DNA of 50,118 bases from contig NZHT01000068.1 of the NCBI GenBank assembly GCA_002691385.1, positions 4,002-54,119 on the forward strand. Direction: 5' to 3'. The notes beneath the pieces are model-generated. The model had not been told where the DNA came from, searched no databases, and saw only the letters and a program-made list of their open reading frames with translations. This stretch comes from Flammeovirgaceae bacterium. GTDB lineage: Bacteria > Bacteroidota > Bacteroidia > Cytophagales > Cyclobacteriaceae. Shown here one piece after another: positions 1-50,118 of this stretch (position 1 is the first letter of the stretch; each line of letters begins with the position of its first letter). The position numbers and the translations under genes were made by a program.

Positions 1-3
1 ACG

Positions 4-618
4 GTGAAGGTTGAGTATCAGCTCACAGATGAAAATGAGCTCAAGATTAGGTATTTTGCACAATCTGATCAATCTACTATTATCAATCTTACGCATCATT
101 CTTTTTTTAACCTAAAAGGAGCCGGAAATGGTGATGTTAATGATCATCTTATGGAAATTAATGCAGATTATTTTACACCTATAGATGATCAGCTGATTCC
201 TACAGGAGAAATTCGAAAAGTAGTCAATACACCTTTTGACTTTTTATCGCCTACAAAAATTGGGAGTCGATTAGATGAGAAAGACGAACAGTTGAATTAT
301 GGGTATGGATATGATCATAACTATGTATTAAACTCCTCCGATTCAATAGAGAACTTTGCCGCTAGAGTTGTAGAACCACTTTCCAAAAGAACACTCGAGG
401 TATATACCAATCAGCCGGGCATTCAATTTTATGGGGGAAATTTTTTAGATGGTACAGTTAGGGGCAAAAACAACAAGAGGTATGAATATCGTGGCGCTTT
501 CTGTTTAGAAACTCAGCATTTTCCTGATAGTCCTAATCATCCTCAATTCCCCTCAGTAACATTACAAGCAGAGCAATCTTATTATTCCATCTGCGTTTAT
601 AAATTTGGTCTCTTGTGA
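4..618 (+). CDS. galM: Aldose 1-epimerase (galactose mutarotase), C-terminal part, truncated by window start
   Basis: Translation has mutarotase features: NLTHHSFFNLKG, GYGYDHNYVLN, LEVYTNQPGIQFYGGNFLDG, FCLETQHFPDSPNHPQFPS. The N-terminus lies outside the window. Confidence 0.93.
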   Translation: MKVEYQLTDENELKIRYFAQSDQSTIINLTHHSFFNLKGAGNGDVNDHLMEINADYFTPIDDQLIPTGEIRKVVNTPFDFLSPTKIGSRLDEKDEQLNYGYGYDHNYVLNSSDSIENFAARVVEPLSKRTLEVYTNQPGIQFYGGNFLDGTVRGKNNKRYEYRGAFCLETQHFPDSPNHPQFPSVTLQAEQSYYSICVYKFGLL

Positions 619-673
619 AGAAGATAATAAAATCTTTTTTGAACGTTTTTAATCAAAAAAAGGTAAACTTAAT

Positions 674-3600
674 ATGAGAGTTATTTTATTCTTTTTTTTT
701 GTTGCTTTTTTCTTATCGATTATAATTTCATGTAATGAGTCAAGGAATAACAAGTTAATAGTTATAAATCAGGAAGATGGATCATACATTAAGTTGAGAA
801 GTGAGTGTATACAAATTATTCAAACAAGTTCTTTCGATTTTGAGATTGTAGATTCAGAAAGTTTAAGGCTCGGAGATTCACTATGGAAAAATAACGCTTT
901 AATTATATTTTCAGATCCTCAAATGCTGAATCCACAATGGCAATCAGATATTCAAAGGTACGTTCAAACTGGAGGGACGCTATTGATGCCAACCGATACT
1001 ATTAATTCATATTATTGGCCTTGGTTGTATCAGGCGCAAATCAAAAAAGGGAGGAATTATGATGGAGGGGAAATTATTTTTTTTCATGATTCAACTAACT
1101 TCAAAGCATTGTTGAATAGCTCCTTAGGGATGCAGAGTATTCAAGCTGATCAAGTTAAAAGTCGGCAAGCGCCTAATAACAGTAGATTTACAAAAATAAT
1201 TTTAGACGGGGAGGTAAATGAGCCCATGGAGCTTGCTGTACTTCCAGGTGGCCGTGTTTTGTTTATCGAAAGAGAAGGTAATTTTAAAGTTTATGACCCT
1301 GAGATGCGGACTACCAAGCTACTACATACCTTTGATGTAAGTACTGAGGGTAATTATGAGGACGGAATGCTTGGTTTAACCATTGACCCGAATTACAAGG
1401 ACAATAACTGGATATATATTTATTATTCACCGAAGGGTGGGCGTCCCAGACAAAATCTTTCAAGATTTGTTTTGGCTTATCAGGATAGCCTTTTGTTGCA
1501 GAGTGAAAAAGTCATGCTTGAAGTAGCCGTTCAACGTGAAACTTGTTGCCATTCAGGAGGGTCTTTATCATTTGGGCCTAATGGAAATTTGTTTTTAAGT
1601 ACCGGTGATAATACGAGTTCTAAAGAGTCAGATGGATATTCCCCCTTGGATGAAAGAATAGGTAGGTCTCCTTTTGATGCCCAAAAGGGAGCTTCAAATA
1701 CTCATGACCTTCGAGGGAAAATATTAAGAATAACTCCAAAGAAGGACGGTACCTATACAATTCCTGGAGGGAATTTGTTTTCCCCTGATGGCACTGAAGG
1801 TCGTCCGGAAATCTTTGCCATGGGCTGCAGAAATCCATTCAGATTCTCAGTTGATAAGAAGACGGGATATGTATATTGGGGAGAAGTGGGTCCTGATTCA
1901 GGAAAAGATAGTGAACTCGGACCCCAGAGTTATGATGAGTGGAATCAAGCAAAAACTCCGGGTAATTATGGATGGCCTTATTTTGAGGCTGACAATAAAG
2001 CATATCCCATGCTCAACTTTGCAACCAATGAAATTGGACTACCGCAAAATCCCCTTCGTCCTCTCAATGAGTCTCCTAACAATACCGGTGCTAAAGTATT
2101 GCCCCCTGCTAGATCTCCCATGATTTGGTATCCTTATGGGGTATCAGATAAATGGCCAATGTTGGGTAAGGGATCACGTAGTGCCATGGCAGGGCCAATT
2201 TATTATGAGCCTAATACACCCTCTAAAACTGCTTTTCCAGAGTATTATGATGGTAAATTGTTTATATATGAATGGGCGAGAAGTTGGATAAAAGTGGTAT
2301 CTTTTGATGAAGACTGGAGCGTGATAAAAATTGAACCTTTTTTGCCGAATGAAAAGTTTAACAAACCGATAGATATGGAATTTGATCAAAATGGGAACAT
2401 GTATTTATTGGAATATGGAGCCAATTACTTTGCTAATAATATCGAAGCCAAGCTTGTCAAAATTGAATATAATAGAGGGAACAGAATACCTCAAGCCTTC
2501 ATTCAAGCCACTAAGACAAAGGGAGCAGCTCCTTTTAGCGTTACCTTTTCAGCTAGTCAATCCTATGATTATGATTTGAATGATACATTGGTTTTTGATT
2601 GGAGCATAAGTGATGGGCGCAAATTCAGTGGCGAAAATATTAGTTTGACGTTTGATTCCATTGGGATCTATGAAATTGTCCTGAAAGTGATGGATCGTAA
2701 TGGAGGAGAGGCAACCTCTTTTTCACAGGTTAGTGTAGGAAATGCACCTCCAGAAATTGATTTAAGAATTGAAGGTAATCAATCGTTTTACTTTGGTGAA
2801 AGCAAACGAAATTATCATATTGAAGTTGCTGATTTGGAAGATGGATCGTTGTCTGCAGGAACAATAAATTCTGATGAGATAAAAGTTAATTTTTCTTATT
2901 TACCCGGAGCTCATGATTTGGCCCTCCTTGGAGAAGCATTCTATGAAAATTCTAATCTCCCAATAAAAGGGAAACAATTGATTGAGGGTAGTGATTGTAG
3001 TTCATGTCATGCGATGGAGTCAGCTTCAATTGGACCAAGCTTTAATCAAATTGCTGAAAGGTATGAAAGTAGTTCAGCCAACATTTCTATGTTGGCTATG
3101 AAAATTATTCAAGGAGGTAACGGAAATTGGGGCCATAGTTTGATGGCAGCCCATCCAGATTTATCAATTAGTGATGCTGAAAGTATGGTTGAATATATTC
3201 TCGCTGTCAAGGATAAAAATTATTCATCGAGTTTACCTGTGGCAGGAACATTTCTGTTAAGAGAATCTCAAAACAAAGCTGATAAAGGCATATATGTTAT
3301 TTCAGTTGGCTATAAAGATCATGGATATGAAGGAATTCCTTCTATTGAAGCTTCTAAAATATTGTTTTTGAGAGCCCCGTACATACAGGCTGAGGATTAT
3401 GATGTATTTAAAAATGTAGAACAGCAAAGACCAAATGGTGGATCTTTTGCTTATGTAAGTAGCTTAAGAAATGGATCATATGTTGGATTTGATAATATAG
3501 ACTTGAATGGAATTGGCGAAATTTCAATCAAGGTAATGCCTATCTCTGGAGGGAAAATAGCTCTTTTTCAAGGCGGACTTGATGGAGAACCTTTGGCTGA

Positions 3601-3778
3601 ATTATATATTGCTAGTTCTGATAAAAGTCCAAGTTGGGTGGAAGAAAACTTTGTTGAATATAATTTCACCATTGATGCAGTAAGTGACGCTTCAGAAGTC
3701 CTTTACTTTTTGTTCAGTGATGCTGATAATATGAAGGTTGATATGAACTTGGATCAAATTATTTTTAAGCAGAGATAG
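674..3778 (+). CDS. Multidomain lipoprotein: ThuA-like N-terminus, GSDH/PQQ-type sugar dehydrogenase beta-propeller, PKD domain, cytochrome c (CSSCH), CBM6-like C-terminus
   Basis: Lipobox-like SIIISC signal. GSDH motifs (LAVLPGGRVLFIEREGNFKVY, GLTIDPNY, CCHSGGSLSFGPNGNLFLSTGDNT, LRGKILRI, YGWPYFEADNKAY). PKD-like region. Heme-c motif CSSCH at about 2996-3010. C-terminal YIQAEDYD... region resembling CBM6. Confidence 0.85.
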   Translation: MRVILFFFFVAFFLSIIISCNESRNNKLIVINQEDGSYIKLRSECIQIIQTSSFDFEIVDSESLRLGDSLWKNNALIIFSDPQMLNPQWQSDIQRYVQTGGTLLMPTDTINSYYWPWLYQAQIKKGRNYDGGEIIFFHDSTNFKALLNSSLGMQSIQADQVKSRQAPNNSRFTKIILDGEVNEPMELAVLPGGRVLFIEREGNFKVYDPEMRTTKLLHTFDVSTEGNYEDGMLGLTIDPNYKDNNWIYIYYSPKGGRPRQNLSRFVLAYQDSLLLQSEKVMLEVAVQRETCCHSGGSLSFGPNGNLFLSTGDNTSSKESDGYSPLDERIGRSPFDAQKGASNTHDLRGKILRITPKKDGTYTIPGGNLFSPDGTEGRPEIFAMGCRNPFRFSVDKKTGYVYWGEVGPDSGKDSELGPQSYDEWNQAKTPGNYGWPYFEADNKAYPMLNFATNEIGLPQNPLRPLNESPNNTGAKVLPPARSPMIWYPYGVSDKWPMLGKGSRSAMAGPIYYEPNTPSKTAFPEYYDGKLFIYEWARSWIKVVSFDEDWSVIKIEPFLPNEKFNKPIDMEFDQNGNMYLLEYGANYFANNIEAKLVKIEYNRGNRIPQAFIQATKTKGAAPFSVTFSASQSYDYDLNDTLVFDWSISDGRKFSGENISLTFDSIGIYEIVLKVMDRNGGEATSFSQVSVGNAPPEIDLRIEGNQSFYFGESKRNYHIEVADLEDGSLSAGTINSDEIKVNFSYLPGAHDLALLGEAFYENSNLPIKGKQLIEGSDCSSCHAMESASIGPSFNQIAERYESSSANISMLAMKIIQGGNGNWGHSLMAAHPDLSISDAESMVEYILAVKDKNYSSSLPVAGTFLLRESQNKADKGIYVISVGYKDHGYEGIPSIEASKILFLRAPYIQAEDYDVFKNVEQQRPNGGSFAYVSSLRNGSYVGFDNIDLNGIGEISIKVMPISGGKIALFQGGLDGEPLAELYIASSDKSPSWVEENFVEYNFTIDAVSDASEVLYFLFSDADNMKVDMNLDQIIFKQR

Positions 3779-3858
3779 TTTTGTACCGTTCCAATAGGTT
3801 CTTTGTTCATTGGTATAAAATATGTATGTGATATATTAATTTATATTAATTTCACCGC

Positions 3859-6105
3859 GTGAAAAAGAGAGGTAGTATAGCATTTTTCTTTGCTCTGACT
3901 AGTATTCTTTTTGTTGAATTGGTTGCACAGAACAAGCTGAATTTACAAGAGATTTATCAGCTTAGCATCGGTCGTACAACCGAAAGGATAAAAATTGATG
4001 GATCATTAGATGAAGAGGTTTGGAAAACCTCAGCAGTGGCTACTGATTTTTGGGTGAGTTTCCCCATGGATGGGATACGTGCTTCGCCAGAATTAAAAAC
4101 CCTGGTAAGATTAACTTATGACGATGAATTTATATATGTCGCAGCGGAGTGTATCGGCCCAGGGCCGTACATTATTCAGTCTTTGAAAAGAGATAACCCC
4201 TTGTTTTGGAGAGGAGATGCTTTTGGTTTGGTATTTGACCCTGTCAACGAAAGAAGTAATGGTTTTGTTTTTGCAGTAAATCCTGAAGCGGTTCAAAGTG
4301 AATCGCTTATTACTGGTCAAACAGGACGTCGAGGCAATAGTGGATCTGTGAGTGGAATCAACGGTGCTTGGGACAACAAATGGTATTCAGAAGTTCAAAT
4401 TCTAGAGGATAGATGGACCGTTGAAATAGCTATTCCTTTTAAGTCATTAAGGTTTGGCGATAAGCTCGAATGGGGAGTCAATTTTTTAAGAGGAGATGCA
4501 AAGAACAACAGTTATCATACTTGGTCGCCCGTGCCTGTCCAATTCAGAGGTGTAGATTTGGGATATACCGGTAAGTTGATTTGGGATAAAGCTCCTGGTA
4601 AGACTAAAAAAAACATATCAGCAATTCCTTATTTACTTGGTTTGGGGAAAAAAAATTTTGAAACAAATGCACTATTCGATCAGGTTCAAAGGGTTGGATT
4701 AGATGCTAAAGTAGCTGTGACTTCCAGCTTGAATTTGGATTTGACAATAAACCCTGATTTTTCTCAGGTAGACGTGGATGAGCAGCAGACGAATCTTACT
4801 ACAGTTAATTTACGATTTCCAGAGCGGCGACTCTTTTTTCTAGAAAACAGTGATATATTTAGTGATTTTGGAATCCCACCCATGCGACCTTTTTTTAGTC
4901 GAAAAATTGGCTTAGATGAGGATGGGAATACGATTCCTATTCTATACGGAGCTAGATTAAGTGGTAATTTGAATAAAAACTTGAGGATGAGTCTTATGAA
5001 TAGTCAGACCAAATCTGAAGAGCTTCCAGGCAATAATTATACTTCGTTTGCTGTTCGTCAAAGAGTATTTGAGCGGTCTATTATCAAAGGATATTTTCAT
5101 AATCGAAAGAGGATGACAAATACAACTGTATTGCATGATGATTATAACAGTGTTGGTGGATTGGAGTTTGGTTATCGTTCTCAGAATGGCAAATGGCAGG
5201 GATCCGGAGGTTATGGTATAGCTTTTACCGAGGATGATAATGATCAAAATCATTTTTATAGTGCTTCTACTGGATTTGATGGTAAGGCATTTAACTTTTA
5301 TGCCAATGTCTCGGGCGTGGGGGATGGTTATCAAAATGATTTTGGTTTTATTCCACGTAAAAACCATTACGATGCGATAGATGATACCACCTATATCATT
5401 GGATTTGATCATGTTTATTCAAGAATAGGCTATACTTTTTATCCTGATAACAATTCGATCAATCAGCATGGTATAAGATTAAGTTTTGTTGGTGATTGGA
5501 CGGCCACTTCAAATGAGTTGATAGCTAAAACTTTTGATTTGAGGTATAATTTTTCCTTTGTCAATTCAAGCACATTATTGTTGACCTACAAGCATGAAGA
5601 TGTCAATTTACTTTATCCTTTTGGTTTCACTGAAGATAACGCCCCACTCCCTAGTGGTATGTATAATTTTAATTATGGAGAGATCAAGTATCAAAGTGAT
5701 AACAGGCGCATAGTGAATATCCGCTCCGGATTTCGCTATGGAGGCTTTTATAACGGCACTCGGCTCGAAACTTCTATTGCCGCTAATTATCGGGCGCAGC
5801 CTTGGGGAAATTTCAGTGTCAATTTCATTTATAATGATTTAAGATTTCCGGGTATTTATGGCCATCAGCCACTTTTTTTGTTGGGGCCTAAAGCTGAAAT
5901 TTCCTTTTCTAGAAATTTATTTTGGACAACTTTTTTCCAATACAATACGCAGCGTGACAATTTCAATATCAATAGCCGTATCCAATGGAGGTACTTGCCA
6001 ATGTCTGATTTATTTATAGTGTACTCAGACAATTATATGGTAGAAAATTTTGGACCTAGGAATCGTACATTGGTTTTAAAGTTGAATTATTGGCTTAATA
6101 TTTAG
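3859..6105 (+). CDS. DUF5916 family protein (CBM9-like N-terminal domain plus outer-membrane beta-barrel)
   Basis: KIDGSLDEEVWKTS... CBM9-like start; NPDFSQVDVDEQQTNLTTVNLRFPERRLFFLENSDIF signature; beta-barrel-like C-terminus ending in KLNYWLNI. GTG start in the ORF call. Confidence 0.85.
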   Translation: MKKRGSIAFFFALTSILFVELVAQNKLNLQEIYQLSIGRTTERIKIDGSLDEEVWKTSAVATDFWVSFPMDGIRASPELKTLVRLTYDDEFIYVAAECIGPGPYIIQSLKRDNPLFWRGDAFGLVFDPVNERSNGFVFAVNPEAVQSESLITGQTGRRGNSGSVSGINGAWDNKWYSEVQILEDRWTVEIAIPFKSLRFGDKLEWGVNFLRGDAKNNSYHTWSPVPVQFRGVDLGYTGKLIWDKAPGKTKKNISAIPYLLGLGKKNFETNALFDQVQRVGLDAKVAVTSSLNLDLTINPDFSQVDVDEQQTNLTTVNLRFPERRLFFLENSDIFSDFGIPPMRPFFSRKIGLDEDGNTIPILYGARLSGNLNKNLRMSLMNSQTKSEELPGNNYTSFAVRQRVFERSIIKGYFHNRKRMTNTTVLHDDYNSVGGLEFGYRSQNGKWQGSGGYGIAFTEDDNDQNHFYSASTGFDGKAFNFYANVSGVGDGYQNDFGFIPRKNHYDAIDDTTYIIGFDHVYSRIGYTFYPDNNSINQHGIRLSFVGDWTATSNELIAKTFDLRYNFSFVNSSTLLLTYKHEDVNLLYPFGFTEDNAPLPSGMYNFNYGEIKYQSDNRRIVNIRSGFRYGGFYNGTRLETSIAANYRAQPWGNFSVNFIYNDLRFPGIYGHQPLFLLGPKAEISFSRNLFWTTFFQYNTQRDNFNINSRIQWRYLPMSDLFIVYSDNYMVENFGPRNRTLVLKLNYWLNI

Positions 6106-6178
6106 GACTCAGTCTTCTTTTTTGAGGAATGGTATTGAGAAAATAATTTATGCTATGTTTGAGTTTTTTTAGTTAAAT

Positions 6179-8404
6179 ATGGGATTTAATTCTCTCCGTT
6201 TTCTTTATCTTCTTTGTTTTTTACTTCTTTCTAATGTGGTGTTTGCGCAAAACAATGCAGCAACTTACCAATTAAATATTAAAAAGCTGAATGAAATAGT
6301 TCGTCTGGACGGGATACTTGATGAGCCTTTCTGGGAAGATATTGAAACAGCTAGTGATTTTTGGATGAACTTTCCAGTGGGAGGCACTCTAGTTGACAAT
6401 GAATTTCAAACCTCAGTAAAGATTGCTTACGATGATGATTTTATTTATTTAGGAGTTGAATGTTATGGAGAAGGACCATTTTTAGTTCAATCTCTGAAAA
6501 GGGACAATGATTCATTTTGGAATGGAGATGCGTTTGCAGTTATTTTAGATCCTGTAAATGAGCGAACAAATGGGTTTATTTTTGGTGTGAATTCCGCAGG
6601 TGTTCAAACCGAAGCATTGATTACTGGCGAACCGGCACGACGAGGAGGTCAGATATCCGGATATAATAAGGCTTGGGATAACAAATGGTATACCGAAGCC
6701 AGTGTAACTGAAAATGGGTGGACTGCTGAGATGATGATTCCGTTTAAATCATTGCGTTTTGGGGAGAAAGATCGTTGGGGCATTAATTTTGTTAGAATAG
6801 ATGCAGCTAACAATGCCAATCATTCTTGGGCACCTGTACCCATTCAATTTTATGGAACCGATCTCGGTTACTTGGGACAATTGATTTGGGATAAACCGCC
6901 AAAGAATGAAAAAAGAAATATTTCATTTGTTCCTTACCTACTCGGAGATGCTTACAAAGATTATGATAGTAAGGGTGATTTTAGCCAAAGTTTTGCTTTG
7001 GGAATGGATGCTAAAATAGCTATTAACTCAAATTTAAACCTTGATTTAACGGTCAATCCGGATTTTTCTCAAGTAGACGTAGATGAGCAGCAAACCAATT
7101 TGACCACAGTTAATTTAAGATTCCCTGAGCGAAGACTTTTTTTTCTGGAAAACAGTGATATTTTTAGTAATTTTGGAACAAATGCTAAACCTTTTTTTAG
7201 TCGTAAAATAGGATTAGATGATGATGGAAACACCATTCCAATCCTTTATGGGGCCAGATTAAGTGGTAATTTAAACAAAAATCTTAGGGTAGGTCTGATG
7301 AATACACAGACTCAAGAGCAAGAACTACCTGGTAACAATTATAGTTCATTGGCACTCCATCAGAGAGTATTTAAAAGGTCTGTCTTAAAAGGATATTTTC
7401 ATAATAGAGTAGGATATGCAGATGGCTCCGTCCAAAGAGATAACTTTAATCGCATTGGAGGACTTGAGTTCAATTATTCTTCTCAGGATAGTAAATGGCG
7501 GGCTATCGCGGGCTATGGATTGGCTTTTTCCAATGAAAATCAAAATGACAACCATTTATTCAATTTCTTTGGTGGCTATGGGGGTAGAGTTTTTAATGTA
7601 TTTTTAAACATCAGTGGATTGGGCGATAATTATATCAATGATTTCAGTTTGATACCCAGGCAAAAACATTATGATGCCGTAGAGGATACTACCTACATAC
7701 TAGGTTTTAATCATTGGTGGGCGACTATTGGATATAAGTTTTATCCGGAAAACACTTTCATCAATCAGCACGGATTTAGTTTGACCACCAATGGAGACCG
7801 AACAGCTACCTCTAATGAACTGATTCAAGATAAACATCAATTTTCTTATAAATTTTTGATGAAGAATACGAGTACTTTAGAACTTACTTATTCACATGAA
7901 GGTATTAATCTTTTATACCCCTTTTCATTTACTGATGAAGAGCCCTTGCTGGCACAACTGTATAGATTTGATTACGGTCAGATCAAATATGTAACAGATA
8001 AGCGTCGTGAAATTAAGTTAACGACTGGATACACTTATGGCAGTTTTTATAATGGTACCCGAACAGAATTTTCTCTGGCAGTTGATTATCGTGTACAGCC
8101 ATGGGGAAATTTTAGTCTTAATTTTGTTCAAAATAATTTAGTATTCTCAGGAAATCATGGAGCAGAGAAGCTTTTATTATTAGGTCCCAAGGCTGAAATT
8201 AATTTTTCTAAGAATTTTTTTTGGACCACTTTTATGCAGTATAATACCCAAAGTGATAATTTCAATATAAATAGTAGGCTTCAGTGGCGCTATAAGCCGA
8301 TGTCTGACTTATTTATTGTTTATTCCGACAATTATCTGGTAGAATATTTTGAGCCACGTAATCGGGCCCTCGTTTTAAAGCTAAATTATTGGTTTAATTT
8401 ATAG
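6179..8404 (+). CDS. DUF5916 family protein, paralogue of the preceding gene
   Basis: Near-collinear with 3859..6105, including the NPDFSQVDVDEQQTNLTTVNLRFPERRLFFLENSDIFSNFG block; signal peptide ending ...LLLSNVVFAQ. Confidence 0.85.
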   Translation: MGFNSLRFLYLLCFLLLSNVVFAQNNAATYQLNIKKLNEIVRLDGILDEPFWEDIETASDFWMNFPVGGTLVDNEFQTSVKIAYDDDFIYLGVECYGEGPFLVQSLKRDNDSFWNGDAFAVILDPVNERTNGFIFGVNSAGVQTEALITGEPARRGGQISGYNKAWDNKWYTEASVTENGWTAEMMIPFKSLRFGEKDRWGINFVRIDAANNANHSWAPVPIQFYGTDLGYLGQLIWDKPPKNEKRNISFVPYLLGDAYKDYDSKGDFSQSFALGMDAKIAINSNLNLDLTVNPDFSQVDVDEQQTNLTTVNLRFPERRLFFLENSDIFSNFGTNAKPFFSRKIGLDDDGNTIPILYGARLSGNLNKNLRVGLMNTQTQEQELPGNNYSSLALHQRVFKRSVLKGYFHNRVGYADGSVQRDNFNRIGGLEFNYSSQDSKWRAIAGYGLAFSNENQNDNHLFNFFGGYGGRVFNVFLNISGLGDNYINDFSLIPRQKHYDAVEDTTYILGFNHWWATIGYKFYPENTFINQHGFSLTTNGDRTATSNELIQDKHQFSYKFLMKNTSTLELTYSHEGINLLYPFSFTDEEPLLAQLYRFDYGQIKYVTDKRREIKLTTGYTYGSFYNGTRTEFSLAVDYRVQPWGNFSLNFVQNNLVFSGNHGAEKLLLLGPKAEINFSKNFFWTTFMQYNTQSDNFNINSRLQWRYKPMSDLFIVYSDNYLVEYFEPRNRALVLKLNYWFNL

Positions 8405-8604
8405 GGTCATATGTTGATCAATAAGGATAAAGGCGAGCCTAATTGAAAATAGTTGATATGATAGTTTTATGGATTTTTCATAGATAATTCTAACGAATTA
8501 AGAAAATCTGTTATTTGAGATAAAAATTCTCTATTCATAGTTTTAATCCTTGTTTCATTAATTAAAAATGAAGAAAGTATATTTTTTTATTTTATTTGGT
8601 TAGA

Positions 8605-11025
8605 ATGATTAGCTCAAAAAAAGCGATATCAGTTTTATACTTCATCTTGTTCATTCATTGTGGATTTTGTCAAATCTTAGATACTACCCTTGCCAATTTC
8701 CAGTATTATCAATATCAAGTACCAGAGGAGAAAGTTTATTTATCGACGGATAAAGAAGTTTTTGTTCAAAATGAACATTTGTGGTTTTCTGTCTTCTTAG
8801 TTGATGCGAAAACACATCAAACGAGTTCAATCAGCAAACTAGTCTATGTTGATTTACTGGGGCCAAAGGATCAAATCATTTCCTCATTAGCCATTGACAT
8901 GAAATCCCATTTGGGAAAAGGGAGTTTCTTTTTGGCGGATAGTCTTTTAGCGGGGAATTACACGATCAATGCTTACACAAATTATATGCGTAATGGTTCC
9001 TCAGAATTTATATTTTCTAAGACGGTAGAATTTTTCAATTTAAAACGAAAAAGTACATTAAAGGAATCTTTTAGAAATGAAAAAGGAATCCATGTTGATT
9101 TTTTTCCAGAGGGAGGATATATTATTAGTGGAGTGCCTAATATTATTGCATTCAAGATCATTGATGACTCCGGAAATGGTTTGATTCATCAGGGTATGTT
9201 GATTGATTCTAGTGGCAATGAGATCATGGAGTTAAATCCGTTAAAATTTGGATTAGGAAAATTTCAATTTACACCAGAAAGTGGTCAGGACTACAGTGGA
9301 TTTTTTCAGATCAATGGGAAAGAGTATTTTTTCAAACTTCCAAAAGCTCAGGAGAAAGGTTATCAGCTAACCGTTAGAAAGACTTTGACTAAAACCTATA
9401 TTACAGTCAAGGGATCACCAGGCATGAGTTTTAAAAACACCTATTTATTGATGCATATAAGAGGCAATATCATTAAAGTTGTAAAATCGACTTTGGGACA
9501 AGAATTTATTTATAATTCGTTGGTTAATGATCAAGTTCCTTCAGGAATCATTCATATTACTTTTTTTAAAGAGGATATACCTTTACTTGAACGGTTAATT
9601 TATAACGAAATAGCAAATGATAAAATAAACATAGCTATTGATGTCACATCAAACATTAAAAAGCGGAGTAAGGTTAATTTTGATTTGAATGTTTTAGACC
9701 CTGACGACTTAAAATCTTCAGGTTCTTTTTCGGTTTCGGTTCAAAAAAAATCAACAGACAGAAATAAAATCAATATTGAAAATTATTTATGGTTGACTTC
9801 TGATTTGATAGGTAGCATTGAATCACCCAATTATTATACAAATGTAGCCAATTTGGATCGATTTGAAATGTTGGATTTGCTCATGTTAACCCATGGATGG
9901 CGAAGATTTGACTGGGACAATGTATTAAACAAGACTTTACCTCCTATCCTTTATTTTCCAGAAAAGGGATTTACATTGGAAGGGAAAGTTGTTCGTTGGG
10001 AAGATCGATCGAAACCGATTCAAGCTGATTTGTCAATGACATTTTTTGAAAATATTAATTTTCAATTAAAGACTTCTAGTAATGAAGCTGGTGATTTTTG
10101 GTTTGAAGGTTTACAAGTTGAAGATACCCTAAATGCATTGATTCAAACAGTTAACCCTAAAAAGGGTAGGAAAGGTAAATTAACAAACTCATTTATTGAA
10201 ATAAAAAAAAAGACTTATCCTAAATTGAGGAAAAATCCTCCATCTAACAAAATGGAAAGTGAGATATTGTATCGTGATTATTTGGACGACATGTTGGAAA
10301 TTGCTCAAATTAAAGCGTCATATGATGGAGATGTAATTTTCCTCGATGAAGTAGCTGTAGAATCAACCTTAGATCGATCTTCGAATCTGTTTTATCGAGA
10401 ATATATGCTTTATCGAGAACCAGATACACGCTTGATTGTAGACTCTATAAAGACCGGATATGCAAATATTTTTGATGTAATTAAGGGGAGGCTTACAGGC
10501 GTACAGTTTAGTAAAGATGAAAATGGAAATTATCTTGCCTTGGTTAGAGGTGCTAACTCAATTTCTCTGGATAACAACGCAGTATTTTTACTTGATGGTC
10601 AGGAGATGTCATCCTCGGTGATCAGTACCATTAATCCAAATGATATTTCCCATGTTGATGTATTAAAAGGGACACGCGCAACCATTTATGGAACTCCAAA
10701 TGGCGTAATCGCCTTTTATAGAAAGACGGGAAGATCAGGCGTAGCACTTGGTAATACTATGGGGATTTTAAATGTGGAAATGTATGGATATCATCAGCCA
10801 GATGAGTTTTATGTACCGAATTATAAAAACCCAACTGAAATAGAAAAGATAAGACCAGACAGGCGTGGTACGCAGTATTGGTGTCCAACTGTTTCTCTGA
10901 ATCAGAATAAGGCAAGTTTTTCCTATTACACTTCAGATGATTCAGGAGACTTTGTCGTCTACATTGAAGGGCTAACCCATGAGGGTAGATTGATCCGATC
11001 AGAGGTCAATTTTAAAATTGATTAG
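8605..11025 (+). CDS. MG2/carboxypeptidase-regulatory-like protein with TonB-dependent receptor plug domain, no beta-barrel
   Basis: EEKVYLSTDKEVFVQNEHLWFSVFLVDA (MG2-like). Plug-like DVIKGRLTGVQF...ALVRGANSISLDNNAVFLLDG...INPNDISHVDVLKGTRATIYG. ATG at 8605 preferred over the TTG at 8596. Confidence 0.75.
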   Translation: MISSKKAISVLYFILFIHCGFCQILDTTLANFQYYQYQVPEEKVYLSTDKEVFVQNEHLWFSVFLVDAKTHQTSSISKLVYVDLLGPKDQIISSLAIDMKSHLGKGSFFLADSLLAGNYTINAYTNYMRNGSSEFIFSKTVEFFNLKRKSTLKESFRNEKGIHVDFFPEGGYIISGVPNIIAFKIIDDSGNGLIHQGMLIDSSGNEIMELNPLKFGLGKFQFTPESGQDYSGFFQINGKEYFFKLPKAQEKGYQLTVRKTLTKTYITVKGSPGMSFKNTYLLMHIRGNIIKVVKSTLGQEFIYNSLVNDQVPSGIIHITFFKEDIPLLERLIYNEIANDKINIAIDVTSNIKKRSKVNFDLNVLDPDDLKSSGSFSVSVQKKSTDRNKINIENYLWLTSDLIGSIESPNYYTNVANLDRFEMLDLLMLTHGWRRFDWDNVLNKTLPPILYFPEKGFTLEGKVVRWEDRSKPIQADLSMTFFENINFQLKTSSNEAGDFWFEGLQVEDTLNALIQTVNPKKGRKGKLTNSFIEIKKKTYPKLRKNPPSNKMESEILYRDYLDDMLEIAQIKASYDGDVIFLDEVAVESTLDRSSNLFYREYMLYREPDTRLIVDSIKTGYANIFDVIKGRLTGVQFSKDENGNYLALVRGANSISLDNNAVFLLDGQEMSSSVISTINPNDISHVDVLKGTRATIYGTPNGVIAFYRKTGRSGVALGNTMGILNVEMYGYHQPDEFYVPNYKNPTEIEKIRPDRRGTQYWCPTVSLNQNKASFSYYTSDDSGDFVVYIEGLTHEGRLIRSEVNFKID

Positions 11026-11026
11026 T

Positions 11027-12109
11027 TCAAGCTTGGTATACCATTGCATTTATATTCATACCTGCCCCTACTGAGGCAAATATGATTTTGTCGCCTTTTT
11101 CGATTTGATGTGCATCTAATTCTTTTTTTAAAATTAGATCGAGCAGTGTAGGGACGGTGGCTACTGATGAGTTGCCAAGCCAGGAAATAGTCATAGGCAT
11201 CACATCAATAGGAACGGATAGGTTTCCCTCAAGTTTATAGAGTCTATTGAGAATGGCATCATCCATCTTTCCATTGGCCTGATGGATGAGTACTTTTTTA
11301 ATCTCACTCAGAGAGACGCCGCTTTTATGTAGGCATGCTTGAATTGCTCCAGGTACATAGTTTAGGGCATATTGATACAGCTTTTTGCCATACATTTTTA
11401 AATAAATACTTTCTTTAGTCCCATTCTCTGGTAAATAAGAATTTCCCATAAAAAGCATTTCTGAATGCTCTAAGGTGTCCGACCGTGTTTTATGGGCCAA
11501 TATACCTATTGGCGTATTGCTTTTCTGAGAGGCCAAGAGGGTGGCTCCAGCCCCATCAGCATAGATCATACTGTCTCTATCATGAGGGTCAGAAATTCGC
11601 GAAAGTATATCTGCTCCAATAACTAAAACATTATGAGCGTCTCCCGATTTGACATAATAATCTGCTTGTATCATAGCTTGAAGCCAACCAGGGCATCCAA
11701 AAGGGAGGTCATATGCGATCGTATTTGGGTTTACAATATTCAATTTTTTCTTGACACGAGCGGCTAGACTGGGGAGGATATCTACTCCCATATTTCCATT
11801 CCTTAATTCGCCAAAATTATGAGCAAAAATAATATAATCAAGATTTTCACGCTCAACTCCGGAAGATTTTAATGCATCTTCTGCAGCCAACCAACCAAGA
11901 TCAGATGTAGTCATATTATCGTCTGCATAGCGCCTTTGCCTAATGGTTGTAATTTGTTCAAACTTTTCAATGATTTCAACATTGGGCTCTGAAAATGCTT
12001 TGCCCGAAGCATCTGTAAAATGATTATTTAAGAAGGCTTCATTGGATATGATTTTGGTCGGAATATATTTACCTGTCCCGCAAATAACACTGTATGTTTT
12101 TTCTGACAT
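11027..12109 (-). CDS. Ketoacyl-ACP synthase III (FabH-like)
   Basis: KAS III fold; catalytic Cys in DLPFGCPGWLQ, His in VLIHQANGKM, Asn in ISWLGNSSVATVPTLL. Confidence 0.88.
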   Translation of the reverse strand: MSEKTYSVICGTGKYIPTKIISNEAFLNNHFTDASGKAFSEPNVEIIEKFEQITTIRQRRYADDNMTTSDLGWLAAEDALKSSGVERENLDYIIFAHNFGELRNGNMGVDILPSLAARVKKKLNIVNPNTIAYDLPFGCPGWLQAMIQADYYVKSGDAHNVLVIGADILSRISDPHDRDSMIYADGAGATLLASQKSNTPIGILAHKTRSDTLEHSEMLFMGNSYLPENGTKESIYLKMYGKKLYQYALNYVPGAIQACLHKSGVSLSEIKKVLIHQANGKMDDAILNRLYKLEGNLSVPIDVMPMTISWLGNSSVATVPTLLDLILKKELDAHQIEKGDKIIFASVGAGMNINAMVYQA

Positions 12110-12159
12110 GCCTGGTGAACTATAGTATGATTGATTACTTGACTCTCTTTTGAATCACT

Positions 12160-12189
12160 GAGATACTAATCTCGATGCTAAATTAGTAT
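12160..12189. repeat. Overlapping inverted repeats upstream of the KAS III gene
   Basis: ATACTAAT (12163-12170) and ATTAGTAT (12182-12189) are perfect reverse complements; GAGAT (12160-12164)/ATCTC (12169-12173) forms an alternative, mutually exclusive stem. Confidence 0.45.
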
Positions 12190-12260
12190 AAAAAACCTAA
12201 TTATTTTAAAAAAGAGATCTCTCTCCATAGAATAATATTCCTAAATGATTTTGATTAGTC

Positions 12261-13211
12261 CTACAATGGAAATTTCTCTAAGTACTTCGCTACATGAAAT
12301 CCTCTTTTTCTGACCTCTTGGGCATGTTTGGAATGTGTATTTAAGCTGGCATTGGTGTGATTTAGATGAATGAAGTGAATTTTATTTCTATCTTTTAAAG
12401 GCATAGAAGAAAATAAATTCATTGTTTCCCTCATAAAGGGGTGAGGAATTTCTGAAATATCTCTGTGATTGATTTCATTGCTTTCAAAGAAGCTGCCATC
12501 AATAAAAGCATAATCTACAAGAGCTATTTTTTGAGTGATATCTTCGTCCCATTTATGCCATTTATCAATATCAGGAATGAACAGTGCAATTTTATTTGGG
12601 CCCTCTATTTGATAACCTACCGTTTCTGAATATTCATCTCGATGTGGGACTAAAAAGGGTTTAACTTTTATTAGAGAATTGATTTGAAAATGAACTTGAT
12701 TTGTTAAGGGTTGAATTTCAATATTTTTTTCATTAATTAATTGATTCCAAGGTCCATTTTTCTGCAAAAAATATTGCATTTTGGGCATGGCGAATACTGC
12801 TGTTTGAAGGCTATTGAAGGCTTCTTTACCTAAGTACATGAGCCCTGAATAGTGACCTATATGGGCGTGGGTTAAAAATATACCATTGGGAATATCATCA
12901 TTTTGGAAAGGACTTAGCATATGCAATGCCTTGAGCTGCTTTGGAAAGTCTGGGGTTGCTTCAAAAAGGAAGCTTTGTTCATTTACAGGATCAACTAAGC
13001 CCAAGCAAGTTACTTTTCGTTGAGAATCAGGATTGTCCCAAAGTAAGGCACAACAGGATTTAGTACATCCAATATGGGGGGAACCACCATCTTGAACATT
13101 ACCAAGAATCACTAGAAAAGGAACTGATTCACTATATGAGTCGATTTCAGGCCTTGTTAGTACATCCATTATTGGCATACAGACTAAGGACAAAAAAATG
13201 ATTATTGACAT
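12261..13211 (-). CDS. PqqB-like metallo-beta-lactamase-fold hydrolase
   Basis: LGNVQDGGSPHIGCTKSC (PqqB-like GTAQDGG..GC), FLTHAHIGHYSGL metal-binding motif, HFIHLNHTN near the C-terminus; N-terminal hydrophobic signal. Confidence 0.8.
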   Translation of the reverse strand: MSIIIFLSLVCMPIMDVLTRPEIDSYSESVPFLVILGNVQDGGSPHIGCTKSCCALLWDNPDSQRKVTCLGLVDPVNEQSFLFEATPDFPKQLKALHMLSPFQNDDIPNGIFLTHAHIGHYSGLMYLGKEAFNSLQTAVFAMPKMQYFLQKNGPWNQLINEKNIEIQPLTNQVHFQINSLIKVKPFLVPHRDEYSETVGYQIEGPNKIALFIPDIDKWHKWDEDITQKIALVDYAFIDGSFFESNEINHRDISEIPHPFMRETMNLFSSMPLKDRNKIHFIHLNHTNASLNTHSKHAQEVRKRGFHVAKYLEKFPL

Positions 13212-13263
13212 ATTTAAGTAGTTTAATTTATTAGAAGTATGAAACTAGCTAAAATTACGGCAT

Positions 13264-13292
13264 AAAAAAAGGGGTAGTTTCAAACTATCCTT
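13264..13292 (-). terminator. Terminator-like hairpin plus U7 tract on the minus strand
   Basis: Minus-strand reading AAGGATAGTTT-G-AAACTACCCCTTTTTTT: imperfect stem then seven Ts, about 50 bp upstream of the PqqB-like start. Confidence 0.4.
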
Positions 13293-13710
13293 AAACTTAA
13301 ATAAACAAAAAGAATTTAGTTTAATGTGATCATAATAGACTTTGCCATTAGTAGATAGTACAACTCCATCATGAGTAGTTATAAAAAAAAGTTTGGTATA
13401 AATTCTAATTAGCGCTTTGAAGGGAAAGCCGGTATTTCTGTTTAATTGATTGAGTTGATTATCATAATTTTGTTTTGATTATCAGAGTATATTTATTGCT
13501 TGTATGATATCTTTTAAAATCAGTCACTAACCGTTTAAGAATTAATGGCATGCTAGGAGATCATGGGGATACATATCAAGCTGATGAACTCTGTTAAATC
13601 TAGACTATTCGTTAGTGGTTATTTCATAAATGGTAGAAATTTGAGGAGTATTAATTGTTATTTGATATTAGCTTTGCATTTTTCTTTTATAAGTTTAGTT
13701 TGAAAAATGA

Positions 13711-14349
13711 TTGAGTATTAAAATGGATTTGATTTTAGTTATTTGTGGGGCTTTGATTTCAGTAATGAATCCTTTGGGGACAGTGCCTATTTTTGTGGGA
13801 TTAACGCAAGAGCATTCAACTCTCGAAAGAAATAAAATTGCCTTTTGGGCTTCTTTTAATGTTCTTGTTATATTGTTGATATCTTTTTTTGCAGGTAAAT
13901 TCATTTTAATATTTTTCGGCATTACTCTAAACTCTTTGAAAATTTCCGGAGGGTTAATTATTATTTTTTCGGGATTTTCTTTGTTGACGGGAGCCTTTGC
14001 CAAATCCAAAGGAATGAGTAAGGAATCGGTACAAGAGGATATCAGCACTCGATCAGATGTTTCACTAACGCCATTGGCCCTTCCCATGATTGCAGGGCCT
14101 GGAACCATATCATTACTCATTACTTTCAATCAAGAGCATTCAGGTTTGGAGAATATTATGATTATCTTAGGAGCTATAGTTATTTCAACTCTTTTCGTGT
14201 TTTTGGTACTCAGAAGTTCCTTTGTAATTGTCAAAGCGATGGGAGCCTCAGGTATCAATGCCTTGTCCAGAATTATAGGCTTTATCGTAATCGCTATTGG
14301 AGTTGAATTCATTACAACCGCATTAATTAGTATTTTTCATATTAAATAG
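13711..14349 (+). CDS. MarC family integral membrane protein
   Basis: ISVMNPLGTVPIFVGLT and LALPMIAGPGTISLLITF are characteristic of MarC/UPF0056 proteins; multiple hydrophobic segments. ORF track places the start at 13711; ATG at 13723 (MDLILVICGALISVMNPLGT) is an alternative. Confidence 0.88.
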   Translation: MSIKMDLILVICGALISVMNPLGTVPIFVGLTQEHSTLERNKIAFWASFNVLVILLISFFAGKFILIFFGITLNSLKISGGLIIIFSGFSLLTGAFAKSKGMSKESVQEDISTRSDVSLTPLALPMIAGPGTISLLITFNQEHSGLENIMIILGAIVISTLFVFLVLRSSFVIVKAMGASGINALSRIIGFIVIAIGVEFITTALISIFHIK

Positions 14350-14562
14350 ATTCACTTTCAGATACCCTTAAATTCTACACCTGTAAAGCAAAGGATTGCA
14401 TATTAAGTTTGGGCAAAGATTTTCTTCGGGTGGAGATATTGAACTTTCTACTACACAATAAATCTATGGAATTTACTATGCTTAGTTATTTAAAGTTTGG
14501 AATAATGAATTATTATTTTTTGATTTTTGAAGATAGGGGCTCTTCTTACCTAACTCATCGAC

Positions 14563-14848
14563 TCAATACATTATCCAGACACAATCTATCCAGTCCGTAA
14601 TCATATGAAAAATCAAGCCTACTCCCATGATTCTAGTTTTTGCCATAAAGTAGATACTATATAGGTTACAATTGCCAAGTAGCTGTGAGCACATGAAATC
14701 TAAGGCTGTAGTAATCACTAACAAACACATCAGTAAATGATCTAAATCAACGGACATAGTCAGCAATAATGTGACTAATGGAGTAAAAAAACTATGTAAT
14801 CAGACCTAGAGCTAAAATATGCAATTCGTAATGGGCGATGATTTGCAT
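14563..14848 (-). pseudogene. Decayed DUF6122-like small membrane protein
   Basis: Minus-strand three-frame reading gives MQIIAHYELHILALGLIT*FFY (from ATG 14848-14846), then TPLVTLLLTMSVDLDHLL, then HSYLAIVTYIVSTLW in another frame, then KTRIMGVGLIFHMITDWIDCVWIMY in a third position. Together these reconstitute the order of a DUF6122-like protein (HYGLHFLAPG..., IDLDHLL, FHPLHSY, RIIGLGLLLHLLTDxxDC), interrupted by a stop and frame changes. Confidence 0.68.
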
Positions 14849-14972
14849 CAAAATCTCTTAACATTTACATACCAGATTTATTTTATAGATGTAGATGAGG
14901 ACTTATTTGGATATTTTTTGGCGCATTCTTGTTTGATTTCACTAAATTTAAATAGAACGAAAGAATTGCACT

Positions 14973-16994
14973 ATGAAAGCACTACTAAATATATTATTTA
15001 TTTGTTCTGGCTTTTTAATTTTTGCTCAAAAGAGTTTAGATGATTTTCTTTCTTATTCATTCCCATCTCATCTCACGGCAGCTAAAGATATGGGTAAGAT
15101 TGCATGGGTGGTCAATGAAAAAGGCGTTCGTAATGTCTACTCGGCTCAGGCTCCACAATACATAGCCGTTAAGGAAACACAGTATACTATGGATGATGGG
15201 ATTGAGATCAGTAAGCTATTATTTTATGGATCTGATCTTATTTTTGTGAGGGGTAGTTCACCTAACAGGGAAGGGGAGTTCCCAAATCCATCCTTAGCTG
15301 CTGACGGAACTGATCAAGCAATTTTTTTATCTAGGGACAAAAAAGTCCAGAAACTAACGGAAGGTAGTGCACCCTTGCTTAGGGGAGAGTTGATGTATTT
15401 CATTAATAAAGGCCAAGTATATGAATATAATTTTACCGATGCGTTAGTCTGTAATCTCTTTACCACTAGAGGTGAAATAGGATCCCTTCGATTATCTCCG
15501 GATCAAAATAAATTAGCTTTTATCAGTAATAGAAGGGATCATGCCTTTCTGGGTATTTATGATTTCAACGATCAGAGTATAATTTATCCAGATCCTACGG
15601 TAGATATCGATAGGTATCCAGTTTGGTCTCCCGAAAGTAACCAGGTCGCTGTATTGCGTATGCCCTATGATCCAGGTTTAATATTCGTTTCTAAATTAGA
15701 GGCTCAGCCATTTTCAATTCGACTCATCAATTTTGAAGAGGGAAAAAGTAAAACCTTATGGAAAGCTGAGGAGGGTCAGGGGAGTGCATTTTATGGATTT
15801 TCAAGTGAGCAACAGTTGTTTTGGATGGCTAATAATGAACTTCTATTTCCATGGGAAAAAGAGGGCTGGTTACATTTATATTCCCTCCCATCTAAAGGAG
15901 GAAAGGCTAAGTTGCTAACCCCTGGTAATTTAGAAATACAGCATGTGAATCAATCGCCGGATCGATCCTCTTTTTTATTTTCTAGCAATCAAGGGGATAT
16001 TAATCGTCAGCATATAGGACAATGGAAAGGCTCAAAAATAAAGCAAATTACCGAAGGTAAGGGGATTGAATGGTCACCTGTGATCGATGGATTAGGAAAT
16101 AGTTTTGCTTTGGGTTCTTCCGGTCTTGAGCCCGCCGCTGTGAAGCGTTTGGAGGGAGGTAAAACACATACTATATTTTCGTCTGAAGATTATCCTAACT
16201 CGAATTTGACATTACCTGAGGCGGTTGTATTTTCAGCGGCGGATGGCATGAAAATTCATGGGCAATTGTTCTTACCTAAAGGATTAAAGCCAGGTCAAAA
16301 AAATAGAGCATTATTATTTTTTCATGGGGGATCAAGACGCCAAATGCTTTTGGGCTTTCATCATATAGATTATTATCATTATGCCTATGCGTTGAATCAA
16401 TATTTGGCCTCGCAGGGATATATTGTCCTGTCGGTCAATTACCGTAGCGGTACCGGTTATGGTTTGAAATTCCGAGAAGCCCTGAACTATGGAGCGGGAG
16501 GAAACAGTGAATTCAATGATGTCCTAGGTGCAGGTCTTTTTTTGCAAAATCATCCAAATGTAGATTCCACTAAAATAGGCTTATGGGGAGGGTCTTATGG
16601 TGGATATCTTACGGCTATGGGATTAGCAAGGGCCTCAGACATGTTTGCTGCTGGGGTTGACATTCATGGCGTTATGAACTGGAATGTAATTATTAAAAAT
16701 TTTATGCCTAGTTATGAGGCACTCGAACATCCTGATTTTGCTAAATTAGCTTATGATTCAAGTCCAATTGCCTACATGAATACTTGGCGTTCCCCTGTTT
16801 TGCTCATCCATGGGGATGATGATCGAAATGTCCCGTTCAGCGAATCAGTTGATAAAATCAAGGCTCTCCGAGAAAAAAAAGTCTACTACGAACAGATTAT
16901 TTTCCCTGATGAGGTTCATGGATTTTTATTACATCAAAATTGGTTGAATGCTTATAAAGCTACTGTCGATTTTTTTGACCGTATGCTTAAATAG
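14973..16994 (+). CDS. S9 family peptidase (prolyl oligopeptidase-type), secreted
   Basis: Signal peptide; beta-propeller TolB-like repeats; catalytic GLWGGSYGGYLT, IHGDDDRNVPF, FPDEVHGF. Confidence 0.92.
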   Translation: MKALLNILFICSGFLIFAQKSLDDFLSYSFPSHLTAAKDMGKIAWVVNEKGVRNVYSAQAPQYIAVKETQYTMDDGIEISKLLFYGSDLIFVRGSSPNREGEFPNPSLAADGTDQAIFLSRDKKVQKLTEGSAPLLRGELMYFINKGQVYEYNFTDALVCNLFTTRGEIGSLRLSPDQNKLAFISNRRDHAFLGIYDFNDQSIIYPDPTVDIDRYPVWSPESNQVAVLRMPYDPGLIFVSKLEAQPFSIRLINFEEGKSKTLWKAEEGQGSAFYGFSSEQQLFWMANNELLFPWEKEGWLHLYSLPSKGGKAKLLTPGNLEIQHVNQSPDRSSFLFSSNQGDINRQHIGQWKGSKIKQITEGKGIEWSPVIDGLGNSFALGSSGLEPAAVKRLEGGKTHTIFSSEDYPNSNLTLPEAVVFSAADGMKIHGQLFLPKGLKPGQKNRALLFFHGGSRRQMLLGFHHIDYYHYAYALNQYLASQGYIVLSVNYRSGTGYGLKFREALNYGAGGNSEFNDVLGAGLFLQNHPNVDSTKIGLWGGSYGGYLTAMGLARASDMFAAGVDIHGVMNWNVIIKNFMPSYEALEHPDFAKLAYDSSPIAYMNTWRSPVLLIHGDDDRNVPFSESVDKIKALREKKVYYEQIIFPDEVHGFLLHQNWLNAYKATVDFFDRMLK

Positions 16995-17017
16995 TTTTTA
17001 TTTCTAAAAGGTTACTT

Positions 17018-18634
17018 TTAGGTGATCTTCTCTTTATTTTCAAGCAATACTTCATCTAAATTATATCCTTCAACACGCACAATTTCTTGTTTGGTTTTGT
17101 CCCAATCTATTCGACGACCTAGTTTGTAGGATAGGCCACCCATATGCGAGCTTATAGCCTCTTCAAATCCTTCTTTAATATTACAACTGGGGATTCCACC
17201 ATTTCGAATACAGCTAAGCCATTCTCTTAGGTGTAAATGGGTAGAGTCCACACGTTTGCCATCTCTGTAGGTCCAAAGTAGTCCTTTATCAGCAAAATAT
17301 TTAGCAGTGGCAGAAGTAACTCCATCCACACTTCCTGAGGCGGGATCATATTGATAAATTGGGATATTGGAATCCATTTCTTCTGAAATCAGTTTTTCTT
17401 TAAATTTGGTAGACTTACTATCCGCATATATGGTCAAACTGTTACCGACTTCCATCGTGGCATCATGGCCCATGAAAGCCGTTGTTCTGCCATATTGATT
17501 ACCTAAAGTAGCACTGTAAACCATAGTCATGCCCTTTTCCTTCCCCGCCACTTGACTGGAGCCTGTTGAAAAATCAGGGAATTCCATATTTACCTGCATA
17601 ACATCGGGCACATTTCTACCGTCTCTATGGGTGTAAATCCCGCCCGAGGCAACTACAGAACTGGGGATTCCCATTTTCAAAATACAATTTACTCGGTCAT
17701 AATCATGAGACATAAGGTCTCCGGATAATCCTGATCCATAAGCCCACCATTTTCTCCAACGGAAAAAATGTTCGCTATTGAAAGGGACCATAGGTGCGTT
17801 TCCGATAAACTGCTTCCAATCAACGGTATTGGGATTGGCTTTTTCGTGAATGGGGTATTGCCATGCTCCATTGTCATCATTTCGATTTGTATTGGCTTGA
17901 ATAAGTGAAACATGCCCAAGAATATTTTTGTTGACCACGTCTTGGGCGGTTAAGAAACTCTGCGTTTGCCTGTGCTGATGCCCTACTTGAAATACCACAT
18001 TTGAGGCTTCTACGGCATCTTTTAAAGCATAAGTCTCCTTAATATTATGAGTCATCGGTTTTTCAACATATACATGCTTTCCTGCTTGTAGGGCAGCAAT
18101 AGCAATGGGTGCATGCCAATGATCAGGTGTGGCAATGACAACGGCGTCAACAATATTACTTTCCACCAGTTCTTGATGTGTTCCGAATCTTTGAACTTTT
18201 ACTTCGTCAGTACTAAAAGAGTCTATTGCATCCTGAGCACGCACGTCAAAAAGATCACATACGGCTGTGATGTGAACGTTGAGATGCTCTTGTTCTAAGA
18301 AAGAAGACAATCGGGTGTCCTTTGGATTCTTTTTGGCTGCTTCAGTCATACTTGTTAGCCAACTTTTTTGGCCAAAACCAAGTGCTCTACATAATTGAGG
18401 ACCCCTAATGCCAAAACCGATGATTCCAATTCGAATGGGATCTCCAGCCATGGGCCCTGAGGGTGGTGGCGGGGAAGCATTAATATTTAATGTTTTTAAA
18501 ATGGAATCCCTAGCTTGAGTATTATTGATTCCTTTGCTAGCACCTGCCCACCAGACACTTCCCACAATCGGTACACCTGCAATTCCTTTGAGTAGGTCTC
18601 TTCTCGACCAATTATTCTTTTTATTTTCTGACAT
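17018..18634 (-). CDS. Gfo/Idh/MocA family oxidoreductase with Tat-type signal
   Basis: NWSRRDLLKGIAGVP twin-arginine-like signal; IRIGIIGFGIRGPQ Rossmann motif; VVIATPDHWHAPIAIAALQAGKHVYVEKPMTHN. Confidence 0.93.
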   Translation of the reverse strand: MSENKKNNWSRRDLLKGIAGVPIVGSVWWAGASKGINNTQARDSILKTLNINASPPPPSGPMAGDPIRIGIIGFGIRGPQLCRALGFGQKSWLTSMTEAAKKNPKDTRLSSFLEQEHLNVHITAVCDLFDVRAQDAIDSFSTDEVKVQRFGTHQELVESNIVDAVVIATPDHWHAPIAIAALQAGKHVYVEKPMTHNIKETYALKDAVEASNVVFQVGHQHRQTQSFLTAQDVVNKNILGHVSLIQANTNRNDDNGAWQYPIHEKANPNTVDWKQFIGNAPMVPFNSEHFFRWRKWWAYGSGLSGDLMSHDYDRVNCILKMGIPSSVVASGGIYTHRDGRNVPDVMQVNMEFPDFSTGSSQVAGKEKGMTMVYSATLGNQYGRTTAFMGHDATMEVGNSLTIYADSKSTKFKEKLISEEMDSNIPIYQYDPASGSVDGVTSATAKYFADKGLLWTYRDGKRVDSTHLHLREWLSCIRNGGIPSCNIKEGFEEAISSHMGGLSYKLGRRIDWDKTKQEIVRVEGYNLDEVLLENKEKIT

Positions 18635-18636
18635 GA

Positions 18637-19122
18637 CTATTTGGTTTGGGGAGCTAAAAGAATTTTTCTCAATAAATTAAGTCCAAAATAAGAACCGGTA
18701 GGTATATGATAAAGGACAAAAAGTGCAGTTGCTTCAATTAGATTTTTATTAATGATCCAATAAGAGCCTTCCGTGCCAACTTGCGAAGCACCAGGTAATG
18801 CCGGATGTGCTATGTAGTAAATGAGGAGTAAGCAAATCCCAAAAACTGAACCAATTCTTTCGAACAAACCTAAAAGCAAGGAAAGACCCACCACCATCAG
18901 GCTGAAAATATTCAAATTGTCCACTAAATGAATCATTGCGTCACTTGAAAGCCATTGAAAGAGGGGCCTCAATAGTTCAGCACTTGACAGGTAAGCTTTG
19001 GAAGTCCATGCAGGATTATAGAGTTTTAAAACACCTTCATATAAAAAGTGCCATCCTATAAGGATACGTAGAAGGACAAGGCTATTGCGACCTATTTTGC
19101 TAAGATTAATGTCTGTTTCCAT
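18637..19122 (-). CDS. DoxX family membrane protein
   Basis: LVLLRILIGWHFLYEGVLKLYNPAWTSKAYL with four hydrophobic helices; immediately upstream of the Gfo/Idh/MocA gene. Confidence 0.85.
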   Translation of the reverse strand: METDINLSKIGRNSLVLLRILIGWHFLYEGVLKLYNPAWTSKAYLSSAELLRPLFQWLSSDAMIHLVDNLNIFSLMVVGLSLLLGLFERIGSVFGICLLLIYYIAHPALPGASQVGTEGSYWIINKNLIEATALFVLYHIPTGSYFGLNLLRKILLAPQTK

Positions 19123-19581
19123 TAGTAATTACTGAATTAAATGTTTAGGCTAGCTTAATGAAAGTAAAGAATTTTTTAGTCCATAAATATAAGAAAATAA
19201 GGACTAATTCAAACCTAATAATTGACCCTAAAATAATTATTCTAATTTGGTTTAATCAAAATCCTTGTGGCGGTTGGTTATTTTAAAGTTAAATAAAGAA
19301 AAAGTTTTAATTTTGAATTTTTTAAGTAAGGCAAAAATATCTGAAATTAAGTTATCTGTTGGTGATAGGGACAAATAATCTGCTTGAAAAAACCTAGATT
19401 AAACTAACCTAATCAAAGCTATTTTAATTAATTTTTATCTTTTTTCATGTTAGTATAACTTAGGGAAAGTAATGGGAGGCAGAAGAGATTTATGAAATTT
19501 ACTTTTTTATCGATTATCGAATTTAGAGTATAATTATTTTCTTTCATTTAATATAAAAATGATCTTTGATCTAGGAATTAA

Positions 19582-20268
19582 TTGAAAAGGCTTATTCTGT
19601 ATATAATTATTTTTTTGGTAGGAATAATATTTTCTATTTCGATACTAATTTTTGTATTTGACGAAAAATTACCTGATCCAGAAGGTACTCAAAAAGGCCT
19701 TTGGTTGGCTGAAAAAATGTCAAAAGCGATGAATAAATCAGCTTATGATAGCCTTAGTTTTATTTCTTGGCAATACGGATCCCATCACTATGATTGGAAT
19801 AAGAAAGAGGATTCTGTCAAAGTCATTTGGGCTAATTTTGAAGTAAATGTATCGACCCGAACCCTTGAGGGAATTGCTTATAGAGGGGGTGTTATTTTGT
19901 CAGATGATCAAAATAAAAAATCGGTAGAGAAAGCCATTCGGTACTTTAATAATGATTCTTTCTGGCTGGTCGCACCTTACAAAATTTATGATCCTGGTGT
20001 TATACTATATAGTGTAAGTCTTCCGCTGGGTCATGGTTTGATGGTTACCCATACACAAGGTGGGTCAACGCCTGGAGATAGTTATCTTTGGCTGTTAGAC
20101 GATAACTATTTTCCAAGAGCGTGGAAAATGTGGGTAAATATTCTTCCTGTAGGAGGAGTAAAAAGTGAATGGATGGGATGGCAGAAAAAAAAAGGTGCTT
20201 GGTTTCCAGGAAGTTTTGAAACACTTTTTTTCTATAAAAAGGAGGTTAAAAATTTAGTTGTTTATTAA
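19582..20268 (+). CDS. Conserved hypothetical protein with N-terminal TM/signal anchor
   Basis: 228 aa ORF (TTG start), one hydrophobic N-terminal segment, stop/start overlap with the next gene at 20268. Confidence 0.7.
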   Translation: MKRLILYIIIFLVGIIFSISILIFVFDEKLPDPEGTQKGLWLAEKMSKAMNKSAYDSLSFISWQYGSHHYDWNKKEDSVKVIWANFEVNVSTRTLEGIAYRGGVILSDDQNKKSVEKAIRYFNNDSFWLVAPYKIYDPGVILYSVSLPLGHGLMVTHTQGGSTPGDSYLWLLDDNYFPRAWKMWVNILPVGGVKSEWMGWQKKKGAWFPGSFETLFFYKKEVKNLVVY

Positions 20269-20675
20269 TGGATAAAGTTTCGACATATCAAAAAACTATT
20301 TTTGTTAAACGGGCAGATATAGATGAATTTGATCATGTAAATAATGTAATTTATGTCAAATGGGTACAAGATATTGCCAAAGAACATTGGCAGATCAGTG
20401 CTTCTCAGGAAATTGTAAATCAATATAAGTGGGTGGTGGTAAATCATAATATTTTTTACAAAAAACCATTAAAGATTCATCAAAAAGTATTTATAAAAAC
20501 ACAGGTTTTTGATAATGCAAAGGGTGCGTTGTGGGGGCGGATGGTTTGGATCTATGATGATAGTGAAGTTCTCATGGCAGAGGCCAATACCCAATGGTGT
20601 CTGGTCGATGCTCAATCTTTCAAGCCTAGGCGAATCACCGATGAGATTAAATCTGTTTTTTTAGCTTATGATTAA
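20268..20675 (+). CDS. Acyl-CoA thioesterase family protein (4HBT hotdog fold)
   Basis: KRADIDEFDHVNNVIYVKWVQDIAKEHW is the 4HBT active-site region. Confidence 0.88.
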   Translation: MDKVSTYQKTIFVKRADIDEFDHVNNVIYVKWVQDIAKEHWQISASQEIVNQYKWVVVNHNIFYKKPLKIHQKVFIKTQVFDNAKGALWGRMVWIYDDSEVLMAEANTQWCLVDAQSFKPRRITDEIKSVFLAYD

Positions 20676-21537
20676 AAGTGTAGTAATTACGGGAGTATCG
20701 ACTGGAATTGGTTATCAGCTTTGTGTTGATTTAATTTTAAGAGATTATTTGGTGTTTGGAAATGTAAGGAAACTGGAAGATGGTCAACGTCTTTCTAAAG
20801 AATTAGGCCTTAATTTTGTTCCTCTATATTTTGACATTACAGATCATCAGGCTATTGAAAAGGCGGCTTTAGAAGTAGAAAAGAAATTGATGGGGTCTAC
20901 ATTAACGGGGCTTTTTAATAATGCTGGATTGGCCATGGCAGGCCCATTATTACACCTTTCAGTAGCTGATTTAAGATACCAATTTGAGGTAAATGTGATA
21001 GGACTGATGAAGGTGACTCAGGTGTTTTCAGGTCTTCTGGGCACAAATATCCAGAGAAAAGGTACTCCTGGTAGAATAGTGATGATCAGTTCAATTAATG
21101 GTAAAATTGCCATACCTTTTATTGGGGCATATTGTGGATCTAAATTTGCCTTAGAAGGACTGTCTCAAAGTCTTAGAACTGAATTGAATATTTATGGAAT
21201 CAAGCTTATTGTAGTGGGCCCTGGCCCTATAAAAACGCCCATTTTTGACAAAACTATATTGAAAGCGACTGATACGTTTAGAGACTCCCCCTATGAGCAA
21301 GCCATGACTACTTTTTTGAATAATTTTGTTTTGAAAACCATTAAGCAAGCCATGACTCCGGAAGTTTTGTCTCACCGGATCATTAAAATATTTGAAAGTA
21401 CTGCGCCAAAGAATAGTTACATCATTACAAAACATCATTTCTTCAATTATACATTACCTAAATGGCTTTCTGTAGATTTTCTTAATGCATTTTTTGTCAG
21501 AACCTTGGGATTAAAAAGTCAGAAAAATAAGGATTGA
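20668..21537 (+). CDS. SDR family oxidoreductase
   Basis: VVITGVSTGIGYQL, NNAGLAMAGP, SSINGKIAIPFIGAYCGSKFALEGLS. Confidence 0.92.
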   Translation: MIKSVVITGVSTGIGYQLCVDLILRDYLVFGNVRKLEDGQRLSKELGLNFVPLYFDITDHQAIEKAALEVEKKLMGSTLTGLFNNAGLAMAGPLLHLSVADLRYQFEVNVIGLMKVTQVFSGLLGTNIQRKGTPGRIVMISSINGKIAIPFIGAYCGSKFALEGLSQSLRTELNIYGIKLIVVGPGPIKTPIFDKTILKATDTFRDSPYEQAMTTFLNNFVLKTIKQAMTPEVLSHRIIKIFESTAPKNSYIITKHHFFNYTLPKWLSVDFLNAFFVRTLGLKSQKNKD

Positions 21538-21565
21538 TTTATTATCTAATGACTTCATATATATT

Positions 21566-22342
21566 TTAGAAGTTGTCTAAGGAAACAAGGAATGAAAAAT
21601 TTAATTTATTCTTAACCCATTGATTATCAATAATTTTAATTGAGCTGTTCTTTTCCTTGATTTGAGGTGGAAGATTACCCAGCGATTTGGAGGCACGTGC
21701 GTAAAAATCTTTTCTCAAGGGATGTTCATTGGCGCAGGCATTAAAAATTTCGTTCCACACTTGATTTGCAATGATTTTATCTATAATACTCACGCAGTCA
21801 TCAAGGTGAATGAGGTTCACCGGACTGTTTGGATGAGTAAGGACTTTGTTTATAAACCAACGTCCTGGGTGTCTGCGCTGGTCAAATAGACCAGCAAGTC
21901 TAATGATGGTACTTGGGTTTCTTGCATTTTGAATTAATTGTTCAATGAGTAAAAGGGGATGTTCTGTATCTAAGGCATTTTTTTCATTTATGGGCTTTGG
22001 GCTAGGTAAGTATACGGCCGTAGAACTGGTATAAATTATTTTTACAGTTGATGGAATTACTTTGATCAAATGTTCGAAAGGTTTTATTTCATTTAAAGGA
22101 ATCAGAATCACGAGTACATCTGTTTTTAAAAAGTCAATCCATTGAGATTCCTGACATGTAAGTTTGATAAGGTAAGGGATGATCCCTGCGTTTTTAATAA
22201 TCTCCATTTTCTGTTGGGAAGTCGTGGATCCTTTTACTTGATGGCCTTGTTGGAGTAATCTTGCGGCCAAGGGTAAACCCAGCCAACCGCAGCCCAGGAT
22301 GCTGATGCAATAATTGGGATCATTTATTTTAATTAAAGGCAA
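21566..22342 (-). CDS. NAD-dependent epimerase/dehydratase-like (YeeZ-type) protein
   Basis: ISILGCGWLGLPLAARLLQQGHQVKGSTTS; IYTSSTAVYL; IRLAGLFDQRRHPGRW. Confidence 0.82.
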   Translation of the reverse strand: MPLIKINDPNYCISILGCGWLGLPLAARLLQQGHQVKGSTTSQQKMEIIKNAGIIPYLIKLTCQESQWIDFLKTDVLVILIPLNEIKPFEHLIKVIPSTVKIIYTSSTAVYLPSPKPINEKNALDTEHPLLLIEQLIQNARNPSTIIRLAGLFDQRRHPGRWFINKVLTHPNSPVNLIHLDDCVSIIDKIIANQVWNEIFNACANEHPLRKDFYARASKSLGNLPPQIKEKNSSIKIIDNQWVKNKLNFSFLVSLDNF

Positions 22343-22351
22343 TTTATTTTT

Positions 22352-22837
22352 TTAATAAAAGCAATCTGTTTTTTCATCTCTTTTGGCTAAATCAGCCATC
22401 TGAATAATTCCGTTCATGGCGATATAGACGCCTTTTTTCAACGTGTTTGCTGCACCAATGGCGATCCCAATATTTAAAGCAGCATCGCTATTTGCAAATC
22501 TTTCAGGTCGTAGGGCGCCAGTGAGGATAACCAGCTTTTCATTTAAATTTTTTTCTAAAAACTGCCCCGTCTCAATTAAAGTATCAGTGCCATGGGTGAT
22601 AATAAAAATAGTTGAAGGTTGGTTTTCAATCAATGCCAATAAGTGTTTTCTATCTAAGAGATTAATTTCTAAACTGTCTTTTTTGAATGCTGTAATAATT
22701 TTATATGTAAAGGAGGGATTAATCTTTTCCAAAATTCTGAGAATGGCAGGGTCACCTATTTCAAAAGCCCAACCGCTTCTTGTTTTGGGATAATCTTTAT
22801 CAATGGTACCACCTGTTTGAATGAAAGTTATTTTCAA
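22352..22837 (-). CDS. Single-domain asparaginase family protein (N-terminal type only)
   Basis: FIQTGGTIDKDYP and IITHGTDTLIETGQFL motifs; the 161 aa ORF ends before a normal C-terminal domain. Confidence 0.85.
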   Translation of the reverse strand: MKITFIQTGGTIDKDYPKTRSGWAFEIGDPAILRILEKINPSFTYKIITAFKKDSLEINLLDRKHLLALIENQPSTIFIITHGTDTLIETGQFLEKNLNEKLVILTGALRPERFANSDAALNIGIAIGAANTLKKGVYIAMNGIIQMADLAKRDEKTDCFY

Positions 22838-22855
22838 TGCGCTAAATGTATTTGA

Positions 22856-23935
22856 TTAATTTTTGACACGATTGAATGAAAAAGCCTTAAGCATCCATTT
22901 TGGTAAAGGTTTATTTGCTTTTCTCGTCTTTAAATTTAAATTCAATCCTAGTTTTTTGACAATGGGGACTTTGTGGGTCTCAACAAATTCGATAAGGGCG
23001 CCATCGGGATCCTCAATATAGGAGAAAAAGCCAGCAGCTTCTCCCATATCGAAAGAAGCACCATCTTGAGCAGTACTGCTGTCAACAGTAAATGGGAATC
23101 CTTTGGCTTCGCATTGTTCTCTTAAGGCATCCATTCCTGTGATATCGAAACATAAGTGTATAAAGCCTAAATCACCCCAAAATCGATCTTCAAATATTTT
23201 ATTTTTTTCTTTATCTTGGGATTCAAATAATTCTATTTCACTGGGTCCAAACATTTGAGAAAAGGCACCTGTTCTTGACTCAGAATGGGTGAGAATGGCC
23301 CGTTTGTATTTCCCTTCTTTTAGGGGAAGTCCCTGAAGATCAGCATATGTATCCTCGCCTTTATAGAGCACCTGATCATAGCTTAAAATATCTTTATAAA
23401 AGGAGATGGATTGGTCTAGGTCTGTACATCCGATGGACACACCATAAGTCGCTCCTGTATGCTTATTTTCGTTTTTGAACCAGGATTCCTCTTGCTCTAT
23501 GATATCAAAAATGTTGCCATTCGGATCGCGTAGATAAAAATGCCAAACCCCTCTTGGATCGATCATTAAGTCACCCATTAATTTTAAACCTTCTGATTTA
23601 AAATATTGATAAGTTTTTTGAATATTTCGGGTACGGATTTTCGCACAAAATATGCCCAGATCACCTAATTGTATTTCATTTTTGGGTGGTTGAGGAGTTC
23701 GTTGAGTATACTGCCAAATCTCAAATCCACCACCGCCTTGCAAGTTGAGTGCCAAGGCGGCATATCTCTCACGAGGTTCACCTCCGGTGTAAGGAAGCAT
23801 ATAATGTGCAACGGCCGCATCTTCAAAAACACGAATGTCCATCCCAAAATATTTGCGGTACCATTTCCACGACTTTTTCAAATCGGTTACTCCTATGCCT
23901 ATTTGCTGAATACCACTGATGACTACTGAACTCAT
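22856..23935 (-). CDS. VOC (glyoxalase/dioxygenase) family protein, two VOC modules
   Basis: GIQQIGIGVTDLKKSWKWYRKYFGM, FYLRDPNGNIFDIIE; second module GVSIGCTDLDQSISFYKDIL...IEDPDGALIEFVE. Confidence 0.88.
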   Translation of the reverse strand: MSSVVISGIQQIGIGVTDLKKSWKWYRKYFGMDIRVFEDAAVAHYMLPYTGGEPRERYAALALNLQGGGGFEIWQYTQRTPQPPKNEIQLGDLGIFCAKIRTRNIQKTYQYFKSEGLKLMGDLMIDPRGVWHFYLRDPNGNIFDIIEQEESWFKNENKHTGATYGVSIGCTDLDQSISFYKDILSYDQVLYKGEDTYADLQGLPLKEGKYKRAILTHSESRTGAFSQMFGPSEIELFESQDKEKNKIFEDRFWGDLGFIHLCFDITGMDALREQCEAKGFPFTVDSSTAQDGASFDMGEAAGFFSYIEDPDGALIEFVETHKVPIVKKLGLNLNLKTRKANKPLPKWMLKAFSFNRVKN

Positions 23936-24053
23936 TTTTTTAAAGAAATTTGTTGTTACAAAAAAAGGCTTTAAAAATATCTAATACAAATTCGTAAATT
24001 ATTATCAAATTCGCCTTTAAATACGACCAATTTTTCATAATATAGCACGATAA

Positions 24054-25909
24054 ATGGAGAGTTTTGTTGTGTCGGCACGGAAATACAGACCCTTAGGGTT
24101 TGAAGAGGTAGTAGGTCAAGGTCATATTACCACTACCTTAAAGAATGCAATTGAGCAAAATCAATTGGCACAAGCATTGTTATTTTGTGGGCCCCGAGGG
24201 GTTGGGAAAACAACTTGTGCCCGAATTTTGTCCCGAATGATCAATGGATTTGAAGTTCAAAATGGGGATGCAAACACGGCCAATTTAAATATTTATGAAT
24301 TAGATGCGGCATCCAATAATTCAGTTGAAGATATTCGTAATCTCATTGATCAGGTTCGCTACCCACCTCAAGAAGGGAAATATAAAGTTTACATTATTGA
24401 TGAGGTGCACATGTTATCCAATCAGGCGTTCAATGCCTTTTTAAAAACACTCGAAGAACCGCCTGTATATGCAATTTTCATTTTAGCCACTACAGAAAAG
24501 CATAAAGTCATTCCCACCATCTTGTCAAGATGCCAGATTTATGATTTCAATCGCATTGAAGTCGATAATATTGTGGGCCAATTAAAAAAAATAGCAAAGG
24601 AGGAAGATACTGCTTATGATGATGATGCCTTGCATTTAATTGCACAGAAGTCAGATGGGGCTTTGCGAGATGCGCTGTCTATGTTTGATTTGATTGTCAC
24701 TTTTTCTTCAGACAAAAAAATCACTTATAAAAATACGATCGCCCATCTGCATATTCTTGACCACGACTATTATTTTAAGCTTTCAGATCTCTTTTTGGAG
24801 CAAAATCTGTCTGCCACCTTGATGCTGTTTGATGAAATATTAAAAAAAGGGTTTGATCCACATAATTTTCTGATCGGCTTGGCCCAACATTTTAGGAATG
24901 TATTGGTTTGTCAAAATCCAGCAACCTTAGTCTTGTTAGAAGTTTCAGAGAAGGTCAAAAATAAGTTCAAAGATCAATCTGAGGACTTATCTGCTTCATT
25001 TTTACTTTCGGGCTTAAACATCATTAATCAATGTGATCAGGGTTATAAACAGAGTAAAAATCAAAGGCTTCATATAGAGCTTTGCCTAATGAAGTTGTCC
25101 CAACTTGATCGAGCCTTCAAACTTTCAGCACCTCAAGAGGCATTAAAAAAAAAAGTTCTGACTTAAAGGGTCAATCGACACCTGATAAAAAAATCGATTC
25201 CAAGGAGATAGAGGATGAAAAAATAGAAAAGCAGAAAGGCCAATCTATGGTTAAAGAAGCCCCTAGTGATTCCTTGGAATTAAGCCCTGAGGGCCCATCT
25301 CTCAGTCAAGAAGAAACTGCTTTGATTTTCAATAAAAATAAACCTGAGCCACCTTCTAAGCATCAAATGGTCAAGGAAGATAAAAATGCTGACTTAGTGA
25401 ATTTAAAAGCACCTGCTAAGCTTTCTTTAGAGTCAAAGTCTGAGATTGTATCCCCAACACAGAAACAGAAAGAGACTCCTTCAATTTTCAAGAAAAGGAA
25501 AGATCAGCTGGTCAAAGATGTTAGTGAAAAGATAGGGAAAAATGAAGTATTTACAGAAGTAGAACTTCAAGATGCCTGGAAGGATTTCATTGAATTTCGT
25601 AAAAATAAAGTGGAAAGTGAAATGGAGCAGCTTATCCTGACACGTCAAATAATTAAAAAAGGAACAAATGCTCTTATCAAATTAAATAGTTCTCTAGAGA
25701 TTGCGATATTTGATCGAATTGAGGTTGATTTGGTTAATTTTTTAAGAGAAGCCCTATCCAATGATCAGTTGATCGTTAACAAAGAAATTAAAGAAGATCC
25801 TAAAAAAGACAAACTTTATACCAGTAAAGACAAATATGATTTTATGGTTAAAGAGCAGCCTTTGCTTCAAAAATTAAAAGACAAGTTAGGTCTGGATTTT
25901 GAGTATTAA
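24054..25909 (+). CDS. dnaX: DNA polymerase III subunits gamma/tau; 0-frame product stops at 25166 (370 aa), tau-like product needs a -1 shift at the A10 run (predicted 618 aa)
   Basis: AAA+ clamp loader motifs (SARKYRP, LLFCGPRGVGKTTCARIL, YIIDEVHMLSNQAFNAFLKTLEEPP, SRCQIYDF). The second ORF 25247..25909 lies in the -1 frame, which is open continuously from the A-run at 25145 and ends LGLDFEY, resembling Bacteroidota DnaX C-termini. Confidence 0.88.
25145..25154 (+). promoter_or_regulatory. Putative programmed slippage site (A10) in dnaX
   Basis: 0-frame gca tta aaa aaa aaa gtt ctg act taa; -1 frame gives aaa aaa aaa agt tct gac tta aag ... without stops into the tau-like ORF. Contains the A AAA AAA heptamer. 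Confidence 0.7.
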
Positions 25910-27654
25910 TTGTGGTAAATCTTGAGCTTATCCCCGATCAATACGACATCATTGGTACGTTTATTGAGTCTCATTAATTCCTTGACTGTCATATTATGCT
26001 TGGTAGCAATGCTATAAAAAGAGTCCCCTGCTTTGACTGTGTAAATATTCAATTTTTCCGATTTAGGTGTTCCTTTTTGAGTTGAGAAAATATATAGTTC
26101 TTGGCCAATGTTTAAGGCACTATTTTCATTGATTTCATTAAAGTTTCTTAAGTCTTTTACTGACATATTATATTTTAGAGCAATGGACCAAAGTGATTCT
26201 CCTTCCATGACAGTATGAATATTTTTGACTTTAGATATTTTTATCTTTTTGAGTGTAGATTTTTGAACAGTTTCAGCTAACTCCTCTGATTGATCTTCTT
26301 TGTCACTATTCCCAGCATTTATTTCTTTTTTAATGGTGATTTCATCTTTTTGTTCTGTTTTATGGTATTGAATTGGTGTTTTTTTTGGTCTTTTCCCATT
26401 GAGCCATAAAATCCTATCAATTTCTATTTTTTCCTTCGATGCGATGCGATTCATGGCCATTAATTTTTTGAGTCTTAAGGCATATTTTTGAGAAATGGAC
26501 CAAAGTGTTTCCGATTTTTCTACGACATGAAAACCAAGTTTGGATTTCGCTTTTTTAGCTTCGAGATAGTAAATGGTATTCGCTTTAATTGAGTCATCAG
26601 GCCTGAGATCATTATGTTTGATAAACAGTTCAATTGAAACCCCTGCTTCAGCAGCAAGAGAGTTTAGATTATTAGATTTATTCGATATAATAGCCCCTAA
26701 GCCATTATATTTCAAGTACTTTGAATTTGCACCGTAGAGGCCTTCTACTATTTCAGAAGGAAATATTTTTTCTTCAATCTTTGTCCTTTCGACATGCGTT
26801 TTGGGTTCAATTTCCTTGACTTTATGGGCCAACGTTTTGTCTTTGACTTTTTGATGAGTTGGAATTAATACTGCATAAGTTTTGTCTACAGGAATTTCTC
26901 CAGATCGGATCCACTTATTGTAGGTTTTGATCAAATGTACATCAAGATCAAATTCCTTGGCAATATGGTCTAAGGTTTTGTTGGCCCCTTTGTTAAACTG
27001 AATCAGTGATAAGTTTTGAGAATGCTTGTCATTTACACGATTTTGAAACGCGATTTTATGAGCGATGAATTTCTTCACATACCAATGGGTAGAAGTATTA
27101 ATTTCTAATTTTCTATCACCATATTTTGATTTGTTCATATATTTTCGAGCGCCCCCCATTCCCGCTTGATAGGCAGACATGGCATAAATCCAATTATCAA
27201 CTAAAAAATTGTGTCTTTTAAGATAGGTAGCGGCTCCTCGAGATGAAGCGACGATATTTTTTCTTTCGTCTATCCGTTTGTCTACACGTAAGCCCACTTC
27301 GCGCGCTGTGAAATCTTTGAATTGCCAAAATCCAACGGCACCAGCAGAAGATATTGCATCGGATACCAATCCACTTTCTTGAATGGCAAGGTATTTGAAA
27401 TCTTCAGGAACACCTTCTTCCTTGAAAACGCGTTCTATAATAGGAAAATAAAGGATCATACGATCCACTTTCATTTGGTAATACTTAGGACTGCTGGTAA
27501 GTGAATTGACTTGTTTCTGTATTTCATCCATGGCACTTCTTGACAAAACAAGCTTCATATTACCAAATTCAACTTCTTTAGTAACCAAAGGTGTACCATT
27601 GGAGAGAAGGGTGAGTGCATGTATAAGGCATATTATGAGTAAATTAATTCTCAT
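25906..27654 (-). CDS. Lytic murein transglycosylase with C-terminal LysM repeats (MltD-like)
   Basis: FKYLAIQESGLVSDAISSAGAVGFWQFKDFTAREVGLRVD (SLT family 1 motif) and several LysM motifs (HTVMEGESLWSIALKYNMSVKDLRNFN; YTVKAGDSFYSIATKHNMTVKELMRLN). Confidence 0.93.
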   Translation of the reverse strand: MRINLLIICLIHALTLLSNGTPLVTKEVEFGNMKLVLSRSAMDEIQKQVNSLTSSPKYYQMKVDRMILYFPIIERVFKEEGVPEDFKYLAIQESGLVSDAISSAGAVGFWQFKDFTAREVGLRVDKRIDERKNIVASSRGAATYLKRHNFLVDNWIYAMSAYQAGMGGARKYMNKSKYGDRKLEINTSTHWYVKKFIAHKIAFQNRVNDKHSQNLSLIQFNKGANKTLDHIAKEFDLDVHLIKTYNKWIRSGEIPVDKTYAVLIPTHQKVKDKTLAHKVKEIEPKTHVERTKIEEKIFPSEIVEGLYGANSKYLKYNGLGAIISNKSNNLNSLAAEAGVSIELFIKHNDLRPDDSIKANTIYYLEAKKAKSKLGFHVVEKSETLWSISQKYALRLKKLMAMNRIASKEKIEIDRILWLNGKRPKKTPIQYHKTEQKDEITIKKEINAGNSDKEDQSEELAETVQKSTLKKIKISKVKNIHTVMEGESLWSIALKYNMSVKDLRNFNEINENSALNIGQELYIFSTQKGTPKSEKLNIYTVKAGDSFYSIATKHNMTVKELMRLNKRTNDVVLIGDKLKIYHN

Positions 27655-28289
27655 TTTTTTCTTAAAATCATTATACCATCTCGAATGGGAAGTAAGAGGT
27701 TATCAACCCTAGCATCTCGGTGAACAAAATTGTTAAATAATTTCATGGACTTTGTTTTTTTATCTGTTTTATTTTCATCAGTAACTTTTCCATCCCACAA
27801 CACATTATCGACAATTATAAAACTTCTGGGATTTAATTTAGGTAGCACCATCTCATAATAATTCAAATAATTCTCTTTATCAGCATCAATAAATACCAAA
27901 TCCCAGTAGGCTTTAAGTTTTGGGATAATTTTAAGTGCATCACCAGTTTTCGAGATTATTTGGTGCTTGAAAGGTGATTTTGAGAAATGAGCTCTTGTTC
28001 TCTCAGCAATTTCTTCATTGTTGTCAATGGTAGTAATGATGCCATTTGAGGCCAATCCTTCAGCTAAGCAGAGAGTTCCATAGCCAGTGAAGGTTCCAAT
28101 TTCAAGAATTTGTCTAGGTTGTAGCATATGGCTTAAAAAGGAAAGAATTCTTCCTTGATAATGACCGCTTAGCATCCTTGGATTTAAAACATGGAGATAG
28201 GTATCTCTAGCAATTTCTTTTAACAAGGAATTTTCTTTTGAACTATTAGTTTCTACATATTGCTTAATTTTTGTAGGAAGGAAATTCAT
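27651..28289 (-). CDS. O-methyltransferase (class I SAM-dependent, caffeoyl-CoA type)
   Basis: ILEIGTFTGYGTLCLAEGL, DLVFIDADKENYLNYYEMVLPKL, IIVDNVLWDGKV. Confidence 0.93.
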   Translation of the reverse strand: MNFLPTKIKQYVETNSSKENSLLKEIARDTYLHVLNPRMLSGHYQGRILSFLSHMLQPRQILEIGTFTGYGTLCLAEGLASNGIITTIDNNEEIAERTRAHFSKSPFKHQIISKTGDALKIIPKLKAYWDLVFIDADKENYLNYYEMVLPKLNPRSFIIVDNVLWDGKVTDENKTDKKTKSMKLFNNFVHRDARVDNLLLPIRDGIMILRKK

Positions 28290-28311
28290 AATTTATATCT
28301 ATGCAGTTTAA

Positions 28312-29652
28312 TTAGTGAGGTATAAAAGTTAATGAACTCATTTGATCCACTTGTAATGCCTCTTCAGCAATTTCTCTAAGTTCTAAGCCAGTAATAAGGT
28401 CAATTTTTTTAAAAATTTCATCTAGACTGGGAATTTTATTTAGATCCAAAAGACTTTTTGCCATCATCAACATCATGGCGTTGTTATTCTCTTCAGTCAT
28501 AGCCATCTGTCCTTTGAGTTGCCCTTTTGCGGTATGAAGTTGCCCCTCACTTAGTGTTTGAGTTTGAAGTTTTTTTATTTCTTTTACGATTAGTGATTTA
28601 CTCCGTTTGAAGTTGGCTGGATCCGTTGCAAAACCAATACTGAAAAGACCAATATCAGTGTAGGATAAGAACTGGGCCTCTACTCCGTAAACAAATCCAT
28701 ATTTTTCTCGGAGGCTCAAGTTTAATCTTGAGTTCATAGCAGGGCCACCCAGAATATTAGTTAATAAATAAAAAGGAATGCGTTTGGGATCATGTAGGCT
28801 GTAAGTAGGTAATCCCATAAGATGATGTACTTGTGATATTTCTCTATTTTTTGATTTATGATGGGGTTGATAACAACTAAAAACAGGTCTTTCATGGGTA
28901 CTTATTTGTGCTTCCATAGGAGCCAAATACTTATTGATTAGTCGATCTATTTTTTTTGAGGAAACATTTCCTAGACTTGAAAATACAATTTTTTTGAAAT
29001 TAACATGGGCTTTAATAAAACATATAAAATCAGCTTTTGAGATCGATTTGACAGATTGCTCTGTCCCTAAAATATTACATCCTAAAGAGTGTTTATTGAA
29101 GATGACTTCATCAAACTCATCTATAATTGCATCTTCAGGTGTATCTTGATACATTGACATTTCTTCAAGAATGACTTGGCGTTCTTTTTCAATTTGCTTC
29201 TCTGGGAAAGCTGAATTGAATACAATATCAATCAGCAGTTCAACGGCTTTTTCTATATGTAAATCTAAAATAGAGGCATAAAAGCAAATTTTTTCTTTTG
29301 TGGTGTATGCATTGAGTTCTCCTCCAAGTGATTCCAATCTATTGATAATATGAAATGATTTTCTTTTATGGGTTCCTTTGAAAGACATATGTTCCCAAAA
29401 ATGGGTAATCCCTTTCTGGGCACTGTCTTCATCTCTACTTCCAATATCCAACATGATCCCGACATGTGCAATTTTAGTATATTTGATTTCTTTATGAATA
29501 GTTCTTATTCCATTGGATAGCTCGCTGTAATGATATTCCTGCATCTGTTGATTAAGCCTAATATTTTGACTAAAATATTCTATTCCATTATTTAGTTCCC
29601 TAGAATAATGCTTTTGGATCATTGGATTGACTAATTTAGCCAAAAATGACAC
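28312..29652 (-). CDS. M16 family metallopeptidase
   Basis: THFWEHMSFKGTHKRK (HxxEH-type zinc motif). The GTG start at 29652 overlaps the divergent gene; an internal ATG, e.g. MQEYHYSELSNGIRTIH, may be the real start. Confidence 0.9.
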   Translation of the reverse strand: MSFLAKLVNPMIQKHYSRELNNGIEYFSQNIRLNQQMQEYHYSELSNGIRTIHKEIKYTKIAHVGIMLDIGSRDEDSAQKGITHFWEHMSFKGTHKRKSFHIINRLESLGGELNAYTTKEKICFYASILDLHIEKAVELLIDIVFNSAFPEKQIEKERQVILEEMSMYQDTPEDAIIDEFDEVIFNKHSLGCNILGTEQSVKSISKADFICFIKAHVNFKKIVFSSLGNVSSKKIDRLINKYLAPMEAQISTHERPVFSCYQPHHKSKNREISQVHHLMGLPTYSLHDPKRIPFYLLTNILGGPAMNSRLNLSLREKYGFVYGVEAQFLSYTDIGLFSIGFATDPANFKRSKSLIVKEIKKLQTQTLSEGQLHTAKGQLKGQMAMTEENNNAMMLMMAKSLLDLNKIPSLDEIFKKIDLITGLELREIAEEALQVDQMSSLTFIPH

Positions 29653-30632
29653 CTAATCGCATACTCATCATTCAAACTGCTTTCATTGGAGACGTAGTTC
29701 TTGCCATTCCTTTGATTGCACAAATGCGCTTATTTTTCCCAAAAGTAGCTATAGATTTTTTGCTTAGGAAAGGAAATGAAAGCTTACTTATGGAAGATGC
29801 AAGAATACAAAAAATTTTGATCTGGGACAAAAAAGAAAAAATCAAAAATTTAATTAAACTGATTAGAGAGGTTAGAAAGGTAAACTACGATGTAATTATT
29901 AATGTTCAAAGGTTTTATTCTATGGGCTTATTGACTTTGCTGTCCCATGCAAAAGTCAAGATAGGATTTGATAAAAATCCCTTTTCTTGGAGTTTTGACT
30001 ACGTTATAACTCATTCATTGGACCATCAAGTTCATGAGGTTGATAGAAATCTGGAATTGTTGAAGCCATTGGGTACTATTTCTAAGTTGAAACCAGAGTT
30101 ACAGGTGAGCCAGGATACTTTTACCTCTATTGAAATGTATAGGACAACACCTTACATTACGGTTGCGCCGGCCTCTATATGGAAAACTAAGCAGTTTCCT
30201 GCACATAAGTGGATTGCTTTTATTGAGGCCATTGAATCCCATTTGACTGTTTATATCATTGGTGGTCCTGAGGATAAGAAAATAGGAAATGAGATCAAAC
30301 AGCAAACCCATTCGGGTGTAGTAAACCTCTGTGGGGCCTTAAATTTGCTTCAATCGGCTGCTCTAATGGAAGGGGCTTTGATGAATTATATGAATGATTC
30401 GGCACCCATGCATTTGGCATCAGCCATTAATGCACCGACAACGGCGATATTTTGTTCAACTATTCCAGCTTTTGGTTTTGGACCATTGGCTGATGATTGT
30501 ACCGTTATTGAGAGTTCTCAAAAATTAACTTGTCGGCCTTGTGGAATCCATGGATCCAACCGTTGTCCTGAAAAACATTTTGATTGTGCTGAAAAAATTG
30601 CAATAAAATCACTTTTGGCACGTCTTCCCTAA
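29646..30632 (+). CDS. Glycosyltransferase family 9 (heptosyltransferase-like)
   Basis: RILIIQTAFIGDVVLAIPLIAQMRLFFP, VAPASIWKTKQFPAHKW, MNYMNDSAPMHLASAINAPTTAIF. Confidence 0.92.
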   Translation: MTPNRILIIQTAFIGDVVLAIPLIAQMRLFFPKVAIDFLLRKGNESLLMEDARIQKILIWDKKEKIKNLIKLIREVRKVNYDVIINVQRFYSMGLLTLLSHAKVKIGFDKNPFSWSFDYVITHSLDHQVHEVDRNLELLKPLGTISKLKPELQVSQDTFTSIEMYRTTPYITVAPASIWKTKQFPAHKWIAFIEAIESHLTVYIIGGPEDKKIGNEIKQQTHSGVVNLCGALNLLQSAALMEGALMNYMNDSAPMHLASAINAPTTAIFCSTIPAFGFGPLADDCTVIESSQKLTCRPCGIHGSNRCPEKHFDCAEKIAIKSLLARLP

Positions 30633-30676
30633 CATTTTTGTTAAGATCAATTTAATTTAATTTAGATTTATGCACC

Positions 30677-31966
30677 ATGAGATATCACAAAATAGATACT
30701 CGTCTTTTTGTTAAAAATAGACAGCGATTAAGTGAGCAACTAGCCCCCCGTTCAGTGGTGATTCTCTTATCTAACGATCGAATGCCAACGAATGCCGATG
30801 GCACCCTACCTTTTAAGCAAAATAGTAATTTATTTTATTTGACAGGTGTCGATCAAGAAGATTCAATTTTGGTATTCGCTCCTGACCACCCAAATGAGAA
30901 ATTGAGAACACAACTCTTTCTAAAAGAGACAAATGCATATACTGAAGTATGGGAGGGTCATAAATTGTCAAAAGAAGAAGGTACTTCTTTGTCGGGAATT
31001 GAGGAGATTCAATGGTCTTCTAACTTTGGGGCCTCGTTAAAAGAAATCCTAATCGAATGCGATCATGTTTATTTGTATCAAAATGAGCATTTAAGAGCTG
31101 AAACGAAAGTTGAAATGGCCAATGAGAGGTTTACTCAAAAAATCAAAAAGGATTATCCATTGCACCAATTTAAACGTTTGGCGCCATTATTGTATGATCT
31201 TAGAATGATCAAATCTGATGTTGAAATTGGTTTGATAAAAGAGGCCTGCCGTATCACAGAATTGGGATTCCGAGCTATTTTGCCTGTTGTCAAGTCGGAT
31301 ATTTGGGAATTTGAGGTGGAGGCAGAGTATTTATGTCATTTTTTAAAAAATAGAGCTACAGGATTTGCTTATGAGCCTATCATCGCAGGGGGTGCTAATT
31401 CTTGTATTTTACACTACACGATGAATGATCAAAAATTAAATACTGGTGACTTATTGCTTATGGATGTGGGGGCGACTTATGGAAATTACAATGCAGATAT
31501 GACGCGAACCATTCCGGTTGATGGTAAATTTTCATCAAGACAGAAACAGATCTATAATGCTGTACTTCGAGTAAAAAATGGGGCAATGGATCTACTTCGT
31601 CCAGGATGCCTTATTTCTGAATATCATCAAGAAGTAGGAACGATGATGACGGAAGAACTTTTGAAATTAGGCTTATTGACTACAAAAGAGGTGAAAAATC
31701 AAGATCCAAAATGGCCTGCCTATAAAAAATACTTTATGCATGGAACCTCACATCATTTAGGTTTAGATGTTCATGATGTCTGGGTTGCAAACAAAAAAGT
31801 GACAGCGGGGATGGTTTTCACTGTGGAGCCAGGTATTTATTTATCAGAAGAAGGATTTGGCATCCGATTGGAAGACGATATTTTGATAGCAGAAAATGGA
31901 AATATCAACTTGATGGAAGATATTCCTATCGAAATAGATGAGATAGAAGATTTAATGAATCAATAA
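30677..31966 (+). CDS. Aminopeptidase P family protein (M24B Xaa-Pro aminopeptidase)
   Basis: LLMDVGATYGNYNADMTRTIPV, HGTSHHLGLDVHDV, FTVEPGIYL, GIRLEDDILI metal-binding motifs. Confidence 0.93.
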   Translation: MRYHKIDTRLFVKNRQRLSEQLAPRSVVILLSNDRMPTNADGTLPFKQNSNLFYLTGVDQEDSILVFAPDHPNEKLRTQLFLKETNAYTEVWEGHKLSKEEGTSLSGIEEIQWSSNFGASLKEILIECDHVYLYQNEHLRAETKVEMANERFTQKIKKDYPLHQFKRLAPLLYDLRMIKSDVEIGLIKEACRITELGFRAILPVVKSDIWEFEVEAEYLCHFLKNRATGFAYEPIIAGGANSCILHYTMNDQKLNTGDLLLMDVGATYGNYNADMTRTIPVDGKFSSRQKQIYNAVLRVKNGAMDLLRPGCLISEYHQEVGTMMTEELLKLGLLTTKEVKNQDPKWPAYKKYFMHGTSHHLGLDVHDVWVANKKVTAGMVFTVEPGIYLSEEGFGIRLEDDILIAENGNINLMEDIPIEIDEIEDLMNQ

Positions 31967-31997
31967 TTCTTTTAAAATACCTATTTTTACACTTAAT

Positions 31998-32654
31998 ATG
32001 AAAGTAATGGAGTATAATACAGAACGTAAACATTTGATTTTACGTGAATATGGAAGAAATGTACAGCGAATGGTCGCTTATCTAGCTACAATTGAGGATC
32101 AAGAAAAGCGCAATAGTTATGCCGCTACATTGGTTGAGTTGATGAAAAGTATCAATCCCAATGTTAAAGATGTGCCTGAATATGATCATAAGGTATGGGA
32201 TGATTTATTCATTATCTCTGGATTTAAGTTGGAAGCGAAAGGACCTTACGCGCCACCGGCACCTGAGGTCTTGGTTAAAAAGCCAGATAGAGTAGCTTAC
32301 AAATACAACAAAATAAAATTCAAACATTACGGTCGTAGCTTGGAAATACTCATTGAAAAGGCCATGAAGCTTACCGATGAGAAAGAGATAAAAGGAGCCG
32401 TGATATCGATTGGACGCCTTATGAAATCATTTTATCAGACCTGGAATAAGGAGGAGATCAGTGATCAGCTCATTATGAAAACGATAGAGAGACTATCCGA
32501 TAATCACTTAAAAATGGATCTTCAAGAAGTTATTTCATTTAAATTATTTGATTCCTCAAGAAAAGAAAATTTTAATCGCAGACCGAGATCCTTTCATCAA
32601 AATCAAAACAAGAATAGAAGACTGAATCCCAATCAGACCAAACGTAGACGCTAA
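31998..32654 (+). CDS. DUF4290 domain-containing protein
   Basis: MEYNTERKHLILREYGRNVQRMVAYL; basic Arg/Asn-rich C-terminal tail; placed immediately before murA. Confidence 0.85.
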   Translation: MKVMEYNTERKHLILREYGRNVQRMVAYLATIEDQEKRNSYAATLVELMKSINPNVKDVPEYDHKVWDDLFIISGFKLEAKGPYAPPAPEVLVKKPDRVAYKYNKIKFKHYGRSLEILIEKAMKLTDEKEIKGAVISIGRLMKSFYQTWNKEEISDQLIMKTIERLSDNHLKMDLQEVISFKLFDSSRKENFNRRPRSFHQNQNKNRRLNPNQTKRRR

Positions 32655-32656
32655 TA

Positions 32657-33964
32657 ATGGCATCTTTTCTAGTAGAAGGCGATAATTGTTTGTCTGGAGA
32701 GATCACTCCACAAGGAGCTAAAAATGAAGCACTTCAGGTAATTTCTGCTGTATTGTTAACGGACCAGACGGTGTACATCCAGAATATTCCGAATATTAGG
32801 GATGTAAAAAGTTTGATTGACTTATTGATTGACTTTGGTGTTGAGGTTGAAAGGATAAACGACAATGCATATAAATTTACTGCTAGAAATGTTGATTTAG
32901 ATTATTTAGAAACGGATGAATTTCTAAAAAAAGCTGCTACCTTGAGAGGATCAATTATGCTATTAGGACCTCTTTTGGGTCGTTTTGGGATCGGAAAAAT
33001 GCCGAAGCCTGGAGGAGATAAAATTGGCAGACGCAGGGTAGATACTCATTTTCTAGGGTTCGAAAAGTTAGGAGCTACCTTTAATTATGACGGGGAGGCA
33101 GGATTTTATACGGTGGATGGAGCTAATCTCAAAGGAACCTATATGCATTTGGAAGAGGCCTCTGTGACCGGAACAGCAAATTTAGTAATGGCTGCTGTAA
33201 TGGCAAAGGGAGAAACTGTAATTTATAATGCAGCCTGCGAACCTTATTTACAGCAGTTATGTAATATGTTGATCAGGATGGGAGCAGTTATTGAAGGTAT
33301 AGGTTCTAATTTGCTTAAAATTCAAGGAACCAATACCTTGGGAGGGACAAATCATATCTTACTTCCAGACATGATTGAAATAGGAAGTTTTATTGGTCTT
33401 GCGGCGATGACTCAATCAGAAATAACAATCAAGAATGCTAGAATTAATCAACTTGGATTGATTCCTGATACTTTTAGAAAGTTAGGTATTGGGTTGATTT
33501 TCAAAGGAGATGATATTTATATCCCAGCTCAAGATCATTATGAGATTGAGTCTTATATCGATGGATCTATTTTAACAGTTTCAGATGCTATTTGGCCAGG
33601 ATTTACACCGGATTTATTGAGTATTGTCTTGGTTACGGCTATTCAAGCTAAGGGTACGGTTTTGATACATCAAAAGATGTTTGAAAGTCGATTGTTTTTT
33701 GTAGACAAACTAATAGATATGGGTGCTCAAATCATTTTATGTGATCCCCACAGAGCGACGGTGATTGGTCTAGATCGAAAAATGACTTTAAAATCTGTAG
33801 CGATGACTTCACCTGATATCAGAGCGGGAGTTTCATTGCTCATTGCGGCATTATCAGCCCATGGAGTTAGCGAAATTCATAATATAGAGCAAATCGATAG
33901 AGGGTACCAATTTATAGATGAGCGGCTTAACCAACTTGGGGCCAAGATCATAAGGAAAGAATGA
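32657..33964 (+). CDS. murA: UDP-N-acetylglucosamine 1-carboxyvinyltransferase
   Basis: GAKNEALQVISAVLL, LRGSIMLLGPLLGRFG, PGGDKIGRRRVDTHF, DIRAGVSLLIAAL. Confidence 0.97.
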   Translation: MASFLVEGDNCLSGEITPQGAKNEALQVISAVLLTDQTVYIQNIPNIRDVKSLIDLLIDFGVEVERINDNAYKFTARNVDLDYLETDEFLKKAATLRGSIMLLGPLLGRFGIGKMPKPGGDKIGRRRVDTHFLGFEKLGATFNYDGEAGFYTVDGANLKGTYMHLEEASVTGTANLVMAAVMAKGETVIYNAACEPYLQQLCNMLIRMGAVIEGIGSNLLKIQGTNTLGGTNHILLPDMIEIGSFIGLAAMTQSEITIKNARINQLGLIPDTFRKLGIGLIFKGDDIYIPAQDHYEIESYIDGSILTVSDAIWPGFTPDLLSIVLVTAIQAKGTVLIHQKMFESRLFFVDKLIDMGAQIILCDPHRATVIGLDRKMTLKSVAMTSPDIRAGVSLLIAALSAHGVSEIHNIEQIDRGYQFIDERLNQLGAKIIRKE

Positions 33965-34054
33965 TCCTAGGAAAGAGCGTATTATTTCTATTTTGTCATT
34001 TAATAATTTTTACTTAGGGGAGTATATCGGATTTTAAAAAAACAAGTAAGATGA

Positions 34055-34079
34055 TTGCCTTCATCTAGGCAACTTTTTT
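34055..34079 (+). terminator. Candidate rho-independent terminator downstream of murA
   Basis: TTGCCT(34055-34060)-TCATCT-AGGCAA(34067-34072) then C and T6 (34074-34079). Confidence 0.6.
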
Positions 34080-34234
34080 GAAATTATTGAGTCCTTCAAT
34101 GTTTTGTATTCTAGATTTAATTGAGTGAATTATCCCAACTCCTTCTAGTTTTAATGGCTACTTGTTCATTTGTTCGATTTGATAACTTAAACATGGCTAT
34201 TTATCAAAAAATAGAATTAATTTTATATTAAAAA

Positions 34235-34516
34235 ATGGAAGATCAGTCAAGAGGTAAGGTGGAAGAAATTCTCAGCGAACTAGGTCATAAAATAGACATA
34301 TTGATCAATGAAGCCACTTCTTCTTCTAAGGAGGTTCGCAGTGAGTTGGAAAAGACCATCCAATTACTTAAAACCCAAAAGGAAAAGCTAGAGGAAGAAT
34401 TCAATACCTATGCGGGTCAAGAAAAGTGGCAAACGACCAAGAGCCATTTTGGTAATGCTATTGGAGAACTTAAAAAAGCAGTAGAGGCCCTTTTAAATAA
34501 AAATGAGAAAAATTAG
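34235..34516 (+). CDS. Small charged, predicted coiled-coil protein of unknown function
   Basis: 93 aa ORF rich in E/K with heptad-like pattern; ATG start; own intergenic region upstream. Confidence 0.65.
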   Translation: MEDQSRGKVEEILSELGHKIDILINEATSSSKEVRSELEKTIQLLKTQKEKLEEEFNTYAGQEKWQTTKSHFGNAIGELKKAVEALLNKNEKN

Positions 34517-35595
34517 AAGGCTTCTTTTACAGAAAAATAAAGGGCGGATTGTCCATTTTGGGTAAAGCCTAAATCAAGACGGATATTTAAGGATTGCTCC
34601 TTCAGGGCCTGAAATCGTCCACCAATGCCATAATTCAATTTTAAATTCCCCATCTCTAGCGCTTTTAGATTGTCAAAAACATCGCCAATTCCAGCAAAAA
34701 GTACACCTCCCAATCGCCAAAACAAATGTTGTCTACATTCAATTTGACCATAAAAAGAATTTTGAGCTATATATAAATTAGCATTGTTGATACCTCTCAA
34801 ATTGTCCTTGCCTCCTATTTTAGATAATTTGTAAAAAGGGATGTTACCTTGATTAAATTGCGCTGAGAGTTGAAAGGCGAGAATACGTTGATCACTAAAA
34901 ATTTTTTGATATTGACGATAGTCGAGGAAGAAATGTTGATATTCATAATCACTTCCAATCATTGATCCATACCAGCGAGTGCCTACTTGTATGAATTTAC
35001 CTTTTCTAGGATAAAGGATGTGATCTCTATCATCAAAGCTCAATCCAATACCAACTCCAATGGAATGTCCTCCCTGTATGCCTGGTGGATTTTCTTGATT
35101 GAGTAGTCCGTTGGGAATTAGATCTTGTAAAAAACTATAATCAAAATCAAAGAGAGTTCCAAGATAGAATTTGGGAGTAATTTCTTTCATCACAAAACCT
35201 TGAGTACTTATAAATTGACGTTTGTACAGTTCCTTTATTTTGGGATCATTTGCATTGCCTATTCCAAAAAAATAATCAGGATAATTAGAAAACTTAATTT
35301 TGGCATTAATTCTCCCATTTTTTTCTGTAAAAAAGGTACCATCAAGTCCTAAATTCAATTGATTATTTAAGGTATAAACCATTTTAGGGCTGATCAAATC
35401 AGGGGTGTAACTATTATTATTACTTTTATTTTTAAGGACTATCAACGCGAAGATACCAAATGAAAGATCTGTCTCAGGTGTATAGGCGATAGCTGGATAA
35501 ATACCTATGTCCATATGATCTTGTAGAGAATCTATTTTTTGTCCCAGAATGAGTATCGGAAGCAGTAATAAAAACCAAATCAAAGGGATATGCAT
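34513..35595 (-). CDS. Omp85/BamA-like outer-membrane beta-barrel protein without evident POTRA domains
   Basis: GIGLSFDDRDHILYPRKGKFIQVGTRWYG, KIGGKDNLRGINNANLYIAQNSFYGQIECRQHLFWRLGGVLFAGIGDVFDN are surface-antigen (D15)-type motifs. Confidence 0.85.
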   Translation of the reverse strand: MHIPLIWFLLLLPILILGQKIDSLQDHMDIGIYPAIAYTPETDLSFGIFALIVLKNKSNNNSYTPDLISPKMVYTLNNQLNLGLDGTFFTEKNGRINAKIKFSNYPDYFFGIGNANDPKIKELYKRQFISTQGFVMKEITPKFYLGTLFDFDYSFLQDLIPNGLLNQENPPGIQGGHSIGVGIGLSFDDRDHILYPRKGKFIQVGTRWYGSMIGSDYEYQHFFLDYRQYQKIFSDQRILAFQLSAQFNQGNIPFYKLSKIGGKDNLRGINNANLYIAQNSFYGQIECRQHLFWRLGGVLFAGIGDVFDNLKALEMGNLKLNYGIGGRFQALKEQSLNIRLDLGFTQNGQSALYFSVKEAF

Positions 35596-35736
35596 TATTA
35601 TGAAGAAAAAATCATTGTTTGGTGATTTTTTGAGTTTGAAATTTAAAAGTATTTATTTTAAACTACTCAAATTAGATAATCTATAGCTGGATGTATTGCC
35701 TTTCAATCTATTTAAAATAGATTTTCCTATGATTTT

Positions 35737-36384
35737 TTAAGATGAGCTTTTTTTTATTTCAGATGCAGGATTGCCAAAAACTGTTTCTTTTTTTTCTACG
35801 TTTGAGATGACCACTGATCCAGCACCTATTCTAGCACCTGTACCGATGGTGACCCCTGCTATGATCACAACCCCCGAACCAATAAAAGCTTTTTTCTCAA
35901 TAATAACACCTGTATTGATAATTGATCCAGCACCTATTTGGACAAAATCTTCTATGACTACATCCTGTTCTATAATTACGCCCGAATGAATAATGCAATG
36001 TTGACCAATTATACTTCCAGATCCAATTATGCTGTTGGCATTGATGAAATTTCCATGACCTATATCCACTGATTTAGTAATAAGTGCTTTGTCATGAATG
36101 GCATTTACAGGCATGACTTTTCTTGATTCAATGAGCATTTTAGTCATATGGGAACGTATTTTGTAATCATCATATGCAATGAAAGCTTCACATTTTTTAC
36201 CTATCAATTTAGTAAATCTCTGGTCATCCGTTAGTCCTAACACAGGAACGTCATTGATGGTCTTTTGATGCATAGATTTGTCATCATCTAAAAATCCATA
36301 TACCGTTACCTGATTAATTTGAAATATCTCAAGCGAACTTTTTGCAATTCCTTTGGCTCCAAATATAATTACAGGCTTTTCCAT
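35737..36384 (-). CDS. NeuD-family sugar O-acyltransferase (left-handed beta-helix)
   Basis: VIIFGAKGIAKSSLEIFQ N-terminal PglD/NeuD-like domain; hexapeptide repeats IGHGNFINANSIIGSGSIIGQHCIIHSGVIIEQDVVIEDFVQIGAGS. Confidence 0.88.
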   Translation of the reverse strand: MEKPVIIFGAKGIAKSSLEIFQINQVTVYGFLDDDKSMHQKTINDVPVLGLTDDQRFTKLIGKKCEAFIAYDDYKIRSHMTKMLIESRKVMPVNAIHDKALITKSVDIGHGNFINANSIIGSGSIIGQHCIIHSGVIIEQDVVIEDFVQIGAGSIINTGVIIEKKAFIGSGVVIIAGVTIGTGARIGAGSVVISNVEKKETVFGNPASEIKKSSS

Positions 36385-36515
36385 TTTTATAATTTATATG
36401 TGCAAATCTAATAACTCCTTAACTTTAATTAAAGAGAGAAAATATTTGATTTTTTATTGAAATAGTTCAAAGGAGATTAGCCATCAGGTAATTTTGTAAT
36501 TAAAAACAATTAGAG

Positions 36516-37343
36516 TTACCATTTTTCATATTTTATAATGGCTGCGGCCATTTGAGCTTGTAATTGAGCGGCAGCTAAACCTGCGTGATGTGCAAAATCA
36601 ACTGTGTTATTGGCATAAATAATATTTCTCGCTGAATTAATAATTAGGCCCCCAGAATTATTCATTGCATATTTGCAGACTACATCCAAGTCACCACCCT
36701 GCGCACCTATACCAGGGATTAATAAAAAGTGGTCAGGGATGATTTTTCTTATATGATTCAAGGTGCTCACTCTGGTTGCTCCTACAACGTACATTAAATT
36801 TTGATCAGAACCCCACTGGGAGCTGATTTCAATAACCTTTTGATAAACTTTTTGTCCTCCACTATTTTCTATCATTAATTCTTGAAAATCTAGTGCACCG
36901 ATATTTGAAGTTGATGCCAATAGGATGGCCCACTTATCTTTGTAATCCAAAAAGGGGATTATTGAATCTTGACCCATGTAAGGAGATAGAGTAATGGCAT
37001 CAAATGACATTTTTTTAAAAAATGTTTCTGCATATTTATAAGAGGTATTGCCGATGTCACCCCGTTTAGCATCGGCAATGGTAAATACTTCTTTGGGTAT
37101 ATATTCTATTGTTTTTTTTAAAGCTTGCCAACCATGAATGCCCAAAGATTCATAAAAAGCAATATTAGGCTTATATGCGATTGCGTAGGGGAGGGTCGCA
37201 TCAATAATAGCCTTATTGAATTCAAAAATGGGGTCTTCGGTTTCTAGAAGATGTTTGGGTATTTTTTTTAAATCTGGATCTAGACCTACACAAAGAAAAG
37301 ATTTTTTACTTTTAATATGGTCAAATAGTTGTTTTTTGTTCAT
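36516..37343 (-). CDS. pyrF: Orotidine-5'-phosphate decarboxylase (type 2)
   Basis: [52 protein letters not shown]. Confidence 0.95.
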
Positions 37344-37360
37344 AGACTTAATCGTTATAA

Positions 37361-37993
37361 TTATCTAAAATCTATGAGCTCTACTTTCGGATACTGTGCA
37401 AGATCAAACGTGAAAAAATCATCAGTAAGGTCTGGTCGATCAATGAGTTTATTAATGGTGTAATTGTACTGATTTCCAGACTCTTCAAAAATTTTAAAAC
37501 TTCTTAAGTCATATTCATTGGAAATAACCATACGTACTTTATAAAAAGCCTCTACTCCTCTTTCAATAGGCTCTAAGTCAATTATCCAGTTCCCTTTATC
37601 ATCCGGAACGTTCAATCCATATTTATATCCTTCTTTGTAGAGGTCCCAGATATTGGTTAAGGATATTTCTTGTTCCTCTTTCTCATAAGTGCTGACTGTT
37701 ACTTCCATAATCTCTTCGCTGTAAGACCAAAGGTCTTGACCATCATTGATAATTATTTGTCCAGCAATTTCAAGTTTATATTTATCTCCCTTGACATAAA
37801 CGGTACCAGAAATTGATTCATTGATAGCAGATATTTCATTGATCAGATTTTGCTGAAAAGTGGACATGAAGGCTGATTTGGATTTATATTTCACGCTCAT
37901 GCTCTCAAGTACCAATTCTGCCTCGGGATCAAATTGGGCAGAGCTACTGAATGTCACCATAAAAACAATCAATCTCAAACATATTTTTTTCAT
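37361..37993 (-). CDS. LolA-like outer-membrane lipoprotein carrier protein
   Basis: Signal peptide; [11 protein letters not shown]..., [39 protein letters not shown]. Confidence 0.88.
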
Positions 37994-38025
37994 ATTCTCT
38001 GTGCTTAGTATTCCTAATAAATTTA

Positions 38026-40515
38026 TTAATTTTTTAACTCATTTAATTTCTGCTCTAAACTATATTGATCACTGATCAACACTTCTCGGGCTTTACTTCC
38101 TTCAAAAGGGCCAACGATTCCAGCTGCTTCTAATTGATCAATTATCCGACCCGCTCGGTTGTATCCTAATTTCATTTTTCTTTGAATCAAAGAAGTACTT
38201 CCTTGCTGATGTGATACGATAAGTCTCGCGGCGTCATCAAACATGATATCTTTATCTGAAAGGTCAGTATTGATACTTGAGCTACTTTCTTCCCCTAAGT
38301 ATTCAGGGAGCAAATAGGCTGAACTATATCCATGTTGTTCAGCTATGAAGTCACATATATTTTCAACTTCAGGGGTATCTAAAAAGGCACATTGCAAACG
38401 AATCATATCCGATCCTAAGGAGAGTAGCATATCACCCATACCTACAAGTTGCTCTGCACCACCGGCATCTAATATGGTTCTAGAATCAATTTTTGAGGTA
38501 ACCCTGAAAGAAAGTCTTGCGGGAAAATTAGCTTTTATAATCCCAGTAATTACATTTACAGAGGGTCTTTGGGTAGCCACAATGAGATGAATACCAATGG
38601 CTCTGGCCAACTGAGCGAGTCGAGCAATTGGCATTTCTACTTCTTTTCCTGCAGTCATCATAAGGTCAGCAAGCTCATCGATGACTAAAACGATGTAGGG
38701 CAAATATTTGTGTCCTTTTTTTGGATTAAGACGTCGATTGATAAACTTTTTATTGTATTCTTTTAGATTTCTGCATCCAGCGTCTTTGAGCAAATCATAT
38801 CGAGCGTCCATTTCAATACATAAAGAATTGAGGGTATTGACTACTTTAGTGGTGTCAGTAATAATGGCTTCATCCGTTTCTGGTAATTTTGCTAAAAAAT
38901 GTTTTTCAATTTTATTGAACAAGGTCAATTCTACTTTTTTTGGATCTACCAAGACAAACTTCAGTTGAGAAGGATGTTTTTTGTAAATTAGCGAGGCCAA
39001 TATAATATTTAAACCCACTGATTTTCCTTGTCCTGTGGCTCCAGCCATGAGTAAGTGGGGCATTTTGGAGAGATCTGTGACAAAAACTTCATTCGAGATA
39101 GTTTTACCCAAGACAATGGGCAATTCATAATCAGACTTTAAGAATTTTTCTGTGGTAATAACTGATTTAGCACTTACCATTTCTCGATTTTTGTTGGGCA
39201 CTTCAATACCAATGGTTCCTTTTCCCGGAATCGGAGCGATAATGCGTATGCCCAAAGCAGAAAGGCTGAGTGCAATATCGTCTTCAAGATTTTTGATCTT
39301 AGATATTTTTACGCCTGCCTCTGGAACAATTTCATAAAGAGTTACAGTCGGACCTATGGTTGCCTTAATACTGGAAATAGCTATTTTAAAATTGATGAGC
39401 GTACTGAGAATGTTGTTTTTATTTGACTCTAATTCTTCCTTACTTACCTTAACATCTTTTATTGGATATTCTGTCAATAGATCAATCATAGGATATTGAT
39501 ATTTCGGTAAATCTAAAGTTGGGTCATAGTTTTTAGCTTGATCAGTCACCTTCTCTTTTGTTAGCCTTGAGTTTACCTCTAATGCCAAGGATTCTGGTTT
39601 TACTGATTCTATTTCCTTTTTTTCTGGTTTAACGATAAGATGAAGATCTGGCCTACCGAGAGGTTCCTTTTTTGATGGATTGTCTATACTTAATTCTATT
39701 TCTTGGACATCTGGAGGTATTGTTTCAGTCTCTTCTATATTTTCTTTTGTACTTTTTTCTGCCTTTAATTGGTCTTCAAGTGCGACTTCTTCTTTCACTT
39801 TAGCAATGACAGATTTCATATTCTCATCTGTTTGTATTACTGAATTTTCTTCACTTTTCAAGGCCCTTGTAAGCGATAGCCATAAGGGGTGCAAATGATT
39901 TATCCATTTGGTTACGCTATTGAGATCGGTAATGTTGAAAAAATAGATATTAAAAATCACTAACAACAATAAAATCAAAAATCCAGAGCCCCAACCTAAT
40001 AGACTGTTTATTAGCCAGGCCATTTCATAGCCAATTCCACCACAAAGGAATCCCAGGGCTCCTGGTTCGTTACGGTTTAAAACAATGTAACCGAGTAGCA
40101 ACGTCAGCCAGATTAAATAAAAGGCAGTGAAAATAAAAGATTTTTGAATTTTGAATATTTTATTATAACCCAAAACAGTCACGGCTAAATTGAGAAGAAA
40201 AAAGGGGATGAGAAATGCTCCCAAACCAAACCAGTTGAAAATAAAATAATGGGCTGCTAATGCACCCATTACCCCGAACAAGTTTGCAACTTCTTTGCCA
40301 GAGTCTTTTATCTTGACGTCTAAAAAAGCGGATACTACACTTTGATCAGCAGGGCCATGACTGAGGTAAGACAAAAAGGCCAAGAGCAAAAAAAACCCCG
40401 TAAATAAGAGGATAATTCCCAAAATAATTTTGACCTTTTTATCTGAAAAAAATGAAATTTTCAGTTTAAAGGATTTTTTCTCTTTGGGTTTAGATTTAAA
40501 GCTGTTGCTACGCAT
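38026..40515 (-). CDS. ftsK: DNA translocase FtsK/SpoIIIE
   Basis: N-terminal TM segments; PHLLMAGATGQGKSVGLN Walker A; IVLVIDELADLMM Walker B; LAQLARAIGIHLIVATQRPSVNVITG; C-terminal winged-helix gamma region. Confidence 0.96.
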   Translation of the reverse strand: MRSNSFKSKPKEKKSFKLKISFFSDKKVKIILGIILLFTGFFLLLAFLSYLSHGPADQSVVSAFLDVKIKDSGKEVANLFGVMGALAAHYFIFNWFGLGAFLIPFFLLNLAVTVLGYNKIFKIQKSFIFTAFYLIWLTLLLGYIVLNRNEPGALGFLCGGIGYEMAWLINSLLGWGSGFLILLLLVIFNIYFFNITDLNSVTKWINHLHPLWLSLTRALKSEENSVIQTDENMKSVIAKVKEEVALEDQLKAEKSTKENIEETETIPPDVQEIELSIDNPSKKEPLGRPDLHLIVKPEKKEIESVKPESLALEVNSRLTKEKVTDQAKNYDPTLDLPKYQYPMIDLLTEYPIKDVKVSKEELESNKNNILSTLINFKIAISSIKATIGPTVTLYEIVPEAGVKISKIKNLEDDIALSLSALGIRIIAPIPGKGTIGIEVPNKNREMVSAKSVITTEKFLKSDYELPIVLGKTISNEVFVTDLSKMPHLLMAGATGQGKSVGLNIILASLIYKKHPSQLKFVLVDPKKVELTLFNKIEKHFLAKLPETDEAIITDTTKVVNTLNSLCIEMDARYDLLKDAGCRNLKEYNKKFINRRLNPKKGHKYLPYIVLVIDELADLMMTAGKEVEMPIARLAQLARAIGIHLIVATQRPSVNVITGIIKANFPARLSFRVTSKIDSRTILDAGGAEQLVGMGDMLLSLGSDMIRLQCAFLDTPEVENICDFIAEQHGYSSAYLLPEYLGEESSSSINTDLSDKDIMFDDAARLIVSHQQGSTSLIQRKMKLGYNRAGRIIDQLEAAGIVGPFEGSKAREVLISDQYSLEQKLNELKN

Positions 40516-40544
40516 AGATTAATTCAGAAACAAAAATAAAGCAT

Positions 40545-41582
40545 TTAGTTGTTATGCACTATTTTGGTCAAGCCTTCATTTATTTTTTTAATCAAGGAGG
40601 GGCCTTTAAATATAAATCCAGAATAAATCTGAATTAGATTTGCTCCCGCATCTATCTTTTCTAATGCTTTACTTACATCACCCACACCTCCGACTCCAAT
40701 GATAGGTATTTTTTGATTTTTTGATCTTAGGAATTTAATTACTTCAGTGGATCGATCGGCTAAGGGCAAGCCACTTAATCCACCAGCTCCCATTTTTTCG
40801 ATCGCCTCTGACCGTTCCTTTAAAGAGTCTCTTGATAGGGTGGTATTAGTAGCAATTAGTCCATCTAATTGAGTTTCATTGCAAATATTTAAAATATCTG
40901 TTAGCTGATCATTACTTAAATCAGGTGCTATTTTAAGGAGGAGTGGTTTAGGTGTTTCCTTTGATTTATTTCTTTCTTGAACCGCCTTTATGAGTTTGGT
41001 TAATGGGGTTTTATCTTGCAATTCTCGCAAATTAGGAGTGTTGGGAGAGCTCACATTTATGACAAAATAATCAACATGATCAAATAATGTATCAAAGCAA
41101 GCGACGTAATCTGCCGAAGCTTTTTCGTTGGGTGTATTTTTATTCTTCCCAATATTCCCTCCTACAATTAAATTTTTTGGTCGATTTTTTAATTTTTCAA
41201 CCACGGACTTTACACCTTTATTATTAAATCCCATTCGATTGATGATGGCTTCATCAGAAATGAGTCTAAACAATCGTGGCTTTGGATTCCCCTCTTGAGG
41301 TAAAGGAGTTACGGTTCCAATTTCGATGAAGCCGAATCCAAAACAAGATAATTCATTTAAAAAATCAGCATTTTTATCAAATCCTGCAGCCAATCCTACG
41401 GGATTGGGAAATTTTATTCCCCATAATTTCCGCTCAATTTTTTTTGATCTTACAGTGAAGAGGCGTAAAATAATATTTTTGATACCTGGAATTTTGAAAC
41501 TTATTTTAAGCAAATACATCGTTAATGAATGTGCTATTTCGGCTGGAAAAAGAAACAAGGCTTTTTTTATTAGTGCGAACAT
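40545..41582 (-). CDS. pyrD: Quinone-dependent dihydroorotate dehydrogenase
   Basis: NPVGLAAGFDKNADFLNEL, FIEIGTVTPLPQEGNPKPRLFRL, INVSSPNTPNLRELQ, IIGVGGV. Confidence 0.96.
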   Translation of the reverse strand: MFALIKKALFLFPAEIAHSLTMYLLKISFKIPGIKNIILRLFTVRSKKIERKLWGIKFPNPVGLAAGFDKNADFLNELSCFGFGFIEIGTVTPLPQEGNPKPRLFRLISDEAIINRMGFNNKGVKSVVEKLKNRPKNLIVGGNIGKNKNTPNEKASADYVACFDTLFDHVDYFVINVSSPNTPNLRELQDKTPLTKLIKAVQERNKSKETPKPLLLKIAPDLSNDQLTDILNICNETQLDGLIATNTTLSRDSLKERSEAIEKMGAGGLSGLPLADRSTEVIKFLRSKNQKIPIIGVGGVGDVSKALEKIDAGANLIQIYSGFIFKGPSLIKKINEGLTKIVHNN

Positions 41583-42481
41583 TAGCTTCTTGGATGAAAT
41601 TCTTTTATAATTTGTTTCAAATAATTACGATCCAAATGTGTGTAGATTTCTGTGGTCGTAATAGATTCATGACCTAACATTTCTTGAACTGCTCTTAGGT
41701 CTGCACCTCCTTCTATGAGATGTGTGGCAAAGGAATGGCGAAAAGTATGTGGACTAATTTTTTTATGAATACCTGCGCGTAGGGCCAAATTTTTAATAAG
41801 GTTGAAAACACTTACTCTTGATATTTTAGTTCCCAATCTATTTAAAAATAAGTAATCCTCATGCCCAGTTTTTATTTGCATATGAGTTCGGACTTCATGC
41901 TGATAGGACTTAATAAATTTCAAGGCACTTTTTCCTATGGGAGTTAAACGTTCTTTGTTGCCTTTTCCCAAGATACGAAGGAAGCCGATATCGTCATAAA
42001 TGTTGCTGATTTTTAAGGTGACCAATTCGGAAACTCGCAATCCAGAACTGTAAATCGTTTCAGCCATGGCGCGGTCTCTGGGCCCGTTGGCTTTGCTCAT
42101 ATCTATGGCTTCAAATAATTGATCAATCTCATGTATACTTAAGGTATCAGGAAGCTTTCTACCTAATCTTGGAAGTTCAAGCAGCTCCGAAGGATTGATT
42201 GGAATAAAATTTTCATAATAAAGGTACTTATAAAATCCTTTGATGCCTGAAACTATTCTTGCTTGTGAGTAAGGAGACAGACCTAATTCATGAATAAATT
42301 TAATAAAATCTAGTAAATCAATAGTCGTGACTTGCAATGGATTTTTAATTTTTTTATTCATATCCAAAAACTCCATTAATTTTGTAACGTCTCTCGTATA
42401 GGCATCAATAGAATTTGATGCTAAAGCTCTTTCTAGCTTTAGGTAATTCTTGAACTGTGTGATATGGAGATTCCAACTCAT
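41582..42481 (-). CDS. xerD: Site-specific tyrosine recombinase XerD
   Basis: YSSGLRVSELVTLKISNI, HTFRHSFATHLIEGGADLRAVQEMLGHESITTTEIYTHLDR. Confidence 0.94.
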   Translation of the reverse strand: MSWNLHITQFKNYLKLERALASNSIDAYTRDVTKLMEFLDMNKKIKNPLQVTTIDLLDFIKFIHELGLSPYSQARIVSGIKGFYKYLYYENFIPINPSELLELPRLGRKLPDTLSIHEIDQLFEAIDMSKANGPRDRAMAETIYSSGLRVSELVTLKISNIYDDIGFLRILGKGNKERLTPIGKSALKFIKSYQHEVRTHMQIKTGHEDYLFLNRLGTKISRVSVFNLIKNLALRAGIHKKISPHTFRHSFATHLIEGGADLRAVQEMLGHESITTTEIYTHLDRNYLKQIIKEFHPRS

Positions 42482-42504
42482 TAGAAAGCAAAAGTAATCA
42501 GGAC

Positions 42505-42924
42505 ATGCAAATAGCTATCATTAACGGACCAAATTTAAATTTACTAGGTAAAAGAGAAACGGATATTTATGGCAATGAAGATTTTGATTCTTTTTTTGCT
42601 CGACTTGAATCTCAATATGATCAATTGGATCTGAGCTATTATCAGTCAAATTCTGAGGGTGAAATTGTTTCTAAAATTCAAGAATTAGGATTTGGGGTAG
42701 ATGGGATCATATTGAATCCGGCAGCCTATTCCCATACTTCAATTGCCATACGCGATGCTATATCCTCTATCAAAGCACCTGTATTGGAAGTGCATATATC
42801 TAATATTTATGCCAGGGGAGCCTTTAGAAATCATAGTCACGTTAGTGCTGTATCAGTTGGGGTCATTAGTGGTTTAGGACTCAAAGGCTATATATTGGCT
42901 TTGGACTATTTCAGCAATCAATGA
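42505..42924 (+). CDS. aroQ: Type II 3-dehydroquinate dehydratase
   Basis: INGPNLNLLGKRETDIYG, QSNSEGEIVSKIQ, LNPAAYSHTSIAIRDAI, VEVHISN-like VLEVHISNIYARGAFRNHSHVS. Confidence 0.97.
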   Translation: MQIAIINGPNLNLLGKRETDIYGNEDFDSFFARLESQYDQLDLSYYQSNSEGEIVSKIQELGFGVDGIILNPAAYSHTSIAIRDAISSIKAPVLEVHISNIYARGAFRNHSHVSAVSVGVISGLGLKGYILALDYFSNQ

Positions 42925-43973
42925 AGGTCACTTCATTTTATCCCGGACCTGCTACGATTCATTCAAGTATTCCAAGTATGGTGATTGACGCCTACAATAC
43001 AGGGATATTGTCTGCCAATCATAGAAGCCCAGAATTTATGGAGTTGTCATTTGCGACTAAGTCACAACTCAGAGCCCGGTTGAAAGTACCAGATGACTAT
43101 GTAATTATTTTTATTTCTTCTGCTACAGAGGCCTGGGAAATATTATCTCAATCTCTTACGAGTAAGACTAGCCAACATTTTTTTAATGGTGCATTTGGAT
43201 TGAAATGGGCTAATGTAGCTGAAAGTTTGGGAATCAATGTCGTAAAATCTCCCTTCGATATAAATGCGTCTTTACCTACAGGTCAAATTGATTCCTTGTC
43301 TGAATGGCTTTGCGTAACTGTTTGTGAAACTTCCAATGGGACTATGGTGGATCAGAATGTCTTACAAGGATTGTCTAAAGAGCGTTTACCTCATCAGTTA
43401 ATTGCGGTAGATGCAACGTCGGCTTTGGGAGGAGTCATTTTGAATTTTCAATTAGCAGACTATTGGTTTGCTTCTTGCCAAAAATGCTTGGGATTACCGG
43501 CAGGGTTAGCATTATTGATTGTTTCTCCTGCCGCCATTGAGCGAGGGCATTTGCTGGCAGAGCGGGCACATTACAATAGCTTTTTAAACCTTTTTGAGCA
43601 TTCAATAAAGGAGCAAACTCATTATACTCCCAATGTATTGAATATTTATTTACTTTGGAGAACGTTGGCTGCAGGGCCTCCAATAGCAACTATTGATATG
43701 CGATTACGAGAAAGGTTGGTTGGATTGAATCCGATAACTGAGTCAAATGGAGCACTGCCTTGGCTGGTTTCAAATTCTTCTTTGAGATCTCCTACCGTAA
43801 TCACTTTGAAAACTTCAGATCCTTCAGTATTAAAGGAAAAGGCATTAGCGCAAAAGATGATCTTGGGTAATGGTTATGGAACTTGGAAAGATACTACAGT
43901 GAGAATTGCCAATTTCCCTGCCATGGATGATATTCAATTCCAGATATTTGTAGAGTGGTTGTCTACTTTATAA
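42921..43973 (+). CDS. Class V aminotransferase-like PLP-dependent protein (SerC-like)
   Basis: MKVTSFYPGPATIHSSI, NHRSPEFMEL, VDATSALGGVILNF, ASCQKCLGLPAGLALLIVSP (PLP-Lys region). Confidence 0.85.
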   Translation: MKVTSFYPGPATIHSSIPSMVIDAYNTGILSANHRSPEFMELSFATKSQLRARLKVPDDYVIIFISSATEAWEILSQSLTSKTSQHFFNGAFGLKWANVAESLGINVVKSPFDINASLPTGQIDSLSEWLCVTVCETSNGTMVDQNVLQGLSKERLPHQLIAVDATSALGGVILNFQLADYWFASCQKCLGLPAGLALLIVSPAAIERGHLLAERAHYNSFLNLFEHSIKEQTHYTPNVLNIYLLWRTLAAGPPIATIDMRLRERLVGLNPITESNGALPWLVSNSSLRSPTVITLKTSDPSVLKEKALAQKMILGNGYGTWKDTTVRIANFPAMDDIQFQIFVEWLSTL

Positions 43974-44039
43974 TTGAGAGTGTGGTTCTCTTCGTCGAAG
44001 GGCATCATGTTTACATTTTTTTTAAATGAGATTTTAATT

Positions 44040-44501
44040 ATGATTCGTATTTACACAGATGGTGCTGCAAAAGGGAATCCCGGAAATGGAGGTTATGGTG
44101 TGATTTTAGATTATCAAGCTCAGCGCAAAGAGTTGGCTCAAGGATTTCGCATGACCACTAATAACCGAATGGAACTATTGGCAGTAATTGTAGGTTTGGA
44201 AGCTATTAAAAAACCTGGCTGGCAAGTTGAAGTTTTTTCTGATTCAAAATATGTAATAGATGCAGTTGAAAAGGGGTGGTTAAAAAACTGGGTAAAAAAG
44301 GCCTTTAAGGGCAAAAAGAATGTTGATTTATGGAAGCGTTACCTTGATGTGGCCAAAACTCACCAGGTTAAATTTAAATGGATTAAAGGTCATGCAGGAC
44401 ATTTTGAAAATGAACGTTGTGATTATCTGGCAGTAGCGGCTGCTGAAGGAGATCATTTGTTAATTGATCACGTATTTGAAGAAACAAGAAATGCCCAATG
44501 A
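44040..44501 (+). CDS. rnhA: Ribonuclease HI
   Basis: MIRIYTDGAAKGNPGNGGYGVIL, TTNNRMELLAVIVGLEAIK, VFSDSKYVIDAV, KWIKGHAGHFENERCD. ATG at 44040 is preferred to the TTG at 43974 in the ORF track. Confidence 0.96.
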   Translation: MIRIYTDGAAKGNPGNGGYGVILDYQAQRKELAQGFRMTTNNRMELLAVIVGLEAIKKPGWQVEVFSDSKYVIDAVEKGWLKNWVKKAFKGKKNVDLWKRYLDVAKTHQVKFKWIKGHAGHFENERCDYLAVAAAEGDHLLIDHVFEETRNAQ

Positions 44502-45204
44502 TTATTTTCAATTCAAGCAATTCAAGGTAAATCAAGCTAGATGTGGTATGAAGGTGACCACTGAAGCATGCTTATTTGGAGCTATTATTGAATTGTATAA
44601 ATGTCAAAATATATTAGACATTGGGTCCGGAACAGGTCTTTTAGGATTAATGCTTGCTCAGAGATCGTCTGCGAAGGTTACCTGTATTGAGATTGAACCA
44701 GCTGCTTCGTCAGATATGCTGAATAACATTAAGGAGAGTCCTTGGTCTGACAGGATCAATGGCTATCAGTATGACATCAAAGATTTTTTAGTTCAAAATC
44801 CTAGAATGTATGATACTATTGTTTCCAATCCCCCTTTTTACTATGGTCATTTTCAGACAGTGGATCCCCAACGACAACAAGCTCTACATCAATCCTCATT
44901 GAATGTTAAGGTATTGGCCAAAACGGTTAAAAATGCCTTAACTCCATTAGGTCAGTTTTGGGTGATTTATCCTTTCTACGAAAGTCAATTTTTTAGCCTA
45001 CATGCAGAAGGGTTGGGAATTTATCGTCAAAGTATAATCAATGTATACAACAGGGAGGGGCAGAATAAAATATTTAGACAGATTTCATGTTTTGGCAAAA
45101 AATCAAAGCGTTGTACCATAAAAGAGATAAACATAAGGAATGATAAAGGAGATTATAGTCAGGATTTCATAAGTCTTCTAAGCCCTTATTATCTCCACTT
45201 GTGA
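44491..45204 (+). CDS. tRNA1(Val) (adenine(37)-N6)-methyltransferase-like
   Basis: FKQFKVNQARCGMKVTTEACLFGAII, ILDIGSGTGLLGLMLAQR, IVSNPPFYYGHFQ. ATG at 44491 preferred over 44464. Confidence 0.88.
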   Translation: MPNDYFQFKQFKVNQARCGMKVTTEACLFGAIIELYKCQNILDIGSGTGLLGLMLAQRSSAKVTCIEIEPAASSDMLNNIKESPWSDRINGYQYDIKDFLVQNPRMYDTIVSNPPFYYGHFQTVDPQRQQALHQSSLNVKVLAKTVKNALTPLGQFWVIYPFYESQFFSLHAEGLGIYRQSIINVYNREGQNKIFRQISCFGKKSKRCTIKEINIRNDKGDYSQDFISLLSPYYLHL

Positions 45205-45224
45205 TTGAGTCCTATTTTAAAGTT

Positions 45225-46559
45225 TCAAGTGTAGCTCTTAACTGAGGTATCTCTTTCAAAAAATTGTAAACCATGGCGAGACAATTCATTAAGTACTGGC
45301 TCATATATTTTTTTAATGGTGGGGAGCTGTACCCCGGTGACTTTGATTTTGTTTTCCAACAATAATTTTGCCGTAACTCCCAATGGCAACCCTACCGTTT
45401 TGCTCATAGCAGTATGTATTTGATCGTTACCTTCGACAACTAGATGAGATTGAATTTGTTTCATTATATTGTTTTCGATGTAATCAAACTTATGCCACAT
45501 GACAATGAGGTCTCTTTCGGATTCATTTAATGTCCATTTCTTTTTCAAAATATGTTCTAGTATTTGCGCAGGAGTGCCTTCTTGAAGGCCAATTATTTGA
45601 TCATCAAAAATTCCAATCCACTTGAGCTTATACATTTCGTCAGATTCCATGCCGATATTAAGATAATGGGCCAGTTTAAGTTCTATGGAATCATTTGGAT
45701 TATATTGTAAAAAAGTATTGATAAACTGCCTGTGGGTCATATCTCCCACTCCAAACAATGTATAACTGTCATCAGTAACTCCTATTTGGACAAAAGCATC
45801 CCATGCCTTACAAAATCCGGGACGTCTGAGGGTCCCTCTGTAAAGAGTATTAATACCACTTAAGTTGTAAACATCGAGGTATTTTAGTGAGTCTCGATTA
45901 GCATATCCCTCAAAATAACCATATTCAGGAATATGAATTACTTCTGTTCTTTGAAATAATTTTTGATAGGGGATACACTTCAACCTACCCTCTTGAATGA
46001 ATTTAACAACGCCATTACCAGCAAGTATGACATTTCGAGGGTTCCAGGTAAATTTGTATTGCCATGGATTGTCAACTTTATGGTCATCTGCTAAAAGGCC
46101 TCCCGTAAAAGTTTCGAAAGCGGTGAGCTTATGACCTGCCAATTTTATTCTATCTAAAACGCGCATTGCGGACATATGGTCAATACCTGGGTCCAGTCCC
46201 ATTTCCATAATGCAGCAAGCTCCTTTGGACTCAAATGATGGAGAAAGTTTTTGAATTTCATTTGAAACATAAGAAGCCGTAAGCATTGATACTCCTAAAT
46301 CAGCACAAATTACAGCAACACTTAAATGTAAGGATGCGGGAAGCATACTGATGACCAAATCAGCAGTCTTTAACTGATCTCTGGCATTAGCAGTATCTAG
46401 GATGTCAAAAGCAATAATTTTGGCTGAGGGGAATTTTTTTTCTGCAATTTTAGGATTTTTTTCTCCTATGATAATGTTGAAAACTGCTTTTTCCATCATT
46501 AAATACTCAATTAATGCAGTTGAGGACCGTCCGGCTCCTAATACGAAAATATTTTTCAT
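45225..46559 (-). CDS. Saccharopine dehydrogenase family protein
   Basis: IFVLGAGRSSTALIEYL, VISMLPASLHLSVA, MEMGLDPGIDHMSAMRVLD, FTGGLLADDHKVDNPWQYKFTWNPRNVILAG. Confidence 0.92.
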   Translation of the reverse strand: MKNIFVLGAGRSSTALIEYLMMEKAVFNIIIGEKNPKIAEKKFPSAKIIAFDILDTANARDQLKTADLVISMLPASLHLSVAVICADLGVSMLTASYVSNEIQKLSPSFESKGACCIMEMGLDPGIDHMSAMRVLDRIKLAGHKLTAFETFTGGLLADDHKVDNPWQYKFTWNPRNVILAGNGVVKFIQEGRLKCIPYQKLFQRTEVIHIPEYGYFEGYANRDSLKYLDVYNLSGINTLYRGTLRRPGFCKAWDAFVQIGVTDDSYTLFGVGDMTHRQFINTFLQYNPNDSIELKLAHYLNIGMESDEMYKLKWIGIFDDQIIGLQEGTPAQILEHILKKKWTLNESERDLIVMWHKFDYIENNIMKQIQSHLVVEGNDQIHTAMSKTVGLPLGVTAKLLLENKIKVTGVQLPTIKKIYEPVLNELSRHGLQFFERDTSVKSYT

Positions 46560-46579
46560 TTAATGGGAAATTTTGGGAG

Positions 46580-47335
46580 TTATTTTTGTTGTTTATTTAA
46601 TAGGGTTGAAGAGGCTTGTGCCAAGGGCAAAACAATCATATCTCCAATGTTAACATGTTTGGGTCGGCTGAGCATGAAAGCAATGCACTCGGCGATGTCC
46701 TGTGCCTGAAGGGGATGATAGCCCAAATAGGTTTCTTTTGCTTTTTCTAGATCTCCTTTAAAGCGAACCTCTGAAAATTCTGTCTTAACCAAACCTGGTT
46801 TGATTTCGGAGACTTTGATACCATGTGTATTTAAATCCATTCGCATCCCTTTAGTCAAAGCGTCTACAGCAAATTTTGAAGCATTATATACATTTCCACG
46901 GGGATATACGTCAGTACCGGCGATAGAGCCTAAGTTAATAATATGCCCATGTTGCTTTTTAATCATTTTTGGTATGACGGCACGTGAAACATAAAGTAAG
47001 CCTTTGACATTGATGTCAATCATGGCGTCCCAATCTTGGATATCTCCTTCATGGATATAGCTCATACCATGTGCATTGCCTGCATTATTGATTAATATAG
47101 ATATGTTTTGCCATTCATCGGGTAGCGTATCTATGAAATGGGATACCGCTGACTGATCCCTAACATCGAAAGAACCGATTAAAGTTTGAGTTTTATTATT
47201 TAATTCTTTGGACAGTGCTTCTAAGCGAGAGGTACGGCGCCCACAAATGATGAGGTGGTAATGGTCTGCGATTTGTTTAGCAATCGCTTTTCCAATACCG
47301 CTTGAGGCTCCTGTAACGAGGGCTATCGGTTTCAT
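46580..47335 (-). CDS. SDR family NAD(P)-dependent oxidoreductase (YdfG-like)
   Basis: ALVTGASSGIGKAIAKQIA, ILINNAGNAHGMSYIHEGD, NLGSIAGTDVYPRGNVYNASKFAVDALTKGMRMDL. Confidence 0.93.
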   Translation of the reverse strand: MKPIALVTGASSGIGKAIAKQIADHYHLIICGRRTSRLEALSKELNNKTQTLIGSFDVRDQSAVSHFIDTLPDEWQNISILINNAGNAHGMSYIHEGDIQDWDAMIDINVKGLLYVSRAVIPKMIKKQHGHIINLGSIAGTDVYPRGNVYNASKFAVDALTKGMRMDLNTHGIKVSEIKPGLVKTEFSEVRFKGDLEKAKETYLGYHPLQAQDIAECIAFMLSRPKHVNIGDMIVLPLAQASSTLLNKQQK

Positions 47336-47386
47336 TTTTATGTAAAATAGTTATAATAGGCAAATTACCAAATTTACAGATGATAA

Positions 47387-48157
47387 CTAATATTTGCCTT
47401 TTCTTCTTTTAAGATAAGTCGGCCCGCCTTCAAAAGTGATAAAGGCTGTTACATTGTGGGTAGTCAATTTACTTAAAGCAGCATCAAAATCATTGGATTT
47501 ATCGGGTAACAAATTACGAAAGCCAAAAGAATAACGAATTTCAGGAGTAAATTTAAAAAGTTGATAAAAAACATCAAACCCCATACCTACATCGAATGTC
47601 ATATTGAAGTCCTTAAGCTCTAATTTCTGCTTTATTCTGACACCATCTCCTCGACCTGCGGCTTCAAATTGAAAATTTGGCCCCGCCATCAAATACATAT
47701 TTAAGTTACCCCTCCTTGCCGATTTATATTTAAAAAGGAGAGGTATTTCAAGCATCGTCGCATCTTTAAATTCAAGCAGGTCATCTTGACCATCTACATA
47801 TCTATAATTAAGGTCGTACTCATAAAAAGCGACTGTAGGAGTAATTCTAAAGCTTAGATATTGAAAAATATAAAAATCAACTACAAAGCCCAATTTAAAT
47901 CCAAAATGCTTTCCAGGGGCTATAGAGTGTAAGCTATCCATACCGGGACTTACAAAAGCATCATTGTATTTGATACGATAATCCGAACTATGAATGCCAA
48001 TTAAAAAGCCATAATGCACCTTCTGTTCATCGTAATTCCAGAGGTTGTCATAACTTAAATTTTGTCCTTGGAGTTCAACGAAACTAAGAAGGCTAAAAAT
48101 TATGATTATTTGGAGCCGAAGTATATAGAGCTTATCCCTAGTGTGAGTGGTGTACAT
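47387..48157 (-). CDS. porT: PorT family outer-membrane protein (type IX secretion / gliding associated)
   Basis: Signal peptide-like N-terminus, beta-strand-rich PorT-like sequence (YGFLIGIHSSDYRIKYND...GKHFGFKLGFVVDFYIFQYLSFRITPTVAFYEYDLNY), directly downstream of and overlapping ubiE. Confidence 0.85.
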   Translation of the reverse strand: MYTTHTRDKLYILRLQIIIIFSLLSFVELQGQNLSYDNLWNYDEQKVHYGFLIGIHSSDYRIKYNDAFVSPGMDSLHSIAPGKHFGFKLGFVVDFYIFQYLSFRITPTVAFYEYDLNYRYVDGQDDLLEFKDATMLEIPLLFKYKSARRGNLNMYLMAGPNFQFEAAGRGDGVRIKQKLELKDFNMTFDVGMGFDVFYQLFKFTPEIRYSFGFRNLLPDKSNDFDAALSKLTTHNVTAFITFEGGPTYLKRRKGKY

Positions 48158-48828
48158 TGATTTTTTTGAAATCCTATTTTATTTAATACGTTTAAAAAAT
48201 TATCACCATCAGGAAAAGCTCTTACAGAATTGGGCAGGTAAGTATAAGCCGCATGATCTTTTGAAATTAATTTTCCTATTTTGGGTAAAATCCATTGAAA
48301 ATAAAATTGATAAATTTGTTTAAATGGGACTAATTTGGGTTGAGAGAATTCCAAGATGACCACTTTTCCACCAGGTTTCAGTACCCTCAGCATATCTGAC
48401 AATCCTTTTTCTAAGTTTTCAAAGTTTCTTACACCAAAAGAAACGATTACGGCATCAAAAAAATTGTCTTCAAAAGGCAGAACTTCGGAATCTCCTCTGA
48501 TTAGTTCAATTTTGTCTATGATATTTTTTTTGATTAGTTTTTCTCTACCAATTGAAAGCATACCCTCACTGATGTCTACACCAATGATTTTTTCGGGTTT
48601 GAGAGAAAGGGCTTCGATGGCAAAGTCTCCTGTTCCCGTAGCAATGTCTAGAATTAATTTAGGTTGATATCTTTTAAGTAATCGGATCGCCCGTTTTCTC
48701 CAAAAAATATCTATTCCAAGGCTGAGGAAATGGTTTAGAAAATCATATTTGCCACTTATGCTGTTAAACATGGTTGCAATCTGTTCTTTTTTACTTGTAT
48801 TCTTATCTTTGTATGGGAGTAAGCTCAT
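48106..48828 (-). CDS. ubiE: Demethylmenaquinone/ubiquinone methyltransferase
   Basis: MFNSISGKYDFLNHFLSLGIDIFWRKRAI, ILDIATGTGDFAIEAL, VIVSFGVRNFENLEKGLSDMLRVLKPGGKVVILEFSQP. Confidence 0.96.
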   Translation of the reverse strand: MSLLPYKDKNTSKKEQIATMFNSISGKYDFLNHFLSLGIDIFWRKRAIRLLKRYQPKLILDIATGTGDFAIEALSLKPEKIIGVDISEGMLSIGREKLIKKNIIDKIELIRGDSEVLPFEDNFFDAVIVSFGVRNFENLEKGLSDMLRVLKPGGKVVILEFSQPKLVPFKQIYQFYFQWILPKIGKLISKDHAAYTYLPNSVRAFPDGDNFLNVLNKIGFQKNQCTPLTLGISSIYFGSK

Positions 48829-48884
48829 TTACTGCAATATTAACTGATGCTCAACTTGTTTTCTTAGTTCAAACTTTTTTTTTA

Positions 48885-49481
48885 ATGAATGTCATCAAAT
48901 CTGCCAGTTTTATTAAGAGTAGTGTAGCACTTTCTGAATGTCCAAAATCGAAATTACCTGAGTATGCTTTTATTGGCCGGTCTAATGTAGGGAAATCATC
49001 ACTAATTAATTGTCTTACTAACAGAAAAAAACTGGCTAAAGTTTCAGTAAAGCCGGGTAAAACTCAGTTGATTAATCATTTTTTGATAGATAAGAGTTGG
49101 TATTTGGTTGACTTGCCAGGGTATGGTTGGGCTAAAGTGTCCAAAACGGAAAAAGCAAAATGGAAATTAATGATTAATGAGTATTTACAGAAGCGTGAAA
49201 ATTTATATTGTGTTTTTTTACTTATAGACTGCAGACATGAGCCTCAAGGGATTGATCGAGAATTTATGAGGTGGCTTGGCGAAAATGAAATTCCCTTTGT
49301 CATTGTTTTTACTAAGACTGATAAGTTGGGTCAGGTGAACCTTCAAAAAAGGTTGGATCAATACAGAGAGGTGTTAAGTGAAGAATGGGATGAGTTACCG
49401 ATTCAATTTGAAACTTCATCCATTTCTGGCGAGGGGAAAGATCAAATTATTGATTATGTAATGCAAATTAATAGAAAATGA
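48885..49481 (+). CDS. engB: Ribosome biogenesis GTP-binding protein YihA/YsxC (EngB)
   Basis: EYAFIGRSNVGKSSLINCLTNR, LVDLPGYGWAKVSK, FTKTDKLGQ. ATG at 48885 preferred over 48774, which would overlap ubiE. Confidence 0.95.
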   Translation: MNVIKSASFIKSSVALSECPKSKLPEYAFIGRSNVGKSSLINCLTNRKKLAKVSVKPGKTQLINHFLIDKSWYLVDLPGYGWAKVSKTEKAKWKLMINEYLQKRENLYCVFLLIDCRHEPQGIDREFMRWLGENEIPFVIVFTKTDKLGQVNLQKRLDQYREVLSEEWDELPIQFETSSISGEGKDQIIDYVMQINRK

Positions 49482-49534
49482 TTTTAATTAGGGGAGCAGA
49501 TTACTTTGTTTAATTTTGTAAAAAATAGAAAAAT

Positions 49535-50059
49535 ATGAAATTCACTGAAATTGCTACTTTGTCGGGCAAAGGAGGTTTGTTTAAAGTGATTAATCCAACC
49601 AGAACAGGATTCATTTTGGAGGCCCTTGACGGATCTAAAAAGCGAATGATCGTAGGGGCAAGTGTCAAGGTATCGGTACTTTCGGAAATTTCGATATATG
49701 TTTTACAAGAAGTGGAATCGGTTCCTTTGTTGGAAGTATTTAAGATTATTCACAAAAATTATGCTGGAGAGATAGGGTTGGATAAAAAATCAGATCATGA
49801 TGAACTTAAATCTTTTTTTAAAAGTGTTTTACCTTATTATGATGTGAATAGAGTCTATGTTTCTGACATCAAAAAAGTGATTACTTGGTACCAAAGTCTG
49901 TTAAATTTGGGATTGGGCAATCTTATAGAAGGAGATAATCCTGAAACCAAAAAAGAAATGAAAGTAAAACCGGAAGTAGACGATGTAGTTCAAAGGAGCG
50001 CAGCCAAGAACAAGAATAAGAAAGGCTCTAATTCGACAAAAAAAGTAGATAAAAGCTAA
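49535..50059 (+). CDS. DUF5606 domain-containing protein
   Basis: KFTEIATLSGKGGLFKVINPTRTGFILEALDGSKKRMIVGASVKVSVLSEISIYV; lysine-rich tail. Confidence 0.85.
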   Translation: MKFTEIATLSGKGGLFKVINPTRTGFILEALDGSKKRMIVGASVKVSVLSEISIYVLQEVESVPLLEVFKIIHKNYAGEIGLDKKSDHDELKSFFKSVLPYYDVNRVYVSDIKKVITWYQSLLNLGLGNLIEGDNPETKKEMKVKPEVDDVVQRSAAKNKNKKGSNSTKKVDKS

Positions 50060-50062
50060 GAT

Positions 50063-50118
50063 TCAGCGGCCAAATTGTTTTAGTTTTTCTATGAATCTTA
50101 GGTTGATACGATTGCTGT
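50063..50118 (-). CDS. Possible C-terminus of a minus-strand gene truncated by window end
   Basis: Reverse complement reads ...SNRINLRFIEKLKQFGR* with stop at 50065-50063; too short to identify. Confidence 0.35.
   Translation of the reverse strand, partial: SNRINLRFIEKLKQFGR

Follow-up and report, generated by a model that had tools for sequence, protein, structure and literature searches.

What does it mean that the dnaX gene of this Flammeovirgaceae bacterium, in the 50,118-nucleotide stretch of DNA analysed here (the window), is divided between two reading frames at a run of ten As? The preliminary description of this DNA had proposed programmed slippage giving a gamma and a tau subunit, left undecided whether the slippage is transcriptional or ribosomal, and did not cite the direct precedent (PMC3711429). 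The comparative data support programmed slippage as the best reading, and from the sequence we put a probability of about 0.86 on dnaX carrying a programmed transcriptional-slippage cassette that gives gamma and tau.

The split at the A run, the 370 aa first product and the open downstream frame of the preliminary description were all borne out (Table 1). The border sequence around the run reads gca tta AAAAAAAAAA gtt ctg act TAA, and in the window the 0-frame stop lies 9 nt and the +1-frame stop 4 nt past the run. Reading in the -1 frame meets no stop from about 55 nt upstream of the 0-frame stop until the TAA at 25907-25909, and joining it to the 0 frame gives a product of 618 aa. Computed translation of mRNAs with 8, 9, 10, 11, 12 or 13 As gives products of 617, 368, 370, 618, 369 and 371 aa, respectively, that is, two gamma-length classes and one tau class. 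The run is the sole A or T run of at least 10 within the window; both strands of the 2.96 Mb genome hold 137 overlapping A10 matches, and A10 is not rare per se. Because such runs are scattered through the genome, the evidence lies in the conserved position of the run and not in its presence. Two other ORFs in the window contain A9 runs, at 10203-10211 (ORF 8596-11025, 809 aa) and 20185-20193 (ORF 19582-20268, 228 aa), and slippage at these sites would shorten the products of both.

Table 1. Layout of the dnaX locus, in window coordinates.
Feature	Position	Strand	Remarks
dnaX 0-frame ORF	24054..25166	+	370 aa, gamma-like, clamp-loader domains I-III, C-terminus EALKKKVLT*; TIGR02397, PF12169
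A10 run, proposed RNA-polymerase slippage site	25145..25154	+	run in 136/139 order-level relatives, exactly 10 As in 115
TGA, +1-frame stop	25159..25161	+	would end mRNAs with 9 or 12 As, giving another gamma form (KKKF/KKKKF, 368-369 aa)
TAA, 0-frame stop	25164..25166	+	would end mRNAs with 10 or 13 As: gamma, 370-371 aa
Tau-specific part, -1 frame: acidic/lysine linker and C-terminal domain	25154..25909	+	reached when the mRNA has 11 or 8 As; product of 618/617 aa
Conserved tau C-terminal domain	25457..25906	+	150 residues modelled; alignment of 65, AlphaFold

Both parts of the gene are recognizably DnaX. The 0-frame ORF scores 382.9 bits against TIGR02397 (curated cut-off 250), and clamp-loader domain III (PF12169) occupies residues 235-365 of its product, which agrees with the earlier placement of the end of this protein after domain III. 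The downstream domain described as tau-like matches, in the -1-frame product, the C-terminal 240 positions of the NCBIfam DnaX model NF011531/PRK14971. The joined 618 aa protein scores 699 bits against this model, above its cut-off of 685, over model positions 1-613/614, whereas the separate halves score 614 (the 0-frame part, below the cut-off) and 76. The tau C-terminal domain is conserved in an alignment of 65 sequences, and its AlphaFold model has a pLDDT of 80 with a confident core at about residues 30-110 of 150. No solved structure was significantly related to the domain by sequence, and a fold search with the model gave no match at E <= 0.001. Weak fold matches included DnaA domain I, DciA and, at rank 17, E. 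coli tau domain V (2aya); the modelled likeness to replication adaptor domains is below significance throughout and suggestive only. Gamma and tau of DnaX have the clamp-loading ATPase in common, and the additional C-terminal part of tau links the clamp loader to polymerase and helicase. By this established knowledge of DnaX, the C-terminal part of tau would have a polymerase- and helicase-tethering role here as well.

The split is far from private to this genome. DnaX protein is present in 145 of the 146 relatives searched, in many of which the 0-frame ORF is also about 370 aa long. Across the 139 order-level loci analysed, the border runs counted in Table 1 have at least seven As, and 131 loci have at least nine. 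The constancy of A10 is not explained by protein sequence alone, since AAG accounts for 36% of the Lys codons elsewhere in these dnaX genes. The preliminary description had pointed to the dnaX genes of close relatives as a check, and all seven same-genus relatives with an intact match have a run of 9-11 As there, followed by tau in the -1 frame. Two loci, L004 (one of these seven) and L071, differ from their neighbours in that the tau frame is broken about 100 codons past A10, possibly by assembly error or through loss of tau.

The frame in which tau is templated varies around this constant run. Relative to the start of the gene, the tau frame among the 136 genomes with a run is -1 in 93, 0 in 40 and +1 in 3; of the 43 relatives in the latter two classes, 29 have exactly A10. 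Outside the order, L168 and L266 also combine A10 with a +1 tau frame. In a tree built on the first 350 DnaX residues within one order, parsimony counts 23 frame changes, or 14 when only A10 genomes are counted; support on this tree is modest, and its strongly supported branches by themselves require, whichever of the two main frame classes is considered, six or more changes rather than 23. Variation in the direction of frameshifting among orthologs is the criterion by which Antonov et al. 2013 (PMC3711429) favored transcriptional realignment over ribosomal frameshifting, and the -1/0/+1 distribution of 93/40/3 is variation of exactly this kind.

The second constant is the pair of stop codons that closes the two non-tau frames. 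The farther of these stops lies at a median of 10 nt past the run, versus 52 nt under shuffling of the downstream codons, a control that ignores relatedness. The genomes compared are nearly all from different genera and their downstream sequences differ; indeed, the downstream 12-mers differ in 78 of 80 genomes, which argues that the stops have been remade and not simply inherited. In split genes the +1-frame stop falls within 10 nt in 79%, against 28% of shuffles. The weakest stop pair among fused A10 genes is that of L118 and L120, which keep A10 with out-of-frame stops 39-53 nt away. Flanking bases were compared in 80 split genes whose A10 sits in codon phase 2: the base 5' of the run is always T or C and never G, and the base 3' of the run is G in 67; this bias could be due to codon choice or to slippage context.

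A tau frame that varies around a constant A10, together with stops in both non-tau frames, favors transcriptional slippage, and we propose the following model. RNA polymerase would slip on A10 to produce dnaX mRNAs with 8, 9, 10, 11, 12 or more As. Ribosomes would read mRNAs with 10 (or 13) As as far as the TAA behind KKKVLT, and 9 or 12 As would bring them to the TGA behind K(K)F; either way the protein would be of gamma length, with both classes together spanning 368-371 aa. In mRNAs with 11 (or 8) As the downstream frame would be restored, and the product would be a tau of 617-618 aa with linker and C-terminal domain. Slippage would in this way spread the mRNAs over every frame, with tau from one of them and gamma from the other two, so that the templated frame of tau would matter little. 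Selection would keep the run and its two flanking stops, and the tau frame would drift among 0, -1 and +1. The model is built on direct observations of the sequence anatomy, of its conservation, of frame variation and of the flanking stops.

Several known systems bear on the model. E. coli dnaX uses -1 programmed ribosomal frameshifting at A AAA AAG, with a Shine-Dalgarno (SD)-like element and a stem-loop. As proposed here, a single gene yields both gamma and tau, with the border of domain III as the point of divergence. However, E. coli has an A6G site backed by a strong stem-loop, and a stop follows immediately in its -1 frame alone (at 3 nt, the +1 stop coming only at 35 nt). No such stem-loop was found in our locus, whose upstream purine stretch is no more SD-like than synonymous versions would be, and here, unlike in E. 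coli, the shifted product would be the long one. In Thermus thermophilus dnaX, transcriptional slippage at A9 has been shown experimentally (Larsen et al. 2000, summarised in PMC5009743 and PMC1088944), and there are near stops in both non-tau frames (PMC5009743). The A run at the gamma/tau border, the paired stops and the one frame in three that leads to tau are all alike, whereas tau is templated in the 0 frame (A9) in Thermus and in the -1 frame (A10) here; slippage is experimental in Thermus, whereas for this organism its occurrence and efficiency are inferred, as are the roles of gamma and tau. In Shigella mxiE (PMC1088944) the templated frame is likewise short and slippage yields a longer protein, but the run is of Us, the gene is a different one and there is no gamma/tau pair.

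The kind of gene described here has been known since 2013. Antonov et al. 2013 (PMC3711429) reported 17 two-ORF dnaX genes, nine of them with 10 As; they described a novel gene arrangement that makes tau depend on recoding, and they predicted transcriptional realignment. In the literature searched, this paper alone brought dnaX, Bacteroidetes and transcriptional slippage together. These GeneTack genes resemble ours: in the DNA, gamma occupies the 0 frame and tau the -1 frame, with A10 at the border. Compared with that set of genes, the present data extend to most of the sampled phylum and include fused and +1 versions, with selected stops in both other frames. The additions are thus the breadth, the repeated swapping of frame around a constant run and the paired stops. 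Three sequence traits that would place a dnaX gene with the Thermus and GeneTack type are present: a conserved border A run of at least nine, near stops in both non-tau frames and a direction that is not conserved.

The signals of ribosomal FRAMESHIFTING were sought around the run. The A AAA AAG of E. coli is absent in frame, the 0-frame codons being tta aaa aaa aaa gtt, and the only heptamer at the window site is A AAA AAA. No comparable downstream stem-loop was found: 57 nt fold to -6.3 kcal/mol in the window, versus -19.1 for E. coli. The fold z-scores of split relatives (-0.34) and control positions (-0.19) are alike, and that of the fused set is somewhat lower (-0.80), to which GC-rich Hymenobacter-like genomes contribute; the z-score is a weak test, as the E. 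coli site itself reaches only -1.1, and absolute energies were used alongside it. A purine-rich SD-like stretch upstream of the run exceeds control windows but not synonymous versions of the same peptide (window p 0.43). Synonymous selection for an SD-like element was not found, and the stretch can be explained by the conserved Glu residues encoded there. Only tRNA-Lys(UUU) was seen among 30 examined of 35 tRNA genes; the tRNA set therefore does not discriminate between the mechanisms and is compatible with ribosomal slipping. The purine stretch, explained as it is by the encoded Glu, the single tRNA-Lys, the somewhat shift-prone A AAA AAA, the modest support on the tree and the few members of the phylum that have no run are points that weigh against transcriptional slippage.

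Ribosomal slipping could enter in two ways. Both mechanisms might be substantial, with transcriptional slippage setting part of the ratio while ribosomes slip too. A runs of such length serve both, and the two have been discussed together for dnaX (PMC5009743, PMC3711429), but nothing here requires a ribosomal component, and neither a stem-loop nor synonymous selection for an SD-like element was found, so that we regard a substantial dual contribution as improbable. A -1 programmed ribosomal frameshift on A AAA AAA, resembling that of E. coli dnaX with the roles of the frames reversed, would account for the 93 of 136 relatives in which exactly a -1 shift is needed, and the heptamers, the lone tRNA-Lys(UUU) and the upstream purine stretch are consistent with it. 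It is nevertheless very unlikely as the sole mechanism. The in-frame A AAA AAG site and the stem-loop are both missing, the SD likeness is no greater than synonymous codons would give, and ten As are retained where seven would suffice. Tau lies in the 0 or +1 frame in 43 relatives, and where it is in the +1 frame a -1 ribosomal shift cannot yield it. Such a shift also has no use for a stop in the +1 frame, and the enrichment of this stop, selected though not needed, counts against -1 ribosomal frameshifting alone. A further alternative is an artefact of sequencing or assembly at the homopolymer, of which the sequencing error was the main alternative in the preliminary description, or else a decaying frameshift private to this genome. 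It gains something from the draft state of the genome (129 contigs) and the error-proneness of homopolymers, but is effectively ruled out by conservation of the run in more than 130 independent assemblies and by selection on the stops in both non-tau frames. The same A10 split recurs in other genomes of the genus and in dozens of further genera, among them single-contig assemblies and named isolates (for example Flavobacterium denitrificans DSM 15936).

With transcriptional slippage as the preferred reading, the distribution of the cassette can be followed through the phylum. The order of the window probably belongs with Hymenobacteraceae (Cytophagales), since one of its families (f13) shares 83% DNA identity with Hymenobacter. 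The same layout is found across Bacteroidia, and 72 of the 80 named Bacteroidota loci have a cassette with at least nine As. The gene is mostly split in Flavobacterium and Chryseobacterium and fused in Hymenobacter, Pedobacter and Mucilaginibacter, and both states occur in Aquimarina. In more distant members of the phylum A9 or A10 is the usual state, tau being either in frame or at -1, and 14 of 69 loci are without the run. In one family of the same phylum (f35), which is probably Chlorobiaceae on a basis that includes published Chlorobium cases, A9 or A10 is nearly constant and tau is in the -1 frame in most members and in the 0 frame in others. An uncultured Bacteroidales locus (L303) has a 0-frame dnaX ORF of 383 aa and no A run of at least seven near the border, which may point to a different recoding signal or to misassembly. 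It is likely that dnaX slippage is an ancestral, phylum-wide module of the Bacteroidota, Chlorobia-like lineages included, in which the conserved unit is A9 or A10 plus two out-of-frame stops, slippage is near saturation, and the templated tau frame is near-neutral and has changed repeatedly, by some 14-23 parsimony steps within one order.

If slippage is indeed near saturation, then any of the three frames would give a workable ratio of tau to gamma. Carriers that can be cultured are many, both split (Flavobacterium, Chryseobacterium) and fused (Hymenobacter, Pedobacter), and this makes the ratio hypothesis testable. The combination of a constant run, a varying frame and stops in both other frames may serve as a signature, readable from sequence alone, that distinguishes slippage of RNA polymerase from ribosomal frameshifting. 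What appears to be a broken replication gene would instead be a conserved decoding device, and a dnaX gene in this phylum that looks truncated or frameshifted is probably intact.
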